Shown in pieces: positions 1 through 64,000 of a stretch of 64,000 nucleotides of DNA. The notes under the pieces are model-generated. The model made no database searches. It was not told where the DNA came from and was given only the letters and a program-made list of their open reading frames with translations. Source of the DNA: Amycolatopsis nigrescens CSC17Ta-90. Its GTDB lineage: Bacteria > Actinomycetota > Actinomycetes > Mycobacteriales > Pseudonocardiaceae. The position numbers and the translations under genes are program-made. The DNA lies in assembly GCF_000384315.1 (NCBI RefSeq), contig NZ_ARVW01000001.1, positions 9,047,010 to 9,111,009 of the forward strand, given 5' to 3'. The first letter of the stretch is position 1. The number at the start of each line of letters is the position of its first letter.

Positions 1-229
1 CGCCGCCAATCCGCACCATCGGGATGATCCGACGGACCAAACGGACCGGTGGGTCGGTCACTGTGTAGATGGTCTCCAGCGTTACCGCAACCCCTCCGGC
101 GGGACGCCATTCGCGCGCAAACGCACGCACGAGCTCAACTACGACACGAGCCGTCAACAGCAGCCAGAAGGCGAACAGCACGTACCAGAGAACAAGCTGG
201 ACCACTTCCACGACACCACTCTGCCACAA
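1..229 (-). CDS. yggT: YggT family membrane protein (3' end cut by window edge)
   Basis: The minus strand reads an open frame running off the left edge. It shows a hydrophobic helix near the N-terminus (LVLWYVLFAFWLLLTARVVV) and then the family-typical stretch TVTDPPVRLVRRIIPMVRIGG. YggT proteins are small two-helix membrane proteins of unclear function, and in actinobacteria they sit between sepF and divIVA/wag31, as expected here. The start is uncertain: TTG at 229 or GTG at 211, neither with a strong ribosome site. The 158 bases between it and sepF hold no gene I can see. About 76 codons are visible, so roughly the first three quarters of the protein is present. Confidence 0.82.
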   Translation of the reverse strand, partial: MWQSGVVEVVQLVLWYVLFAFWLLLTARVVVELVRAFAREWRPAGGVAVTLETIYTVTDPPVRLVRRIIPMVRIGG

Positions 230-387
230 GGCCGATCAGGAACGCTCGGCCGCGTGGCGTACCAGGGCGTTCACCCGGTCATTCACTCCTCGACCCCGCC
301 TCGCCACTACGGACTGTTCCAGGGCGGACACGGGCCGGATACTTCACCTTGGGCGGTTCGCGGACTCCCCACCCTCCTCTCTGGTTC

Positions 388-981
388 CTAGTGCCGAAGG
401 AACATCCCACCCTCGGCGATTCGCCGCCGGTCTTCGGCGGTCACATCGACATCCGGCGGTGAGAGCAAGAACACCTTGTTGGTGACCTTGTCCATCGACC
501 CCCGAAGAGCGAAGGCCAATCCCGCCGCGAAGTCAACCAGACGCTTTGCGTCCGCGTTCTCCATTTCGGTCAGATTGATGATCACCGGGGCCCCGTCCCG
601 GTAGTGCTCGCCGATCGCCCGCGCCTCCAGGTACGTGGTCGGGTGCAGCGTGGTGATCCGGCTGAGCGGATCCCTCGCCGGCATCCGCGACGCCTCCGGC
701 ACCGGACGCAGCCTTGCCACCGGCTCGGGCTGGCGGTCCACCGCCAGCGCACCGTGCACGGACGGCTCGGCGCCGGTCATCCCCCGTCCCCTGGTCCGCA
801 CCGGGGGCTCGTCGTCGAACTCTTCGGTCGCGCGGTAACGTCCACGGGTCCTGGCCGGCGGCTCGTCGTAGTCGTACTCGTCGTCGGTGTAACCGCGCCG
901 GTAGTCGTCGTCCACGTCGTAACCGTCTTCGTCGGCCGGGACCATCCCGAAGTAGGCCTTCAGCTTCTGCAGCGCGCTCAT
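388..981 (-). CDS. sepF: Cell division protein SepF
   Basis: A 197-residue protein with a short N-terminal amphipathic, membrane-targeting segment ([15 protein letters not shown]). A long acidic and Arg-rich linker follows to about residue 95, then the globular SepF domain, with [19 protein letters not shown] and [34 protein letters not shown] text in its core. SepF polymerises and ties FtsZ to the membrane; in actinobacteria, which lack FtsA, it is the main anchor. It lies in the canonical order ftsZ, pgeF, yggS, sepF, yggT, 80 bases after yggS. Length and domain layout are normal for the family. Confidence 0.95.
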
Positions 982-1061
982 GCCTCTCCCTAGCCCTAGC
1001 CGCGTTCCGCTCCGTGCTACCCAGCGTCACCAGAAGTGAAACACCGCCGGGCCAACTCTCC

Positions 1062-1826
1062 CTACGGCGAGGCTAAACCGCGCCCACCGAGCAACGCGGT
1101 TCCGACACGCACCCACGTCGCGCCGTGCATGACCGCTTGCTCCAGGTCACCACTCATCCCGGCGGAGATTTCGGTGGCGCCGGGGTGGTCCCGGCGCACC
1201 CTCTCCGCCGCGCGGGCGAGTCGCTCGAAGGCCGGATCGGGGTCCGCGCCGAGCGGGGCGACGGCCATCAGCCCACCGAGTCGCAGTTCACCCGACTGAG
1301 CGACGTGCTCGGCTAGCTGGTCGAGCTCGTCGAGCGGACAGCCGCCCCGTCCCGGCGCGTCGTCCAGGCTCACCTGCAGCAACACGTCCAGCGGAGCACT
1401 GGGACCGTCGGTACCACTGCGGACACCGGCCTCCCTGGCGGCCGCAACGGCCTTGGCCAATGCGTCGGCGAGCCTGGCCGAGTCCACCGACTGCACCAGA
1501 TCCGCCCAGCCGATCACCGACTTCGCCTTGTTGCGCTGCAGCCGGCCCACCATGTGCCAGCGGACCGCCGCGTCCGGGCGCAGTCCGGCCAGTTCTGCGG
1601 CTTTGGGACCGGCCTCCTGGTCCCGGTTCTCGGCCAGGTCGGTCACCCCGAGCTCGGTCAGCAGCGCGGCGTCCGAGGCCGGGAAGGTCTTGGTCACCGC
1701 CAGCAACCGGACCTCGTCCGCGGACCGGCCGGCGACCGCACAGGCCCGCTCGATCCGCTGCCGCACCTCGGTCAGTGCACCGGCCAGTTCGGCGCGGCGG
1801 GCGGCGTCCCGTTCCGTCGTGGTCAT
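1062..1826 (-). CDS. yggS: YggS family pyridoxal 5'-phosphate homeostasis protein
   Basis: A 254-residue protein with the alanine-racemase-like TIM barrel fold of YggS/PROSC proteins. The PLP-lysine motif is seen in LLAVTKTFPASD, and the C-terminal phosphate-binding region in MSGDLEQAVMHGATWVRVGTALLG. These proteins bind PLP and balance the cell's B6 vitamers, with no known catalytic reaction. The ATG start overlaps the pgeF stop by 4 bases (ATGA), so the two are translationally coupled. Intact and of normal length. Confidence 0.93.
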   Translation of the reverse strand: MTTTERDAARRAELAGALTEVRQRIERACAVAGRSADEVRLLAVTKTFPASDAALLTELGVTDLAENRDQEAGPKAAELAGLRPDAAVRWHMVGRLQRNKAKSVIGWADLVQSVDSARLADALAKAVAAAREAGVRSGTDGPSAPLDVLLQVSLDDAPGRGGCPLDELDQLAEHVAQSGELRLGGLMAVAPLGADPDPAFERLARAAERVRRDHPGATEISAGMSGDLEQAVMHGATWVRVGTALLGGRGLASP

Positions 1827-2530
1827 TCGGCCTCGATCCAGGTGAGTGCGGCGATCCGGCCGGTCTCACCGTCCCGGCGGTAGCTGAACAGCGCCCGCTC
1901 CTCGGCGGTGCAGCGGGGATCGACGCCGATCTTGCCGATCCCGGCGTCGGCGAGCTGGCGCCACAACCCGGCCCGCAGGTCCAGCCCGGTGGTCCCGCCG
2001 CTGGTGCGGCAGGCGCTGCCGGGCAGGTGCCGCTCGACGTCGGCGGCCATCCCCTCCGGCACTTCGTAGCAGTCGCCGCAGATCGCGGGACCGAGCAGCG
2101 CCTCGATCCGGTGCTGCTCGGCACCGGCCGAGCGCATCGCCTCCAGCGCCGCGGGCACCACGCCGACCCTGGCGCCGACCCGGCCGGCGTGCACCGCGGC
2201 GACCACCCCGGCCTCGGCGTCGCCGAGCAGTACCGGCACGCAGTCCGCGACCAGCGCGACCACGGCCACCCCGGGGGTGGCGGTCACCAGGGCGTCGGTG
2301 GCCTCCGCCGGGTGGCTTTCGGTGCCGTCGACCACGGTGGCGGTGCGGCCGTGCACCTGTTCCATCCAGGCCAGCCGGTCACCGAGGCCGAGTTCGGCAC
2401 CGAGACGCTTGCGGTTCGAAGCCACCGCGGCCGGTACGTCACCGACGTGGTCACCGAGGTTGAACGAGTCGAACGGGGCCTGGGAGGCACCGCCCTCCCT
2501 GGTCGTGACCACCCGACGGATGCGCACCAT
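1823..2530 (-). CDS. pgeF: Multicopper 'laccase-domain' protein PgeF/YfiH
   Basis: A 235-residue YfiH/DUF152 protein opening with the typical VRRVVTTREGGASQAPFDSFNLG. It carries the conserved metal and substrate residues: His in EQVHGRTATVV, Cys in VALVADCVPVLLGD, and the HAGR of VVAAVHAGRVG. In E. coli the homologue removes L-Ser wrongly placed in the peptidoglycan stem peptide; related proteins act on purine nucleosides. Its place right after ftsZ is standard in actinobacteria and fits a cell wall quality-control role, but which reaction it performs here is inference. Confidence 0.9.
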   Translation of the reverse strand: MVRIRRVVTTREGGASQAPFDSFNLGDHVGDVPAAVASNRKRLGAELGLGDRLAWMEQVHGRTATVVDGTESHPAEATDALVTATPGVAVVALVADCVPVLLGDAEAGVVAAVHAGRVGARVGVVPAALEAMRSAGAEQHRIEALLGPAICGDCYEVPEGMAADVERHLPGSACRTSGGTTGLDLRAGLWRQLADAGIGKIGVDPRCTAEERALFSYRRDGETGRIAALTWIEAE

Positions 2531-2610
2531 GAAAGCCCTTCGCTCGCCTGAAAAATCGCTGCGGCGAGCCTATCGGGAGCACGGTGCCACTCGCGACGGG
2601 CTGGCGATCA

Positions 2611-3930
2611 CTAGCGCCGCATGAAAGGCGGCACGTCCACGTCGTCGTCGGAGGGGTCGTCGGTCACCGGCACGGCGCGGCCGGGCAGGCTGCCGTGCGT
2701 GCTGTTCTGGGTGTTGCGGGGCGGCGGGTAGGCACCGCGGCCGCCCATCCCCGGCTGCGGCAGCCCCGGCGCACCGGGCTGCGCGGCACCGCGCTGCGGC
2801 GCGGCCGGATAGCCGCCGTTGCCGGCCGGGGGCTGCCCGCCGGGAGGCGGGCTCTGCGGACGCGATCCGCCCGCCATGCCGTTGCCGCCGACCTGGCCCG
2901 CTTCGGCGGACACGGTGGGCGAGGTGGACGAGTTCGACCGGCTGCCGACCACCCCGGCCGGGTCGAGCTTCTTGTGCGTGGGCGCACCGGCGTCGAAACC
3001 GGCCGCGATCACGGTCACCCGCACCTCGTCGCCGAGCGAGTCGTCGATGATCGTGCCGAAGATGATGTTCGCCTCCGGGTGCGCGGACTCCTGCACCAGC
3101 GAGGCCGCCTCGTTGATCTCGAACAGGCCGAGGTCCGAGCCGCCCGCGATGGACAGCAGCGCTCCGTGCGCACCGTCCATGGATGCCTCCAGCAGTGGCG
3201 AGTTGATCGCCTTCTCCGCGGCCTGGATGGCGCGGCCCTCCCCGCGGGCGGAGCCGATGCCCATCAGCGCGCTGCCGGCGCCGGACATCACGCTCTTCAC
3301 GTCCGCGAAGTCCAGGTTGATCAGGCCGGGGGTGGTGATCAGGTCGGTGATGCCCTGCACACCGGAGAGCAGCACCTCGTCCGCCGAGCGGAAGGCGTCC
3401 ATCAGGCTGACGCCGATGTCGCCGAGCTGGAGCAGCCGGTCGTTGGGGATCACGATCAGCGTGTCGCACTCGTTGCGCAGCTGCTGGATGCCGTCCTCGG
3501 CCTGCTTGCCGCGGCGCTTGCCCTCGAAGGTGAAGGGCCGGGTCACCACGCCGATGGTCAGCGCACCGAGCTTGCGGGCGATCTGGGCGACCACGGGGGC
3601 GCCACCGGTTCCGGTGCCACCGCCCTCGCCCGCGGTCACGAACACCATGTCGGCGCCCTTGATGACCTCTTCGATCTCCTCGCGGTGGTCCTCGGCCGCC
3701 TTCTGGCCCACTTCGGGCGCGGCTCCGGCACCGAGGCCGCGGGTGAGTTCCCGGCCGATGTCCAGCTTGACGTCGGCGTCGGACATCAGCAGTGCCTGCG
3801 CGTCGGTGTTCACCGCGATGAACTCGACACCCTTGAGGCCGACCTCGATCATGCGGTTCACGGCGTTCACGCCGCCACCGCCGATGCCGACGACCTTGAT
3901 CACCGCGAGGTAGTTGTGCGGGGGCGTCAT
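2611..3930 (-). CDS. ftsZ: Cell division GTPase FtsZ
   Basis: A 439-residue tubulin homologue. The N-terminal [11 protein letters not shown] nucleotide-binding loop lies at residues 17-27 and the tubulin signature GGGTGTGG at 103-110. The T7-loop region follows ([11 protein letters not shown]), then a long Pro/Gly-rich linker from about 320. The C-terminal tail [12 protein letters not shown] is the docking peptide for SepF and FtsW. It builds the division ring and recruits septal wall synthesis. The ATG at 3930 gives the usual start of actinobacterial FtsZ. Unlike the standard dcw layout, ftsQ is not next to it but about 8 kb away. Confidence 0.98.
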
Positions 3931-4191
3931 CGGGTCCGCCTTCCTGATCGTGATTGCTCGTGCCGCCCGCCGGTGCAGACACCGTTAACCCTCAACCTCA
4001 ACTCCAGGCTTAGAGTTATGTCAACTACCGACGTATTGCAGGACGGTAGGCATCACACAGGCACGAATCCAGTTGCCACGCCGAACGGCGCAGGCGTGTT
4101 TGAGCACAACAACTTTCCGGTGAACCGGAGAGCGCGTGCCCACCCTAGGGCAAGAACACGCTCCGGCGGCACCTCGATTTCACGCGACTCC
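3931..4191 (-). promoter_or_regulatory. ftsZ upstream region
   Basis: This 261-base gap separates the end of the anti-sigma gene from ftsZ and must hold any ftsZ promoter not shared with genes further upstream. On the minus strand it contains two direct copies of GTTGAG followed by GGTTAAC (around 3983-4005), and a TTGACA hexamer at 4024-4019. No convincing -10 box lies 16-18 bases below that hexamer, so no exact promoter is called. AT content is visibly higher than in the flanking genes. Confidence 0.4.
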
Positions 4192-4968
4192 TCACACGGG
4201 CAGGAAGATCCGCATGACCGGTTCGGTGCTCGGCTGCCCGGTCGGCGAGCCGCCGGGAGGCTCCACGGTGACCGCCACCTGGGTCGCCCCGGCCACCCCA
4301 CCGGCCAGCACCAGCCTGCCGCCGTCGCGCTCGCCGGGCAGCAGGCCGATCGAACGCGGCGACTCGCCGGAGCGGATGACCCACACCTCGAGCGCCCCGG
4401 CCTGGCCGTAGTCGGGCAGCTGGGCGCCCATGAACATCATCTTGTTCAGCGACTGGGACAGCACCACGGTGCCCCCACCGCCCACAGTGGACACTCCGTG
4501 CACGGTCCGGCTGTCCGGGGCGGCGAGCAGCTCGGCCACCGGGGCGTACCGCTGCCTGGCGCCGGCCGCCTGCTCCTGCGCGACGGTCAACTCGTGCTGC
4601 GTCCGGATCGCGGTCACCCCGAAGATCCCGGCCAGCACCAGCCCGGCCACGGCCGCGGCGGCCACCAGGGTCAGCGCCCAGCGCGGCACCTCCGCCCGGC
4701 GCCGGAAGCGTTCCGCTCGATCGTCGGCCGGTGCGGGCGGCTGCTGCCGGGAGCCGCGGATCTCGGCCAGCACCCGCCGCTTCAGCTCGTCCGGCGGGTC
4801 CACCGCGGCCGCCGCGCCCAGCCTGGCCGCGGTGGCCCGCAGCTCGCGGACCTCCTGCGCGCAGGACTCGCACTCTTCGAGGTGGCGCTGGAACCGGGCC
4901 CGCTCGTGGTCGCTCAGCGCGTCCACCGCGAAGGCACCGGCCAACGTGTGCATCTCCGGCGAGCTCAT
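4192..4968 (-). CDS. rskA: Anti-sigma factor RskA-like (anti-SigK)
   Basis: A 258-residue protein with a zinc-type anti-sigma domain near its N-terminus (RARFQRHLEECESCAQEV, the HxxxCxxC signature), one transmembrane helix near the middle (WALTLVAAAAVAGLVLAGIFGVTAI) and a C-terminal extracytoplasmic RskA domain. RskA holds SigK inactive at the membrane until regulated proteolysis. The ATG at 4968 overlaps the sigK stop (ATGA), so the pair is coupled. The alternative longer frame running into sigK is rejected because it reads SigK's codons out of frame. Confidence 0.9.
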   Translation of the reverse strand: MSSPEMHTLAGAFAVDALSDHERARFQRHLEECESCAQEVRELRATAARLGAAAAVDPPDELKRRVLAEIRGSRQQPPAPADDRAERFRRRAEVPRWALTLVAAAAVAGLVLAGIFGVTAIRTQHELTVAQEQAAGARQRYAPVAELLAAPDSRTVHGVSTVGGGGTVVLSQSLNKMMFMGAQLPDYGQAGALEVWVIRSGESPRSIGLLPGERDGGRLVLAGGVAGATQVAVTVEPPGGSPTGQPSTEPVMRIFLPV

Positions 4969-5567
4969 GTGGTCACCCCCAGGCAGTCCCGCAGCCGGAT
5001 CAGGCCGTCGCGCAGCCGCGTTTTGATGGTTCCCTGCGGGATGGCGAGCACCTCGGCCACCTCCCGGTAGGTGTAGCCCTGGTAGTAGGCCAGCAGCACC
5101 GACTCGCGCTGCAGGCCGGTCAGGTGCGAGAGACACTTCCGCACCTGCTGGCGTTCCAGCCGGCCGGCGACCGCTTCGGACACCTCGTCGAACGGCCGCG
5201 CCCGGCTGGCTTCGAAGGTCGCCTTGACCTCCCGGTCCGTGCTCGCCCTTGCCGAACGCACCCGGTCCACCGCGCGGCGGTGCGCGAGCGTCATCGCCCA
5301 GTTCATCGCACTTCCCTTCGCCGGCGCGTACCTGGTGGCGGTCCGCCACAGCTCGACCAGCACCTCCTGGGCGACCTCCTCGGACTGCGCGGCGTCGCGC
5401 ACGATCCGGCGGACCAGGCCGAGCACCGGCCCGGCCAGGATGTCGTAGAGCCGCTCGAACGCCTGCTCGTCGCCCTTGGCCACCTCGACCAGCAGCTGCT
5501 CGGCGGTCGGCGGCGCGTCCGGTCCCGGCACCGGCCTCGGCCCGCTTCGCCGCACCTGCTCATCCAT
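4965..5567 (-). CDS. sigK: ECF RNA polymerase sigma factor SigK
   Basis: A 200-residue ECF sigma factor. Region 2 is seen in AFERLYDILAGPVLGLVRRIVRD and AQEVLVELWRTATRY. Region 4, with a helix-turn-helix, is seen in LLAYYQGYTYREVAEVLAIPQGTIKTRLRDGL. The partner anti-sigma gene follows directly. The upstream gene order (FAD oxidoreductase, DUF1365, SigK, RskA) matches the mycobacterial sigK locus, where SigK is kept off by RskA. The ATG at 5567 has a GGGAAG ribosome site and overlaps the DUF1365 stop by 8 bases. Confidence 0.93.
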   Translation of the reverse strand: MDEQVRRSGPRPVPGPDAPPTAEQLLVEVAKGDEQAFERLYDILAGPVLGLVRRIVRDAAQSEEVAQEVLVELWRTATRYAPAKGSAMNWAMTLAHRRAVDRVRSARASTDREVKATFEASRARPFDEVSEAVAGRLERQQVRKCLSHLTGLQRESVLLAYYQGYTYREVAEVLAIPQGTIKTRLRDGLIRLRDCLGVTT

Positions 5568-6303
5568 GGAGCTTCCCTCCCGCCACCCGCGGCGTGGTCA
5601 GCGTGGTCGGCGTGGTCACTGCGGCCCCGCGCGCCCACAGCGCGACGCCGTGCCGCCGGATCAGCAGTGCGATCCGCTGCGGGACCAGCGGCCTTGCCAG
5701 TACCGTCCGCGCGACCCGGCCGACGGTGGCAGGGCGGCGCACCCCGCGCAGGGTGGCGGTGAGCGCGGTCCGCCCGCCGTGGCGCAGCGACACGGTCATC
5801 GTCAGCAGGTTCCCCGGCCGGGGCAGGTGCATCCGGTACCGGCCCTCGGCGGGCTGGAACGGGGAGACGAAGAACTCCTTGTCCGCCATGGCCTCGTCTC
5901 GTTCGTCGGGATGCAGCAGATAGGCGTGCCGGCCACGGTAGGTGTTGTGCACCTCGGCCACCACGCAGACGGGTTCGCCATCGCGCCGGTGGCACCAGTA
6001 GACGGTGATCGGGTTGAACACGTAGCCGAGCACCCTGGCGTTGGCCAGCATCAGCACCCGGCCACCGTCGAGGTCGATCCCCCGCCCGGCCAGCCATTCG
6101 TCCACTTTGGACCGGATGTCGCCCGGCGCGTCCGGGGCGAAGTGGTCGCGCGGGTCGAAGCGGGCGAACGGGCGCAGCCACCGGGGCAGCATGGGCAGCT
6201 CGTCCAGATCCACCAGCCAGTAGTACATCCGGTGCGCGAACGAGTGCGGCGGATCGCCGCGCCGGACATGCGCGACGGTCACGTCGTAGAGGCTCGGCTT
6301 CAC
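5560..6303 (-). CDS. DUF1365 family protein
   Basis: A 247-residue DUF1365 protein with the family text FAHRMYYWLVDLDELP near the start, VLMLANARVLGYVFNPITVYWCH in the middle and FFVSPFQPAEGRYRM later. The reaction is unknown. In mycobacteria and many other bacteria the gene sits between the FAD amine-oxidase-like gene and a cyclopropane-type lipid methyltransferase and is linked to branched or cyclopropane fatty acids. The GTG start at 6303 overlaps the stop of the FAD gene (GTGA), so they form one operon leading into sigK. Confidence 0.88.
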   Translation of the reverse strand: MKPSLYDVTVAHVRRGDPPHSFAHRMYYWLVDLDELPMLPRWLRPFARFDPRDHFAPDAPGDIRSKVDEWLAGRGIDLDGGRVLMLANARVLGYVFNPITVYWCHRRDGEPVCVVAEVHNTYRGRHAYLLHPDERDEAMADKEFFVSPFQPAEGRYRMHLPRPGNLLTMTVSLRHGGRTALTATLRGVRRPATVGRVARTVLARPLVPQRIALLIRRHGVALWARGAAVTTPTTLTTPRVAGGKLHG

Positions 6304-7562
6304 CACGCCACCCCCATCGAAAGCGCGGCGGCCGCACCGGCGGCGCAGCCGTCTTCGTGGAAGCCCCAGCCGTGGTAGGCGCCGGCATAGGCGACCCGGC
6401 CGTCGTTCAGCTCGGGCAGCCGGCGTTGCGCGGCCACCGACTCCGGGGTGTGCACCGGATGCTCGTAGACCATCCTGGCCAGCACGCTGCCCGGCCGCGG
6501 CCGGCGGGCCGCGTTGAGCGTGACCACGTAGCGCTCCGGTTCCGCGAGCCGCATCAGCCGGTTCATGTCGTAGCTGACCTGCACCGCCCCAGCATCCGCG
6601 CCGCAGGCCGAGGTCACGTAGTTCCAGCCGGCGCGGGCGCCAGGACGGGTGGGCAGCAGTTCCGCGTCGGTGTGCAGCCACGCCTCATTGCGGGAGTACC
6701 GGAAGGCACCGAGCACCTCCAGTTCAGCCGTGGTCGGCTCGGCCAGCACGCGCAGCGCCTGGTCCGGATGGGTGGCCAGGACCACCCGGTCCACAAGGTG
6801 CCTGCTGTCGGCGTCGTCCCGGATCTCGATCCCGCCCGCCGTCCGGCGCACCGACCGGACCGGGGTGGACAGGTGCACCGCGGTGAGCTCTTTCGCGGCA
6901 CGCTCCACGTACTCGCGTGAGCCGCCGACCACGGTCCGCCAGGCCGGTGAACCACCGACCGAGAGCATGCCGTGGTTGCGCAGGAACTCGAACAGGTAGC
7001 GCGCGGGGTAGCGCAGGGTGTCCGTCCTGTCCGCGGACCAGACCGTGCACACCAGCGGCAGCAGGAAATGGTCCACGAAGTACTTCGTGTAACCGCCGAT
7101 CGCGACGAACGCGCCGATGGTGACGTCCCCGGCCTCCGGCGCGCCGAGCACCCGCAGCGCGTGCCGGTGGAACCTGGTCACCTCGGTCAGCATCCGCAGA
7201 TAGCGCGGCCGGACCAGGTTTCCCGGCTGGGCGAACAGCCCGAGCGGGCCCTTGGCGCCGGCGAACTCGAGGCCGCAGCCGTCGCAGCGGATGCTCATCG
7301 ACATCTCGGTTTCCCTGGTGCGCACGCCCAGCTCGCCGAACAACCGGCGCAGCTTCGGGTAGGTCCGCTCGTTGTGCACGATGAACCCCGAGTCCACCCC
7401 GATGGTGCCGCCGTGCGCACTGGGCACGTCGTGCGTGTGGGCGTGGCCGCCGAGCCGATCGTCGGACTCGAAGAGCAGCACCTGGTAGCGACGTCGCAGC
7501 AAGTAGGCGGCCGTCAGGCCGGCCACCCCGCCGCCGATCACGCCGACCCGTTCTCCGATCAT
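6300..7562 (-). CDS. FAD-dependent oxidoreductase of the sigK locus (amine-oxidase fold)
   Basis: About 420 residues with an N-terminal dinucleotide-binding motif (GVIGGGVAGLTAAYLL, then FESDDRLGGHAHTHD) and the NAD(P)-binding Rossmann/amine-oxidase layout to the C-terminus (GRVAYAGAYHGWGFHEDG). It is the counterpart of Rv0449c, which in mycobacteria works beside a lipid methyltransferase, probably reducing a methylene to a methyl branch. It is divergent from the methyltransferase gene, which is broken here, so its present role is unclear. ATG at 7562 is preferred; GTG at 7568 is possible. Confidence 0.88.
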   Translation of the reverse strand: MIGERVGVIGGGVAGLTAAYLLRRRYQVLLFESDDRLGGHAHTHDVPSAHGGTIGVDSGFIVHNERTYPKLRRLFGELGVRTRETEMSMSIRCDGCGLEFAGAKGPLGLFAQPGNLVRPRYLRMLTEVTRFHRHALRVLGAPEAGDVTIGAFVAIGGYTKYFVDHFLLPLVCTVWSADRTDTLRYPARYLFEFLRNHGMLSVGGSPAWRTVVGGSREYVERAAKELTAVHLSTPVRSVRRTAGGIEIRDDADSRHLVDRVVLATHPDQALRVLAEPTTAELEVLGAFRYSRNEAWLHTDAELLPTRPGARAGWNYVTSACGADAGAVQVSYDMNRLMRLAEPERYVVTLNAARRPRPGSVLARMVYEHPVHTPESVAAQRRLPELNDGRVAYAGAYHGWGFHEDGCAAGAAAALSMGVAW

Positions 7563-7661
7563 GTTCACGGCGGGGATTCGGTGCCGCCGCCGGGCTGGAT
7601 TGGCCGGGTGACCCGGACCACAGCGACCCATCGGGCCCGCTCGCGGCGCCGAACCCCCGGT

Positions 7662-8718
7662 ATGGCTGTCAGTCCCGCGATCCGGTTGTCCGAGTTCCTG
7701 ACCGAGCTGCTCGGCGGCCCGCTGCCGGTGGGCCTGCGGACCTGGGACGGGGTGCGCGCCGGCCCGCCAGACGCGCCGACGGTGGTGCTGCGCAACCGCC
7801 GGGCGCTGCGGCGGCTGCTGTACTCCCCCGGCGAGCTCGGGCTGGCCAGGGCCTACGTGTCCGGTGACCTGGAGGTGGAGGGCGACCTGACCGAAGGGTT
7901 CCGCCGGGCGTGGGCGCCGGCCCGCTCCGGCCTGCTGTCCGGGCCGCGGATGGGACTGCGCCGCTGGGCCGGGGCGGCCGGGCTGGCGCTGCGGCTCGGC
8001 GCGGTGGGCCCGCCGCCGAGACCACCCGCCGAGGAGGCCAGGCTTTCCGGCGTCCTGCACAGCCCGCTGCGCGACCGGTCCGCGATCGCGCACCACTACG
8101 ACCTCGGCAACGCCTTCTACCGGCTGCTGCTAGACGAGTCGATGGCCTACTCCAGCGGCTACTGGACGCCCGAGACGCAGAGCCTGGCCGAGGCCCAGCG
8201 GGACAAGCTGGAGATGATCTGCCGGAAGCTGGGCCTGCGGCCCGGCATGCGGCTGCTCGACGTCGGCTGCGGCTGGGGTTCCCTGCTCATCCACGCGGCC
8301 GAGCGGCACGGGGTGCTGGCGACCGGGGTGACGCTGTCCGCCGAGCAGGAGCGGCACATCCGGGGCAGGCTCGAAGCACTGGAGCTGACCGAAAAGGTGC
8401 GGGTGCGCCGGCTCGACTACCGCGAACTCGGCAGTATCCAATTCGAGGTCCCATTCGAGCCCTTCGACGCGGTGGCTTCGGTCGAGATGGGCGAGCACGT
8501 CGGCGAGGGCAACTACCCGATCTACGCCGGCCTGCTGCACCGGATGCTGAAACCGGGCGGGCGGCTGCTGCTCCAGCAGATGTCCCGCGGGCCGGTGGCG
8601 CCGGGTCGGCGGCGCGCTCGCCTTCGAGGAGAACCGGATGGGCGTCGACCAGATCCTCGCGGTGCGGCCCGGCGCCGACGGCCGCACCGGCCTACCGCTG
8701 ACCAGGGAATGGCCGTGA
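7662..8718 (+). pseudogene. Cyclopropane/methyl fatty acid synthase (UfaA1/CFA type), internal deletion and frameshift
   Basis: The first 310 or so codons encode a normal CFA-type SAM methyltransferase (HYDLGNAFYRLLLDE, then the SAM loop LLDVGCGWGSLLIHAAE, then SVEMGEHVG). Frame is lost just after LLLQQMSRGPVAPG near 8604. From 8605, one frame over, the normal family C-terminus reads on (VGGALAFEENRMGVDQILAV, ending TREWP) to a stop at 8716-8718. The stretch that normally lies between (roughly 60 residues by family comparison) is gone. The out-of-frame product instead gains an Arg-rich tail to 8789. A GTG at 7608 is an alternative start. Very likely non-functional. Confidence 0.87.
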
Positions 8719-8794
8719 GCGGGCACGTTCCCGGCTGCGGCAATCAGGGTAACCAGCACACGCGCAAACCGGCGGGACAAGGGCCGTGAGCGGG
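8711..8794. repeat. 13-bp direct repeats flanking a 58-bp insert before DUF1295
   Basis: GGCCGTGAGCGGG occurs at 8711-8723 and again at 8782-8794, 71 bases apart. The first copy holds the stop of the broken synthase gene, the second the GTG start of the DUF1295 gene. In intact operons such genes commonly overlap at GTGA, so one copy may be a duplication made when the 58 bases between the copies arrived. Confidence 0.6.
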
Positions 8795-9568
8795 GTGGGA
8801 GTCACCTTGCTGAGCACCGCGGCGGTGACCGTCGTGGCGGTGCTGGTGACCTTCGCGATCGCCAGGTGGCGTGGGCGTTACGACACCATCGACACCTTCT
8901 GGGGCCTGGGTTTCGCGTTGGTCTCGCTGGTCGCCTTCGAGCTGCCGGGCGGCGGCTCGGTGGCGCTGCGGATCGTGGTCACCGCGCTGACCGTGCTGTG
9001 GGGTGTCCGACTCGCCGTCCACCTGCAGCTGCGCAACCGCAGGCTGCCGGAGGACCCGCGCTACGCGGAAATGGTGCGGCGGGCAGGTTCCCGGCCAGGA
9101 CGGCGGATCTTCGTGCGGGTGTACCTGGTGCAGGCCGTGGTGCTGTGGTTCGTCTCGTTGCCGGTGCAGCTCGCCCAGTACGGCACCGGTTTCGGGGTCG
9201 CGGCCTGGTTCGGGGTGGCGCTCTGGGCGATCGGGTTCACCTTCGAGGCGATCGGCGACGAGCAGCTGCGCCGGTTCAAGGCCGATCCGGAGAACCGGGG
9301 GAAGGTGCTGCGGCACGGCCTGTGGCGGTACACCCGGCACCCGAACTACTTCGGCGACGCCTGCGTCTGGTGGGGCCTCTACCTGCTGGCCTGTTCGACC
9401 CCGCTGGGCGCGGCCACCGTGCTCTCCGCCGCCGCGATGACCTTCCTGCTGGCCAAGGGCACCGGGAAACCCTTGCTGGAAAAGGGAATGGAGAAGACCA
9501 GGCCCGGCTACCGCGACTACGTCGAACGCACCAGCGGCTTCTTCCCGTTGCCGCCGCGCAAGGTCTAG
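8786..9568 (+). CDS. DUF1295 membrane protein (steroid 5-alpha-reductase-like fold)
   Basis: A 260-residue integral membrane protein with about six hydrophobic segments (starting TLLSTAAVTVVAVLVTFAIA). Its C-terminal motif HGLWRYTRHPNYFGDACVWWG and the ending YRDYVERTSGFFPLPPR are typical of DUF1295 and isoprenylcysteine-methyltransferase-like proteins. It belongs to the same SigK-linked lipid locus (Rv0446c-like). The reaction is unknown. GTG at 8786 is the start that fits the family. Its stop shares the palindrome CTAG with the stop of the convergent TetR gene. Confidence 0.87.
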   Translation: MSGVGVTLLSTAAVTVVAVLVTFAIARWRGRYDTIDTFWGLGFALVSLVAFELPGGGSVALRIVVTALTVLWGVRLAVHLQLRNRRLPEDPRYAEMVRRAGSRPGRRIFVRVYLVQAVVLWFVSLPVQLAQYGTGFGVAAWFGVALWAIGFTFEAIGDEQLRRFKADPENRGKVLRHGLWRYTRHPNYFGDACVWWGLYLLACSTPLGAATVLSAAAMTFLLAKGTGKPLLEKGMEKTRPGYRDYVERTSGFFPLPPRKV

Positions 9569-10137
9569 TTGTCGCTAAAGAAGATCGCGAAGAACTCCTC
9601 CACCGCACTGTCCACTTCTTCGCGCTCGCCGGTGGCCAGCAGGTCGAGCAGGGCGCCGCGGGCGAACGCCACCGCCATCCGCGCGCGGGCGCGGCGGACC
9701 GGGTCCTCCGGTGGCCTGCCCGGGGCGGCCAGCTCGGCCAGGTCGGCGAGCCAGGGTTCCACGGTCCCGCCGAGCGGCGAGGCCGCACCGGCCCGGCCGC
9801 CGAGGCTTTGGCCGTGCAGCTCGAAGAACAGCCGCGCGTAGGGCGCCAGCGCGGGATCGCTGAGCCGCCGCCAGAACGCGCGGGCGACCGCGTCCGGCGG
9901 CTTCCCGCCCGTCCGCAGGCCGGCCAGCGCTGCCCGCTGCCGGTCCTCCACCTCGCGGACCACCTCGCCCAGCAACCCTTCCCTGGTGCCGAAATGGTAG
10001 ATCAGCATCCGGTGGCTGGTCCCGGCGCCGGCAGCGATCTGGCGCAGGCTGCGGTCGCCGACCCCCTCGGCGGCCAGATGATCGAGCACGCGGTTCAGCA
10101 GCGCACCCTTCGCGTCCGGTACCGCCTCCGCAACCAT
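9565..10137 (-). CDS. TetR family transcriptional regulator
   Basis: A 190-residue regulator. The N-terminal helix-turn-helix is seen in LLNRVLDHLAAEGVGDRSLRQIAAGAGTSHRMLIYHF-type text (residues about 10-50), and the rest is an all-helical ligand domain. The ATG at 10137 lies inside an 18-base palindrome that is probably its own operator. It is divergent from the SRPBCC gene 48 bases away, which it very likely controls. The frame could extend further upstream, but that would read through the intergenic palindrome and the SRPBCC gene. Confidence 0.88.
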   Translation of the reverse strand: MVAEAVPDAKGALLNRVLDHLAAEGVGDRSLRQIAAGAGTSHRMLIYHFGTREGLLGEVVREVEDRQRAALAGLRTGGKPPDAVARAFWRRLSDPALAPYARLFFELHGQSLGGRAGAASPLGGTVEPWLADLAELAAPGRPPEDPVRRARARMAVAFARGALLDLLATGEREEVDSAVEEFFAIFFSDN

Positions 10138-10153
10138 GTACCGAATGGTACAT
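10136..10153. promoter_or_regulatory. Perfect inverted repeat, probable TetR operator
   Basis: ATGTACC-GAAT-GGTACAT is a perfect 7+4+7 palindrome. It covers the TetR start codon and lies 33 bases before the SRPBCC start, between divergent genes. The size and position are typical of a TetR-family operator that represses both genes. Confidence 0.72.
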
Positions 10154-10185
10154 TCGACGCAGCGGACGAGAAGCGGGAGGTGGCC

Positions 10186-10611
10186 ATGCGGCACGAAGTC
10201 TCGGTGACGATCGATGCGCCGGCCGAGCTGGTCTGGCGCACGCTCGAAGCGGTGGAGCAGTGGCCGGAGTGGACGCCGACGATGAGTTCGGTGCGCCGCA
10301 AGGACGAAGGCGAGTTCCGAGTCGGCAGCGAGGTCGAGGTCAAGCAGCCGCGACTGACCCCCGCGGTGTGGACGGTGACCGAGCTCGAACCCGGCAGGTC
10401 CTTCAACTGGCGCACCAAGGGCGCCGGCTTCCGCAGCACTGCCGAGCACCAGGTGATGACCGGCGAAAGCGGTGCGGTGACGGTGAAGCTGGCCTTCGAG
10501 ATCTCCGGCCCGCTGTCCTGGCCGATCGCCAAGTTCGCCGGCGGGCTCGTCCGAAAGTACGTGGACACCGAGGCGGAGTCGCTCAAGCGCTGGTGCGAGG
10601 AGCACGCCTGA
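10186..10611 (+). CDS. SRPBCC family protein (START/Bet v1-like)
   Basis: A 141-residue SRPBCC-fold protein: the N-terminus HEVSVTIDAPAELVWRTLEAVEQWPEW is the family's classic opening, and the fold ends with a long C-terminal helix (FAGGLVRKYVDTEAESLKRW). Such proteins bind hydrophobic ligands or act as polyketide cyclases or aromatases; the ligand here cannot be told. A GGGAGG ribosome site lies 6 bases before the ATG. Probably regulated by the divergent TetR protein. Confidence 0.85.
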   Translation: MRHEVSVTIDAPAELVWRTLEAVEQWPEWTPTMSSVRRKDEGEFRVGSEVEVKQPRLTPAVWTVTELEPGRSFNWRTKGAGFRSTAEHQVMTGESGAVTVKLAFEISGPLSWPIAKFAGGLVRKYVDTEAESLKRWCEEHA

Positions 10612-10617
10612 TCGCCG

Positions 10618-11112
10618 CTACTCGCCGGTGCGGCCGTCGATCAGCTCGCGCAGCAGGTCCAGATGGCCGGCATGCCTGCCGGTCTCCTCGATCAGGTGGA
10701 TCAGCACGTATCGCAGGTTGACCTTCCGCCCGTCGCGGAACGGCACCTCGTCCGCCAGGTCGAGCTTCGCGGCGATCTCCCTGCTGAGCCGGCATTGCCG
10801 CTCGTACTCGGCACGCAGCCGGACGAGCGGGATGTCCATGGCGCGGCGGAACTCCGCGTCCCCGTCTTCGGTCAGCGCCGCCGCCCACGGGTCGGGCCGT
10901 CCGTCGAGTACCACGGCGAACCAGTAGGACTCCACGTAGCACAGGTGCCCGAGCAGGCCGGCGATCGTGGTCAGCTCGCTGGGCACCAGCCTCCGCCGCG
11001 CCTGTTCGTCGGTGAGCCCGTCGCTCTTCCGGAGCACCGCGTCGCGCAGGAGGTTCAGGAAGCCGTTCAGCTGCGCGCGTTCGTCGCCGGTGAGGTCGGG
11101 TTCGGTGATCAT
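10618..11112 (-). CDS. DinB/DUF664 family protein
   Basis: A 164-residue four-helix DinB-like protein. The family histidines are seen in TTIAGLLGHLCYVESYWF and LRYVLIHLIEETGRHAGHLDLLRELIDG. These metal-binding proteins are thiol-dependent S-transferases or of unknown role (not the DinB polymerase). It is divergent from the OhrR-like gene. The substrate is unknown. Confidence 0.85.
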   Translation of the reverse strand: MITEPDLTGDERAQLNGFLNLLRDAVLRKSDGLTDEQARRRLVPSELTTIAGLLGHLCYVESYWFAVVLDGRPDPWAAALTEDGDAEFRRAMDIPLVRLRAEYERQCRLSREIAAKLDLADEVPFRDGRKVNLRYVLIHLIEETGRHAGHLDLLRELIDGRTGE

Positions 11113-11142
11113 GACCGTCAGTCTGCCCGAGAGCCAATTACA

Positions 11143-11171
11143 TTGCGCACGATGAAATCGAGGGCTATGTT
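11143..11171 (+). promoter_or_regulatory. Promoter of the ohrR-osmC pair
   Basis: TTGCGC at 11143-11148 and TATGTT at 11166-11171 are 17 bases apart. The -10 box ends 6 bases before the ATG of the MarR gene, so the transcript is probably leaderless. There is no room for a ribosome site. Confidence 0.55.
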
Positions 11172-11177
11172 GTTCTC

Positions 11178-11660
11178 ATGTCGTCCTCCGGTTCGGCGCG
11201 AGACCGCGAACTCCTGCTCGAGGAGCAGGCGTGCTTCGCGCTCTACGCCGCGTCGCGGGCCGTCACCGACGTGTACCGCCCGTTGCTCAGCGAGCTCGGC
11301 CTGACCTATCCGCAGTACCTGGTGCTCCTGGTGCTGTGGGAACGGGACTCCCGGCCGGTCAAGGAGATCGCCACCGCGCTGCAACTGGACTACGGCACCG
11401 TGTCCCCGCTGCTGAAACGGCTCGAAGCGAACGGGCTGGTGGCCCGCCGCCGGCTCGCCGACGACGAGCGCAGCGTCACCATCAGCCTCACCGCGCAGGG
11501 CGCCGCCCTGCGCGAGCGCGCCACCGGGATCCCTTCGGTGATCGGCTGCGCCACCGGGCTTGGCGACGAAGAGCGGCGGGAGCTCATCCAGACCCTGCGG
11601 AGGCTGACCGGTTCGGCCCTCGCAGCGACACCGAACAACACGGCAGCACCGAGCAACTAG
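11178..11660 (+). CDS. ohrR: MarR family regulator, OhrR-like
   Basis: A 160-residue MarR/OhrR protein with an N-terminal cysteine in LLEEQACFALYAASRAV (the redox-sensing position of OhrR) and a winged helix (LQLDYGTVSPLLKRLEANGLV). OhrR proteins repress organic-peroxide genes until their cysteine is oxidised. An OsmC/Ohr-type peroxidase gene follows after 10 bases, supporting this reading. The C-terminal 25 residues are low in complexity. Confidence 0.88.
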   Translation: MSSSGSARDRELLLEEQACFALYAASRAVTDVYRPLLSELGLTYPQYLVLLVLWERDSRPVKEIATALQLDYGTVSPLLKRLEANGLVARRRLADDERSVTISLTAQGAALRERATGIPSVIGCATGLGDEERRELIQTLRRLTGSALAATPNNTAAPSN

Positions 11661-11670
11661 GAGGCAACAA

Positions 11671-12105
11671 ATGCCCAGCCGCGACGCCACCACTCACTGG
11701 GAAGGCGATCTGCAGTCCGGCACCGGCCAGGTCACGCTGGATTCGTCCAACGCCGGCCAGTTCGCGGTGTCCTTCCCCACCCGCGCGGGCAACCCGGACG
11801 GTCAGACCAGCCCGGAGGAGCTGATCGCCGCCGCGCACTCGTCCTGCCTGGCGATGAACCTCTCCGGTGTGCTCGCCTCCCAGGAGCTGGTCGCCGAGTC
11901 GATCGACGTCAGCGCCGAGGTCACCCTCGGGCCGGAGGACGGCGGCGGGTTCAAGATCAGCGGCATCGCGATCACCCTGCGCGCCAAGGTCGACGGGGTG
12001 GACGCGGACAAGTTCGCCGAACTGGCCGCCACCGCGGAGAAGACCTGCCCGGTCAGCAAGGCGCTGTCCGGCACCACCATCACCCTGGACGCCGCCCTCT
12101 CCTGA
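11671..12105 (+). CDS. OsmC/Ohr family peroxiredoxin
   Basis: A 144-residue OsmC-fold thiol peroxidase. Both catalytic cysteines are visible, in AAAHSSCLAMNL and KTCPVSKAL. It reduces organic hydroperoxides in the cytoplasm. The spacing and text look more like OsmC than classical Ohr. An AGGAGG ribosome site precedes the ATG. It is co-transcribed with the OhrR-like regulator and followed by a strong palindrome. Confidence 0.92.
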   Translation: MPSRDATTHWEGDLQSGTGQVTLDSSNAGQFAVSFPTRAGNPDGQTSPEELIAAAHSSCLAMNLSGVLASQELVAESIDVSAEVTLGPEDGGGFKISGIAITLRAKVDGVDADKFAELAATAEKTCPVSKALSGTTITLDAALS

Positions 12106-12112
12106 CCCGCAG

Positions 12113-12158
12113 GTCGTGAGTGAAAAGTGTTGCTCCGGCAACACTTTTCACTCACGAC
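12113..12158. terminator. Dispersed palindrome family A, copy 1 (bidirectional terminator)
   Basis: A perfect inverted repeat with 21-base arms starting GTCGTGAGTGAAAAGTGTTG and a 4-base loop. It lies exactly between the convergent stops of osmC and ftsQ. Near-identical copies occur at 54739-54784 and, cut in half, at 63490-63515. Confidence 0.8.
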
Positions 12159-12171
12159 CCGGCCCGGCGGC

Positions 12172-13002
12172 TCAGGAGACGGTGGGGAGTTCGGGGCTGG
12201 AGACGTCGTAGGTCTTGCCGTCCCTGGTCAACAGGGCGGCCAGCACCTTGGCCTTGCGGTCCACCTGTGCGGCGTTGCCCCAGCGCACCAGCTTCCCGTT
12301 GGAAAGGTTCAGCTCCACGCTGCCCGGCGTGGCCGCACCGGCGGCGGCGACCTGGCCGCGTAGCTGCGGCGGGATCGTGGCCAGCACCGCGGTCACCGCC
12401 CTGGTGCTCGGGTCGTCGGTGGCCACCTTGGTCAGCTTGAGCTGCGGCAGCCCACCCGGGTTCTCCTTGACCGTCTTGAAGTCGACCCCTTCACCATCCA
12501 CCAGGTGGATTCCGTCGCCGAGCTCGTAGAACCCGATCGCGGTGCGCTCGGTGACGGTGATCTCGAGCGTCGACGGCCAGGACCGGGAGACGTCCGCGGT
12601 GGCGATACCGGGCATCGCCACCACCCTGTTCCGGATCTGGTCGGTGTCCAGCCGGAGCATCGCGCGGCGGTCCGGCACCGCGGCGGCGGTGCGGATGTCC
12701 TCGACCGGCACGCCCTTCGCGCCCAGCACCTCGACCTGGCGCACTCCGAGCAGCGAGGTGAAGAAAAGCAGGTAGCCCACACCCGCCACGGTGAGCACGG
12801 TGAGCACCGCGATCCACCGCCGCCGCATCGCCTTCCGCCGGGTCGGCCGGGTGCCGGTGCGCTGCCGGGCGGCGGCGGGACGGCGGCCGCGGTTGCTGGC
12901 CGGGCCACGCCGGGCAGGGCGGCGTGCGGACTCGTCCCGGTCGCGCCGCTGCCGGGCCCCGCGAGTCTGCGTCGTCTGCCTGGTCTGCCTGGTCACGGCC
13001 AT
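12172..13002 (-). CDS. ftsQ: Cell division protein FtsQ
   Basis: A 276-residue bitopic protein: a long Arg/Thr-rich cytoplasmic tail, one helix (WIAVLTVLTVAGVGYLLFF, about residues 60-80), then a POTRA domain (VRQVEVLGAKGVPVEDIRTAA) and the FtsQ beta domain. It connects early and late divisome proteins through FtsL and FtsB-like partners. It lies 2 bases after murC. In most relatives ftsZ follows; here transcription meets a palindrome and the convergent osmC gene instead. Confidence 0.93.
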   Translation of the reverse strand: MAVTRQTRQTTQTRGARQRRDRDESARRPARRGPASNRGRRPAAARQRTGTRPTRRKAMRRRWIAVLTVLTVAGVGYLLFFTSLLGVRQVEVLGAKGVPVEDIRTAAAVPDRRAMLRLDTDQIRNRVVAMPGIATADVSRSWPSTLEITVTERTAIGFYELGDGIHLVDGEGVDFKTVKENPGGLPQLKLTKVATDDPSTRAVTAVLATIPPQLRGQVAAAGAATPGSVELNLSNGKLVRWGNAAQVDRKAKVLAALLTRDGKTYDVSSPELPTVS

Positions 13003-13004
13003 GC

Positions 13005-14426
13005 TCAGTCCGTTCCGCTGCGGCGATCCAGTTCGGCCAGCACGTCCGGGCCCAGCTGGGTGACGTCGCCCGCGCCCATGGTGACCAGCAGGTCGCCCGG
13101 TTCGGCCAGCTCGCAGGCCAGGGTCACGACCCGGTCGAACGCCGGTTCGTAGTGCACGGTGGCGCCGGAGATCCGCTCGGCGATCAGCGCGCCGGTCACC
13201 CCGGGCTCCGGTTCCTCGCGGGCGCCGTAGACGTTCAGCACGACCACCTCGTCGGCCAGGCTCAGCGCCTCGGCGAACTCGGTGGCGAACAGTTTGGTGC
13301 GCGAGTACAGGTGCGGCTGGAAGATCACCACGACCCGGCCGTCCCCCGCGGCGTGCCGCACCGCGTGCAGCTGCGCGGCCACCTCGGTCGGGTGGTGCGC
13401 GTAGTCGTCGTACACCCGCACGCCGGCGGCGCGGCCCTTGAACTCGAACCGCCGGCGCACCCCGCCGAACGCGGCCAGTCCGTCGGCCAGCCCGTCGAGC
13501 GGTGCGCCGAGCTCCGTCCCGGCCAGCAGCGCGGCCACCGCGTTCGCCGCCATGTGCTCGCCCGGCACCGCGACCTTGAGGTCGATCTCCTTGCCGGACA
13601 ACGAGATCCGCACCACCCCGCCGTCGCCGGACGGGGTGTAGGACAGGATCTTCGCGTCGTCGTGGCCGGTCACCGAGTGGCCGTAGCGGCGCACCCGCAC
13701 CCCGTCAGCTTCCGCCCGCGCAGCCAGTTCCGCGGCCGGGGCGTCGTCCGCGCAGACGATCAGCACCCCGTCCGGCCGGATGCGCTTGGCGAACTCGGTG
13801 AACACCGCGACGTAGGCCTCCGCGGTGCCGTGGTGGTCCAGGTGGTCCGGCTCGACGTTCGTCACCACCGCCACCGACGGCGAGTAGATGAGGAACGAGC
13901 CGTCGCTCTCGTCGGCTTCGGCGACGAAGATGCCGCCTTCACCGTGGTGCGCGTTGGCGCCGGACTCGTTGAGGTCGCCGCCGATCGCGAAGGACGGGTC
14001 GAGCCGGCAGTGCTGCAGTGCGACGGTGAGCATCGACGTGGTGGAGGTCTTGCCGTGGGTGCCGGCGATGCAGGCCACCCGGTGCCCCTCCATCAGCCCG
14101 GCCAGCGCCTCGGCCCGGTGCAGCACCGGGATACCGCGCTCGCGGGCGGCCGCCAGCTCCGGGTTGTCGCCCTTGATCGCGGTGGACACCACCACCGCGG
14201 ACGGCGCGCCCCCGGCGGAGTCCAGGTTCTCCGCGCGCTGCCCGATCTCGATCCTGGCGCCCTGCGCGCGCAGGGTGAGGAAGGCCCTGGAGTCCTTGGC
14301 GTCCGAGCCGGACACCTGGGCGCCCCTGGCCAGCAGGATGCGCGCGATACCGCTCATCCCAGCGCCGCCGATGCCGATCAGGTGCGCCCGCGTCAGCAGC
14401 TCGGGAAGTTCCAGCTCGCTGCTCAT
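13005..14426 (-). CDS. murC: UDP-N-acetylmuramate--L-alanine ligase MurC
   Basis: 473 residues. The UDP-binding loop is [16 protein letters not shown] at about 16-31, the Mur ligase ATP loop [14 protein letters not shown] near 120, and the C-terminal domain includes [16 protein letters not shown]. It adds the first stem-peptide amino acid, L-Ala, to UDP-MurNAc in the cytoplasm. The ATG at 14426 overlaps the murG stop (ATGA). Confidence 0.97.
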
Positions 14427-15547
14427 TTTCCGGCCGCCTCCAGCACCATCTTCGCCAGTACCTCGTCCGCCTCGCGGTGGCCGAGGCCGACCGCGGCCTC
14501 GCTCATCCTCTGCACCCGGTCCGCGTCGCGGACCAGCGGCACGACCAGCTCGGCCACCTTCGCCGGGTTCAGCTCGGCGTCGTCCACCATCAGCGCCGCA
14601 CCGGCGTCCACCGCGGGCCTGGCGTTGACCGCCTGCTCGCCGTTGCCGTGCGGTAGCGGGACGAAGATGGCGGGCAGGCCGACCGCGGACACCTCGGCCG
14701 CGGTCATCGCGCCGGACCGGCACAGCACCACGTCGGCGGCCGCGTAGGCCAGGTCCATCCGCTCCAGGTACGGCACCGGCAGATAGCCCGGCCGGCCGGG
14801 GAAGTCCTGCACCACCAAGGTGTTCTTCGGGCCGTGCGCGTGCAGCACGCCGATCCCCGCGTCGGCGAAGTCCTTGGCCGCCCCGGAAAGCGCTGAGTTG
14901 ATCGACAGCGCTCCCTGCGAGCCGCCGAACACCAGCAGCGTCGGCGCGTCCGGGTCGAGGCCGAAATGCGCCCTTGCCTCGGCCCGCAGCGCGGCCCGGT
15001 CCAGGGTGGTGATCGACCGCCGCAGCGGGATGCCGACCACCTCGGCGCCCGGCAGCGGGGTGCCGGGCACGGCGACCCCGACCCGCTTGGCGAACCTCGC
15101 GCCGACCTTGTTCGCCAGCCCCGGGGTCTTGTTCGCCTCGTGCACCACGATCGGCACCCGGCCGCGGGCGGCCAGGTACGCGGGCAGCGCGACATAACCG
15201 CCGAAGCCGACGACCACGTCCGCGTGCACCCGGTCGAGCACCGCGCGGGTGCGCTTGACCGAGTCGCGGACCTTCAGCGGCAACCGCAGCAGCTCTGCGG
15301 TGGGCTTGCGGGGCATCGGCACCGGTGGGATCAGCTCCAGGCTGTAACCGCGGGCGGGCACCAGCTTGTTCTCCAGCCCGCGCGCGGTGCCCAGCGCGAT
15401 CACCGAGGCGTCCGGCCGCAGCCGCAGCACCGCGTCCGCCAGTGCCAGCGCGGGCTCGATGTGTCCGGCGGTGCCACCACCCGCGACCACCACGGTCGGC
15501 CCGGTCGTCGCCGCCGCTCGTTCGGATCCCGTAACGGGCTCGCTCAC
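14423..15547 (-). CDS. murG: Undecaprenyl-PP-MurNAc-pentapeptide GlcNAc transferase MurG
   Basis: 374 residues of a GT-B glycosyltransferase. The N-terminal glycine loop is [22 protein letters not shown], and the donor-binding region holds [21 protein letters not shown] text and [26 protein letters not shown]. It makes lipid II from lipid I at the inner membrane face. GTG at 15547 overlaps the ftsW stop (GTGA) and is preferred to the TTG at 15550. Confidence 0.97.
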
Positions 15548-17022
15548 CAATTCCCTCTCCGTGTCGAACTTCCTCGTGTCCCCGAGCCGCGCGAAGCCGA
15601 ACGCCTGCCGTGGTCGGGTGCCGCCCGGCGGCGGTCCGCTGCCTGCGCCGGCCGGGCGCTGCGAGCCGCCGGCCTGGTGGCCTTCGGGGTCGTCGCGCGT
15701 CCGGCACCACCACCGCGCCGCTTCGAAGGCGGGCGATACGGGTCGGGTGCCGGCAGCCGCATCAGACGGCCGAACTTACCCGGTCCCTGCGTGCGCAGTG
15801 CGGCCACCGCCTCCGGTTCGTGCCGCGCGCAGTTGGCCAGGATGCCGAACAACATCATGGTGACCAGCAGCGACGTGCCGCCGTACGAGATCAGCGGCAG
15901 GGTCACCCCGGTGACCGGCAGGATGCCGACCACGTAGCCGATGTTGATGGCCGCCTGGGCAACCATCCAGACGGTGAGCGTGCCGGCCACGATCCGGATC
16001 CACGGGTCCAGGTTGCGGGTCGCGATCCGCAACCCGACCACGGCGAGCAGGCCGAACAGGCCGATCACCGCGGCACAGCCGAGGAACCCGAGCTCCTCGC
16101 CGATCAGCGCGAAGATGAAGTCGTGCTGGACGTTCGGCAGGTACTTCCACTTGGACTGGCCCTGGCCGAGGCCCTTGCCAAGGAAACCACCGTCGGCCAG
16201 CGCGTACAGCGCTTGGTTGGCCTGCAGGCCCTTGCCGAGCGGGTCGCTCTCCGGGTCGAGGAAGGACATCACCCGGTCCAGCCGGTAGCCCGCGGTCAGC
16301 GCGAGCACCACCGCACCGGCGACCGCCCCGCCGAGGATCACCGCGAACAGCCGCTTCGGCGCGCCGGCGAACCACAGCAGCGAGATCAGCACCACGCCGA
16401 GGGTCACCGTGCCACCGAGGTCGGGCTGGGCCATCACCAGCGCGAACATCAGCAGCGCCGCCGGCACCACCGGCACCAGCAGATGCCGCCACTGGTGCAG
16501 CAGGTTGTACTTGGTCACCAGGATGTGCGCGCCCCACAGCGCCAGCGCCACCTTGGCCAGCTCCACCGGCTGCAGCGAAAGCGGGCCGAGCACGAACCAG
16601 CCCTTGGAGCCGTTGACGCTGGTGCCCAGCGGGCTCAGCACCAGCGCGAGCAGGCCGAGGCCGACCACCATCGCGGTGGAGGACAGCTGGCGGATCCGCT
16701 GCAGCGGCAGCCGCAGCGAGATCCAGAAGACCACCGCGCCGAGGCCGACGAACATCAGGTGCTTCTTGAACTGCGAGTAGACGGAGGACCCGTTCGCGTT
16801 GAACGAGGACACCGAGGACGCGGACAGCACCATCACCACGCCGATCACGGTGAGCATCCCGCAGATCGCCAGCACCAGGTGGAACGAGGCCAGCGGCCGG
16901 GACAGCCAGGCGGTCAGCGCGGTGCGGACCGCCGTCAGGCCGCGTTCGGGACGTCCCCGCTTCCGGCCCCGGGTACGTGCACGCGGGCGCTCGCTCTTGT
17001 TCCGCTCCTCAACCACCGTCAC
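15544..17022 (-). CDS. ftsW: SEDS peptidoglycan glycosyltransferase FtsW
   Basis: About 492 residues. A basic N-terminal tail is followed by ten hydrophobic segments and SEDS signatures, including [15 protein letters not shown], and [20 protein letters not shown] containing the conserved ending of the extracytoplasmic loop; the later text [28 protein letters not shown] is also classic. A long basic C-terminal tail from about 430 is typical of actinomycetes. With PbpB it polymerises septal glycan. The GTG at 17022 overlaps the end of murD by 14 bases. A longer frame into murD is rejected. Confidence 0.95.
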
Positions 17023-18409
17023 CAGAGGACTCCCCGGCCGCCAGTGCCCGCACGGCGTCGGCGAAGGCTTCGCCGCGCTGCCCGTAGTCACGGAACATGT
17101 CCAGCGACGCTGCCGCGGGAGCGAGCAGCACCACGTCACCAGGCCGGGCCATCGCGCTGGCCGCTCGCACCGCCGCAGTCATGGGCTCATCGTCACCCGA
17201 ACGGAGCTGTTGCACCGGTACATCCGGCGCGTGTCGCGCAAGAGCGGCGGCGATCACGGGTGAATCCACCCCGAGTAGCACGACCCCGCGCAGCCTGCCG
17301 GCCACCGAGGCCACCAGTTCCTCCACCGAGGCGCCCTTGAGCTGGCCGCCCGCGATCCACACCACGCTCGGGTCCGCGCCGAGCGAACCGGCCGCCGCGT
17401 GCGGGTTGGTGGCCTTGGAGTCGTTCACGTAGCGGACCCCGCCGAGCACGGCGATCTCCTCCGCCCGGTGCGCGACCGGCCGATAGTCGCGCAGGCCCTT
17501 GCCCACCGCGTCCGCGGGCACGCCGCAGGCCCTGGCCAGCGCCGCGGCCGCCAGCGCGTTGGCCACGTTGTGCGGGCCGCGCGGGCGCACGTCGGCGAGC
17601 ACCGCGAGCTCCTCCGCGCGGTGCTCCGGGTCGTCGACGAACGCGCGGTCCACCAACAAGTCCTCCACCACGCCCAGCTCACCGGGCCGGGGGGTGTCCG
17701 GACCGAACCCGATGTGCCGGGCGGTTTCCGGGGCGTGCTGACCGGCGATCCGGCCGGACCACTCGTCCGAGAGGTTGCGCACCACCACCTCGGACCGCTC
17801 GTGCACCCTGCCCTTGGCCGCGGCGTACTCGGCCATCGAGCCGTGCCAGTCGATGTGGTCCTCGGCCAGGTTGAGCACCACCGACGCGCGCGGCGCGAGC
17901 GTGCTCGACCAGTGCAGCTGGAAGCTGGACAGCTCCACCGCCAGCACCCGGTGCCCGGCCAGCACCGCGTCGAGCACCGCGAAACCGACGTTGCCGCAGG
18001 CGACGGCGTCCAGCCCGGCGGCGCGCAGGATCGCCTCCAGCATGCCGACCGTGGTGGTCTTGCCGTTGGTGCCGGTCACCGCGAGCCAGACCGGCGGTTC
18101 CGGCAGCCGCCGCCCGACCCGCCAGGCCAGCTCCACGTCCCCGATCACCTCGACCCCGGCCTCGGCGGCGGCCACCAGCAACGGTGCGGTCGGCCGCCAG
18201 CCGGGGCTGGTGACCACCAGCGATGTGCCCGCGGGCGGCTCGGTCAGCCCCGGTACCAGCTCGGCACCGAGGCCGGCCAGTTCGGCAAGCCGGTCCGCGT
18301 TGCCGTCGGTGACGGTGACCGCGGCGCCCATCGCGCACAGGGCGGTGACCACGGACCGGCCGGTCACCCCGGCGCCGGCGACCAGGACGGAACGGCCAGC
18401 GAACTCCAC
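17009..18409 (-). CDS. murD: UDP-N-acetylmuramoylalanine--D-glutamate ligase MurD
   Basis: 466 residues. An N-terminal Rossmann-like UDP domain (VLVAGAGVTGRSVVTAL) is followed by the ATP loop VTGTNGKTTTVGMLEAIL near 110, the substrate lysine region (LNLAEDHIDWHGSMAEYAAAK) and the C-terminal VNDSKATNPHAAAGSL. It adds D-Glu to UDP-MurNAc-L-Ala. It starts 4 bases after the mraY stop, in the order mraY-murD-ftsW-murG-murC-ftsQ. Confidence 0.97.
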   Translation of the reverse strand: MEFAGRSVLVAGAGVTGRSVVTALCAMGAAVTVTDGNADRLAELAGLGAELVPGLTEPPAGTSLVVTSPGWRPTAPLLVAAAEAGVEVIGDVELAWRVGRRLPEPPVWLAVTGTNGKTTTVGMLEAILRAAGLDAVACGNVGFAVLDAVLAGHRVLAVELSSFQLHWSSTLAPRASVVLNLAEDHIDWHGSMAEYAAAKGRVHERSEVVVRNLSDEWSGRIAGQHAPETARHIGFGPDTPRPGELGVVEDLLVDRAFVDDPEHRAEELAVLADVRPRGPHNVANALAAAALARACGVPADAVGKGLRDYRPVAHRAEEIAVLGGVRYVNDSKATNPHAAAGSLGADPSVVWIAGGQLKGASVEELVASVAGRLRGVVLLGVDSPVIAAALARHAPDVPVQQLRSGDDEPMTAAVRAASAMARPGDVVLLAPAAASLDMFRDYGQRGEAFADAVRALAAGESSGDGG

Positions 18410-18413
18410 CTGC

Positions 18414-19496
18414 TCAGCCTCCAGCGCCGGTCAGCTGCTCGCTGTAGAACAGGCCGAGACCGAACATGCAGCAGATCGCCGACATCAGCCAGAACCGGAT
18501 GATCACCGTCGTCTCGGCCCAGCCGGCCAGCTCGAAGTGGTGGTGGAACGGCGCCATCCGGAACAGCCGGCGCCGGGTGGTGCGGAAGACCGCGATCTGG
18601 GCGACCACCGAGATCATCTCCACCATGAACAGGCCACCGATCACGATCGCCAGCAGCTCGGTGCGGGTGGTCATGGACAACCCGGCGACCAGTCCGCCGA
18701 GGGCCAGCGAACCGGTGTCCCCCATGAAGATCTTGGCCGGGGCCGCGTTCCACCACAGGAAACCGACGCAGGCACCGGTGGCCGCGGCGGCCACCACCGC
18801 CAAGTCCAGCGGGTCCCGCACGTCGTAGCAGGCGGCCTGCGGCGCCACCGCGCAGCTCAGCCGCGCCTGCCAGAAGGAGATCACCACGTAGGTGGCCAGC
18901 ACCATCGCCGCCGCGCCGCCGGCGAGGCCGTCCAGCCCGTCGGTGAAGTTCACCGCGTTCGACCAGCCGGAGATCACCACGTAGCAGAACAGGATGAACA
19001 CCGGCAGCGGGAAGTAGATCAGCGCCAGGTCCCGCACGTAGGACAGGTTCTGCGAGGCCGGGGTGAGCCCCCGCTCGTTGGCGAACTGCAGCACCAGCAC
19101 CGCGAACGCGACCGCGACCACCAGCTGCCCGACCAGCTTCGCGGTCTTGTTCAGCCCCAGGTTGCGCTGCTTGCGGATCTTGATGAAGTCGTCCAGGAAA
19201 CCGACCACGCCCAGCGCCACGGCCAGGAACAGGACCAGCAGCCCGGACACCGACGGCCCGCCGCCGGAGCCGGTCATCCAGGTGATCAGGTGCGCGAAGA
19301 AGTACCCGAACACCATGGCGACGATGATCGCCACGCCGCCCATGGTCGGCGTGCCGCGCTTGGACTTGTGCCCCTGCGGGCCTTCTTCGCGGATCTCCTG
19401 GCCGAAGCCCTGCCGGGAGAACACCTTGATCAGGTACGGGGTGAGCAGGATGGAGACCGCCAGCCCGCCGAGGGCCGCGAACAGGATCTTGATCAC
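18414..19496 (-). CDS. mraY: Phospho-MurNAc-pentapeptide transferase MraY
   Basis: 360 residues with about ten membrane helices. Signature stretches include [18 protein letters not shown], the aspartates of [16 protein letters not shown] and [15 protein letters not shown], and [20 protein letters not shown] with its His cluster. It forms lipid I by moving phospho-MurNAc-pentapeptide onto undecaprenyl phosphate. The start overlaps the murF stop by 4 bases. Confidence 0.97.
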
Positions 19497-20968
19497 TCTT
19501 CACCACCCAGCAACGCATCCGCCACGCGCCACAGCTGCGCGACCTTGGAAGCCTTGACCAGCACAACGTCACCAGGACGCAGCTGCTCACGCAGCAAGGC
19601 GACCGCGGCGTCGGTGTCGGGCACCAGGACCGACTCCTCTCCCCAAGAACCCTCGTGGCTTGCGCCCTGATGAATCGGTGCGGCGGCCGAGCCTTGGGCG
19701 CCGACCACCACCAGCTTGTCGATGTTGAGCCGGACCGCGAGGCGGCCGATCTCGTCGTGCGCGCTCACGCTATCCGCACCCAGTTCGCCCATCACACCGA
19801 GGACCGCCCAGGAGCGGCGGTCCCTGCTCATCGAGGCGAGCGCCTTGAGCGCGGCCCGCACCGACTCGGGGTTGGCGTTGTAGGAGTCGTTCAGCACGGT
19901 GAGCCCGTCGGCCCGGGTGGTGACGTCCATCCGGCGCTCAGAACGCCGCTGCACGGCGGAAAGCCGCTCGGCGACCTCGGCCACCGAGGAACCCAGTTCC
20001 AGTGCGACCGCGGCCGCGGAGAGCGCGTTGCCGACCTGGTGCTCACCGAACAGCGGCAGCGCGACCTCGGCCTGCCCGGCCGGGGTCACCAGCCGGAAGG
20101 ACGGCCGCGCCTGCTCGTCCAAGCGAATGTTCTCGGCCCTGACGTCGGCGGCGGGGTTCTCCCCCACGCCGACCACCCGCGCCCGCGTACGGCTCGCCAT
20201 GGCGGCGACCAGCGGGTCGTCCAGGTTGAGCACGGCGACCCCGCCGTCCTCCGCGGCGGGCAGCGCCTCCACCAGCTCGCCCTTGGCCTTCGCGATGCCC
20301 TCGCGGGAGCCGAACTCGCCGACGTGCGCGCTGCCCACGTTGAGCACCACGCCGATCCGCGGCGGCGCCACCGAGGCCAGCTCGGCGATATGACCGGGCC
20401 CGCGGGCGGAGAGCTCCAGCACCAGGTGGCGGGTGGCTTCGTCGGCGCGCAGCGCGGTCCACGGGTGGCCGAGCTCGTTGTTGAACGAACCGGGCGGGGC
20501 CACCGTGGGCCCGAGCGGTTCGAGCAGCTGGGCGATCAGGTCCTTGGTGGAGGTCTTGCCGGAGGAGCCGGTCACCCCGACCACGGTCAGCTCGCCGCGG
20601 GACAGCTCGGTGACCACGTGCCTGGCCAGCTTGGCGAGCGCGGCGAGCACCGCCGCGCCGGAGCCGTCGGTGTCGCCGCTGAGCACCATCGCGCGCTCGT
20701 TCGCCGTGCCCTCGGCGAGCGGGGGCACGATCACCGCGGGCGCGTCCACCTCCCGCGCGGCCAGCACGCCCACCGCGCCGCGCGAGACCGCCCGCGCGGC
20801 GAAGTCGTGCCCGTCCACCCGCTCCCCCGGCAGGGCGAGGAACAGCCCGCCGGCAGCGAGCTCGCGCGAGTCGAACTCGATCCCGGCGGTGACCCGCGCG
20901 GCCCCGTCAGTGCCGTGCAGCCTGCCGCCGACGATGCCGGCGATCTCGGCCAGGCTCAGCGGAATCAT
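19493..20968 (-). CDS. murF: UDP-MurNAc-tripeptide--D-alanyl-D-alanine ligase MurF
   Basis: 491 residues. The N-terminal domain ([41 protein letters not shown]) matches MurF, followed by the ATP loop [18 protein letters not shown] and the C-terminal [20 protein letters not shown]. It adds D-Ala-D-Ala, completing the pentapeptide precursor. It overlaps murE upstream and mraY downstream by 4 bases each, so translation is coupled along the operon. Confidence 0.97.
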
Positions 20969-22563
20969 GCGCCCACCCCTCGCCGGTAGCGGATCGCCGC
21001 TTCCAGTTCGTCCCGGTCGGAAAACGGGTGCACCACGCCTTCGATCTCCTGCCCGGTCTCGTGTCCCTTGCCCGCGATCAGCACCACGTCACCGGGTTTC
21101 GCCCTGGCGACGGCCTCCTTGATGGCGGCGCGCCGATCGCCGATCTCGACGATCTCGCCGCCCATCGCCGGGCCGACCGACCTGGCGCCGGCCAGCATCG
21201 CCTGGCGGATCGTCTCCGGATTCTCCGAACGCGGGTTGTCGTCGGTCACGATCAGCACGTCGCTGCGCCGCACCGCGGCCTCGCCCATCATCGGCCGCTT
21301 GGCCGTGTCCCGGTCGCCGCCGCAGCCGAGCACGGTGATCACCCTGCCCTCGGCGCGGGCCCGCAGCGCGTCGAGCGCCTGCGCCACCGCGGCCGGCTTG
21401 TGCGCGTAGTCGACCACCGCGGTGAACTCCTGGCCGACGTAGACCCGTTCCATCCGGCCCGGCACCTCCACCGCGGCCAGCCCGGCGGCGATCTGCTCGA
21501 CGCGCACCCCGGCGGTGTCCAGGATCGCCGCCGCCAGCAGCGCGTTGGCCACGTTGAACGCGCCGGGCAGCGGCAGCGTCGCGGCCGCGCTCAGCCCGTC
21601 CGGGCCGTGCAGCACGAAGGACTGCTCGCCGGTGCCGGTGCTGGCCAGGTCGGTGGCGGTCCAGGTCGCGTCGGTGCCAGGCTCGGTGGACACGGTCACC
21701 GTGTGCGGGGTGACCAGCGCCTGCCCCCACGCGCTGTCCACGACCACCACCTCGGTGGTGGACCGGCCGTCGAACAGCAGCGACTTGGCGGCGAAGTACT
21801 CCTCCATGTCGCGGTGGAAGTCCAGGTGGTCCTGGGAGAGGTTGGTGAACGCGCCGACCGCGAACCGGGTGCCGTTGACCCGGCCCAGCGCCAGCGCGTG
21901 GCTGGAGACCTCCATCGGCACGTGGCTGACGCCCTGCTCGGCCATCACCGCGAACAGCGCCTGCAGGTCCGGCGCCTCCGGGGTGGTGAACGCGCTGGCC
22001 AGCCGCTCACCGGCGATCCGGGTCTCCACGGTGCCGATCAGGCCGGTGGTGTGCCCCGCGGCCCGCAGCCCGGCGTCGATCAGGTAGGCCGTGGTGGTCT
22101 TGCCGGACGTGCCGGTCACCCCGAGCACGGCGAGCTTCAGCGAAGGCTCGCCGTAGATCCAGGCGGCCACCGAACCGAGCACCGCCCTCGGATCGGGATG
22201 CACCAGCACCGGGATGTCCGCGTCGCGCAACGCCGGACGGTCCGCGCCGGCCTCGTCGGTGAGCACCGCCGAAGCGCCGGCGGAGATCGCCGCGTCCGCG
22301 AAGTCCGCGCCGTGCGCCCTGGCCCCCGGCAGGGCGGCGAACAGATCTCCTGGCAGGACGTGCTGGGCGCGCAGGGTGGCGCCGGTGATCGCGGTTTCGG
22401 CTCCGTCACGATCCGGGATGAGCCTGGCGTCGGCGCGCGCGACCAGCGTGGTGAGCGGGACGGGTTCGATCCGCGCTGGTCTCGGCGGCGCCAAGTGGGC
22501 CTTCACCGGGCTGTCCGGGACCTGCCCCCGGGATGTGGCGGGCCCATCGTTGTTGACAGACAC
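20965..22563 (-). CDS. murE: UDP-MurNAc-L-alanyl-D-glutamate--2,6-diaminopimelate ligase MurE
   Basis: About 532 residues. The text includes GATLRAQHVLPGDLFAALPGARAHGADF, the ATP loop VTGTSGKTTTAYLIDAGL and TNLSQDHLDFHRDMEEYFAAK. The diaminopimelate-specific DNPR box is seen in VTDDNPRSENPETI, so the wall is meso-DAP type. GTG at 22563 is preferred because the earlier ATG at 22638 would add a tail unlike the family; neither start has a strong ribosome site. It follows an ABC transporter pair instead of pbpB directly. Confidence 0.94.
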   Translation of the reverse strand: MSVNNDGPATSRGQVPDSPVKAHLAPPRPARIEPVPLTTLVARADARLIPDRDGAETAITGATLRAQHVLPGDLFAALPGARAHGADFADAAISAGASAVLTDEAGADRPALRDADIPVLVHPDPRAVLGSVAAWIYGEPSLKLAVLGVTGTSGKTTTAYLIDAGLRAAGHTTGLIGTVETRIAGERLASAFTTPEAPDLQALFAVMAEQGVSHVPMEVSSHALALGRVNGTRFAVGAFTNLSQDHLDFHRDMEEYFAAKSLLFDGRSTTEVVVVDSAWGQALVTPHTVTVSTEPGTDATWTATDLASTGTGEQSFVLHGPDGLSAAATLPLPGAFNVANALLAAAILDTAGVRVEQIAAGLAAVEVPGRMERVYVGQEFTAVVDYAHKPAAVAQALDALRARAEGRVITVLGCGGDRDTAKRPMMGEAAVRRSDVLIVTDDNPRSENPETIRQAMLAGARSVGPAMGGEIVEIGDRRAAIKEAVARAKPGDVVLIAGKGHETGQEIEGVVHPFSDRDELEAAIRYRRGVGA

Positions 22564-22667
22564 AGCCGGGAAGGTTACCGGCGGGCCACTGTGGACGCGG
22601 CAGCCGGTGGGGCAAGTCGCCCACCCTCCATCCCCCATGCTAAGGAGTTCCCCACCCTCGCGCGGAA

Positions 22668-22722
22668 AGCAGCGAAGGCCACCTTGCCTGCGTTCAATGC
22701 AGGCAAGGTGGCCTTCGCTGCT
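22668..22722. terminator. Perfect 24-bp-arm palindrome (family C)
   Basis: Arms of 24 bases (22668-22691 and 22699-22722, starting AGCAGCGAAGGCCACCTTGC) surround a 7-base loop with no mismatch. The last base of the right arm is the first base, on the plus strand, of the ABC permease stop codon (22722-22724). It can end transcription from the ABC pair before murE and would force murE to have its own promoter in the 100 bases left. Confidence 0.75.
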
Positions 22723-23501
22723 TACGCGTCGCGCTTGTTCGCCACGGTGATGGCGGCACCGAGCAGCAGCAACGCGAACGCGGCGAAGTAAGCCAGCGCC
22801 CCGGCCTGGCTCAGCGGGGTCGCGGACAGCACCGGGCCGAACCCGCCGTCCTGCCCCGCGTTCGACGCGCCGTCACCGGTGAGGAACCGGTCCGCCACGG
22901 TGAACGGCAGCCATTTCACGATCGCCGGCCCGGCGCCGGGGATCTCGCCGATCAGGTCCTCGCCGAGCAGCGAGTACATCAGCAGCAGCACCAGCGCGCC
23001 GGCGCTGTGCCGGATCAGCACCCCGACCGCCACCGCGATCACCGCGGCGAAGGCCGCGACCACACCGACCCCGGCCACGTTGACCCAGTCGGCGGAGCTG
23101 TCCAGTGCCAGGCCGGGCCGTTCGGCGGCGGGCACCAGCAGGATGCCAACGGCCCACGAGCCGAACGCGGCGAGCTCACCGAGCACCAGTGCGAGCAGGG
23201 CGACCACCACGGTCTTGGCGGCCAGCGCGCCGGTGCGGCCGGGCACCGCCTGGAAGGTGGTCCGGATGGTGCCGAAGCGATACTCGGTGGTCACCGCGAG
23301 CGCAGCCAGCACCATCACCACCGGCAGCCCGAAGTTGTACCCGGCCTGCGTGCCCGCCACCGTCGGCGGCCGGCCGTTGTCCACCGCACCCAACGTCATC
23401 AGGGTGCCGAAGGCGACCGTGACCAGCACCATCACCAGCGCGCACCACCACGGTGACCTGGTGCTGAACAGTTTGATCCGTTCCATCGCGAGCAAAGTCA
23501 T
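22722..23501 (-). CDS. ABC-2 type transporter permease
   Basis: 259 residues with six hydrophobic segments, opening ERIKLFSTRSPWWCALVMVLVTVAFGTLMTL, typical of ABC-2 exporter permeases. The central part reads TEYRFGTIRTTFQAVPGRTGALAAKTVVV, also typical. It pairs with the ATPase 43 bases upstream. The substrate is unknown; such pairs often expel drugs or self-made antibiotics. Its codons end in C or G like most neighbours, unlike the central part of its partner. Confidence 0.87.
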   Translation of the reverse strand: MTLLAMERIKLFSTRSPWWCALVMVLVTVAFGTLMTLGAVDNGRPPTVAGTQAGYNFGLPVVMVLAALAVTTEYRFGTIRTTFQAVPGRTGALAAKTVVVALLALVLGELAAFGSWAVGILLVPAAERPGLALDSSADWVNVAGVGVVAAFAAVIAVAVGVLIRHSAGALVLLLMYSLLGEDLIGEIPGAGPAIVKWLPFTVADRFLTGDGASNAGQDGGFGPVLSATPLSQAGALAYFAAFALLLLGAAITVANKRDA

Positions 23502-23544
23502 CTTCTTCTCGAATCCTCAGGTAGGGGCGGTTTCAGGCGGCGGT

Positions 23545-24477
23545 TCAGGCAACGGAGTACTGGACCGGAGCGCCGGTCCGGTACTCCACCGAGTCGCCGG
23601 TGATCTGCATGAACGCCTGCTCCAGCGAGCCGGTCTGCGGGCTCAGCTCGTGCAGCACGATGCCGTCGCGGGCAGCCAGCACACCGATCTCCGCACTGTC
23701 CAAACCGGACACCAGCAGGGCCGCGCGGTCCTCGCTGTCCTCGCTCAGCCGCACGTCGTAGGCCACCAGCGCGCCGCGGAGCTGGTCGAGCTGGGGACTG
23801 CGCACCTTCACCGTGTTCTCCGCCGCCCGCGCCACGAAATCCTTCGTCGACGACTGCGAAATCAACTGCCCCCGCCCGATCACCACCAACTGCGTCGCCG
23901 TCAACGCCATCTCCGAGAGCAAATGCGACGACACGAACACCGTCCGCCCCTCATCCGCCAACCGGTGCATGAACTTCCGGATCCACAAAATCCCCTCCGG
24001 ATCCAAACCGTTCACCGGCTCATCGAACAGCAGCACCTCCGGATCCCCCAACAACGCCGCCGCGATCCCCAACCGCTGCGACATCCCCAGAGAAAAACCA
24101 CCCGCCCGCTTCGAGGCCACATTCGACAGCCCCACCGTCTCCAACACCTCATCCACCCGACGAGCAGGCAACTTGTTCGACTTCGCCATCCACGCCAGAT
24201 GCGACCGCGCCGACCGGTTCGGATGCACCCACTTCGCATCCAACAACGCCCCCACCGTCCGCAACGGCTGCTTCAACTCGTGATACCGCTTCCCCCCGAT
24301 CCGCACCTGCCCCGCCGACGGATTGTCCAACCCCAAGATCATCCGCATCGTCGTCGACTTCCCAGCACCATTCGGCCCCAGAAACCCCGTCACCCGACCC
24401 GCCTCGACGTTGAACGACAAATTGTTCACCGCCACCGTCTTGCCATACCTCTTGGTGAGGCCAGACGCCTCGATCAT
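23545..24477 (-). CDS. ABC transporter ATP-binding protein (mosaic codon usage)
   Basis: 310 residues. Walker A is GFLGPNGAGKSTTMRMI (about 32-48), the signature is GGFSLGMSQRLGIAAALL, Walker B is VLLFDEPVNGLDPEG and the switch histidine is in VFVSSHLLSEM. It drives the ABC-2 permease downstream. From about 24445 down to 23810 the codons are strikingly different: leucine is mostly TTG, glycine often GGG or GGT, and GTG/TCG/CGG dominate. The last 85 or so codons switch abruptly to CTC/GGC/GTC. This suggests replacement of part of the gene from another source. The GGAGGGAG ribosome site supports ATG at 24477. Confidence 0.92.
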   Translation of the reverse strand: MIEASGLTKRYGKTVAVNNLSFNVEAGRVTGFLGPNGAGKSTTMRMILGLDNPSAGQVRIGGKRYHELKQPLRTVGALLDAKWVHPNRSARSHLAWMAKSNKLPARRVDEVLETVGLSNVASKRAGGFSLGMSQRLGIAAALLGDPEVLLFDEPVNGLDPEGILWIRKFMHRLADEGRTVFVSSHLLSEMALTATQLVVIGRGQLISQSSTKDFVARAAENTVKVRSPQLDQLRGALVAYDVRLSEDSEDRAALLVSGLDSAEIGVLAARDGIVLHELSPQTGSLEQAFMQITGDSVEYRTGAPVQYSVA

Positions 24478-24607
24478 GAGTTCTCCCTCCGTATCCGCAC
24501 AGGAGGAAGCGTGCCGGGAACCGGGCGGCAAAACGTCAGTCCGGAGGCCGAACTACCGGCTCATCCCCTGGTCCGAGCCGCGGCCGCACGGGATGACGAA
24601 ACAGGGC

Positions 24608-24634
24608 CCCGCGCCGAGTGAAAACCGGCGCGGG
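24608..24634. terminator. Hairpin after pbpB
   Basis: CCCGCGCCG at 24608-24616 and CGGCGCGGG at 24626-24634 form a perfect 9-bp stem with a 9-base A-rich loop, 35 bases beyond the pbpB stop. It separates the mraZ-pbpB transcript from the ABC pair. Confidence 0.6.
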
Positions 24635-24668
24635 ACCCGCGGAGGAAAGTAACCAACCAGGGGGCTCG

Positions 24669-26642
24669 CTAGTCGACCACCAGCGGCACCACCGGCGACG
24701 GGCTGTCGGACAGCGGGATCTGGTAGCGCTGCGCCAGGTAGGACGCGATGTCGTGGAACAGCGGCGCCGCCGAGTGCCCCGCCGGCAGGGTGGTGTCCGG
24801 TGCGTCCAGCCTGATGCCGACCACGAATCGAGGGTTGTCCGCGGGCAGCATCCCGGCGAAGGTGATGTTGTACAGCGAGTTGCTGTACGCCTTGGTCTTC
24901 GGGTCCACCTGCTGGCCGGTGCCGGTCTTGCCGGAGATCTGGTAGCCCTCCAGCGCGGCGGTGGGTGCGGTGCCGCTGTTCTGGCCTTTACCCTTCTGCG
25001 CCACCGCGCGCATCATGTCCTTCACCGTGTTCGCGGTCTGCGGGCTGACCACCTGGGTGGTCTTCGGCGCCGGCTCGGGCACCTTGGTGCCGTCCGGGTT
25101 GACCTTCGCCTGGATGATCCTCGGCTCCACCCGCAGGCCGTTGTTGGCGATGGCCTGGTACATCCCGGCCATCTGCACCACGGTCATGGAAAGCCCCTGC
25201 CCGATCGGCAGGTTGCCGAAGGTGGTGCCGGACCACTGGTTGCGCGGCGGCACCGAGCCGGGGCTCTCCCCGGACAGGCCGATCCCGGTGCGCTGGCCAA
25301 GACCGAACTTCTTCAGCAGGTCCGCGTATTTCTCCTCGCCGACCTTTTGCGCCAGCAGCAGGGTGCCGACGTTGGAGGACTTGCCGAAGATGCCGGCCGT
25401 GGTGAAGTTCTGCGTCCCGTGCTCCCAGGCGTCCTTGACCGTGTGGTCGGCGACCCGCAGCGAACCGGGCACCTGCAGGGTGGACTCCGGGGTGGCGACG
25501 CCGGAGTCGATCGCGGCGGTCGCGGTGACCACCTTGTTCACCGAACCGGGCTCGAACGGGTTCGACACCGCGCGGTTGCTCATCAGCTCCGGGGTGCGCG
25601 AGGCCGGGTCGTTCGGGTCGAAGGTCTTGTCGTTGGCCAGCGCGTAGACCTGCCCGGTCTTGCTGTCCATGATCACCGCGCTGCCGCCCTTGGCGTGCGA
25701 CTTCTGCACGTAGTCGGCCAGCCTGCTCTGCAGGTCGTACTGCAGGTCGGAGTCGATGGTCAGCTCCAGGTCCGACCCCGCGGTGGCGGGCTGCAGGTCG
25801 CGCTCGGTACCGGGGATCACCACGCTGGTGTTGCCCTGCTCGGTGTCCACCAGGCGGCGCCCCGGCATCCCGGCGAGGTCGTTGTCCCTGGTGCTCTCCA
25901 GCCCGGCCAGGCCGTGCAGGTTGTGCTTGGAGGTGTCCGGGTCGTCCATCCGCCAGTTGGCGAAGCCGACGACGTTCGAGGCGAGCGTTCCGCCGGGGTA
26001 CTCCCGCACGGCGCGCTTTTCCGCTTTGATCTCCGGGAAGTTGGTCTTGCCGGTGATCTCCTCGGCCAGCGAGGGCTCCACGTTGTCCACCAGGAAGGTG
26101 AAGTCCTGCTGCTTGTGGAAGCGCTCCAGCAGGTCCCGCTCGGTGGTCTTGTCGGGCAGCTTGGCGGCGATGAACTTCGCCGCCGCGGCCGCCCTGGTCT
26201 CGAAGTTCTGCCCCTTGGTCGGGTTCTTCAGCGCGTACTCGTCCCATTGCTTGCGCATTAGCCGCAGGTTCACCGACAGCGTGCGGGTCTCCACGCTGAA
26301 CGCCAGCTTCGCCCCGTTGCGGTCCACAATGGACCCACGCTGAGCCGGGATCTCCAGTGTGGTGGTGCGCTGCTGCTCGGCCCTTGCCGAGAGCGCCTCG
26401 GCGCGGAAGCCCTGCACGTCCACCAGCTTCACCACGGCCACGCAGAGCACGCCGACCAGCAGCACCCGGACCACGGTGAACCGGCTCTGGCTGGTGCCGC
26501 CCTTCGGCTTGCCCATCGCGCGGCGCACGCCGGCGGTGTAGGTGCGCCGGCGTGCCTCGGGACGGCCGCCCCGGCCCGGGGTGGCCGTGGGCCTGACCGG
26601 CCTGGCCCGCCCGTTCTGCCTGCCCTGGTTTCCCGCCATCAC
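24669..26642 (-). CDS. pbpB: Septal peptidoglycan transpeptidase PbpB (FtsI)
   Basis: 657 residues of a class B penicillin-binding protein. A basic cytoplasmic tail is followed by one helix (TVVRVLLVGVLCVAVVKLVDV, about 55-75), a dimerisation domain starting IPAQRGSIVDRNGAKLAFS, and a transpeptidase domain. The domain holds the serine motif EPGSVNKV (SxxK), the SSN motif in FGKSSNVGTL and the KTG motif in ISGKTGTGQQV. It cross-links septal peptidoglycan with FtsW. The GTG at 26642 overlaps the upstream ftsL-like stop (GTGA); the ATG directly after it is an alternative. Confidence 0.96.
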   Translation of the reverse strand: MMAGNQGRQNGRARPVRPTATPGRGGRPEARRRTYTAGVRRAMGKPKGGTSQSRFTVVRVLLVGVLCVAVVKLVDVQGFRAEALSARAEQQRTTTLEIPAQRGSIVDRNGAKLAFSVETRTLSVNLRLMRKQWDEYALKNPTKGQNFETRAAAAAKFIAAKLPDKTTERDLLERFHKQQDFTFLVDNVEPSLAEEITGKTNFPEIKAEKRAVREYPGGTLASNVVGFANWRMDDPDTSKHNLHGLAGLESTRDNDLAGMPGRRLVDTEQGNTSVVIPGTERDLQPATAGSDLELTIDSDLQYDLQSRLADYVQKSHAKGGSAVIMDSKTGQVYALANDKTFDPNDPASRTPELMSNRAVSNPFEPGSVNKVVTATAAIDSGVATPESTLQVPGSLRVADHTVKDAWEHGTQNFTTAGIFGKSSNVGTLLLAQKVGEEKYADLLKKFGLGQRTGIGLSGESPGSVPPRNQWSGTTFGNLPIGQGLSMTVVQMAGMYQAIANNGLRVEPRIIQAKVNPDGTKVPEPAPKTTQVVSPQTANTVKDMMRAVAQKGKGQNSGTAPTAALEGYQISGKTGTGQQVDPKTKAYSNSLYNITFAGMLPADNPRFVVGIRLDAPDTTLPAGHSAAPLFHDIASYLAQRYQIPLSDSPSPVVPLVVD

Positions 26643-27364
26643 TGGCCTCCGGCCTGGTCCGGCTGCTGTCCCTCCGGTGCGGCCTGCGCCTGCGCGTCCG
26701 GCGCCGGGACGGCCGGCGCGTCACCCTCGATCGGCGCGTGCGCCGGTGGCTCCGCCGGCGGCGGGGTGGCCGGCGCGGGAGCCGCCGGCACGGTCGCCTT
26801 CTTCGGCTCGCCCACCACGGTGGTGCTGCCGTCCGGGTTCACCACGATGCGCGCCGGGTCGCCGCCCGGCACCATGCCGAGCTCCTTGGCCTTCTGCGCC
26901 AGCGAAGAGGCCGACTCCTGCTTGGTGACGTCGCGCTGCAGCTGCTCGGCGCGTTCGGCGAGACCTGCGTTGTCCTGCCGGATGCTCTCCAGCCGGTAGG
27001 AGTCGGCAATCGCCTGAGTGGACAGCAGTAGCGTGGTGGCCACGCCGACGGCCAGCAGCCCCATCATGATCAGCACGAACGAGGCGCGCGAACGGGGCCA
27101 GCGCAGGCCGAGCTTGGTGGTGGCGCGCTGCCTGGCCCGCTGCGGCTCGGCCACCGCACTGCGCTGCAGCAGTTCGGCGCGTTGCGCGCGCCGCTTGTAG
27201 GCCCGCTCGGCCGCGGTGGTCCGGCCACGCGAAGCCTCGCCGGCTCCCCGCCGCGGCCGCGGCGGGGCCGGTATCTCCTCGGTCGTGGTGGCGGCCGCCC
27301 TGGTCCGCTGCCGGGTGGCGCCCTGCTGCGCGCCGGCCTTACTGGCCCTAGTGGGAGCAGTCAT
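26639..27364 (-). CDS. ftsL: FtsL-like cell division membrane protein
   Basis: 241 residues. A long basic cytoplasmic region is followed by one helix ([22 protein letters not shown], about 95-116), a short coiled coil ([23 protein letters not shown]) with the [12 protein letters not shown] ending of FtsL/DivIC proteins, and a Pro/Ala-rich tail. Its place between rsmH and pbpB is the standard ftsL position. Sequence identity in this family is always low, so position carries much of the call. It overlaps rsmH and pbpB by 4 bases each. Confidence 0.86.
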
Positions 27365-28326
27365 TTCGCCGCCTCTCCGATTCGCTCGGCCGCACGCAGC
27401 CGCACCGAGGCGGCGCGCGGGTTCTGTTCGATCTCCGCGTCCCCGGCCTTCTCGGCGCCACGGGTCAGCAGTTTCAGCTCCGGCCCGTGTCCGGGCAGTT
27501 CCACCGGAAGCCCTTCCGGCGTCCGGGATTTCGCGAGTTCCGCGATGGCCTGCTTGACCACCCGGTCCTCCAGCGACTGGTAGGACTCCACGACGATCCG
27601 GCCGCCGACGGCCAGCGCGCCGAGCGCAGCGGGTATCGCGTCGCGCAGCACGTCCAGCTCGCGGTTGACCTCGATGCGCAGGGCCTGGAAGGTGCGCTTG
27701 GCCGGATGCCCGCCGGTGCGCCGGCTGGCCGCCGGCACCGCGCTGTAGAGCAGCTCGACCAGCCGGGCACTCTGCTCGAACGGCCGCTTCTCCCGTTCCG
27801 CCGCGATGGCCTTGGCGATCCGCGGGGCGAACCGCTCCTCGCCGTAGTCCCGCAGGATGCGGATCAGGTCGCCCACCGGATAGGTGTTCAGCACGTCCGC
27901 CGCGGTCTGCCCGGTGGTCGGGTCCATCCGCATGTCCAGCGGGGAGTCCCTGGCATAGGCGAACCCGCGCTCGGTCAGGTCCAGCTGCATCGACGAGACG
28001 CCGAGGTCGAACAGGATTCCGTCCACACGGGACAGTCCTAAGTCGACGAGCACCTCGGGAAGCTGGTGGTACACCGCGTGTACCAGGCGCACCCGGTCAC
28101 CGTGCCGCTCCAGCCTGCGCGCCGAACGGGCCAGCGCCTCCTGGTCGCGGTCCAGACCGATCAGGTTCAGCTCGGGATGCGCGGAGAGCAGCGCGTCGGC
28201 GTGGCCGCCGAGGCCGAGGGTCGCGTCCACCAGTACCGCCCGGCGGTCGGCGAGCGCGGGGGCGAACAGGTCCAGCACACGATCGAGCAACACCGGCACA
28301 TGCGCGGTTTCGCCTGCCACGACCAC
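27361..28326 (-). CDS. rsmH: 16S rRNA (cytosine-1402 N4) methyltransferase RsmH
   Basis: 321 residues. The N-terminus [15 protein letters not shown] is followed by the SAM loop [30 protein letters not shown] and [15 protein letters not shown], all RsmH (MraW) signatures, and by [18 protein letters not shown]. It methylates C1402 in the ribosomal P-site. The GTG start at 28326 has a purine-rich GAGGGAAAGGGGG stretch just upstream. The 221-base leader before it is highly structured. Confidence 0.95.
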
Positions 28327-28346
28327 ACCCCCTTTCCCTCCGTTCG

Positions 28347-28460
28347 ACCTCCGGATGGAGGTAGGCGGATGCCGTCAGGTCCCCGCCCGCCCGCTGCGAA
28401 CCTGGTGCCGGGGAAGGTGCACCAGGGCCAATGAGCGGACAGAGGCCTCACGGCATCCGC
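28347..28460 (-). ncRNA. Structured leader of rsmH, consistent with the mraW RNA motif
   Basis: In the gap between mraZ and rsmH the transcript can form three nested elements. An 11-bp perfect helix pairs 28365-28375 with 28450-28460. Inside it CCTGGTGC (28401-28408) pairs with GCACCAGG (28419-28426). A 6-bp hairpin with a 4-base loop (28347-28362) lies just before the ribosome site. A conserved RNA called mraW is known upstream of this gene in actinobacteria; that this is it is inference from position and fold. Confidence 0.6.
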
Positions 28461-28547
28461 CACCGGGCGTCTCCCACACCCGTCTTCCACCACGACCGCA
28501 GGGGGACCCCCGCCCCCCGACGGCGTGGGTACGCCTCGGCCGTTCGT

Positions 28548-28979
28548 CTAGAAGACGCCCGGCAATACCTCTTCTTGAGCTTTCGCGTAGCTGTCTTCGT
28601 GTTCTTCCAGGTAGCCCTGCCACGCCTGGGCGTCCCAGATCTCCAGCCTGGTGATCGCACCGATCACCACGCACTCCTTGTTCAGCCCCGCGTAGCGGCG
28701 GAGCTCCGGAGCGATCGGGACGCGTCCCTGGCCGTCCGGTCGCTGTTCGTCGGTTCCGGCGAACAGGTACCGCTGGTAGGCGCGGACGGCCTCGTTCGTG
28801 AACGGGGCCTCGGCCACCTTGCGGGCCATCTGCTCGAACTCGTCGCGCGGGAAGACGTACAGGCAGTGATCTTGACCTTTGGTGACCATCAGCCCACCTG
28901 CCAGCGCGTCCCGGAACTTCGCGGGCAGCGTGAGCCGCCCTTTGTCGTCCAGCTTCGGGGTGTGGGTACCGAGGAACAC
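28548..28979 (-). CDS. mraZ: Transcriptional regulator MraZ
   Basis: 143 residues with two AbrB-like halves. The N-terminus [25 protein letters not shown] carries the first DxKGR motif; the second is [20 protein letters not shown]. MraZ forms rings that bind GTGGGG-like repeats and represses its own operon and others. The GTG start at 28979 has a GGGAGGTGG ribosome site. Three direct repeats upstream fit autoregulation. Confidence 0.95.
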
Positions 28980-29039
28980 GGCCCACCTCCCTACCGAACC
29001 CGGTGATCCCACTGAGGTCGGCCACGGGGCTCCCTTCTG

Positions 29040-29065
29040 CCCCACTGGCCACCACCGTACCCCAC
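29040..29065 (-). promoter_or_regulatory. MraZ box: three direct repeats
   Basis: On the minus strand GTGGGG-TACG-GTGGTG-GCCA-GTGGGG gives three 6-base repeats with exact 4-base spacers, so each falls on the same helix face. They lie 61-86 bases above the mraZ start. Size and spacing match known MraZ-binding sites. Confidence 0.7.
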
Positions 29066-29140
29066 TTTTCACCACGGTCAACCGGGAATGACTGCCCTTA
29101 CGGGCGAAGTTCCCGGCGTTTACGCAGGTAAGCGCCGTGG

Positions 29141-29321
29141 GTGGAAGTGGGGTGGAGGTGGGGGACGCCACCCAACATCCCCCACGTCGGGGGTTTCGGG
29201 AACCGTTTCACCGCCCGAAAAGTCCGACTCAGCCACTTTGGACGGCCACTGTGGGGCTTCGTGGGGCACTGGAGGCCCGCTCGTGGGGGACGGTGGGGGG
29301 ACGGTGGGGGGAACAGTGGGG
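29141..29321 (+). repeat. Plus-strand GTGGGG array upstream of mraZ
   Basis: GTGGGG occurs on the plus strand at 29147, 29158, 29251, 29261, 29283, 29293, 29304 and 29316, with GTGGAA/GTGGAG at 29141 and 29152. Many copies are 10-12 bases apart. No plus-strand gene follows. The 354-base gap between mraZ and the EspG-like gene otherwise holds only the mraZ control region. Confidence 0.65.
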
Positions 29322-29333
29322 AGTTGCGGAGGG

Positions 29334-30113
29334 TCAGGCTTCCGCGGCGATGTCGGCCAGCCTGGCCGCCAGCTTCGGGCTGTCCACCGGGGCGACGCTC
29401 ACCCAGTCCCGGCCGCCCCTGCCTTCCTCGACCGTGCCGAGGTAGGCGCCGACGTCGGTGACGAACCAGCTGACTCCCCCGGCCCGCCGGAGCCTGCCTT
29501 CCTGGTCACGCACCCGCACCGAGAACTGGCCGGCGCCGAGCACCGGCCGCGCCTGGATGGCCAGCACTTCACGCAGCTGCTTCTCATAGGTCCCGGAGCC
29601 GGCACCCGCAGCACCTCCACCGTTTCCAGTGTTTTCGCCGCCGAACACCGGGTCTTCCACCGCTCCGTTCAGCACCGCGGCGGGCAGGCTGACCCCGTAA
29701 CCCGGCCCCGGCTCCAGCTCCGGCAGCAGGCCGACCACGGCGGAGTACAGCTCACCGTCCCGGATCGCGGACAGTCCGATGGTCTTGCTCGGCTGCGCGG
29801 CCAGTACCGCGCGCCTGCCCCTGGCCGCCGCCACCGCGCGCAGCGGCGACTCGGCGGTCAGGTCCGTCATCGCTTCGCATTCGACGTAGACCGTCGCGGT
29901 GGCAAGGGTTTCCAGCCGTTCCGCGAGCACATTGTCCAAGGTCCCGCCGGTGACCAGCCCGCGCTCGGCGAGGTTGTCGTAGACCGACTCCCGGATCTCC
30001 ACCCGCTCCTGCTCGGTCGAACCGACGCTGCGCACCAGCAGCGGCCCCGGCGGCACCCGGTGCCCGAGGTCCTGGCAGAGGATGTCGAACGCGGAGGCCG
30101 AGACGCGGATCAA
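29334..30113 (-). CDS. EspG family ESX-secretion-associated protein
   Basis: About 259 residues with EspG-like text: FDILCQDLGHRVPPGPLLV near the start, VYVECEAMTDLTAESPLRAVAAARG in the middle and FSVRVRDQEGRLRRAGGVSWF-type text late. EspG proteins are cytosolic chaperones that bind the tip of PPE proteins before ESX (type VII) export. A PPE/WXG-like gene lies directly upstream with a 4-base overlap (TTGA), which supports the pairing. The TTG start at 30113 is inferred from that overlap. Confidence 0.75.
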   Translation of the reverse strand: MIRVSASAFDILCQDLGHRVPPGPLLVRSVGSTEQERVEIRESVYDNLAERGLVTGGTLDNVLAERLETLATATVYVECEAMTDLTAESPLRAVAAARGRRAVLAAQPSKTIGLSAIRDGELYSAVVGLLPELEPGPGYGVSLPAAVLNGAVEDPVFGGENTGNGGGAAGAGSGTYEKQLREVLAIQARPVLGAGQFSVRVRDQEGRLRRAGGVSWFVTDVGAYLGTVEEGRGGRDWVSVAPVDSPKLAARLADIAAEA

Positions 30114-30673
30114 GACGAGCCCAGCGCCGGCGGCGGGTCGAAGGACTCGCTCGGCGCGGCGGCCCGCAGTGCCGCGTCCCTGGCGTTGAGCACGTCCACC
30201 GCCTTGGCCCTGGCCGCCTCCGCCTCGTCCCGGCGCGCGGCCATCGTGTCGGCAAGACCGGACAGCCACAGCAGCTTGCCGCTGGCCGCCGCCTCCCTGA
30301 TCAGCTGGGCCGGGTCGTAGGGCACCGGCTCCGGCATCTCGGCCTTGGCCCTGGCCGCGACCCCGGCCTGCTGCCCGACCGAGTCGGCCAGCGCGAAGGA
30401 GACCTCGGTGGCGCGGCCGGACCAGCCCGCGGCGGCGGCCAGCAGCTCGCGCATCGCCTCCCCGCCGCTGCCCTTCCAGTCCTCTTCGCTGCGCGTCGAG
30501 ATGTTGGTCAGCGCCTGAGCGGACTCGCGGAGCCTGGCACCGAGGCCGGCCCACTGCTCGCCGATCTCGCCGCTGGCCGCCGGGTCGTTGCCGGACTCCA
30601 CCTCGGCCTTCATCGCCTCGTGGGAGTAGGACTCATACCGCCTGCTGGTGGCGGGCACCTCTCGCTGGCTCAT
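30110..30673 (-). CDS. PPE-domain-like helical protein, probable type VII substrate
   Basis: 187 residues, almost all helical. Text such as WAGLGARLRESAQALTNIS and WKGSGGEAMRELLAAAAGW has the WxG turn of WXG100/PPE-type proteins (here WKGSGG). There is no signal peptide or membrane helix. The EspG-like gene follows in the same operon. The exact family is uncertain; the helical-hairpin reading and partner gene make an ESX substrate the best guess. Confidence 0.65.
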   Translation of the reverse strand: MSQREVPATSRRYESYSHEAMKAEVESGNDPAASGEIGEQWAGLGARLRESAQALTNISTRSEEDWKGSGGEAMRELLAAAAGWSGRATEVSFALADSVGQQAGVAARAKAEMPEPVPYDPAQLIREAAASGKLLWLSGLADTMAARRDEAEAARAKAVDVLNARDAALRAAAPSESFDPPPALGSS

Positions 30674-30698
30674 CCACGGTCCCGTTTCAGATCCGGTT

Positions 30699-31265
30699 TC
30701 AGGGCAGTTTCGGTTCGATCAGCTTCGCCACCGTGGTGGCCCGCTCGCAGGCCAGGTCGGTGTCGCTGAAGCTCGCGTTGTTCACGTCCACCTGGACACT
30801 GGCCGAGTCGCCGGCGCCGAGCAGCACCGCGCAGGTGCCGTCTTTGGCCTGCCGATCGGCGACCTTGTACGCCGGGCGCTCGCCGATGGTGACCTTCTTC
30901 CGGGTGCCCTTGTCGACCTTCAGGTCGGTCACTCCGGACTTGTCGTCCAGGGTGACGGTCAGGCCGAAGGTGCCCGGTGCGGTCCAGTCGCAGGCCCGCG
31001 CCTGGCCGATCGCCTTCTCCTCCCCCAGCGCCGGCAGCCCGGCCGTCGAACGGTCCACTGTAGACAGCAGGTCGCAGGGCCGCAGCGAGGACAGCGCGGT
31101 CGGCGACGCCGGGGCCGGACTGGACGAGGCGGGCGGCGGGGTGGACACCTGCAGGGACGCCTCCGGCTGGGCGTTCTCCGGCGGGGCGTCCTGCGCGGCG
31201 GCACCGCAACCGGCGAGCAGCGCCAGGCCCGCCGCACCGGACAGCAGGCGTGCAGACCTCGTCAT
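30699..31265 (-). CDS. DUF3558-type lipoprotein
   Basis: 188 residues with a signal peptide ending in a lipobox (GLALLAGCG), a Ser/Pro-rich linker, then a domain with paired cysteines (LRPCDLLSTVDRS, ARACDWTAPG, GTCAVLL, DLACERATTVAKLI). This matches DUF3558 lipoproteins, frequent beside EspG-like genes in Pseudonocardiales. The role is unknown. It should sit on the outer face of the membrane. Confidence 0.78.
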   Translation of the reverse strand: MTRSARLLSGAAGLALLAGCGAAAQDAPPENAQPEASLQVSTPPPASSSPAPASPTALSSLRPCDLLSTVDRSTAGLPALGEEKAIGQARACDWTAPGTFGLTVTLDDKSGVTDLKVDKGTRKKVTIGERPAYKVADRQAKDGTCAVLLGAGDSASVQVDVNNASFSDTDLACERATTVAKLIEPKLP

Positions 31266-31268
31266 CGA

Positions 31269-31619
31269 TCAGCCACCGGTGCATTCGACGCCGTCGGTGG
31301 CGTCCTCGTCCGAGGCCTGGTAGCGCCGCAACGCCTTGGCGATGTTCTGCTTGAGCCGTTCCAGCTCTCTGCCGAACTCGGTCAGTGACTCCACCGCGGA
31401 ACCGCGGGAGCCGACTCCGTACTCGGCCATGAACTTCCCGATCTCCTCGGCATAGCCACCGCCGAGCGGCACGGTCCGGCCAAGCACCTTGGCATACCGG
31501 ACCATCTCACCCACCACGTCCTGCAGCTGGCTGATCTGCTTGAACGCGTCGGCGGCCAGCTCAGGAGCCACTGCGAACGCCTTCGCGTCCACCTTGATAC
31601 CCGTGCTGCCTCCGGTCAT
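31269..31619 (-). CDS. Small helical protein, WXG100-like, first gene of the EspG group
   Basis: 116 residues, mostly helical, with no signal or membrane segment. Text: AFAVAPELAADAFKQISQLQDVVGEMV, then ESLTEFGRELERLKQNIAKALRRYQASDED. It resembles the short helical proteins that accompany ESX-associated genes, but no clear WXG motif is present. It is 3 bases from the DUF3558 gene and heads the four-gene group. Confidence 0.6.
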   Translation of the reverse strand: MTGGSTGIKVDAKAFAVAPELAADAFKQISQLQDVVGEMVRYAKVLGRTVPLGGGYAEEIGKFMAEYGVGSRGSAVESLTEFGRELERLKQNIAKALRRYQASDEDATDGVECTGG

Positions 31620-31787
31620 CGCCCGCCGCACCTCTCCGTAGCCGACCGAATCCGTACCGGAGCATACGACAGAACCCCGGGTGAACGGGAGGACCCGGGC
31701 CGAACTGGGATTACGTCCCCCACATGGCGTAGCGGAAGGTCGTCGCTCCGAGTGATCGCGGGGTTCTCTCACCGAGTTCGCCAGAGT

Positions 31788-31815
31788 TTGACACACTTCG
31801 TGGCAGGCTTACCGC
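31788..31815 (+). promoter_or_regulatory. Candidate promoter of the moxR operon
   Basis: TTGACA at 31788-31793 and TACCGC at 31810-31815 with a 16-base spacer lie 72 bases before the GTG start. The -35 is perfect, the -10 poor. A strong ACAGGAGG ribosome site precedes the gene at about 31876-31883. Confidence 0.4.
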
Positions 31816-31887
31816 CGCGCGGACGGCAAAACAACTCCAGGGTGCTCACCCCGCGCCCGGATTCAGGGCTTCGCCACAGGAGGTCGA

Positions 31888-33000
31888 GTGACGTCGAGGA
31901 CGCAGTCTGCAGTAGCCGGCGAACACGCCGGCGCGCAGGCGACCGAGCAGACGCCGTACTACCCGTCCGGCGCCGGCTCGCGCGGGACGGCGCCGGACGC
32001 GGCGGCGTCCCTCGACGAGCTGCACGACACCGCCAGGCGCATCGCGGCCAACGTGGAGCGCGTGCTGGTCGGCAAGCCGGACGTGGTGCGGATGGCGCTG
32101 GTGACCCTGCTCGCCGAGGGCCACCTCCTGGTCGAGGACGTGCCGGGGGTCGGCAAGACCTCGCTGGCCAAGGCGCTCGCCAGGTCCATCGACTGCACGG
32201 TGAGCCGGATCCAGTTCACCCCGGACCTGCTGCCCAGCGACGTCACCGGGGTGTCCATCTTCAACCGGCAGACCAACGAGTTCGAGTTCCGGCCCGGCCC
32301 GGTGTTCGCCAACATCGTGGTCGGCGACGAGATCAACCGCGCCTCGCCGAAGACCCAATCCGCTCTGCTCGAGTGCATGGAAGAGCAGCAGGTCACCGTG
32401 GACACCACCACCTACCACCTCGAAGACCCGTTCATGGTGATCGCCACCCAGAACCCGATCGAGATGGAAGGCACCTACGCGCTGCCGGAGGCGCAGCGCG
32501 ACCGGTTCACCATCCGGGTGTCCATCGGCTACCCGGACCCGAAGGCCGAGCTGGCCATGGTGGACGAGCACGCCGGGCACAACCCCCTGGCAGAGCTGGA
32601 GCCGGTGTCGGACGGGTCCACCGTGCGGCGGCTGGTGAACGCGGTGCGCGCCGTGCACATGTCCCCCGAGATCCGCAAGTACGCGGTGGAGCTGGCCGCA
32701 GCCACCCGGCAGGTGCCGGAGATCAGGCTCGGCGCCTCACCTCGTGCCACCCTCCAGTTCGTCCGGGCCGCCCGCGCCCAGGCCGCGCTGTCCGGCCGCG
32801 ACTTCGTGGTGCCGGACGACCTGCACGCCGTCGCGGTGCCGGTACTGGCGCACCGGCTGGTGCTGACCACCGAGGCGCATGCGGCCCGCCGGTCGGCCAC
32901 CGACGTGGTTCGCGCCGTGCTGCACCGGGTGCCGGTGCCGCAGGGCAGCACCGGCCCGGCCGGTCACGGCGGCCAGGCCAACGGGCAGAGCCGCCGGTAG
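31888..33000 (+). CDS. MoxR family AAA+ ATPase
   Basis: 370 residues. An N-terminal unstructured 45 residues is followed by the AAA+ core: Walker A HLLVEDVPGVGKTSLAKALA, Walker B VVGDEINRASPKTQSALLE, sensor text FMVIATQNPIEMEGTYALPEAQRDRF. MoxR ATPases act as chaperones that load metals or mature proteins and pair with DUF58 proteins. DUF58 and a transglutaminase protein follow in the usual order. The GTG start has an excellent AGGAGG ribosome site. Confidence 0.93.
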   Translation: MTSRTQSAVAGEHAGAQATEQTPYYPSGAGSRGTAPDAAASLDELHDTARRIAANVERVLVGKPDVVRMALVTLLAEGHLLVEDVPGVGKTSLAKALARSIDCTVSRIQFTPDLLPSDVTGVSIFNRQTNEFEFRPGPVFANIVVGDEINRASPKTQSALLECMEEQQVTVDTTTYHLEDPFMVIATQNPIEMEGTYALPEAQRDRFTIRVSIGYPDPKAELAMVDEHAGHNPLAELEPVSDGSTVRRLVNAVRAVHMSPEIRKYAVELAAATRQVPEIRLGASPRATLQFVRAARAQAALSGRDFVVPDDLHAVAVPVLAHRLVLTTEAHAARRSATDVVRAVLHRVPVPQGSTGPAGHGGQANGQSRR

Positions 33001-33008
33001 CGGCTGCG

Positions 33009-34283
33009 ATGTTGCGCTCGCTGTCCGGCCTCACCACTCGCGGCCGGTGCCTGCTCGCGGCTGGGGTGGCCGCCGCGGCCTGTTCGGTGATCCTCAACGA
33101 GCGGGACCTGTTGCGGGTGGCCGTTTTCGTGATCGCGCTGCCGTTGCTGGTCGCCCTGTTCATCGGCGCCACCAAGGTTCGCATCGGCGCGGCGAGGCGC
33201 ATGCTGCCCGGCCGCGTCTCGGTCGGCTCGCCCGGCGAGGTGCAGCTCGACCTGTGGCGCAGCGGACGGCTGCCCGCCGGCGAGGTGCTGCTCGAGGACG
33301 GAGTGCCGTACGCGCTCGGCGCGCGGCCCCGGTTCGTGGTGGAACGGCTGCCGCACGACCGCGCGGTTTCCCTGCGCTACCCGGTCCAGCCGGTGCTGCG
33401 CGGCATCCAGCAGGTCGGCCCGCTCCGCGCGACCATCACCGATCCGTTCGGCCTGTGCGAGTTCGAACGCGAGCTGATCGCGCATTCCCGGCTGATCGTG
33501 GTGCCGAAGGTGGTCGGCCTGTGGGGCCTGCCCAGCGGGGCCGGGATCGGCGCCGGCGACGACGGCAGCATCCGGCTGCACGCCGGCCAGGGCGAGTCCG
33601 ACGTGATCGTCCGCCAGTACCGCCAGGGCGACGACCTGCGCAAGGTGCACTGGCGGTCCACCGCGCGCCGCGACGAGATGATGGTGCGGGTCGAGGAACG
33701 CCCGTGGCGGGGCGGCACCACGGTGCTGCTGGACCATCGCGCGGCGGCGCACCACGGCACCGGCCCGGCCGCCAGCCTGGAGTGGGCGGTGTCCTTCGCC
33801 GCCAGCGTCTGCGTGCACCTGCGCCGCTCCGGGCACCGGGTGCGGCTGGTCAGCGAGCACGGCAAGGCGCTGGCCGACGCCCCCGGCGAGGGCGGCGAGC
33901 ACTACGACAACTTGATCCTGGACGCGCTGGCCGCCCTGCAACCAGCGCACCAGCGCGACGTCACCACCGGCCACGACCCGGCCGAGGGACAGGAGCTGAT
34001 CGCCATCCTCGGCACCGTGAGCAACGAGACCGTGCACGAGCTGGCCCGGTTCCGCCCGCGCGGCATCCGCAGCCTCGCGGTCCTGCTCGACACCCCGGCC
34101 TGGTCCGGTGGCCTGAGCGCGCCGGAGCACCGGGCCGCGGCCACCGAGGAGTCGGCCGAGCTGCTGCGCGCGGCGGGCTGGGGCGTGGTCGTCGCCGCCC
34201 CGGACACCCCGATGCCGCAGGTGTGGGCCGAGCTGTGCCGCAGCGCCGCTGGCCGCGGCACGCTGATCGGCGGCGTGCTGTGA
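33009..34283 (+). CDS. DUF58 domain protein
   Basis: 424 residues with two N-terminal helices (CLLAAGVAAAACSVILN and VAVFVIALPLLVALFIG) and then the DUF58 core, whose signature is QYRQGDDLRKVHWRSTARRDEMMVR. The fold is von Willebrand A-like. It is the standard partner of MoxR ATPases and lies 8 bases after that gene. The cellular role is not known; the set may assemble or sense something at the envelope. Confidence 0.9.
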   Translation: MLRSLSGLTTRGRCLLAAGVAAAACSVILNERDLLRVAVFVIALPLLVALFIGATKVRIGAARRMLPGRVSVGSPGEVQLDLWRSGRLPAGEVLLEDGVPYALGARPRFVVERLPHDRAVSLRYPVQPVLRGIQQVGPLRATITDPFGLCEFERELIAHSRLIVVPKVVGLWGLPSGAGIGAGDDGSIRLHAGQGESDVIVRQYRQGDDLRKVHWRSTARRDEMMVRVEERPWRGGTTVLLDHRAAAHHGTGPAASLEWAVSFAASVCVHLRRSGHRVRLVSEHGKALADAPGEGGEHYDNLILDALAALQPAHQRDVTTGHDPAEGQELIAILGTVSNETVHELARFRPRGIRSLAVLLDTPAWSGGLSAPEHRAAATEESAELLRAAGWGVVVAAPDTPMPQVWAELCRSAAGRGTLIGGVL

Positions 34284-36817
34284 CCGCCCCGCCGAAGACG
34301 GGCACCGCACAGCCACCGCGGCCGGATTCTCCGCAGCAGCCTCCGGCCAGGATGCCGACCGCCTGGAGCAGCTCGGTGCTCGCCCCGGTCGCCGCCGGCT
34401 TCGCCACCGTCTGCGCGGCAACCTCGCTGACCGGGGTCGTAGCCGGCTGGGCCTGGCTCGGCTACGTCCTCGTCGCGACCATCCTGGTCGGCTGCACCGG
34501 GCTGGCGCTGCGGTCGGTCCGCACGCCGACCCCGCTGGTCGGGCTGGCCCAGGTGCTCGTGCTGACCTTCCTGGTCACCGGCGTGTTCACCCGCAGCGGG
34601 ATACTGGCGATCCTGCCCGGCCCGGCCGCCTTCTCCGAGCTGAGCCAGGTGCTGCAGGCCGCCTTCCAGCAGATCCAGACCGGCCTGCCGCCGGTGGAGC
34701 CCAGCTCCCCGATCCTCTGCCTGGTCACCATCGCGATCGGGCTGGTCGCGGTGATCATCGACACCCTCGCGGTAGCCGCCGCGGCGCCCGCGGCCACCGG
34801 CCTGGTGCTGCTGTGCGTCTACGCGGTGCCCGCCTCGCTGTCCGACGGGATGCTGCCCTGGTGGACCTTCCTGCTCGGCGCCGGTGCTTTCGCCGGGCTG
34901 CTCGCGGTGGACGGCAACCACCGGCACCGCCGCTGGCGCAACCGGGAGGCGCCCGGCCTCGGCGGCTCACCCAGCTCGGCCTCCACCCCGGTCGGCGTGG
35001 TCGCCGCGGCACTGGTGCTCGGCCTGGTCGCGGGCGGCACGCTCACCGCGGTCGGCACCGTGGGCAGGTTGCCCGGCAGCGGCCCCGGCGGTCAGGGCAG
35101 CGGCCCCGGCGGGCTCGGCGTCAACCCGTTCACCTCGCTGCGCGGCATGCTCGACCAGGGCTCCAACGTGGAGCTGTTCCGGGTGCGCGGCCTGGGCGAG
35201 GACAAACGCCTGCTGCGGGCCTTCACCCTGGACACCTACCGGCCGAACAAGGGCTGGGGCCTGCCCGACGCGCCGATGCCGGCCGGCGTGCCGGCCAACC
35301 GGCCGCTGCCGGCCGCCCCCGGCGACACCGGGGTCGGCGCGTCACGGGAGATCCAGATCGAGCCGGTGAACTGGGTGGACGTCTGGATGCCGGTGTACGG
35401 ATCGCCGCGGTCGCTGCGCAACGTGGCCAACGGCTGGTTCTACGACCAGAGCAGCGGTGCGGTGTTCAGCGAGCGCAAGCAGCGGGTTCCGCCCTACACC
35501 GAGTCCGCGTCGCTCGCCGAGCCCACCAAGGACGAGCTGCGCGCGGCGAAGGTCGACCCCGCCGACGTCTCCCCCGGCTACAGCAGGGTGGACCAGGTCG
35601 ACCCCCGGGTGGTGGACCTGACCAGGCAGCTGACCCAGAACAAGAGCAACAACTTCGACAAGGCCACCGCGCTGTGGCAGTACTTCACCGCGCAGAACGG
35701 CTTCACCTACGACACGCAGACCGCGAAGGCGGGCGACTCGGACGCGCTGGCCGACTTCCTGCTCAACGGCAAGCGCGGCTTCTGCGAGCAGTTCGCCTCC
35801 TCGATGGGCGTGATGCTGCGGGTGCTCGGCATCCCGTCCAGGGTCGCGGTCGGCTTCACCAACGGCTTCCCCACCGCGGACTACCGGACCATCACCTCGC
35901 AGGACGCGCACGCCTGGGTCGAGGTCTACTTCGGCGACCGCGGCTGGGTCAGCTTCGACCCGACCCCCCGCTCCGACGGCCGCGGCTACATCCCGCCGTA
36001 CCTGCGCCCGGACACCGACATCAGCGGCAGCTCGGAGAACTCCGGCGAGAACGTGCCGAGCGCATCCTCCAGCCGTCCGGAGCCCACCGGCGGGGCGCTG
36101 GAGCCGAGCGCCGACCCGAACGCGCTGCCACCGGGCCAGGAGCAGGACTCCGCGAGCCCGGGCTGGGTGCAGGTGGCCGCGATCATCGCGGTGCTGCTCG
36201 CGGTGGCCCTCAGCATCGCGGCGGTTGTGCTGAGCCGCCGGACCGCGAACAGACGGCGCGGCATCGGCGCCGAGGACGGGCGACCGGACCGGCACGTCCC
36301 GCTGGAACCGCCGGGCCCGGCGGTGACCGGCTGGCTGCCGCTGGCGGCCGGTGCGCTGTGGATCGCCGCGGTCGGTTTCGCCGCGTGGCTGTGGTCCGGC
36401 TGGTTCGCGCTGGTGCTCGTGCTGGTGCTGGTGATCGCGGCCGGGCCGGCCGCGATCAGGGAGGTCGGCAGGCGACGGCGGCTGCAGTCGATCAACGCGC
36501 ACCGGCTGGACGCCGCGGACGCGGCCTGGCGCGAGCTGCTCGACGAATGCGCGGACCGCGGCCTGCCGGTGCCGGAAAGCGAGACCGCGCGGACCGCCGC
36601 GCAGAAGCTCGCCCACCAGCATCATCTCGACGCCGAGGGCCGGGACGGCCTGCGGACCGTGGTCAGCGTGCTGGAGCGGTCCTGGTACAGCGGCACCAAG
36701 GACCCCGACCCGTCGCTGGGCCCGGCCTTCGAGGAGCTGCGCCAGAGCATGCACCGCAACGCGCCGATGTCCTGGCGCGGCAGGCTGCTGCCGAAGTCCC
36801 TGTTCCGCCGCCGCTGA
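34280..36817 (+). CDS. Membrane-bound transglutaminase-like protein (DUF3488/TgpA type)
   Basis: 845 residues. About six N-terminal helices are followed by an extracytoplasmic transglutaminase-like domain, a linker rich in Ser/Pro/Glu, and two C-terminal helices with a cytoplasmic tail. The catalytic triad is visible: Cys in KRGFCEQFASSMGVML, His in SQDAHAWVEVYF, Asp in WVSFDPTPR. The TgpA-like function is not defined but may be peptide cross-linking or cleavage outside the membrane. GTG at 34280 overlaps the DUF58 stop, completing a three-gene operon. Confidence 0.92.
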   Translation: MTAPPKTGTAQPPRPDSPQQPPARMPTAWSSSVLAPVAAGFATVCAATSLTGVVAGWAWLGYVLVATILVGCTGLALRSVRTPTPLVGLAQVLVLTFLVTGVFTRSGILAILPGPAAFSELSQVLQAAFQQIQTGLPPVEPSSPILCLVTIAIGLVAVIIDTLAVAAAAPAATGLVLLCVYAVPASLSDGMLPWWTFLLGAGAFAGLLAVDGNHRHRRWRNREAPGLGGSPSSASTPVGVVAAALVLGLVAGGTLTAVGTVGRLPGSGPGGQGSGPGGLGVNPFTSLRGMLDQGSNVELFRVRGLGEDKRLLRAFTLDTYRPNKGWGLPDAPMPAGVPANRPLPAAPGDTGVGASREIQIEPVNWVDVWMPVYGSPRSLRNVANGWFYDQSSGAVFSERKQRVPPYTESASLAEPTKDELRAAKVDPADVSPGYSRVDQVDPRVVDLTRQLTQNKSNNFDKATALWQYFTAQNGFTYDTQTAKAGDSDALADFLLNGKRGFCEQFASSMGVMLRVLGIPSRVAVGFTNGFPTADYRTITSQDAHAWVEVYFGDRGWVSFDPTPRSDGRGYIPPYLRPDTDISGSSENSGENVPSASSSRPEPTGGALEPSADPNALPPGQEQDSASPGWVQVAAIIAVLLAVALSIAAVVLSRRTANRRRGIGAEDGRPDRHVPLEPPGPAVTGWLPLAAGALWIAAVGFAAWLWSGWFALVLVLVLVIAAGPAAIREVGRRRRLQSINAHRLDAADAAWRELLDECADRGLPVPESETARTAAQKLAHQHHLDAEGRDGLRTVVSVLERSWYSGTKDPDPSLGPAFEELRQSMHRNAPMSWRGRLLPKSLFRRR

Positions 36818-36843
36818 GCCCCCGGCCCGCGCGCCTTCCCGAG

Positions 36844-36890
36844 CCCAATGTGACGTTCGGCCACTAGAACGAGCCGAACGTCACATTGGG
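36844..36890. terminator. Dispersed palindrome family B, copy 1
   Basis: Perfect 18-base arms (CCCAATGTGACGTTCGGC and its complement) with the loop CACTAGAACGA. It lies after the transglutaminase gene and before the convergent DUF3040 gene. The same element in opposite orientation, with its loop conserved, is at 45570-45616. Confidence 0.75.
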
Positions 36891-36912
36891 CCGTTACGGG
36901 CCGGGTCGGACG

Positions 36913-36996
36913 GTGGGACTCGCCCGGTGTGAACGTGGGACTCGCGGGGCTTGAACGTGGGACTCGCGGCACATGCCGGGGCACGTGCCGCGAGTC
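36913..36996. repeat. Three 22-bp tandem units plus inverted copy (family D)
   Basis: GTGGGACTCGC starts at 36913, 36935 and 36957, exactly 22 bases apart, with partly shared spacers ending TGAAC. An inverted copy follows: GACTCGCGGCAC at 36961-36972 pairs with GTGCCGCGAGTC at 36985-36996 (loop 12). The hairpin may act as the terminator of DUF3040. Confidence 0.65.
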
Positions 36997-37010
36997 GGGG
37001 GCTGGCGCGG

Positions 37011-37421
37011 TTACTGGTCTTCGAACCGCTGACGGAAGCGCTCTTCCATCCGCTGGGTGAAGGAACTGCGTCGCGGTGCTTGCTTGCCGCCCCGGGAGGA
37101 TGCGGTCTGCGCCGCACCGTCCTTGCCCTCGACCTCGGCGGGCTGCCGGATCGAAGTGACGGCCAGTACTACCCCGAAGAACATGACCAGGAAGCCGATC
37201 ACGCTCAGCAGTGGGATCTCGGCCACCCGAAACGGCACCATCACGCCCAGAACGAGCAGTGCGATACCGACGACGAACAGCGCAATCCCCTGGATTCGCC
37301 GGCGGCGGGCAGGCCGGCGCAACCGGCTTCCGCGCACCGTGGACGCGAACTTGGGGTCCTCGGCATAGAGCTCGCGCTCGATCTGGTCGAGCAGCCGCTG
37401 CTCATGCTCGGAGAGTGGCAT
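37011..37421 (-). CDS. DUF3040 membrane protein
   Basis: 136 residues starting with the family signature MPLSEHEQRLLDQIERELYA, then two close membrane helices (GIALFVVGIALLVLGVMVPF and LLSVIGFLVMFFGVVLAV) and a basic tail. DUF3040 proteins are common in actinobacteria, of unknown function, and often lie near DNA polymerase IV, as here. GGAGGAAAG precedes the ATG. Confidence 0.88.
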   Translation of the reverse strand: MPLSEHEQRLLDQIERELYAEDPKFASTVRGSRLRRPARRRRIQGIALFVVGIALLVLGVMVPFRVAEIPLLSVIGFLVMFFGVVLAVTSIRQPAEVEGKDGAAQTASSRGGKQAPRRSSFTQRMEERFRQRFEDQ

Positions 37422-37590
37422 CTTTCCTCCTCCGGCACAGCTGTCGCGGGCGCCGGGCCGCGCAACGTCGTGGACCCAACAGACGTCCCCGTTCCGGGGA
37501 GTCAACAACCAGGATACGAGCCCCGCGCGCGGACGACTACCCGATCCCGCATCCGGGCCGGATTGTTTTGCCGGAAAGCGGTCTCCACCG

Positions 37591-37615
37591 GGTGCTCCGG
37601 GCCGCCGGGAGCACC
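37591..37615. terminator. Hairpin after the DNA polymerase IV gene
   Basis: GGTGCTCC at 37591-37598 pairs with GGAGCACC at 37608-37615 around a GC-rich 9-base loop, 14 bases past the polymerase stop. There is no U-tract, as is common in high-GC genomes. The rest of 37422-37628 shows no gene. Confidence 0.45.
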
Positions 37616-37628
37616 GCCGGGAAGACGA

Positions 37629-38909
37629 TCACCCCTGGTCCGGGGCCAGCAGGGTGGCCGGGCGGACCGCGGCGGCGCCGAATCTCGATCTCGCCACATC
37701 TGCGGCGAGTTCCGCGTCCCGCCAGCGTGGCGCCGACGGCACCGCCTTCGATGACGACGAGGTCGAGGACGACACCGTCTCGAAGCTGAGCTGTTCGGCC
37801 GTCTCGGTACCGGCAAGGCCCTCCAGCCGTACCCCGAGCAGGCGCACCTCGGCCCCGTCGGCCGCCGCGGCGAGCAGCGCGACCGCCGTCGCGTAGATCT
37901 CATGGGTGAGATCGGTCGCGGACGGCAGGGTGCGGGCCCTGGTGATGGTCCGGAAGTCGGCGAACCGCACCTTGATCGACACGGTCCGCCCGCGCAGCCC
38001 CTTGGCGCGCAGGATGCCCGCCACCCGCTCGGACAGCCGCAGCAGTTCCCGGTCCAGCACCGCGCGGTCGCGCTGGTCGGTGTCGAAGGTCCGCTCGGCG
38101 CCGATCGACTTGTCCGGTGACTCCGGCACCACGCCCCGGTCGTCCCGGCCGTTCGCCAGTGCGTGCAGGTGCTCGCCCACCGCCGTGCCGACCGAGCGCC
38201 GCAGCCTGCTCAACGGCGTGGCGGCCACGTCGGCGATGGTGGCGAGGCCGAGCCGCCGCAGGTTCTCCTCGGTCCGCTTGCCGACTCCCCACAGCGCCGA
38301 GATCGGCAGCGGGTGCAGGAACTCCAGCACCTGCCCTGCCGGCACCACCACGACGCCGTCCGGCTTTGCCATGCCGGAGGCGAGCTTGGCGACGAACTTC
38401 ACCCCGGCCACCCCGACCGAGCAGGTGATGCCGTGCTCCTCGGCCACCTTCGCGCGGATCGACTCGGCGATCCCGGCCGGGGTGCTGCCCAGCCGCCTGA
38501 GCGCGCCGCTGACGTCCAGGAAGGCCTCGTCCAGGCTCAGCGGCTCGACCAGCGGGGTGAGCTCCCGGAAGAGGGCCAGCACGCCCCGCGAGACCTCGCC
38601 GTAGAGCCCGCGGGTCGGCGGGAGGTACACCGCGTGCGGGCAGAGCCGCCGGGCCGCACCGACCGGCATCGCCGACCGCACGCCGTACACCCTGGCCGGG
38701 TAGTTGGCCGAGAGCACCACCGAACGCGCGCCGGCGCCCGCGACTATCACCGGGCGATCCACCAGCTCCGGCCTAGTACGCAGCTCCACGGCCGCGAAGA
38801 AGGCGTCCATGTCCACGTGCAGCAGGCCGCAGCCGGTGTCGTCCGGGGTGTGCTCGCCGGTCACCAGGAAGCGCGCGTGACCGTCCGGTAGTGCCGCGTT
38901 TCTGCCCAT
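37629..38909 (-). CDS. dinB: DNA polymerase IV (Y family)
   Basis: About 426 residues. The palm carries the metal aspartate in LLHVDMDAFFAAVELRTRPEL and the second acidic pair in PLSLDEAFLDVSGALRRLG. Helix-hairpin-helix text follows (ALWGVGKRTEENLRRLGLATIADVA), then a little-finger domain. It copies past lesions at the cost of accuracy. The ATG at 38909 is chosen; TTG at 38918 is possible. No beta-clamp motif was located with certainty at the C-terminus. Confidence 0.93.
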   Translation of the reverse strand: MGRNAALPDGHARFLVTGEHTPDDTGCGLLHVDMDAFFAAVELRTRPELVDRPVIVAGAGARSVVLSANYPARVYGVRSAMPVGAARRLCPHAVYLPPTRGLYGEVSRGVLALFRELTPLVEPLSLDEAFLDVSGALRRLGSTPAGIAESIRAKVAEEHGITCSVGVAGVKFVAKLASGMAKPDGVVVVPAGQVLEFLHPLPISALWGVGKRTEENLRRLGLATIADVAATPLSRLRRSVGTAVGEHLHALANGRDDRGVVPESPDKSIGAERTFDTDQRDRAVLDRELLRLSERVAGILRAKGLRGRTVSIKVRFADFRTITRARTLPSATDLTHEIYATAVALLAAAADGAEVRLLGVRLEGLAGTETAEQLSFETVSSSTSSSSKAVPSAPRWRDAELAADVARSRFGAAAVRPATLLAPDQG

Positions 38910-38952
38910 CGGCGCCAAGGCTAGCCCGGCGCACCGACAAGAATCGGGTGGC

Positions 38953-39708
38953 TCAGGACGGCCGGTGTGCCACCGCGTGCAGCCTGGCCGCGATGTCCCG
39001 CAGCGGCGAGAGGGTGCCCGCTGCCGCTTCGAACTCGGCGAGGTCGTCGGCGCCCTCAGCGCCCTCGGCGCCGTCGGGCACCGGGCCGACGCTGTCCGCG
39101 ACCACCCCGTCCCCTTGGATCAGGGTGACCTCCAGCCCCGCGGCGCTCAACTGCTCGCGCAGGCCCTCGGTGCCGAACCGCCGCAGCAGGCTGTCGCCGT
39201 CTTCCGGCAGTACCCCGTCCGCCTCGGTGAGCAGCCGCTTCGCCTCGGCGAGCCGGCCGGACAGCGCGCGTTGCAGGGCGGCGGCGTGCCGGTTCGCGAC
39301 GAGCACGGACACCGCACCGCCCGGCGTCACCGCCGCGGCCAGCGCGGCGAGCACCACGGCCGGGTCGTCGACGACCTCGAGCAGGCCGTGTGCCAGCACC
39401 AGGTCCGCCGATCCGGCCGGCACGTGCCTGCCGAGCGCGTCCGAGTCGTCCGCCACCACGGTGATCCGGTTGGACACCCCCATCTCCGCGGCGCGGCGCT
39501 GCAGGGTGGCCAGCGCGTTCGGGTTGGGCTCCACCACGGTGACCGAGCATCCCGCCGAGGCGAAGGGAACCGCCCAGCCGCCGGTGCCGCCACCCACGTC
39601 GACCACCCGCGGTTCCGTCACGCCCCGTGCCCGCGCCCGGGAGAGCTCGGCCTCCAGTGCCCGCCTCACGAGCCCGGAGCCCCTGGCTGCCGCGATGTCC
39701 GTTCGCAT
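38953..39708 (-). CDS. SAM-dependent class I methyltransferase
   Basis: 251 residues. Motif I is RVVDVGGGTGGWAVPFA, followed by the acidic residue of VTVVEPNPNALATL and motif IV-like SADLVLAHGLLEVVDDPAVVL. It is closest in style to small-molecule methyltransferases of the UbiE/SmtA kind. The C-terminal 35 residues are Glu/Ala-rich. The substrate is unknown. ATG at 39708 is preferred over an upstream GTG that adds a low-quality tail. Confidence 0.85.
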   Translation of the reverse strand: MRTDIAAARGSGLVRRALEAELSRARARGVTEPRVVDVGGGTGGWAVPFASAGCSVTVVEPNPNALATLQRRAAEMGVSNRITVVADDSDALGRHVPAGSADLVLAHGLLEVVDDPAVVLAALAAAVTPGGAVSVLVANRHAAALQRALSGRLAEAKRLLTEADGVLPEDGDSLLRRFGTEGLREQLSAAGLEVTLIQGDGVVADSVGPVPDGAEGAEGADDLAEFEAAAGTLSPLRDIAARLHAVAHRPS

Positions 39709-39772
39709 GGGGCCAGAGCGTAGTTCGGGTTCCCCGGCGGCGAGCGCGCACCTCAGCACTTAGGCTCCGATC

Positions 39773-40561
39773 GTGCGTACAGTCGCTGTGCTCAGCCTCA
39801 AGGGCGGCGTCGGCAAGACCACCGTCGCGCTCGGGCTCGCCTCCGCGGCGCTGGACCGCGGCCTGCGCACGCTGGTCGTCGACCTCGACCCGCAGTGCAA
39901 CGCCACCGCCGCGCTGGACCCGCCGCCCACCCGCGGCACACTCGCCGACGTGCTCGCCTCCCCGCGCCGTTCCGTGCTGAACGCGGCGATCACGCGCAGC
40001 GGCTGGGGCGAGGGGGTGGACGTGCTGGTCGGTTCCGAGGACACCGAGTCGCTCAACGATCCCGCGCCCGGTTCGCGGCGGCTCGGCAGGCTCGCCGCCG
40101 GGCTCACCGAGCTGCACCGGCTCATCGATCACGGGCAGCTGCCCTATCGGCTGGTGCTGCTGGACTGCCCGCCCTCGCTCGGCAGGCTCACCAGGTCGGC
40201 GCTGGTCGCCGCGGACGGCGCCCTGCTGGTCACCGAGCCCGCCCTGTTCGCGGTGTCCGGGGTGCAGCGCGCTTCGGAGGCGGTCGAGGCCGAACGGGCC
40301 GAACACAACGCGCGGCTGCGCTCGCTGGGCGTGGTGGTGAATCGGGTGAAGCCGCGCTCCAAGGAGCACGAGTTCCGGGTCGCCGAGCTGCGCCAGACCT
40401 TCGGCGAACTGGTGCTGGAGCCCGCCCTGCCGGACCGGGTCGCCGTGCAGCAGGCCCAGGGCGCCTGCGCTCCGGTGCATCGGCTGAGGTCACCGGGCGC
40501 CCGCGAGCTCGCTGGGGCGTTCGACACCTTGCTGGCGAACACCACCGGCACCAGCCCGTAG
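39773..40561 (+). CDS. ParA family ATPase (first of a tandem pair)
   Basis: 262 residues. The deviant Walker A is LSLKGGVGKTTVALGLASAA, the A' motif is TLVVDLDPQCNATAAL, and Walker B is LVLLDCPPSLGRLTRSAL. ParA-type ATPases bind DNA non-specifically and move or position cargo. No parB or centromere-like site is adjacent, so this is not a plasmid-type partition pair. The next gene is a clear paralogue, starting 10 bases downstream. Confidence 0.88.
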   Translation: MRTVAVLSLKGGVGKTTVALGLASAALDRGLRTLVVDLDPQCNATAALDPPPTRGTLADVLASPRRSVLNAAITRSGWGEGVDVLVGSEDTESLNDPAPGSRRLGRLAAGLTELHRLIDHGQLPYRLVLLDCPPSLGRLTRSALVAADGALLVTEPALFAVSGVQRASEAVEAERAEHNARLRSLGVVVNRVKPRSKEHEFRVAELRQTFGELVLEPALPDRVAVQQAQGACAPVHRLRSPGARELAGAFDTLLANTTGTSP

Positions 40562-40571
40562 GCTGTGTCGA

Positions 40572-41501
40572 GTGCACACGGTCGCCGTACTGAGCCTCAA
40601 GGGTGGTGTCGGCAAAACGACGGTTGCGCTCGGTATCGCCTCGGCTGCGTTGCGTAGGGGAACGCGGACCCTGGTCGCCGATCTCGACCCGCAGGGCAAC
40701 GCCACCGCCTCACTGGACCCGCCGTACACCGACGCCACCCTGGCCGAGGTGCTGGAGACGCCGCATCGCGCGGTGCTGCAGCGCGCCATCGCGCCCAGCG
40801 TGTGGAGCGACGAGCTGGACGTCCTGGTCGGCTCGGAGGAGCTGGAGCAGCTCAACGAGCCGGGTCCGGACGGGCGCCGCCTGGAGAACCTGTCCAGGGC
40901 GCTCGACGAGCTCTACCGCTCGCCCACTCGCGGCGAGCCCTACGAGCTGGTGGTGCTGGACTGCCCGCCCTCGCTCGGCAGGCTGACCAAGTCCGCGCTG
41001 GTCGCCGCGGACAGCGCGATCCTGGTCACCGAGCCGACCATGTACGCGGTGGCGGGCGCGCAGCGGGCGCTGGAGGCGATCCAGCAGGTCCGCGACGAGC
41101 ACAACCCCGACCTGAAAGCGATCGGCGTGCTGGTGAACCGCCTCCGGGTCCGCTCCCACGAGCACCAGTTCCGGATCGCCGAGCTGCGCGAGTCCTTCGG
41201 GCACCTGGTGATGCCGACCGCGATCCCGGACCGGCTGGCCATCCAGCAGGCCCAGGGCGCCTGCAGCCCGATCCACGAGTGGAACTCGCCGGGGGCGCAG
41301 GAGATCGCGCTGACCTTCAACATGGTGCTGGCCAAGATCCTGCGGTCCAACCGGGCCGGGCGGCACCGCGTGCTGGACGCCGGGCAGCGGCACGGCGAAG
41401 ACGAGAACGTGTCCGGGGAGATCACCGCCGCGCCGGAGAACTCGGAGACCGAGGTCGAAACCACCGGGCCGATCCCCCGGGTGCGTTCGGCGAACTCCTA
41501 A
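40572..41501 (+). CDS. ParA family ATPase (second of a tandem pair)
   Basis: 309 residues, aligned almost without gaps to the preceding gene product: both open TVAVLSLKGGVGKTTVALG and share DCPPSLGRLTKSALVAAD-type text and the ending QQAQGAC.P.H. It differs by a 45-residue acidic C-terminal extension (rich in Glu, Thr and Asn). The GTG start follows the previous stop closely, so the two are probably co-transcribed and arose by tandem duplication. The cargo is unknown. Confidence 0.88.
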   Translation: MHTVAVLSLKGGVGKTTVALGIASAALRRGTRTLVADLDPQGNATASLDPPYTDATLAEVLETPHRAVLQRAIAPSVWSDELDVLVGSEELEQLNEPGPDGRRLENLSRALDELYRSPTRGEPYELVVLDCPPSLGRLTKSALVAADSAILVTEPTMYAVAGAQRALEAIQQVRDEHNPDLKAIGVLVNRLRVRSHEHQFRIAELRESFGHLVMPTAIPDRLAIQQAQGACSPIHEWNSPGAQEIALTFNMVLAKILRSNRAGRHRVLDAGQRHGEDENVSGEITAAPENSETEVETTGPIPRVRSANS

Positions 41502-41515
41502 AGGCCCGGCGGCCG

Positions 41516-42322
41516 ATGCCCGAAGGCGACACGGTCTTCCTGGCCGGCAAGCAGCTGGACAAGGCGCTCGCGGGCCGGACGCTGCTGCGGGGTGAGTTCC
41601 GTCACCCCGCGTTGGCCACGGTCGATCTCGCCGGCCGGGACGTGCTCGGCGTGCGCACCGTGGGCAAGCACCTGTTCACCCGGTTCTCCGGCGATCTGAG
41701 CCTGCACAGCCATCTGCGGATGGACGGTTCGTGGCAGGTCTACCCGCCCGGCGCCCGGTGGCGGCTGCCCGCCCAGCACGCCAGGGTCGTGCTGGTGAAC
41801 CCGGCCGCGCAGGCGATCGGGTTTCGCGTGCACGACCTGAAGTTGCTGCCCACCGGCGAAGAACACGGCCTGGTCGGGCACCTCGGCCCAGACCTGCTGG
41901 ATCCACAGTGGACGGACGAGCACGCGGCCGCCGCCGCGGCCGCGCTGGCCGCCGAACCGGCGCGGGAGCTCGGACTCGCCCTGCTGGACCAGCGGATCAT
42001 GGCCGGTATCGGCAACCTGTACAAGATCGAGATGTGTTTCCTGCTCGGTGTCTCCCCGTGGACCCCGGTGTCCGGAGTGGATCCGGCGAAGGTGGTCGCG
42101 CTCGGTCGCAAACTGTTGCTGGCCAACGCATGGCGCTACGAGCAGAGCACCACCGGCGAGCTCGCGCGCGGCCGCCGCAACTGGGTCTACGAACGCACCC
42201 GGCAGGGCTGCTTCCGCTGCGGCGGGCCGGTGACCGTCGCCAGGCAGGGACACGACACCCACGCCCGGCCCACCTGGTTCTGCCCCCGCTGTCAGCCTGG
42301 ACCTTCGCCGCTGGACGGGTAA
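41516..42322 (+). CDS. nei: DNA glycosylase/AP lyase of the Fpg/Nei family
   Basis: 268 residues starting MPEGDTVFLAG: after removal of Met, the N-terminal Pro is the nucleophile and Glu the acid, and the PEGDT start is Nei-type. The helix-two-turn-helix is seen in LLDQRIMAGIGNLYKIEMCFL. The C-terminal zinc finger is CFRCGG and WFCPRCQ. It removes oxidised bases and cuts the abasic site. It lies 14 bases after the second ParA gene, likely in the same transcript. Confidence 0.93.
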   Translation: MPEGDTVFLAGKQLDKALAGRTLLRGEFRHPALATVDLAGRDVLGVRTVGKHLFTRFSGDLSLHSHLRMDGSWQVYPPGARWRLPAQHARVVLVNPAAQAIGFRVHDLKLLPTGEEHGLVGHLGPDLLDPQWTDEHAAAAAAALAAEPARELGLALLDQRIMAGIGNLYKIEMCFLLGVSPWTPVSGVDPAKVVALGRKLLLANAWRYEQSTTGELARGRRNWVYERTRQGCFRCGGPVTVARQGHDTHARPTWFCPRCQPGPSPLDG

Positions 42323-42332
42323 AGTGTGCGGG

Positions 42333-42395
42333 GTGACGACGTACAAGCTTCCGCTGTACGGCCAGGATCGCGAACGCGGCGACCTCGCTCCCTAG
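42333..42395 (+). CDS. Candidate 20-residue leaderless leader peptide before adenosine deaminase
   Basis: GTG at 42333 opens a 20-codon frame (VTTYKLPLYGQDRERGDLAP) ending at TAG 42393-42395. A -10-like TAAAGT at 42320-42325 ends 7 bases before the GTG, so a transcript would begin at the start codon. CTGGAC at 42297-42302 is a fair -35 with a 17-base spacer. The stop sits at the base of a hairpin. Its translation could affect the fold ahead of adenosine deaminase. No homology is known to me. Confidence 0.4.
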   Translation: MTTYKLPLYGQDRERGDLAP

Positions 42396-42421
42396 GACCC
42401 GCGCCTTTTTCGCGTGGTCCT
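42394..42421 (+). other. Hairpin between leader ORF and adenosine deaminase
   Basis: AGGACCCGCG at 42394-42403 pairs with CGCG-T-GGTCCT at 42411-42421 (ten pairs, one bulged T), with loop CCTTTTT. No U-run follows, so it may be an attenuator or translational control element rather than a plain terminator. The adenosine deaminase ribosome site (GGGAG) lies about 15 bases further on. Confidence 0.5.
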
Positions 42422-42450
42422 CATTCCCCCTATTTCCGGGAGCTTTCGTC

Positions 42451-43482
42451 ATGTCCGAGTTCGAGCGCGCGGAGCTGCGCGCCTTCATCCAGGCACTGCC
42501 CAAGGCCGAGCTGCACGTCCACCTCGTCGGCTCCGCCGGTATCGACACCGTGTTGGCGCTGGCCAAGCGCCGCCCGGAGGCCGGGGTGCCCACCGACCGC
42601 GAGGAACTGGCGCGGTTCTTCACCTTCCGCGACTTCTCGCACTTCCTCACCGTCTACTGGGCGGTCGGCTCGATGGTGCGCGACCGCCACGACGTGCACA
42701 CCCTGGTCACCGGGCTGGCCAAGGACCTGGCCGGCCAGAACGCGCGCTACGCCGAGGTCACCGTGACCCCGTACAACCACCTGCTGGACGGCCTGCCCGG
42801 CGACGAACTGCTCGAAGGGCTGGCCACCGGCCGGGCAGCCGCGGCCGCCGAGCACGGCGTGGAACTCGCCTGGTGCTTCGACATCCCTGGCGAAAAGGGA
42901 GTCGAAGCCGGCCGGGAAACCCTGCTGTTCGCGCTGCGCGAACGCCCCGACGGGCTGGTGTCCTTCGGCCTCGGCGGCCCGGAGGTCGGCGTGGGGCGCG
43001 CCCAGTTCGAGCCGTTCTTCACCGCGGCCCGCGAAGCCGGGCTGCACAGCGTGCCGCACGCCGGCGAGACCAGCGGGCCCGCCACCATCTGGTCCGCCCT
43101 GCACGACCTCGGCGCGGAGCGGATCGGGCACGGCACCAGCTGTGCCGCGGACCCCAGGCTGCTCGCCCATCTGGCCGAGCACCGGATCCCAGTGGAGGTC
43201 TGCCCCACCTCGAACCTGCGCACCCGGCAGGTGGAATCCCTTGCCTCGCACCCGGTCCGGCGCATGCTGGACCACGGGGTGACGGTGACGCTGAACACGG
43301 ACGACCCGCCCATGTTCGGCGCGACGCTGAACGGCGAATACCTCGGAGTGGCCGAGACACTCGGCCTGCGACCGGCCGAAATCGCCCAGCTGGCGCGCAA
43401 TGCGGTACAGGCCGCTTTCCTGCCCGCGCAACGCAAAAGCGACCTGCTCGCGGAGATCGACGCGCTCGTCACAACCGGCTGA
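42451..43482 (+). CDS. add: Adenosine deaminase
   Basis: 343 residues of a metal-dependent TIM barrel hydrolase. Zinc and catalytic motifs are in order: PKAELHVHLVGS, LVSFGLGGPE, HSVPHAGETSGPATIW, RIGHGTSCA and VTLNTDDPPMFGATL. It turns adenosine into inosine for purine salvage. The gene follows a leader ORF and hairpin that may regulate it. Length is normal. Confidence 0.93.
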   Translation: MSEFERAELRAFIQALPKAELHVHLVGSAGIDTVLALAKRRPEAGVPTDREELARFFTFRDFSHFLTVYWAVGSMVRDRHDVHTLVTGLAKDLAGQNARYAEVTVTPYNHLLDGLPGDELLEGLATGRAAAAAEHGVELAWCFDIPGEKGVEAGRETLLFALRERPDGLVSFGLGGPEVGVGRAQFEPFFTAAREAGLHSVPHAGETSGPATIWSALHDLGAERIGHGTSCAADPRLLAHLAEHRIPVEVCPTSNLRTRQVESLASHPVRRMLDHGVTVTLNTDDPPMFGATLNGEYLGVAETLGLRPAEIAQLARNAVQAAFLPAQRKSDLLAEIDALVTTG

Positions 43483-43495
43483 GCGGAAAACCTTG

Positions 43496-43525
43496 TTGCC
43501 GGGTACCGATCTGTTCGCCTAGCGT
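43496..43525 (+). promoter_or_regulatory. Promoter of the 43.5 kb leader RNA
   Basis: TTGCCG at 43496-43501 (or TTGTTG at 43493) and TAGCGT at 43520-43525 form a plausible SigA-type promoter with an 18-base spacer, right after the adenosine deaminase stop. Transcription would begin near 43532. Confidence 0.5.
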
Positions 43526-43531
43526 TGCGGT

Positions 43532-43694
43532 TACACGAGAAGGGAGGTGGTCCGAAGTTGATTGACACTAGGACTCGTGAGGTGACTGTCCGCTAACGGA
43601 CAGCACGCGAAAGGACCCAACGCAGGAGTTGCTTCCGACCACCTGTCGGCTCGTCTCCTGTCCAGCGTGTTTGCCTGATAGCGAATACCAGGCA
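43532..43694 (+). ncRNA. Candidate structured regulatory RNA with a 12-residue ORF
   Basis: The 371-base gap between adenosine deaminase and the GNAT gene holds a very strong ribosome site (GGGAGGTGG, 43542-43550) serving only a mini-ORF. The segment 43545-43557, which includes that site, is complementary over 12 of 13 bases to 43632-43644. A competing local fold pairs CCGAC 43635-43639 with GTCGG 43645-43649 inside CAGGAG 43623-43628 with CTCCTG 43655-43660. A third hairpin holds the ORF stop, and TGCCTG/CAGGCA (43672-43694) may end it. Function is unknown. Confidence 0.5.
43558..43596 (+). CDS. 12-residue leader ORF inside the structured RNA
   Basis: TTG at 43558 lies 7 bases after a GGGAGGTGG ribosome site and opens LIDTRTREVTVR, ending at TAA 43594-43596. 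The stop lies in the 4-base loop of a perfect 7-bp hairpin (CTGTCCG 43586-43592 with CGGACAG 43597-43603). The unusually strong ribosome site for so small a frame argues that translation matters. Confidence 0.45.
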   Translation: MIDTRTREVTVR

Positions 43695-43840
43695 GTCACC
43701 GGACCCCCGATGTTCCCCGGCACCAGTCCGGCCAGGGCCCGAACGGCTGACGACGTTCGGGAGGCGCATCGGGGGTCACCCTTTTCCACGAACTTTCCCC
43801 CGAGGGCACGAAAATCGGTGCGCAGCAAGGTCACCCCGGA

Positions 43841-43846
43841 TACGCT
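43841..43846 (+). promoter_or_regulatory. -10 box of the GNAT gene (leaderless)
   Basis: TACGCT ends 7 bases before the GTG at 43854, which has no ribosome site. This spacing puts the transcription start on the start codon and supports choosing that GTG over in-frame codons further upstream. Confidence 0.5.
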
Positions 43847-43853
43847 CCAGCAC

Positions 43854-44438
43854 GTGCTACGGCCCGAATATCCCCTTCGCACCTCGAGGCTGGTTCTCCG
43901 GCCGTTCCGCCCCGGCGACTTCGAAGAGCTCTACGCCTTGCAGTCCCGCCCGGATGTGGCGCGGTATCTCTACTGGCAGCCGAGGTCCCGCGCGCAGACC
44001 AGGGAGGCGCTGGCAAGGCGGATCGAGCAGAGCACCCTCGAGCGGGAGGGCGACGTGCTCGGCGTGGCGGTCGAACTGGCCGGGACCCAACGGCTGATCG
44101 GCGAGCTCAACCTGGAGTGGCACAGCGCCGAGCACGGCCGGGGCGAGATCGGCTTCATCTTCCATCCCGACCACCAGGGCAAGGGCTACGCCGCCGAAGC
44201 CGCCGTCGAACTGCTGCGGCTCGGTTTCGACCAGCTCGGCCTGCACCGGATCATCGGCCGCTGCGACGCGCGGAACACCCCGTCGGCGGCGCTGATGGAA
44301 GGGCTCGGCATGCGCCGCGAAGCGCATCTCCGGGAGAACGAGATCGTCAAGGGCGAGTGGGCCGACGAGTTCGTCTACGCCATGCTCGCCGCGGACTGGC
44401 AGCGGCGCGACGGCCACCAGGGCAAACCGGCGCGCTAG
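43854..44438 (+). CDS. GNAT family N-acetyltransferase (RimJ/RimL-like)
   Basis: 194 residues opening LRTSRLVLRPFRPGDFEELYAL, the usual start of RimJ/RimL-type acetyltransferases. Acetyl-CoA-binding text follows (IGFIFHPDHQGKGYAAEAAVELLRLGFDQLGLHRIIGRCDARN). The acceptor is unknown: protein N-termini or small amines. The frame is open back to 43629, but the extra residues look like non-coding sequence and overlap the leader RNA, so GTG at 43854 was chosen. Confidence 0.85.
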   Translation: MLRPEYPLRTSRLVLRPFRPGDFEELYALQSRPDVARYLYWQPRSRAQTREALARRIEQSTLEREGDVLGVAVELAGTQRLIGELNLEWHSAEHGRGEIGFIFHPDHQGKGYAAEAAVELLRLGFDQLGLHRIIGRCDARNTPSAALMEGLGMRREAHLRENEIVKGEWADEFVYAMLAADWQRRDGHQGKPAR

Positions 44439-44468
44439 CGCCCGGCGGGCATCAGGCAGCATGTAGCC

Positions 44469-45548
44469 GTGCTCTTCGACAAGGTGGCCCGGCCCGCGAT
44501 GTACCGGCTGGCCAAGAACGACCCGGAAGTGGTGCACGAACGCACCGTCGCCGCGCTCGGCAGGCTCAGCACGCTGTCGCGCCCACTGTCCGTGCTGCGC
44601 CGGTACTACGGCACCGACGACCCGGTGACGGTGTTCGGGCTGCGGTTCCCGAACCGGGTCGGCCTCGCCGCGGGCATGGACAAGGACGGCCGCGCGCTGC
44701 ACGCCTGGCGGGCACTGGGTTTCGGGTTCGTCGAGGCCGGCACGGTGACCAGGCTGGCGCAGCCGGGCAACCCGAAGCCGCGGCTGTTCGACCTGCCGGA
44801 CAGCGAGGCCGTGATCAACCGGATGGGCTTCAACAACGCCGGCGCCGACGCGCTCGCCGAACGGCTCGTCACCAGGGGCAGGCCGCCGATCCCGCTGGGC
44901 ATCAGCATCGGCAAGTCCAAGGCCGCCGCACTGGAGGACGCGGTCGCCGACTACCAGGCGTCGCTGCGCTCGCTGTACCCGCACGCGGACTACTTCGCGA
45001 TCAACGTCAGCTCGCCCAACACTCCCGGCCTGCGCGCGCTGCAGGACCGGTCCGCGCTCGGCGAGCTGCTGGCCGAGCTGCGCGACACCTCCCGTGCCCT
45101 CGCCGGGAAAGCTGGCAGGGCGCCCACTCCCCTGCTGGTGAAGGTCGCCCCCGACCTGTCCGAGGACGCGCTCGCCGAGCTGCTGGAGGTGTGCGGCGAG
45201 TACGACGTGGCCGGCCTGATCGCCACCAACACCACCCTCGCCAGGAACGGACTGGCCGGCACCGACGAGCACCTCGCCGGGGAGACCGGCGGGCTGTCCG
45301 GCGCTCCGCTGGCCGCGCGCGCCCGCGAGGTGGTGCGGTTCGTGCACGAGCGGACCGAGGGGAAGCTGCCGATCATCGGCGTCGGCGGGGTGCTCAGCGC
45401 CTCCGACGCCCAGCGGCTGCTCGACGCCGGCGCGAGCCTGGTCCAGCTCTACACCGGTTTCGCCCTGCACGGTCCCGGCCTGGTCCGGCGGGTCGGCCGC
45501 GGCCTCGCCGACCCGCACCGCCCCGGCTCCCAACCACGCTGGCCCTGA
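44469..45548 (+). CDS. pyrD: Dihydroorotate dehydrogenase (quinone), class 2
   Basis: 359 residues. The N-terminal membrane-associating helices of class 2 enzymes are present. FMN-barrel text includes [16 protein letters not shown], the catalytic serine in [17 protein letters not shown], and the phosphate-binding [21 protein letters not shown] with LVQLYTGF. It oxidises dihydroorotate to orotate with quinone as acceptor, in pyrimidine synthesis. GTG start at 44469. A family-B palindrome follows. Confidence 0.95.
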
Positions 45549-45569
45549 CGGCGGCCCGGCCCGTACAAG

Positions 45570-45616
45570 CCCAATGTGACGTTTGGCTCGTTCTAGTGGC
45601 CGAACGTCACGTTGGG
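45570..45616. terminator. Dispersed palindrome family B, copy 2 (inverted)
   Basis: Arms CCCAATGTGACGTTTGGC and GCCGAACGTCACGTTGGG (two mismatches) flank the loop TCGTTCTAGTG, the exact reverse complement of the loop in copy 1. It lies between the convergent stops of pyrD and the allophanate hydrolase gene. Confidence 0.75.
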
Positions 45617-45632
45617 CGGGTCGCGGCCGGAG

Positions 45633-47372
45633 CTATTCGGTGGAGCCGGTGGCGCTGAGGTAGCCGAGGTAGGCGCGCCAGCCGCCGTGGCCGGTGATGT
45701 CCATGGCCGCCGCAGCGGCCACCGAGTCGCACTGGAAGCCGATCACGGTGTCCCCGTCGGCGAGTTCGATCGCGCCCATGCTCATCGGCGCGCGCAGCCG
45801 GGCCAGGAACCGGCCGAGCCCGGCGGGGGCGATCCGCCAGCGTTCCCCGACCAGCGAGGAACCATCGGCGGCCCGCAGCACACCGGGCACCGGCGGCGCG
45901 CTCGGCAGCGCAACCATCCGGTACTGCTCGGCGGTCCTCGCTTCGCCGAGGAACCGCGCACCCAGCTCGACCAGCTGCCCGTTCAGCGGCTGGCCGCGCA
46001 GCCGCGCGCCGAACACGATCAGGTCGATTCCCGGTGCGGGATAAGGATGTGCGGCCTGTTCACCGGTGAGCAGGGCGGCCACGTCGATGGCGATCTGGTC
46101 GTCGAACGCGCGGGTCAGCACGGTCACCCCGAACGGGCCGCCGTCCGCGGTGCCCGCCGGTACCGCGACCGCGGCGAGGTCGAGCGGGTTGGCGAAGCTC
46201 GCGTAACCACCGGTGCGCTTGGGCACGCCGACCGGGTCCGCTTCGACCTCGGCGATCGACGGATGCCCGGCGGCGGTGGGCACCAGCAACGCGTCGAAGG
46301 GGGCCAGCGCGGCGGCGGTTTCGGCCCGCAACTCGTCGAGCCGGGCCTGGTCCGCGGAAAGCCGGTGCGCGGGCAGCTCACCGGCGGCGAGGATGATGCC
46401 GGCGACCACCGGGTCCACCTGGTCGCGATGCCGCTCGATGAACTCGCCGACCGCCGCGTACCGCTCGGCCACCAGCGCGCCGTCGTAGAGCAGCGCGCCG
46501 GCGGCCAGGAACGGCCGCAGGTCCACCGTTGCGACCACCACTCCTGCCGCCCGCAAAGTGTCTACTGTGGACTGAAAGCGGCGGCGGGCGTCCGCGGACA
46601 GTGGAGCCAGCGCGGCATCGTCGGGCACGGCCAGCCGCGGCCGCTCCCCCGCGCTCAGCCGCACCGCCTCCGGCCAGCTCCGGCTCCGCGGGTCGGCACT
46701 GTCCTGGCCGGTCATCGCTTCGAGCGCGAGCTGGCCCTCGGCCAGTGTCCGCGCGAAAACGCTCAAGCAGTCGTAGGACGGTGAAGCCGGCACCACCCCG
46801 GTCTTCGGCATCAGCCCGAGGGTGGGCTTGAGCCCGACGATCCCGTTGAACGCGGCCGGCACCCGGCCGGATCCGGCGGTGTCGGTACCGACTGCGAGAT
46901 CGGCGAAACCCAGCGCCACGGCGACCGCGGAACCCGCGCTGGACCCGCCGGCCACCCGGTCCGGCCGGCCCGCGGCACGGACCGGCGCCCCGGCGGTCCG
47001 AGTGCCGGCCAAGCCGGTGGCGAACTGGTCCATCGCGGTCTTGCCGAGCACCACGGCGCCGGCCGCGACCAGCCGCCGCACCGCGGTGGCGCTGGTTTCC
47101 GGCAGATAGCCGTAGGCGGGACAGCCCGCGGTGGTCACCATTCCGGCAACGTCCACATTGTCCTTGACCGCGAGCAGCGCGCCGGCCAGCGGCAGCCGCT
47201 CACCAGCTCGTGCCCGTGCCGCGACACCCTCCGCCTCGGCCAGCACTTCTTCTTGCGGGCGCAGGAAATTCCACACCTCGGGCCGGTCGGCCTCAGCAAT
47301 CCGCCGGTACACGGCGGGCACCCGGCGCGGCAGCTCGTCCGGCGCGAACCGGGCAGTGTCCACTCGGTCCAC
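45633..47372 (-). CDS. atzF: Allophanate hydrolase (AtzF type)
   Basis: About 579 residues. An amidase-signature domain carries the Lys of GALLAVKDNVDVAGM, the cis-Ser of GGSSAGSAVAVALGF and the nucleophilic Ser region GTDTAGSGRVPAAFNGIVGL. The C-terminal domain (LIVFGARLRGQPLNGQLVELG, ending MDITGHGGWRAYLGYL) is the AtzF/allophanate-hydrolase extension. It splits allophanate to ammonia and CO2. No urea carboxylase gene lies next to it here. GTG at 47372 or 47363; a longer frame into pspM is rejected. Confidence 0.88.
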   Translation of the reverse strand: MDRVDTARFAPDELPRRVPAVYRRIAEADRPEVWNFLRPQEEVLAEAEGVAARARAGERLPLAGALLAVKDNVDVAGMVTTAGCPAYGYLPETSATAVRRLVAAGAVVLGKTAMDQFATGLAGTRTAGAPVRAAGRPDRVAGGSSAGSAVAVALGFADLAVGTDTAGSGRVPAAFNGIVGLKPTLGLMPKTGVVPASPSYDCLSVFARTLAEGQLALEAMTGQDSADPRSRSWPEAVRLSAGERPRLAVPDDAALAPLSADARRRFQSTVDTLRAAGVVVATVDLRPFLAAGALLYDGALVAERYAAVGEFIERHRDQVDPVVAGIILAAGELPAHRLSADQARLDELRAETAAALAPFDALLVPTAAGHPSIAEVEADPVGVPKRTGGYASFANPLDLAAVAVPAGTADGGPFGVTVLTRAFDDQIAIDVAALLTGEQAAHPYPAPGIDLIVFGARLRGQPLNGQLVELGARFLGEARTAEQYRMVALPSAPPVPGVLRAADGSSLVGERWRIAPAGLGRFLARLRAPMSMGAIELADGDTVIGFQCDSVAAAAAMDITGHGGWRAYLGYLSATGSTE

Positions 47373-47386
47373 TCGAGACGGCCGGT

Positions 47387-48379
47387 TCAGGAAAGTTCGC
47401 GCAGCGCGATGGCGAGACCGGCGAGCCGGTCGGTGGCGTCGGTGAGCGCTTCCTTGGAGGTCTGCACCCCGCCGCTGCTCGCGGCGACCGCGCGGCCGGC
47501 CGCGGCGACCAGGGTGCCGTAGCCCTCCAGGCCGTCGTCGAGCTGCTCGCGCAGGGTGCTGATGGCCGACTCCAGCGCGGTCCGCTCCCCTTCGGGCGCG
47601 GTGTTCTTTGCCCGCTCGATGGCCTGGATCCTGGCCGCCAGCCCGCGCAGCGCGGCCGCGGCCTCGGCGGCGGTCGCCTGCGCGTCCTCGACCGAGACCT
47701 CCGGCACCGCGGTAGTGCCCACCGAACTGGGCGTGGCCAGCTGCCGGAGCAGTTCGGCCAGCGACGCCTCGGACTCGGCGAGCCGTTCCATCGGCGCCCT
47801 CGCCGACGAGCTCGCCGGCGGCAACGGTGGTGGAGCGGCCGACGCCGCCGGCAGCTGGACCTTCTTCAGCTGGTGCAGCCGGGTACCCGAGCGCACCCCG
47901 AGCGCGCCGAACACCACGACCCCGGCGATCCCGGAGAACGCGCTGGTCAGCCCGGCTTCCATGCCGGCGAACCCGAGGAAGCCGGCGACCGCGTACAGCC
48001 CGAACAGGATGGTGAGCACGATCCACAGGGTCAGCGCCCTGGAGGTGCGCCGCTTACGGCGTTCCAGCTTGGCCGCGGGCTCGTTCCAGCGCTCCCACTT
48101 GGACCGCACCTCGGCGATCCCCGGCAGGTCCGCCGGCAAGGACACCCCGGCCGGCATCGGCATCCGGGGCCGGGCGGGCCGTTCCGGACTGGCCGGCACC
48201 GCGGGCGTCTCCGGCCGGTCCGATGCCTGACGCTGGTCGGCGGGCGGGAAGTAACGCTGCACCTTCGCCTGTGCCCGCTGCGCCTTCTCCTGTGCCCGCT
48301 GCGCGTAGTCGGGTAAGCGTTCGATGTGCTGTTCAAGCTTCTCGTTGAACTTGCTGAAATCCCGCTTACCCGACCCCAT
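47387..48379 (-). CDS. pspM: Phage-shock envelope stress protein PspM
   Basis: 330 residues. A cytoplasmic N-terminal half holds a short coiled coil (DYAQRAQEKAQRAQAKVQRYF). Two close membrane helices (ALTLWIVLTILFGLYAVAGFLGF and AGVVVFGALGV) are followed by a helical Ala/Glu-rich C-terminal half. This matches PspM, the membrane partner downstream of pspA in the mycobacterial envelope-stress system. It lies 38 bases after pspA. Confidence 0.82.
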   Translation of the reverse strand: MGSGKRDFSKFNEKLEQHIERLPDYAQRAQEKAQRAQAKVQRYFPPADQRQASDRPETPAVPASPERPARPRMPMPAGVSLPADLPGIAEVRSKWERWNEPAAKLERRKRRTSRALTLWIVLTILFGLYAVAGFLGFAGMEAGLTSAFSGIAGVVVFGALGVRSGTRLHQLKKVQLPAASAAPPPLPPASSSARAPMERLAESEASLAELLRQLATPSSVGTTAVPEVSVEDAQATAAEAAAALRGLAARIQAIERAKNTAPEGERTALESAISTLREQLDDGLEGYGTLVAAAGRAVAASSGGVQTSKEALTDATDRLAGLAIALRELS

Positions 48380-48417
48380 CGCGTGCCCCTCCGAATGAAA
48401 CCCCGCCTGACTGGCGG

Positions 48418-49275
48418 CTAGGCCTGCTTCTTCTGCTGCTCGGCCTGGACGGCAGCCTGGATCTCCTTCTGGATGTCCGCGGAGGGCTGGGTCGCCGCGG
48501 CCGGGGCCGAGGAGCCAGCACTCGAGGACCCGTCGGTCACCTGAGCCACCGAGTCGCCCTTCATCGAAGCGCGGATCTGCTCGAGCCTGCTGTGCCCGGC
48601 CATCTGCGTGGTCGACTGCTGGACCTCCAGCATCCGGCCCTGCACCGAGTTCTCCGCCAGCTCCGCGGAGCCGAGCGCCGTCGTGTAGCGCTTTTCGATC
48701 TTCTCGCGCACCTCGTCCAGCGAGGGCGTGTTGCCCGGCGCGGCCAGCTCGGTCATCGAGTTCAGCGAAGCGGAGACCTTCTCCTGCATCTTGGCCTGCT
48801 CCAACTGCGAGAGCAGCTTGGTGCGCTCGGCCAGCTTCTGCTGCAGCATGCTGGAGTTGCGCTCGACGGCCTGCTTGGCCTTCGCCGCCGCCTGCAGCGA
48901 CTGGTCGTGCAGCGTCTTCAGGTCCTCGATGCTCTGCTCGGCGGTGACCAGCTGGGCGGCGAAGCTCTCGGCCGCGGTCTCGAACTGCTGCGCCTTCGCC
49001 TCGTCACCCTTGCTGCGCGCGTCGTCGGCGAGCACCAGCGACTGCCGGGTGGAAGCCTGCAGCTTCTCCACCTCGCCGAGCTGACGGTTGAGCTTCATCT
49101 CCAGCTGCCGCTGGTTGCCGATCACCGAAGCGGCCTGCTGGGAGAGCGCCTGGTGGTTGCGCTGTGCCTCCTCGATGGCCTGCTGGATCTGCACCTTCGG
49201 GTCGGCATGCTCGTCAATCTTCGACGAGAACGCCGCCATCAGGTACTTCCAGAACTTCACGAAAGGGTTGGCCAT
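48418..49275 (-). CDS. pspA: Phage shock protein A (PspA/IM30)
   Basis: 285 residues, nearly all coiled coil: amphipathic start [22 protein letters not shown], then long heptad-rich helices ([23 protein letters not shown] and onward) and a Ser/Ala-rich tail. It is an ESCRT-III-like protein that coats and repairs the inner membrane under stress and, in mycobacteria, also restrains ClgR. GAGGAGA precedes the ATG. A strong hairpin upstream separates it from clgR. Confidence 0.94.
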
Positions 49276-49507
49276 CTCCTCCGCCTGCCTTCTTGCGTCC
49301 CACGGTCTTGTTGAGCCTGGGGCGTGAGTGTCGTCTCCCCTGACCGGAGTACCGCGGAAAGCACGGCGCATCCGGTCTGGTCACACAACGTCCCGACCCC
49401 GGCGTTGGGTTCCATCGTGTCAGGTTGACGCCCGCCGTTCCAGGCGACCCCGGGGTAATTCAGGGATGGCCCCGACCTGCCCCCTGTCCCGGTCCCCCTG
49501 GGGAACG

Positions 49508-49541
49508 ACGAGGACCCCGGGCCGGAGCCCGGGGTCCTCGT
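49508..49541. terminator. Strong hairpin between clgR and pspA
   Basis: ACGAGGACCCCGGG (49508-49521) pairs perfectly over 14 bases with CCCGGGGTCCTCGT (49528-49541), loop CCGGAG. It starts 16 bases after the clgR stop. The remaining gap of about 230 bases to pspA must then hold a separate pspA promoter, which I could not place. Confidence 0.7.
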
Positions 49542-49556
49542 GAACACTGGCTGTCA

Positions 49557-49997
49557 TCAAGCTGCCACGGTCACCATTTTCGGCGAGCTGATGGTGGTGC
49601 GCAGGGCGGGCCCGAGCATGCCACCCGCCACCCTCAGGTCCGCGAGATCGTTGCCGATCACGCTGTTCACCAGGCGGCCGCCCTCGAACTCGCCGGTGCC
49701 CGACTCCGCCTTCGCCGGCTCCGGGACGGCGCGCTCGTCCACCGGCGCCACCTGGACGTTGTCCAGCGCGGAGACGTCCGCGGCCACGTTGTGCAGCAGT
49801 TCGCCCAAGGGCAGCTCGAGCGCCTCGCAGATGGACGCCAGCAGCTCGCTGGACGCTTCCTTCTGGCCGCGCTCCACCTCCGAGAGGTAACCGAGGCTCA
49901 CTCTGGCGGCACGGGAGATGTCGCGCAGCGTGCGACGTTGGTTGGTGCGGGCATGACGGAGCCGATCACCGATCGCCTCACGCAACAGCACGGTCAT
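49557..49997 (-). CDS. clgR: Transcriptional regulator ClgR
   Basis: 146 residues with an N-terminal helix-turn-helix of the XRE kind: [23 protein letters not shown] followed by [23 protein letters not shown]. ClgR activates clp protease and psp genes and is itself destroyed by ClpP proteases. The C-terminus ends ...VTVAA, a fitting degron. It sits downstream of cinA and upstream of pspA as in mycobacteria. ATG at 49997, with GTG at 50000 as an alternative. Confidence 0.92.
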
Positions 49998-50076
49998 CAC
50001 GCGCCTCCCTTCCAGAACTCTTACCGACCACGTTACCGAGTCGACCCCCTGATCCGCAGGAGTTAACAGGTGCGTA

Positions 50077-50087
50077 CGCCAAGGGCG
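50077..50087 (+). promoter_or_regulatory. Candidate ClgR box in front of clgR
   Basis: CGCCAAGGGCG with its flanks (GTA before, AAC after) fits the CGC-N5-GCG core and nearly all of the wider ClgR consensus known from corynebacteria and streptomycetes. It lies about 80 bases upstream of the clgR start, suggesting self-activation. Confidence 0.5.
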
Positions 50088-50097
50088 AACGCGGAGA

Positions 50098-50580
50098 TCA
50101 GCTCAAATGTTCCCCGAGCAGGTCCAACGCGGCGATCACCGAGGCCGCCCGCACCGCCGGACGGTCCCCGCTGAAAGTACTGGTCCGGACCGTGCGCACG
50201 CCAGCCCCGGCCAGGCCGATGTGCACGGTGCCGGGTGCCACGCCGTCCTGGCCGGCCGGCCCGGCCACCCCGGTCAGGCCGAGGCCCCAGTCCGCGCCGC
50301 ACCGGTCCCGCGCGCCCTCCGCGAGCTGCGCCGCGACCTCGGGATGCACCGCGCCGTGCTCGGCGAGCAGTGCCGGGTCGACCCCGGCCAGTGCGGTCTT
50401 CAGCTCGGTGGCGTAGACGACCAGCCCGCCGCGCACCACGGCGCTGGCCCCCGGGACGGTGGTCAGGGTGGCGCAGACCAGGCCCGCGGTCAGCGACTCC
50501 GCGGTCGCCACCGTCTGGGCGAGCCGGGTCAGCGCGGAGACGACCTGCTCGGCCCGGCTCCCCGGCACCGGCTCGCTCAC
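50098..50580 (-). CDS. cinA: CinA C-terminal domain protein (nicotinamide nucleotide amidase type)
   Basis: 160 residues matching the CinA C-terminal domain alone: [44 protein letters not shown] and [22 protein letters not shown]. This domain (PncC) deamidates nicotinamide mononucleotide in NAD recycling. The GTG start overlaps the pgsA stop (GTGA). The same gene order rimO, pgsA, cinA, clgR is common in actinobacteria. Confidence 0.92.
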
Positions 50581-51215
50581 GGCCCGGAGGTGGCCCGCTT
50601 GCCGGCGGCCCGGAGCCGCAGCGCGCGCAGCACGTAGTCGATCCCGGTGACCACGGTCAGCACCACCGCGGCGCCCATCAGCACCCAGCGGACCGGTTCC
50701 ACCTGCGGCGGCAGCGGCAGCAGGTAGGCGACGATCGCGGCGACCTGGGTCATCGTCTTCGCCTTGCCGCCGCGGCTGGCCGGGATCACGCCGTGCCGGA
50801 TCACCCAGAACCGCAGCAGCGTGATGCCGATCTCGCGGACCGCGATCAGCGCGGTCACCCACCAGCCGAGCTCGCCGAGCAGGCTGAGCCCGACCAGCGC
50901 GGCGCCGATCAGCGCCTTGTCCGCGATCGGGTCGGCGATCTTGCCGAAGTCGGTGATCAGCCCGTACCGGCGGGCCACCCAGCCGTCGATCTGATCGGTC
51001 AGCGAAGCGATCGCGAACAGGGCGGTGGCCACCGAGCGCCACATCGTGTCGGTGCCGTCCCCGCTGAACAGCGCGATCACGAACAGCGGCACCATGGCCA
51101 GCCTGGACAGGGTCAGGAAGTTGGCGATGTTGAGCGTGGGCACCGGTGTCGGCGGCGGCGTGTGCGCTTCGTGCCCTTCGCCGGTTTCCGCTGAGCCGCT
51201 GGTCGCGGCACTCAC
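50577..51215 (-). CDS. pgsA: CDP-diacylglycerol--glycerol-3-phosphate phosphatidyltransferase
   Basis: 212 residues with four to five helices and the CDP-alcohol phosphotransferase motif in full: [20 protein letters not shown] followed by ADPIAD (DxxDGxxAR...GxxxDxxxD). It makes phosphatidylglycerol phosphate, or a relative, at the membrane. GTG at 51215 overlaps the rimO stop (GTGA). A longer frame into rimO is rejected as a frame shadow. Confidence 0.93.
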
Positions 51216-52681
51216 CGTTCGGCGCCCGCGCTCGGGGTCACCGGCCGCACGATCAGGTCGACCCCGGCGGAGTCCACCACTTCGGCGCGGATCAGCTCGC
51301 CGACCTTGCACTCCCCCGCGTCGACGAGCACGCACTCGCCGTCCACCTCGGGCGCCTGGTGCGCCGCCCGGCCGGTCGGCTCGTCGCCCGTCTCCTCGAC
51401 CAGCACGTCCACCAGCTCGCCGATCCGCTCCTCGGCGCGCTGCGAGGTCAGCTCCTCGACCAGCGACGAGATCCGGGCGACCCGCTCGGTGACCACGCTT
51501 TCGTCGAGCTTGCCCTCGAAGCTCTCCGCCTCGGTGCCGTCCTCGTCGGAGTAGCCGAACACGCCGACCGCGTCCAGCCTGGCCTCGGTGAGGAACCGGG
51601 CCAGCTCGTCCACGTCGGCCTCGGTCTCGCCGGGGAAGCCGACGATCACGTTGCTGCGGATGCCCGCCGACGGCGCGTGCTCGCGGATCTGCTCGATCAG
51701 CGCCAGGAACGACTCGGTGGACCCGAACCGCCGCATCCGGCGCAGCACGGCCTCGCTGGAGTGCTGGAAGGACATGTCGAAGTAGTCGGCCACCCCCGGC
51801 GTGCGGGCGATCGCCTGGACCAGCCCCGGCCTCGTCTCCGCGGGCTGCAGGTAGGAGACGCGAACGCGCTCGATGCCGTCCACCGCGGCCAGCTGCGGCA
51901 GCAGCAGCTCCAGCGCGCGGCCGCCGCCGTGCTCACGACCGAAGTCCTTGCCGTAGGAGGTGGAGTTCTCGCTGACCAGGAACAGCTCCTTGACCCCCTG
52001 GGTGGCCAGCCAGGCCGCCTCACCGAGGATCTCCTCCGGGGTGCGGGAAACGAACGAGCCGCGGAAGGACGGGATCGCGCAGAACGAGCAGCGCCGGTCG
52101 CAGCCGGAGGCGATCTTCAGCGCGGCCACCGGCGCGTCGTCCAGCCGGGTGCGCAGGACGCGCGGACCCCAGCCCTGCTGGGCGTGTCCCGGCACGGTGA
52201 CCTCTGCCGAAGCGGCTGGCCGCTGCACCGGGCTGATCGGCAGCAGGGTGCGCCGGTCGGCGGGCACGTGCGACGCGACCTTCCCGCCGGCCACGATGTC
52301 ACCGAGCCGCTCGGCCAGGTCCGGGTAGTGGTCGAAGCCCAGCACCGCGTCCGCCTCGGGCAGGCTCTCCGCCAGCTCCGCGCCGTAGCGCTCGGCCATG
52401 CAGCCCACCGCGACCACCTTGGCGCCGGTGTCGGCGGCGGCCAGCAGGGTGTCCACCGAGTCCTTTTTGGCCGACTCCACGAAACCGCAGGTGTTCACCA
52501 CGATCACGTCCGAGCCCTCCGGCTCGGTGGCGAGCTCCCAGCCGCCGGCGGCCAGCCTGCCGGCCAGCTCCTCGGAGTCGACCTCGTTGCGGGCACAGCC
52601 CAGGGTCAGCAAGGAGACACGGCGGCCGGGTACGGCACTGGCGGGAGAAGACACGACGCTCAGGGTAGCTGGCGGGGTCAC
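51212..52681 (-). CDS. rimO: Ribosomal protein uS12 methylthiotransferase RimO
   Basis: 489 residues. The N-terminal UPF0004 domain has cluster cysteines in [30 protein letters not shown] and [10 protein letters not shown]. The radical SAM domain has [11 protein letters not shown], and a C-terminal TRAM domain ends ...[11 protein letters not shown]. It adds a methylthio group to an aspartate of ribosomal protein S12. The start may be GTG at 52681 or GTG at 52654. It heads the rimO-pgsA-cinA-clgR chain. Confidence 0.95.
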
Positions 52682-52712
52682 CTGCGGTGGGAAGCGAGGT
52701 CGCGGGCGGAGC

Positions 52713-52718
52713 TAAGTT
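52713..52718 (+). promoter_or_regulatory. -10 box of argA (leaderless)
   Basis: TAAGTT ends 7 bases before the GTG at 52726, which has no ribosome site. This spacing places the first transcribed base on the start codon. Confidence 0.5.
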
Positions 52719-52725
52719 GACTTGT

Positions 52726-53247
52726 GTGTCCCACACCGCGCCTCCCGCACCCGAGAACGTCCGCGTCCGTCGCGCCCGGATCGCGGACGTCCGCAAGATC
52801 AAGGCACTGGTCGACTCCGACGCCGGCCGGGTGCTGCTGGAGAAGGACCTGGTGACCCTCTACGAGAGCGTCCAGGAGTTCTGGGTGGCCGAGAAGGACG
52901 AGGAGCTGCTCGGCTGCGGGGCGCTGCACGTGCTCTGGGAGGACCTGGCCGAGATCCGCACGGTCGCGGTGAGCAAGTCGGCGCGCGGCGAGGGCATCGG
53001 GCACGCGCTGGTCGGCAGGCTAGTCGAGCTGGCGGTCGAACTCGGCCTGCGCCGGCTGTTCGTGCTGACCTTCGAGACCAGCTTCTTCGCGAAGCACGGT
53101 TTCGTGGAGATCGACGGCACGCCGGTGTCGCAGGAGGTCTACCAGGAAATGCGCCGTTCGCACGACACCGGGGTCGCCGAGTTCCTCGAACTGCCCTTCG
53201 CCAAGCCCAACATCCTCGGCAACAGCCGCATGCTGCTGGAGCTCTGA
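52726..53247 (+). CDS. argA: Amino-acid N-acetyltransferase, ArgA-type (short form)
   Basis: 173 residues of a GNAT domain with RRARIADVRKIKALVDSDAG, VQEFWVAEKDEELLGCGALHV, EIRTVAVSKSARGEGIGHALV and the ending KPNILGNSRMLLEL. This agrees closely with the short mycobacterial N-acetylglutamate synthase (Rv2747), which lies in the same neighbourhood. It acetylates glutamate or glutamine as the first step of arginine synthesis. GTG at 52726 is favoured by the -10 box 7 bases upstream. Confidence 0.88.
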   Translation: MSHTAPPAPENVRVRRARIADVRKIKALVDSDAGRVLLEKDLVTLYESVQEFWVAEKDEELLGCGALHVLWEDLAEIRTVAVSKSARGEGIGHALVGRLVELAVELGLRRLFVLTFETSFFAKHGFVEIDGTPVSQEVYQEMRRSHDTGVAEFLELPFAKPNILGNSRMLLEL

Positions 53248-53253
53248 CCGGGT

Positions 53254-54087
53254 TCAGCCCGGCTGGACGGCGTCCAGGATCCGCTTGAGCATCTCCTGGG
53301 TCGGCGCCCGGCAGGTCTGGCTGGTCCGGTCCTTGGTCTCGTTGGTCGGGTCCTTCGCGCCGGAGCGGTCCAGCTTCAGGGTCGCGTTGCCGTCCAGCAC
53401 GGACAGCGGACACGAGGTCGGGTGGTCCCCCGGCAGGTCGAGCACCTGGCGGTCCCAGGCCGCGCGCTGGCCGACGCCGAGTCCCGGTGCCTCCTCATCC
53501 CCGTTGCGCACCCCGGCCTCGAACATGCCGGTCGCTTCCTCGGTACCGGTCGGGTACCCGCGCGGGTCGGTGAGGTGCACCCGCATCCGGAAGACGTAGT
53601 ACTGGTCCGGCGAACCGTCGGTCCTGCTCTCGGACCGGAAGGTGCACTCCAGGTTGATCTCCGGATAGGTCGCGCCCTCGTTGGGGCCGCGGTTGCCCTG
53701 CTTCACCGGCGGCGCCCCGGGGACCGCGCCGGCCACGTCCTGACAGGTCGGCACGTCCGGGTACTTGTCCGGCGGCCCGGCGGGCGACGGCGGCGGAGCC
53801 GCACCCGGCGCGGACTGCTGGGCCTGCGGGTCGAGCGGGTTGGCGCTGTTCTTGTCGTTCTTGTCGTTCTTGTCGTCCCCGGGCAGCAGCACCACCGCGG
53901 CCACCACGCCGAGCACCACCACGACGGCGACACCGACGATCAGCGCGATCATCCCGGTGCTCGGCTTGCGCGGCGGTTGGGGTGGCTGGGGTGCGCCGAA
54001 CCCCGGCGCCGGCGGATAACCCTGGCCGGGCCCGTACGGCTGCTGCGGTCGCGGTGGTTGCTGCGGATAAGGAGGCCCTGGCTGCAC
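53254..54087 (-). CDS. Proline-rich single-pass membrane protein of unknown function
   Basis: About 277 residues. A cytoplasmic Pro/Gln/Tyr/Gly-rich region is followed by one helix (MIALIVGVAVVVVLGVVAAVVLL), a triple DKN repeat, a Pro-rich spacer and an external domain with cysteines in VPTCQDVAGAV, NLECTFRS, SCPLSVLDG and SQTCRAPTQEM. I do not recognise the family. The layout resembles secreted cysteine-containing domains of actinomycete surface proteins. GTG at 54087 is the likely start; the frame further upstream is Arg/Pro-rich and unconvincing. Confidence 0.7.
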   Translation of the reverse strand: MQPGPPYPQQPPRPQQPYGPGQGYPPAPGFGAPQPPQPPRKPSTGMIALIVGVAVVVVLGVVAAVVLLPGDDKNDKNDKNSANPLDPQAQQSAPGAAPPPSPAGPPDKYPDVPTCQDVAGAVPGAPPVKQGNRGPNEGATYPEINLECTFRSESRTDGSPDQYYVFRMRVHLTDPRGYPTGTEEATGMFEAGVRNGDEEAPGLGVGQRAAWDRQVLDLPGDHPTSCPLSVLDGNATLKLDRSGAKDPTNETKDRTSQTCRAPTQEMLKRILDAVQPG

Positions 54088-54284
54088 GGCAGGCAACCTA
54101 CCTCGCCGGCCGTCCGGGCGAACACGGTTAGGCCGAATCGACGCACCCACGGCAGGTGGATATCGGCCGCAAACTGCAGTCGGGAAGAAATTCACCGACG
54201 TTACTACTATTGGGGGTACTGGCGGACTGCCGCGCGCCCAAAGCTGATCACACCCTGACGAACTGATCAGCGAGGGAGCCCATC

Positions 54285-54719
54285 ATGACCACGACGACCC
54301 TGCGCCGCCGCGCCCAACGCCTCGTCGGTGCCGCCGCCGTGACCGCCACCCTGTTCACCGGGGCCGGCGTCGCGCAGGCCGAGAGCATCGAGTCGATCAC
54401 CGACGACTACCTGTTCAGCAAGTCGCTGTCGGAGTTCAGCCAGATCCGGGACAGCAAGCCCTATCCGGACCAGCTGGACTGGTCGTCGGACGCCTGTTCC
54501 TGGTCGCCGGACAAGCCGGTCGGGTTCGACTTCAAGCCGGGCTGCCACCGCCACGACTTCGGTTACCGCAACTACAAGAAGCAGGGCCGGTTCAACGACA
54601 CCAGCAAGAAGCGGATCGACGACAACTTCTACTCCGACCTCAAGGGCATCTGCGGCGGCAACAGCGCCTGCAACGGCACCGCCTGGGTCTACTACCAGGC
54701 CGTCCGCCAGTTCGGCTGA
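54285..54719 (+). CDS. Secreted prokaryotic phospholipase A2
   Basis: 144 residues. A signal peptide (Arg-rich, then AAAVTATLFTGAGVAQA) is followed by a short mature enzyme with the PLA2 active site GCHRHDFGYRNYKKQ (catalytic His-Asp pair) and the calcium-loop region WSPDKPVGFDFKPGC. Four cysteines likely form two disulfides. It cleaves phospholipids at sn-2 outside the cell. GAGGGAG precedes the ATG. Confidence 0.92.
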   Translation: MTTTTLRRRAQRLVGAAAVTATLFTGAGVAQAESIESITDDYLFSKSLSEFSQIRDSKPYPDQLDWSSDACSWSPDKPVGFDFKPGCHRHDFGYRNYKKQGRFNDTSKKRIDDNFYSDLKGICGGNSACNGTAWVYYQAVRQFG

Positions 54720-54738
54720 CCGTCTCCCCAGCTCAACG

Positions 54739-54784
54739 GTCGTGAGTGGAAAGTGTTGTCCCGGCAACACTTTCCACTCACGAC
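54739..54784. terminator. Dispersed palindrome family A, copy 2
   Basis: Perfect 20-base arms starting GTCGTGAGTGGAAAGTGTTG flank the loop TCCCGG. It lies exactly between the convergent phospholipase and ftsK stops. It differs from copy 1 by a compensatory A-to-G / T-to-C change in the arms, keeping the pairing. Confidence 0.8.
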
Positions 54785-54785
54785 G

Positions 54786-57308
54786 TCAGTCTTCGTCGTC
54801 GGGGGGCGGGGAGTCACCGCCGCGGATCAGGTACAGCACGCTGTCCAGCTCTTCCGGCTTGATCAGCACGTCGCGGGCCTTGGAGCCTTCGGACGGGCCG
54901 ACCACTCCCCTGCTCTCCAGCAGGTCCATCAGGCGGCCGGCCTTGGCGAACCCGACCCGGAGCTTGCGCTGCAGCATCGAGGTGGAGCCGAACTGCGAGG
55001 TGACGATCAGCTCCGCGGCCTGGAGCAGCACATCGAGATCGTCCCCGATATCCGAGTCGATCTCCTTCTTCTCCCCGGCCTTCTGCGCGGTGACCCCGTC
55101 CGCGTACTCGGGCTGCGCCTGGTCCTTGGTGAAGTTGACGATCGCGGAGATCTCGTCGTCGCCGACGAACGCGCCCTGGATCCGGACCGGCTTGCCCGCG
55201 CCCATCGGCAGGTACAGCGCGTCGCCCATGCCGATCAGCTTCTCGGCACCCGGCTGGTCCAGGATGACCCGCGAGTCGGTCAGCGAGGAGGTGGCGAACG
55301 CCAGCCGTGAGGGCACGTTGGTCTTGATCAGGCCGGTGACCACGTCCACCGAGGGCCGCTGGGTGGCCAGCACCAGGTGGATTCCGGCGGCGCGGGCCTT
55401 CTGGGTGATCCGCACGATCGCGTCCTCCACGTCGCGCGGCGCGGTCATCATCAGGTCGGCCAGCTCGTCCACGATGGCCATGATGTACGGGTACGGCCGG
55501 TACTCGCGCTCGCTGCCCGGCGGCGCGGAGATCTCCCCGGACTTGACCTTCTTGTTGAAGTCGTCGATGTGTCGCACCCGGTTGGCCTGCATGTCCTGAT
55601 AGCGCTGCTCCATCTCCTCGACCAGCCAGGCCAGCGCGGCGGCCGCCTTCTTCGGCTGGGTGATGATGGGCGTGATCAGGTGCGGGATGCCCTCGTACGG
55701 CGTCAGCTCGACCATCTTCGGGTCGATCAGGATCATCCGGCATTCTTCCGGGGTCGCCCGCGCGAGCAGCGACACCAGCATCGAGTTGACGAAGCTGGAC
55801 TTACCGGAACCGGTGGAACCGGCCACCAGCAGGTGCGGCATCTTGGTCAGGTTCGCGGTGACGAAATGGCCCTCGATGTCCTTGCCGAGGCCGATCACCA
55901 TCGGGTGGTTGTCCTTGACCGCCTTGGGCGAACGCAGCACGTCGCCGAGCCGGACCATCTCGCGGTCCGAGTTCGGCACCTCGATGCCCACCGCGGACTT
56001 GCCAGGGATGGGCGCGAGCAGCCGCACGTTGTCGGTGGCCACCGCGTACGCGATGTTCTTGGTCAGCGCGGTGATCTTCTCCACCTTCACGCCGGGCCCG
56101 AGCTCCACCTCGTACCGGGTGACCGTGGGGCCCCGGGTAAACCCGGTGACCTGCGCGTCCACATTGAACTGCTCGAGCACGCCGGTGATCGCCTCGATCA
56201 TCGCGTCGTTGGCCTTGCTGCGGGTCTTCGGCGCGTCGCCGAGCGTCAGCAGCTCCGCCGAAGGCAGCCGGTAGTCGCCCTCGACCGTGCGGGTGAGAGC
56301 GAGCGCGGTCTGCTCGGCCTTGCGCGGCTTCTGCTCGGGCACCTCCGCCGGCCGGACCTTCGGCGGCTTCGGCTTGGCCGGCGGCTCGGCCACCGGCTCC
56401 GGCGTGAGGGCTTCGGCGGCGTCCTCAGCCCCGGTACCGGCGCTGGCCTGGCGCCGGCGCGACGGCTTGCGCAGCCGCACCGAGGCGGGATCGGCCTCGG
56501 TGACCGCGTCCCGCTCGTCGGCGATCGCCTGCCGCTCGGCGGCCGCGGCCTCGCGTTCCTCCTCGGACAGTCCCCATTCCCGCAGCCGCTGCGGGATCTG
56601 CCGCACCGGCGTCCCGCTGAACACCAGCACCCCGTAGCCGAGCGCGAGGAACAGCAGCGGCACCGCGACCCAGCTGGTCACGCCCCTGGCCAGCAGGCCA
56701 CCGACGAGGTAGCCGAAGAAGCCGCCGGCGTACATCTGGTCGTCGTGCGTTTCCGGCAGCCGGTTGAACAGGTGCAGCAGGCCGAGCAGGGACAGCACCA
56801 CCAGCAACGTGCCGATCACCATCCGCGGCCGGGTTTCCGGTTGCGGCTCGGTGCGCATCAGCGCGATCGCGGCCACGAACAGGGCCAGCGGCAGGGTCAC
56901 CGCACCAGCCCCGAACACCGTGCGCGCGCCGATCTGCACCCAGCCGCCGATCGGGCCCGCCGCCTGCCACCAGACCCCGGCGGCAGCGATCACCGCGACC
57001 GCGATCAGCGCCAGCGCCAGCCCGTCCCGGCGGTGCTCGGCCTCCAGCTCACGGCTTCGCCCGACCGTTCTGGCCAGCCCGCCGACCCCTTTGGCCAGCA
57101 GGTTCCAGCCGCCGCGGATACCGCGGCTGAACGTGTTGGAGGACTTGCGCCGCGAGCGGGCGGCCGGTTTGCGGGCGGGTGCCCTGGTGGCGCCGGAACG
57201 TGGCCTGGCGGTGCTGCGGCCCTTGCGCGCCGGCCCCTTGCCGCCGCTGCCACCACTGCCGCCGCTTTTCGCCGTGCCCCGTCTGGTTGTCGCCGACCCG
57301 CTAGCCAT
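54786..57308 (-). CDS. ftsK: DNA translocase FtsK
   Basis: 840 residues. A basic N-terminal tail and four membrane helices (from [18 protein letters not shown] to about residue 240) are followed by a Pro/Lys-rich linker and the motor domain, with Walker [20 protein letters not shown] and Walker [15 protein letters not shown]. The C-terminal gamma winged helix ([32 protein letters not shown]) binds KOPS-type sites. It pumps chromosome ends through the septum. Length is normal for actinomycetes. Confidence 0.96.
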
Positions 57309-57428
57309 GGGTTCTACGGTAACCGCCGAGGACGTTTCGTCACATCTGCCACTCGCAGCACACCGGAAACATTTGTCACCCTGGCGCCTTCGGGAACCAC
57401 CCGAACGGGCTCATGCGATGCTTTGCCC

Positions 57429-58241
57429 ATGTTCGCGCTGCACCGGGATGAGAACTCGCCGACACGCCGGACGCCGGCGATCTGGCGGACCATGCTGAAC
57501 ATCGATCGCGGGCTGGTCAACGTGCTCGGCAGGCTCCGGGTGACCGGCAGAGTGCCCGCCGAGCTGCGGAAACGCCCACTGCTGATGACCGCCAACCACA
57601 TCGGCGTGTTCGACGCCTTCGTGCTGATGGCGGCCTGCAAGCGGATCGGCATCAACCCGCGGTTCCTGCTGGCGGGCGGGCTGCTGGACGCCCCGGTGCT
57701 CGGTCCGGCGCTGCGCGCCAGCGGGCACCTGCGGATCGACCGCGGCAAGGCGGACGCGGTCGGCCAGTTCGCGCAGGCGGTGGAGGCGCTGCGGGACACC
57801 GCCGAGCCGATCATCGTGTACCCCGAGGGCCGGATCAGCCACGACCCCGGCCTGTGGCCCGAGCGCGGCAAGACCGGCGCGGCCAGGCTCGCGCTGGCCG
57901 CGAACGTGCCGGTGGTGCCGATCAGCCAGTGGGGCGCGCACGAGGCCGTCTACTGGGGCACGGAAAAGGTGAACGGCCCGGCGGACGTGCTGCCGCTGGT
58001 CCGGTCCGGGCTGACGTCGCCGGTGCGACGCCCGATCTTCCGGGTGCACTTCGGTGAGCCGGTCGACCTGTCCGGTGTCGAGCCGGAGCGGCCCGGCGCC
58101 GGGGTGCGGGCGCACGCGAAGATCATGCAGGCGATCACCGCCGGCCTCGTCCCGCTGCGGGCCGCCGAGCCGGACGTGCCGCGCTTCCACGACCCGACCC
58201 GCCCCACCGACACCGTCAGCCCCTGGCGCCCCGGCAAATAG
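57429..58241 (+). CDS. 1-acyl-sn-glycerol-3-phosphate acyltransferase-like protein (PlsC)
   Basis: 270 residues. The acyltransferase motif is visible as LLMTANHIGVFDAFVL (NHxxxxD form), with the second motif IIVYPEGRISHDPGLWPERGKTGAARLAL and a proline-rich P-V-V-P-I step. It probably moves an acyl chain onto lysophosphatidate or a related lipid. ATG at 57429; the region before it holds no ribosome site. Confidence 0.87.
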   Translation: MFALHRDENSPTRRTPAIWRTMLNIDRGLVNVLGRLRVTGRVPAELRKRPLLMTANHIGVFDAFVLMAACKRIGINPRFLLAGGLLDAPVLGPALRASGHLRIDRGKADAVGQFAQAVEALRDTAEPIIVYPEGRISHDPGLWPERGKTGAARLALAANVPVVPISQWGAHEAVYWGTEKVNGPADVLPLVRSGLTSPVRRPIFRVHFGEPVDLSGVEPERPGAGVRAHAKIMQAITAGLVPLRAAEPDVPRFHDPTRPTDTVSPWRPGK

Positions 58242-58307
58242 CCGGCTTCTTGCCCTACCTGTCCGGATGGTGGGACGGGAGCGAGCGGGCGCCTAGAGTC
58301 GGGGCGC

Positions 58308-58919
58308 GTGAGCACCCGCATTCTCGTCGTGTACTACAGCGCCACCGGGAACACCGCGAAACTGGCCGCCGCACTGGCCGGGGGCGCGGCCGAGGCCGGT
58401 GCGGAGGTCCGGCTGCGCACGGTGGCCGAGACCGCCCCCGCCGAGGCGATCGCGAGCAACCCTCGCTGGCAGGCGCATGTGCACAGCGCACCGGCCGTGG
58501 AACTGGCCACTTTGGACGATCTGGAGTGGGCGGACGGGTTCGCCGCGGGCAGCCCGACCCGGTTCGGCGGTCCGGCCAGCCAGCTCAAGTCCTATTTGGA
58601 CACCACCGGCGGCCTGTGGGCGAAGGGCAGGCTGGTGAACAAGGTGGCCACCTCGTTCACCACCTCCTCCACCGCGCACGGCGGGCTGGAGTCGACCGTG
58701 CTGGCCACCAACAACATCTTCTACCACTGGGGCGCGATCGTGCTGCCGCTCGGCTACACCGACCCGCACCTGATGGAGTCCGGCAACCCGTACGGCGGTT
58801 CCTTCGTGTCCAGGAAGTCGGCCGCGCCGGACGAGACCGCGCTGCGGGCGCTGCACCTTCAAGGTAACCGGCTCGCGCAGATCGCCGGTTATGTGGCGGC
58901 CGGCATCCGCGGCGGCTAA
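58308..58919 (+). CDS. wrbA: NAD(P)H:quinone oxidoreductase, WrbA type flavoprotein
   Basis: 203 residues of flavodoxin fold. The FMN phosphate loop is ILVVYYSATGNTAKLAAAL, followed by DGFAAGSPTRFGGPASQLKSYLD and TSSTAHGGLESTVLA, typical of WrbA. It reduces quinones by two electrons and protects against redox stress. A TAGAGT -10 box at 58294-58299 ends 8 bases before the GTG, suggesting a leaderless transcript. Confidence 0.92.
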   Translation: MSTRILVVYYSATGNTAKLAAALAGGAAEAGAEVRLRTVAETAPAEAIASNPRWQAHVHSAPAVELATLDDLEWADGFAAGSPTRFGGPASQLKSYLDTTGGLWAKGRLVNKVATSFTTSSTAHGGLESTVLATNNIFYHWGAIVLPLGYTDPHLMESGNPYGGSFVSRKSAAPDETALRALHLQGNRLAQIAGYVAAGIRGG

Positions 58920-58961
58920 ACCGAGTGCGCCCACCTGCCACGACGGCATACTGTCGAGGAC

Positions 58962-59948
58962 GTGGCCACCGAAACCTCCGCCGGCGCACCACCGTTCGTC
59001 TCACATCGCGGACGCGGCACCGCGCTGATCGTCGCCGCTTCGTTCTGCTTCGGCAGCTCGGGGGTGCTCGGCAAGCCGGCGATGCTCGCCGGGCTCTCCC
59101 CGGAACAGGTGGCCGCGGTCCGGATCGGCCTGTCCGCGCTGGTGCTGCTGACCGGCGTCCTGCTGTTCCGGCCCGGCCTGCTGCGGGTGCGCAAGGGCGA
59201 GTGGCCGCTGCTGCTCGGGTTCGGCCTGCTCGGCGTGGCCGGGGTGCAGCTGTGCTACTTCATCTCCGCGTCCAGGCTGCCGGTCGGCATCGCGATCCTG
59301 CTGGAGTTCACCTCGCCGGTGCTGATCGCGCTCTGGGTCCGGTTCGGCCGCCGGACCAAACTGCCCGGACTGATGTGGTGCGGGATCGTGCTGGCCATGC
59401 TCGGCCTTGCCATGGTCGCCCAGGTCTGGGCTGGCCTGCGGCTGGACGCGCTCGGTCTGCTCGCCGGGCTCGGCGCCGCGGTCTGCTCGGCCGCCTACTT
59501 CCTGCTCGGCGAGCGCGGGGTGGCCACCAGGGACCCGATCGGCATGGTCACCTGGGGCATGCTGATCGGCGCGGTGGCGGTCTGCGCGGTGGCGCCGCCC
59601 TGGACGCTGCCGTCCGGCGTGCTGTCCGCGCCCGCGGAGTTCGGCCGGTGGCAGCCACCGGTGTGGGCGCTGCTGGTCGCGGTCGCGCTGGTGTCCACCG
59701 TGCTGGCCTACCTGATCGGCATCCTGGCCCTGCGGCATCTGCCGGCGGCGGTGGCGAGCGTGCTCGGCCTGCTCGAACCGCTGGTGGCCACCGGCGCCGC
59801 CTGGCTGCTGATCGGCGAGGCACTGACCTGGCCGCAGCTGGTGGGCGCCGCGGTGCTGCTGGGCGGCGCGCTGATCGTGCAGCTCAACTCGCCGGGCAAG
59901 CAGCAGTTGGGCGAGCCGCTGCCGCCGGCGCCGCTCAGCCGGTCCTGA
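58962..59948 (+). CDS. EamA (DMT) family transporter
   Basis: 328 residues with ten hydrophobic segments in two EamA repeats: the first starts GTALIVAASFCFGSSGVLGKP, the second LLAGLGAAVCSAAYFLLGERG. Conserved text such as SRLPVGIAILLEFTSPVLIAL is present. It probably exports small metabolites; the substrate is unknown. TACTGT at 58949-58954 lies 7 bases before the GTG start. The 3' end overlaps the convergent DUF305 gene by 14 bases. Confidence 0.9.
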   Translation: MATETSAGAPPFVSHRGRGTALIVAASFCFGSSGVLGKPAMLAGLSPEQVAAVRIGLSALVLLTGVLLFRPGLLRVRKGEWPLLLGFGLLGVAGVQLCYFISASRLPVGIAILLEFTSPVLIALWVRFGRRTKLPGLMWCGIVLAMLGLAMVAQVWAGLRLDALGLLAGLGAAVCSAAYFLLGERGVATRDPIGMVTWGMLIGAVAVCAVAPPWTLPSGVLSAPAEFGRWQPPVWALLVAVALVSTVLAYLIGILALRHLPAAVASVLGLLEPLVATGAAWLLIGEALTWPQLVGAAVLLGGALIVQLNSPGKQQLGEPLPPAPLSRS

Positions 59949-60525
59949 GCTTTTCCAGCTCGGCGATCTCGGCCTGCTGCGCCATCAGCACCCGGCGGGC
60001 CAGGTCCACCGCCTCCGGGTTCACGCCCTCGGCGATCTGCTTGTTCGCCATCGACACCGAACCCTGGTGATGCTTGATCATCAGCTCCGCGAACAGCCGG
60101 TCGAACTCGGCGCCGGTCGCCGAACGCAGCCGGCCCACCTCGGTTTCGGAGAGCTTCCCCGTGGGGCTGCCGTGGTCGATGCCCGGGTCCTCCGGCGCGG
60201 GCTGGCCCCAGTTCTCCAGCAGCTTGGACAGCTCGGCCACCTGTGGCTCATCCGCCTCTTCGATCCGGGCGGCCACCGCCTTCACCCCGGGACCGACCGC
60301 CTGCGCGCCGGCATGGGCGGCGATTTCCAGCGCCTGCTGGTGATGCGGGATCAGCTGCGTCGCGAACGCCACGTCGACCGGGTTGAACCCGCTCACGCCC
60401 GGAGATGGGGGCGAAGCGTCCGGCACGGCCGCGCCAGGGGCGTCCGATCCCGCGCAGCCGGCCAGCATGAGAGCGGCCGCAGTGACCAGCACCCCGGAAC
60501 TCAGCGTCGTGTTCTTGCGCACCAT
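59935..60525 (-). CDS. DUF305 lipoprotein
   Basis: 196 residues. The signal peptide ends in a lipobox (AAALMLAGCAG). The DUF305 domain shows its paired His motifs in TQLIPHHQQALEIAAHAG and LMIKHHQGSVSMANK, with a four-helix ferritin-like look. These proteins may bind metal; the role is unknown. It is convergent with the EamA gene and divergent from the permease gene. Confidence 0.9.
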   Translation of the reverse strand: MVRKNTTLSSGVLVTAAALMLAGCAGSDAPGAAVPDASPPSPGVSGFNPVDVAFATQLIPHHQQALEIAAHAGAQAVGPGVKAVAARIEEADEPQVAELSKLLENWGQPAPEDPGIDHGSPTGKLSETEVGRLRSATGAEFDRLFAELMIKHHQGSVSMANKQIAEGVNPEAVDLARRVLMAQQAEIAELEKLRTG

Positions 60526-60658
60526 CGCGCTAGATTCGCAGAACGGACACCTCCGCCGGGCACGGGGGTACCCCTGCCGGCCGCCCCCTTTCGCGGACTC
60601 GCTCGCGATGTAAGAATCCCGCGATCTTGATCAACGGCGGGCACCCGGAGGGACCAGC

Positions 60659-62032
60659 ATGGATAAAACCGGCGACGAGGTCACCGACACCCGTGGCCTG
60701 CGGCCGAACCTGCGCCAGCGGCACGTCCGGATGATCGCGCTGGGCGGGATCATCGGGGCCAGCCTGTTCATCGGCAGCGGCGCGGTGATCCAGACGGTCG
60801 GCCCGGCGGCCGTGCTGTCCTACGCGCTCGGCGGCCTGCTGGTCGTGCTGGTGATGCGGATGCTCGGCGAGATGGCCACCGCCTCCCCGAAACTGGGCTC
60901 GTTCATGGAGTACGCCAGGGAGTCCCTCGGCGGCTGGGCGGGCTTCACCATCGGGTGGTTGTACTGGTACTTCTGGGTCGGCGTAGTCGCGTTCGAGGCG
61001 GTCGCAGGGGCGGAGATCCTGGTGCAGTGGCTGCCCGCAGTCCCCCAATGGGTGTTTTCGCTGGGCCTGATGCTGCTGCTGACCGGGACCAACCTGGCGT
61101 CCGCGCGGTCTTTCGGCGAAACGGAGTTCTGGCTGGCCTCGATCAAGGTCGTCACCATCGTCATCTTCATGGTCGCCGGCACGCTGTTCGTGCTCGGGCT
61201 GTGGCCAGGCGCGTCCTTCTCGGTCGGCAACATCGGGCAGGACGGCTTCATCGCCAACGGTGGCTTCTCGGTGATCCACGGGGTGGTGATCGTGATCTTC
61301 TCCTACTTCGGCGCGGAGATCGTCACCATCGCGGCGGCCGAGTCCAGGGAACCGGAGAAGGCGGTGCAGAAGGCCACCGCGACCACGGTGTGGCGGGTGA
61401 TCCTGTTCTACGTCGGCTCGATCGCGCTGATCGTGATGATCATCCCGTGGCGTGAAGTGCCCACCGAGACCAGCCCGTTCGCCGCCGCCTTCGGCAGGTT
61501 CGGCATCTCCGGGGCGGAGACGATCGTCAGCGCGGTGGTGCTCACCGCCGCGCTCTCCGTGTTGAACTCGGGCCTCTACACCGCGTCCAGGATGCTGTTC
61601 GCACTGCGGCGGCACGGCTGGGCGCCGTCCTGGGTCGCCGACACCAGCAAGCGCGGCGTGCCGTGGAAGGCGATCCTGCTGTCCACCCTGGTCGGCTATG
61701 TCGCGGTGGTGATGAGCTACGTCTCCCCCGACACGATCTTCTACTTCATCATCAACTCGGCGGGCGCGGTCGCGCTGTTCGTCTACGCCATCATCGCCGG
61801 CTCCCAGCTGCGGATGCGCCGCAAGCTCGAACTGGAGGCGCCGGAACGGCTGAAACTGCGGATGTGGGGCTATCCGTGGCTGAGCTGGCTGACCCTGGCC
61901 GGCACCCTGTTCGTGGTGGTCTCGATGGCCTTCGTGGAGGGCGCGCGCTCGCAGCTGCTGCTGAGCGTGATCAGCCTGGCCGCGATGCTGGCGATCTATT
62001 TCATACTGCGGGCGAGGAAGGTTCGCCCGTAA
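60659..62032 (+). CDS. Amino acid permease (APC superfamily, GabP/AroP type)
   Basis: 457 residues with twelve hydrophobic helices. The first-helix signature is RQRHVRMIALGGIIGASLFIGSG, followed by MRMLGEMATASPKLGSFMEYAR and IVTIAAAESREPEKAVQKA, all typical of the GABA, aromatic or cationic amino acid permeases. Substrate choice cannot be read. GGAGGGA lies before the ATG. The upstream gap (60526-60658) shows nothing else. Confidence 0.93.
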   Translation: MDKTGDEVTDTRGLRPNLRQRHVRMIALGGIIGASLFIGSGAVIQTVGPAAVLSYALGGLLVVLVMRMLGEMATASPKLGSFMEYARESLGGWAGFTIGWLYWYFWVGVVAFEAVAGAEILVQWLPAVPQWVFSLGLMLLLTGTNLASARSFGETEFWLASIKVVTIVIFMVAGTLFVLGLWPGASFSVGNIGQDGFIANGGFSVIHGVVIVIFSYFGAEIVTIAAAESREPEKAVQKATATTVWRVILFYVGSIALIVMIIPWREVPTETSPFAAAFGRFGISGAETIVSAVVLTAALSVLNSGLYTASRMLFALRRHGWAPSWVADTSKRGVPWKAILLSTLVGYVAVVMSYVSPDTIFYFIINSAGAVALFVYAIIAGSQLRMRRKLELEAPERLKLRMWGYPWLSWLTLAGTLFVVVSMAFVEGARSQLLLSVISLAAMLAIYFILRARKVRP

Positions 62033-62044
62033 CGTTCGTTGGCG

Positions 62045-63496
62045 ATGCGCCGACGTCCACGGTTCCCGCTGCTCGCGCTCTGCGCACTGCTCACGGCTTC
62101 GGCGTGCTCGGACGCCCCAGACCCGGCAATGCCCGTGGCGTCCTGGGTGACCACCGCGGACGGCACGTCGCGTCTGACACCGCAGCCGCCGCTACGGCTG
62201 GAGCCAGTGGCGGCAGGCGACCGGCCGGTGCTCACCGTCCGGCCGGAAAACGGCCACCAGGTGATGCGCGGGTTCGGCGCGTCCTTCACCGACTCCGCCG
62301 CGACGCTGGTGCACTCGTCCCCGCGACGTGACGAGCTGATGGCGGCCTTGTTCGACCGCGAGCGCGGGATCGGGCTCGGCATGCTGCGGCAGCCGATGGG
62401 CTCGTCGGACTTCTCCAGCAGCTTCGGCAGCTACGACGACGTGCCGCCCGGCGAACACGACTGGCGGCTGGCGAAGTTCAACATCGACCGCGACCGGGCG
62501 CGGATCGTTCCGCTGCTGCGCCAGGCGTCCGCGCTGAACCCGCAGCTCGGCATCATCGCCACCCCGTGGAGCCCGCCGGCCTGGCTGAAGGACAACGACA
62601 GCCTGCTGGGCGGCAGCCTGTACGCCGCCGGATTCTCCACGTACGCCCAGTACTTCGTGCGCTTCCTGCTTGCCTACGCCGAAGCGGGCGTCCGGGTCGA
62701 CGCGGTCACGCCGCAGAACGAGCCGGAGAACACCGCCGACCAGTACCCCAGTGCGCGGATGACGGCCGCCGCACAGGCCGCCTTCATCGGCAACGACCTC
62801 GGCCCCGCACTGGCCGCGGCCGGGCTCGGCGACACCGAAATCCTTGCCTACGACCACAACTGGAACGGACACGGCTACCCGGCACGGGTGCTCAGCGACG
62901 AGAAGGCCCGCAAGTACGTGCGCGGAATCGCGTTCCACTGCTACCGGGGAAACGCGGCAGATCAGCAGAAACTGCTCGCCCGCCATCCGGACGTGCCGGT
63001 GCACATCACCGAGTGCAGCGGCACCGAAAGCGGTCCGCGCGCGTTCTCGGACACCCTGCTGTGGCAGGCCGAGCACCTGCTGATCGACGGCGCCAGGAAC
63101 CAGGCGTCCTCGATCCTCACCTGGAACGTCGCGCTCGACCCCGGCAACGGGCCGAGCTTCGGCCGCTGCGGGCACTGCACCGGCCTGGCCACCGTGGACC
63201 AGCGCACCGGGGAGATCGGCTACAACGCGGAGTACTACGTGCTCGGGCACGCCGCCAAGTTCGTCCGGCAGGGCGCGGTCCGGATCGACGTCGAGAACAC
63301 CGACAGCAACGGTTCCTTGCACTCCACCGCTTTCCGCAATCCCGACGGGAGCGTGGCCGTGGTGGTGCTGAACCCCGGCGAGCGGCAGACCTTCGACCTC
63401 GCGGTGCACGACCGCCGCGCCACGGCCACCCTGCCGGCCCGGTCACTGGCCACCTACCTGCTCCCCGCCGACGTTTCCGCCGGTCAACGGTCGTGA
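62045..63496 (+). CDS. Glycoside hydrolase family 30 lipoprotein (glucosylceramidase-like)
   Basis: About 483 residues. A signal peptide with a lipobox (ALLTASACSD) leads into a GH30 barrel: MRGFGASFTDSAATLVHSS at its start, the acid/base Glu in VTPQNEPENTADQYP, and the nucleophile Glu in VPVHITECSGTESG. A C-terminal beta-sandwich ends in LPARSLATYLLPAD. It cleaves beta-glucosides or similar sugars at the cell surface. ATG at 62045, or TTG two codons earlier. Its stop lies inside the half palindrome that follows. Confidence 0.9.
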   Translation: MRRRPRFPLLALCALLTASACSDAPDPAMPVASWVTTADGTSRLTPQPPLRLEPVAAGDRPVLTVRPENGHQVMRGFGASFTDSAATLVHSSPRRDELMAALFDRERGIGLGMLRQPMGSSDFSSSFGSYDDVPPGEHDWRLAKFNIDRDRARIVPLLRQASALNPQLGIIATPWSPPAWLKDNDSLLGGSLYAAGFSTYAQYFVRFLLAYAEAGVRVDAVTPQNEPENTADQYPSARMTAAAQAAFIGNDLGPALAAAGLGDTEILAYDHNWNGHGYPARVLSDEKARKYVRGIAFHCYRGNAADQQKLLARHPDVPVHITECSGTESGPRAFSDTLLWQAEHLLIDGARNQASSILTWNVALDPGNGPSFGRCGHCTGLATVDQRTGEIGYNAEYYVLGHAAKFVRQGAVRIDVENTDSNGSLHSTAFRNPDGSVAVVVLNPGERQTFDLAVHDRRATATLPARSLATYLLPADVSAGQRS

Positions 63497-63515
63497 GTGA
63501 AAAGTGTTGCCCCGG
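63490..63515. repeat. Half of a family-A palindrome: candidate att site
   Basis: The left arm and loop of family A (GTCGTGAGTGAAAAGTGTTG then CCCCGG) are present, but the right arm, which is complete in the other two copies, is replaced from about 63516 by unrelated DNA leading to a serine recombinase gene. It looks like a recombination junction. Confidence 0.6.
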
Positions 63516-63535
63516 CCAGTACCTAATTGTTGACC

Positions 63536-63541
63536 TACGAT
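63536..63541 (+). promoter_or_regulatory. -10 box of the recombinase gene
   Basis: TACGAT ends 6 bases before the ATG. There is no ribosome site, so the message would be leaderless or nearly so. No good -35 was found at 17 bases. Confidence 0.4.
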
Positions 63542-63547
63542 GGTTGC

Positions 63548-64000
63548 ATGGGTGCCAGTCACAAGGTTAGTGCAGGTCACGAGGGGCGTCGGCCCGTCTT
63601 GGACTCGTACGCGCGGTTGTCGCGTAACCAGGCGGGCAAGTTGGAGAAGTGCGAGACCCAGCATGCCGACAACGTGGAGGTGATCGAGGAACTGGGCGGC
63701 GTGCTCGGGGAGAAGATCTCCGATCCGAAGCTGTCGGCATGGAATCCGAAGGTTCACCGCCCGGGGTGGGAGTACCAGATGATGCGGGTTGCCTCCCGGG
63801 CGTGTGACGGGGTGGTGTTGTGGAACACCGACCGAGGGTGGCGGCAGTGCAGCGACCTTGAGGACATGTTCAAGCTGATCGAGGATTTCGACAGTTTCAC
63901 CCTGGGCTCCTCGCACGGGTCGTACAACTTGGCGGACTACAACGACCGCCACCAGTTGCGGCAGGAAGTGGCGCACAACCAGCGCAACTCGGACGAGGCT
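63548..64000 (+). CDS. Large serine recombinase (N-terminal part, runs off right edge)
   Basis: 151 codons are visible. The catalytic serine motif is VLDSYARLSRNQAGKLEKCETQ (YxRxS form), and the resolvase core continues with GWEYQMMRVASRACDGVVLW and NTDRGWRQCSDLEDMFKLIEDF. The usual second arginine area reads DRGWRQ instead of the commoner DRLTRR. Large serine recombinases integrate and excise phages and conjugative elements, and their genes lie at the element edge beside att, as here. The codon choice is less strictly GC3-rich than in the host genes. Confidence 0.85.
   Translation, partial: MGASHKVSAGHEGRRPVLDSYARLSRNQAGKLEKCETQHADNVEVIEELGGVLGEKISDPKLSAWNPKVHRPGWEYQMMRVASRACDGVVLWNTDRGWRQCSDLEDMFKLIEDFDSFTLGSSHGSYNLADYNDRHQLRQEVAHNQRNSDEA

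Follow-up and report, generated by a model that had tools for sequence, protein, structure and literature searches.

Integrative elements of Amycolatopsis appear to use dispersed, host-specific hairpins as landing sites

RESULTS

A half palindrome next to a serine recombinase gene

The right end of the window – the whole 64,000-nucleotide stretch of DNA analysed here – carries a GH30 glycosidase gene (62039–63496, plus strand; PF02055/PF17189), half of a palindrome, and the beginning of a large serine recombinase gene. The GH30 ORF is the left chromosomal neighbour of the inserted DNA, and its stop codon lies inside the left palindrome arm (TCG-TGA, 63494–63496). The half palindrome (63490–63513, plus strand), the putative left half of an attB site, consists of the arm GTCGTGAGTGAAAAGTGTTG plus CCCC, with a core dinucleotide CC at 63512–63513; its partner half is at positions 500–521 of the contig. 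The element's P′ half-site GGCCAGTACCTAATTGTTGACCTACG follows directly (63514–63539, plus strand), and then the 5′ part of the recombinase gene (63549–64000, plus strand), whose ORF could start at 63527 (TTG) or 63549 (ATG) and is open to position 64000, the last base of the single 9,111,009-bp contig. This agrees with an earlier note on this DNA, in which only a left arm and loop were recognised at 63490–63515, leading into the recombinase gene.

Two intact family-A palindromes, each between convergent ORFs and each a potential attB, are located at 12113–12158 (loop CTCCGG) and 54739–54784 (loop TCCCGG), exactly as that note had read them. They are predicted to fold at −43.4 kcal/mol (z −11.1) and −37.9 kcal/mol (z −8.9), respectively, values equalled by 0 of 200 shuffles in each case; the split site at 63490 folds at −9.0 kcal/mol (z 0.5), with no long hairpin.

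The right arm missing from the window is found at the other end of the contig. The first 499 bases of the contig end in AGTAGGTAACCAATTGCACCTTGGCTCC; AG comes next and then the right arm CAACACTTTTCACTCACGAC at 502–521, and the half-site preceding this arm mirrors the P′ half-site at 16 of 26 positions. The linear contig is therefore cut within the element.

A complete second copy in the genome

Both the start of the recombinase gene and the piece at the contig start have a second match, 100% identical, elsewhere in the genome. A complete second copy of the element (copy 2) is located at 3.79 Mb within another split palindrome, has the same P′ half-site, and is 5,488 bp long including the core at both ends; it differs from the copy at the contig ends (copy 1) at none of the 988 comparable positions (489 + 499 bp). 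Since copy 1 is represented by 489 bases on its left and 499 on its right, 4,500 of its bases are unassembled, and the presence of two identical copies probably accounts for the assembly break. Copy 2 shows the same anatomy as the split site at 63490, which bears out the earlier interpretation of the latter as the edge of an integrated element. The note had placed the cargo beyond 64000, and the element does continue, but it wraps to the contig start, and these 4,500 bp of copy 1 are missing from the assembly.

Copy 2 contains the recombinase gene (L055:10145-11716), a 133-aa ORF without a match in a Pfam scan, a gene for a Replic_Relax protein (PF13814), additional short ORFs, and a gene for a NUDIX protein. 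In a scan of four non-integrase ORFs from this element and four proteins from the elements of two relatives, we found matches to Replic_Relax, NUDIX and a TrwB/TraG-like ATPase, and among these eight proteins no Rep or FtsK-type Tra. The elements of the relatives carry the TrwB/TraG-like ATPase in addition to Replic_Relax, a combination suggesting that cell-to-cell transfer is possible.

The recombinase is whole in copy 2, where its 530-aa ORF (523 aa if counted from the ATG) encodes Resolvase (PF00239, 1.8e-6) and Recombinase (PF07508, 3.7e-6) domains, both above curated cut-offs, and the solved integrase 9iu2 matches its family profile. Alignment of 12 relatives, a comparison of sequences only, shows residues S25 (in YARLS), C313, C340 and C347 to be invariant and C316 nearly so; by the motifs of such enzymes, we take S25 to be the catalytic serine and the four cysteines to be those of a zinc ribbon. 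By sequence, the protein is thus a large serine recombinase (serine integrase), and is presumably active. NCBIfam assigns no family to it, and the phage and plasmid collections contain only relatives with less than 60% identity (255 and 12 records, respectively), with 23–29% in the best eight of each. DUF4368, described as common in the multi-targeting clade of these enzymes (Durrant et al. 2022, PMC10083194) but not required there, is absent from the protein (Pfam, E ≤ 0.001), in which respect it is unlike that clade. In the same source, recombinases count as multi-targeting when members of a single cluster, drawn at 90% identity, occur at several different targets; here, identical recombinases are present at two loci with different neighbours, and two are found in genome G060 and three in G044.

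Dispersed copies of the palindrome

The palindrome is present many times in the genome, as the earlier note had proposed: there are 157 full copies with up to three mismatches, or 167 by a looser pattern (up to two mismatches), and a reversed-pattern control gave 0 matches over the whole genome. The loop centre is CC or GG in 34 of 50 palindromes among the matches listed. Of 28 contexts examined, 13 are convergent, 5 tandem and none divergent, and 10 overlap a crude ORF call; in its many dispersed copies, with 18 of the 28 between ORF calls, the palindrome is REP-like. Eleven of the 28 extend over the 3′ terminus of a crudely called ORF (L117, L152, L153, L154, L158, L160, L162, L165–L168), which together with the GH30 stop codon gives the appearance that these palindromes often supply a stop codon. 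These contexts, and the hairpins kept in position in relatives described below, are consistent with the hairpins being transcription terminators at gene 3′ ends, and as such they may offer harmless landing sites.

Related elements and their attachment sites

Counting this genome, 80 from the genus were compared, and 26 of them have a match to the recombinase, with 41 matches in all. Two classes of relatives are discernible, with class A recombinases being 66–73% identical to the one described here and the class B recombinases that were measured 43–48% identical. A search for near-exact complements within 10 kb at 21 named loci revealed a right end only for a degenerate element in A. coloradensis, and a motif scan of those loci gave no further clear right end. 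Right ends in relatives were mapped by scanning longer stretches for the P arm GTCACAAGTAGGTAACCAA, which is kept at 0–3 mismatches in 15 mapped relatives. Both ends were mapped for eight of ten class A and seven of nine class B elements fetched (15 in all), and attR was not found for four of these 19 (G045, G024, G067 and G010). Matches not mapped at both ends also include fragments and distant matches (G063, G013, G021, G014, G011, G053, G059, G005, one in G055, one in G022, and two rows of G068), G062, and three G044 copies near contig ends. The distance from attR to the recombinase start is 10.4–18.6 kb in class A and 12.8–20.8 kb in class B. The A. coloradensis element (L074) has two ends with a P arm and right half, 310 bp apart, at 5.5 and 5.8 kb downstream of the start of its recombinase gene; this gene is broken, and the two ends are perhaps remains of two elements at one place.

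Rejoining the chromosomal halves of copy 1 gives GTGTTGCC-CC-AGCAACAC, and those of copy 2 GTGTTGCC-CC-GGCAACAC; intact palindromes with the loops of both are present elsewhere in the genome. The CC at the palindrome centre is common to attL and attR in both copies, and across the elements the core dinucleotide is identical in attL and attR at all 16 sites compared (the 17 less G060a). The recombinase gene adjoins one element end. The attP sites are symmetric at 15–24 of 26 positions (sites compared, G022a aside, which was read one base off register), and although attP and attB differ, both are partly symmetric; attB differs between the classes.

At 14 of the 17 rejoined sites (15 from relatives and the two copies here) the stem reaches at least 18 bp with up to two mismatches; among the controls, at least 16 bp is reached in 2.1% of 620 windows outside ORFs and in 0.6% of 1500 random ones. 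Stem length was chosen as the measure because folding energy separated sites from controls poorly in this G+C-rich DNA. The three sites below the criterion are G060a (mismatched arms), G022a (long loop) and G006. The G022a site, its junction taken one base off register in this fold, folds as a 14+4-bp stem, and it and G006 fold no better than 28–35% of random 90-mers. The G060a halves match poorly (TTGAGG versus CCTTGC; L082–L085), reflecting either an imperfect palindrome or a later rearrangement.

Class A sites have the core CT and are symmetric at 17–20 of 20 positions (seven sites compared). Class B sites have the core TT, which is off the dyad centre (5–17 of 20 symmetric) and falls in the arm, the loop or the hairpin base. 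A frame is open for 60 codons on both sides at seven of the 17 rejoined sites (G022a with its junction corrected) and at the other ten there is none, a measure that is not decisive in G+C-rich DNA; with long open frames across seven, intergenic placement is clear for ten sites only. The proposal in the earlier note that an intergenic palindrome serves as attB holds in that the arrangement recurs in 15 elements mapped in relatives, but needs amending for class B, where hairpins are struck off-centre, and for the seven sites where intergenic placement is less clear.

Elements within a genome are closely similar: G060a and G060b, 13.1 kb each, are 99.98% identical, and three G044 copies are 99.95–99.98% identical over 9.5–9.9 kb. 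Identities of 99.95–100% between copies in one genome, including the two described here, point to recent insertion at multiple sites.

Palindromes across the genus

The palindrome of this genome occurs in only two of the other 79 genomes, at one place each, with two mismatches and a TTAGAA/TTCTAA centre. These single palindromes (G007:C18:262424 and G033:C2:212090) combine arms like those of this genome (GGAAAGTGT) with the TTCTAA centre of the class A hosts, and are possible intermediates between families. The class A palindrome is present in 54 of 80 genomes and absent from this one; it has 12–437 forward matches in each of the eight genomes that encode a class A recombinase of full length, and at least 12 matches are found in 39 of 80 genomes (hypergeometric 0.002 for the association, uncorrected for kinship). 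On these counts, class A elements evidently use the palindrome of their own hosts, and that of this genome is nearly absent from 79 other Amycolatopsis genomes. One class B repeat pattern occurs 84 times in G071, 79 times in G072, and 3 (forward) and 11 (reverse) times in G008, and this same pattern, the only one counted there, gave 0 matches in G006, G022 and G055. Pattern counts thus show that the target is repeated in this genome, for class A, and in two class B genomes.

Empty sites in relatives

At the copy 2 locus, purB was found in 80 of 80 genomes, and in all 29 relatives read, out of 79 that have purB, a gene for an amino-acid-binding protein (SBP) lies 75–517 bp downstream with no element between the two. 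The gap contains a palindrome of the type described here in one of these 29 (G034), and a stem of any kind of at least 14 bp in nine. At the copy 1 locus, a VWA gene match is present in 67 of 80 genomes (this one included). GH30 is beside the VWA gene in two of 29 relatives read, G004 (67% identity) and G058 (61%), neither of which has a palindrome at the site, and the permease gene that precedes GH30 in the window adjoins the VWA gene in 17; in ten, neither GH30 nor the permease is within the fetched VWA flank. The conserved permease–GH30–VWA neighbourhood shows that the contig end and start are chromosomal neighbours.

A further insertion site, that of G060c, is uninterrupted in G044, where the palindrome is intact (95% identity over 284 bp). 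Thus, the comparison with empty sites proposed in the earlier note yields the gene order without element for both copies and an intact palindrome for a third element. Eight more relatives read at this site have a hairpin of unrelated sequence with a 16–31-bp stem, such that one intergenic place is occupied by different hairpin families in different species (L169, L171–L178), suggesting that hairpin position is kept and the sequence swapped.

DISCUSSION

These observations make it very likely that a ~5.5-kb integrative element has been inserted by its large serine recombinase into the centre of a dispersed, host-specific hairpin, and hairpins of this kind appear to serve as landing sites for it and for related elements of other species. 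Counting against this reading are the three sites short of the stem threshold, the four elements for which no attR was found, the off-centre position of class B sites with a repeat pattern that is rare or absent in four class B genomes, the long open frames at seven sites, and the scarcity of the palindrome at the empty sites of both copies. Serine integrases bind as a dimer at each site, bring the sites into synapsis, cut at the central dinucleotide, rotate and ligate. By this scheme attP would be an imperfect dyad of ~54 bp and attB the centre of the hairpin, each presumably bound by one recombinase dimer, with strands being exchanged at the dinucleotide in the middle (CC in this genome, CT for class A), so that the palindrome is divided between attL and attR. 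With attB being dyad-symmetric, orientation would be set by the dinucleotide. The element may excise as a circle and re-insert at other hairpins, and the dispersal of attB sites, permitting re-entry at many loci, would explain two to three copies per genome.

The alternative with most to recommend it, albeit an unlikely one, is that the enzymes have relaxed specificity and strike hairpins mainly for their abundance and symmetry, without dedicated recognition. Serine recombinases of relaxed specificity are described (PMC10083194), and class B sites share little beyond a short TT motif at varied hairpin positions; however, every mapped site here and in class A belongs to the local palindrome family with one fixed core, and the nine sites compared are symmetric at 17–20 of 20 positions. 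We regard as highly improbable the suggestion that the contig end and start are unrelated, with the start-side element end coming from another copy: although the 4,500-bp interior of copy 1 is unassembled, the reading is rejected on the conserved neighbourhood, in which GH30 (2 of 29 relatives read) and the permease (17 of 29) lie beside the VWA gene. There is hardly any likelihood that the palindrome halves are the element's own terminal sequence; the left half is indeed identical in both copies here, but the right halves differ (TTTTC/AG against TTTCC/GG), the halves vary by element while being complementary within each site, and the G044 palindrome is intact without an element, so that site-specific halves and the intact empty site together dispose of this explanation. 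Equally remote is a chance position of a decayed palindrome beside a recombinase gene, for palindromes do vary and lone arms occur (171 and 178 single-arm matches by strand versus 157 full palindromes), but the matching right half found at the opposite end of each copy, the uninterrupted gene order in relatives, and two matching ends in 15 more elements lead us to reject it.

Insertion into the hairpin centre has parallels in several systems. Group IIC introns use terminator hairpins as dispersed landing sites, with RNA-based retrohoming beside the hairpin; the targets are similarly dispersed hairpins, whereas the element described here would enter by DNA recombination within them. IS110/IS621 bridge-RNA recombinases are RNA-guided DEDD enzymes, some members of which insert at REP sequences; they too insert by means of a recombinase, with protein–DNA recognition by the serine recombinase being assumed here. 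There are precedents both for serine recombinases with multiple targets and for insertion sequences that target palindromes. The former are described as recognising relaxed motifs around a short core, some of them more complex (PMC10083194; PMC13137831), with two-copy integration in a native host also mentioned (PMC13137831). As in those systems, a genome has several attB sites and the core dinucleotide is fixed, but the target here is a long dispersed host hairpin with the core – here and in class A – at its exact centre. Insertion sequences targeting REP elements (Tobes and Pareja 2006, PMC1525189) likewise use dispersed extragenic palindromes as safe, multi-copy landing sites, although those reported there are moved by transposases in Gram-negative hosts rather than by a serine integrase with attP and attB. 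AICEs are actinobacterial integrative elements, a minority of which have PF07508 serine recombinases, and are described as inserting into tRNA or protein genes and requiring Int, Rep and Tra modules (Ghinet et al. 2011, PMC3218068). The element reported here is also actinobacterial and integrative with a serine recombinase, but neither a Rep nor a Tra module was found among the four non-integrase ORFs scanned from its 5.5 kb, and its target is a hairpin. It would thus act like a multi-targeting serine recombinase system, with a choice of target resembling that of the REP-targeting insertion sequences. Among the titles and abstract openings listed for open-licence papers, we found no large serine recombinase clade acting on species-specific dispersed hairpins, palindromes or terminators.

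These elements form a naturally occurring set of serine recombinases whose targets are mapped, long, G+C-rich and present in multiple copies, and the paired change in specificity, from CT to CC at the core with 66–73% protein identity, is material for learning how attB is read. With ~160 look-alike hairpins on this chromosome there are many places for the element to land. For the engineering of antibiotic-producing Amycolatopsis strains, the findings suggest insertion sites that are present in many copies and lie outside genes. What dispersed hairpins do in actinomycetes, and how they turn over, also becomes testable. Recombinase lineages may shift their specificity as the host palindrome changes. 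A broader scenario, which we consider rather doubtful, is that in Amycolatopsis and its kin gene-end hairpins are homogenised within species and swapped between them, and that a clade of integrative elements chases them, with recombinase, attP core and attB specificity co-evolving with the hairpin family; hairpin turnover would perhaps relieve the host of usable landing sites.

Outside the genus, a recombinase relative in Pseudonocardiaceae bacterium YIM PH 21723 (L066) is preceded by the hairpin-like sequence GAATGTGGCTTCC...GGAAGCCACATT, and one in Kibdelosporangium philippinense (L065) lies beside the hairpin-like CTCGTGAGTGGTTAGACGGGTTCTAG. The association with hairpins may therefore be family-wide.
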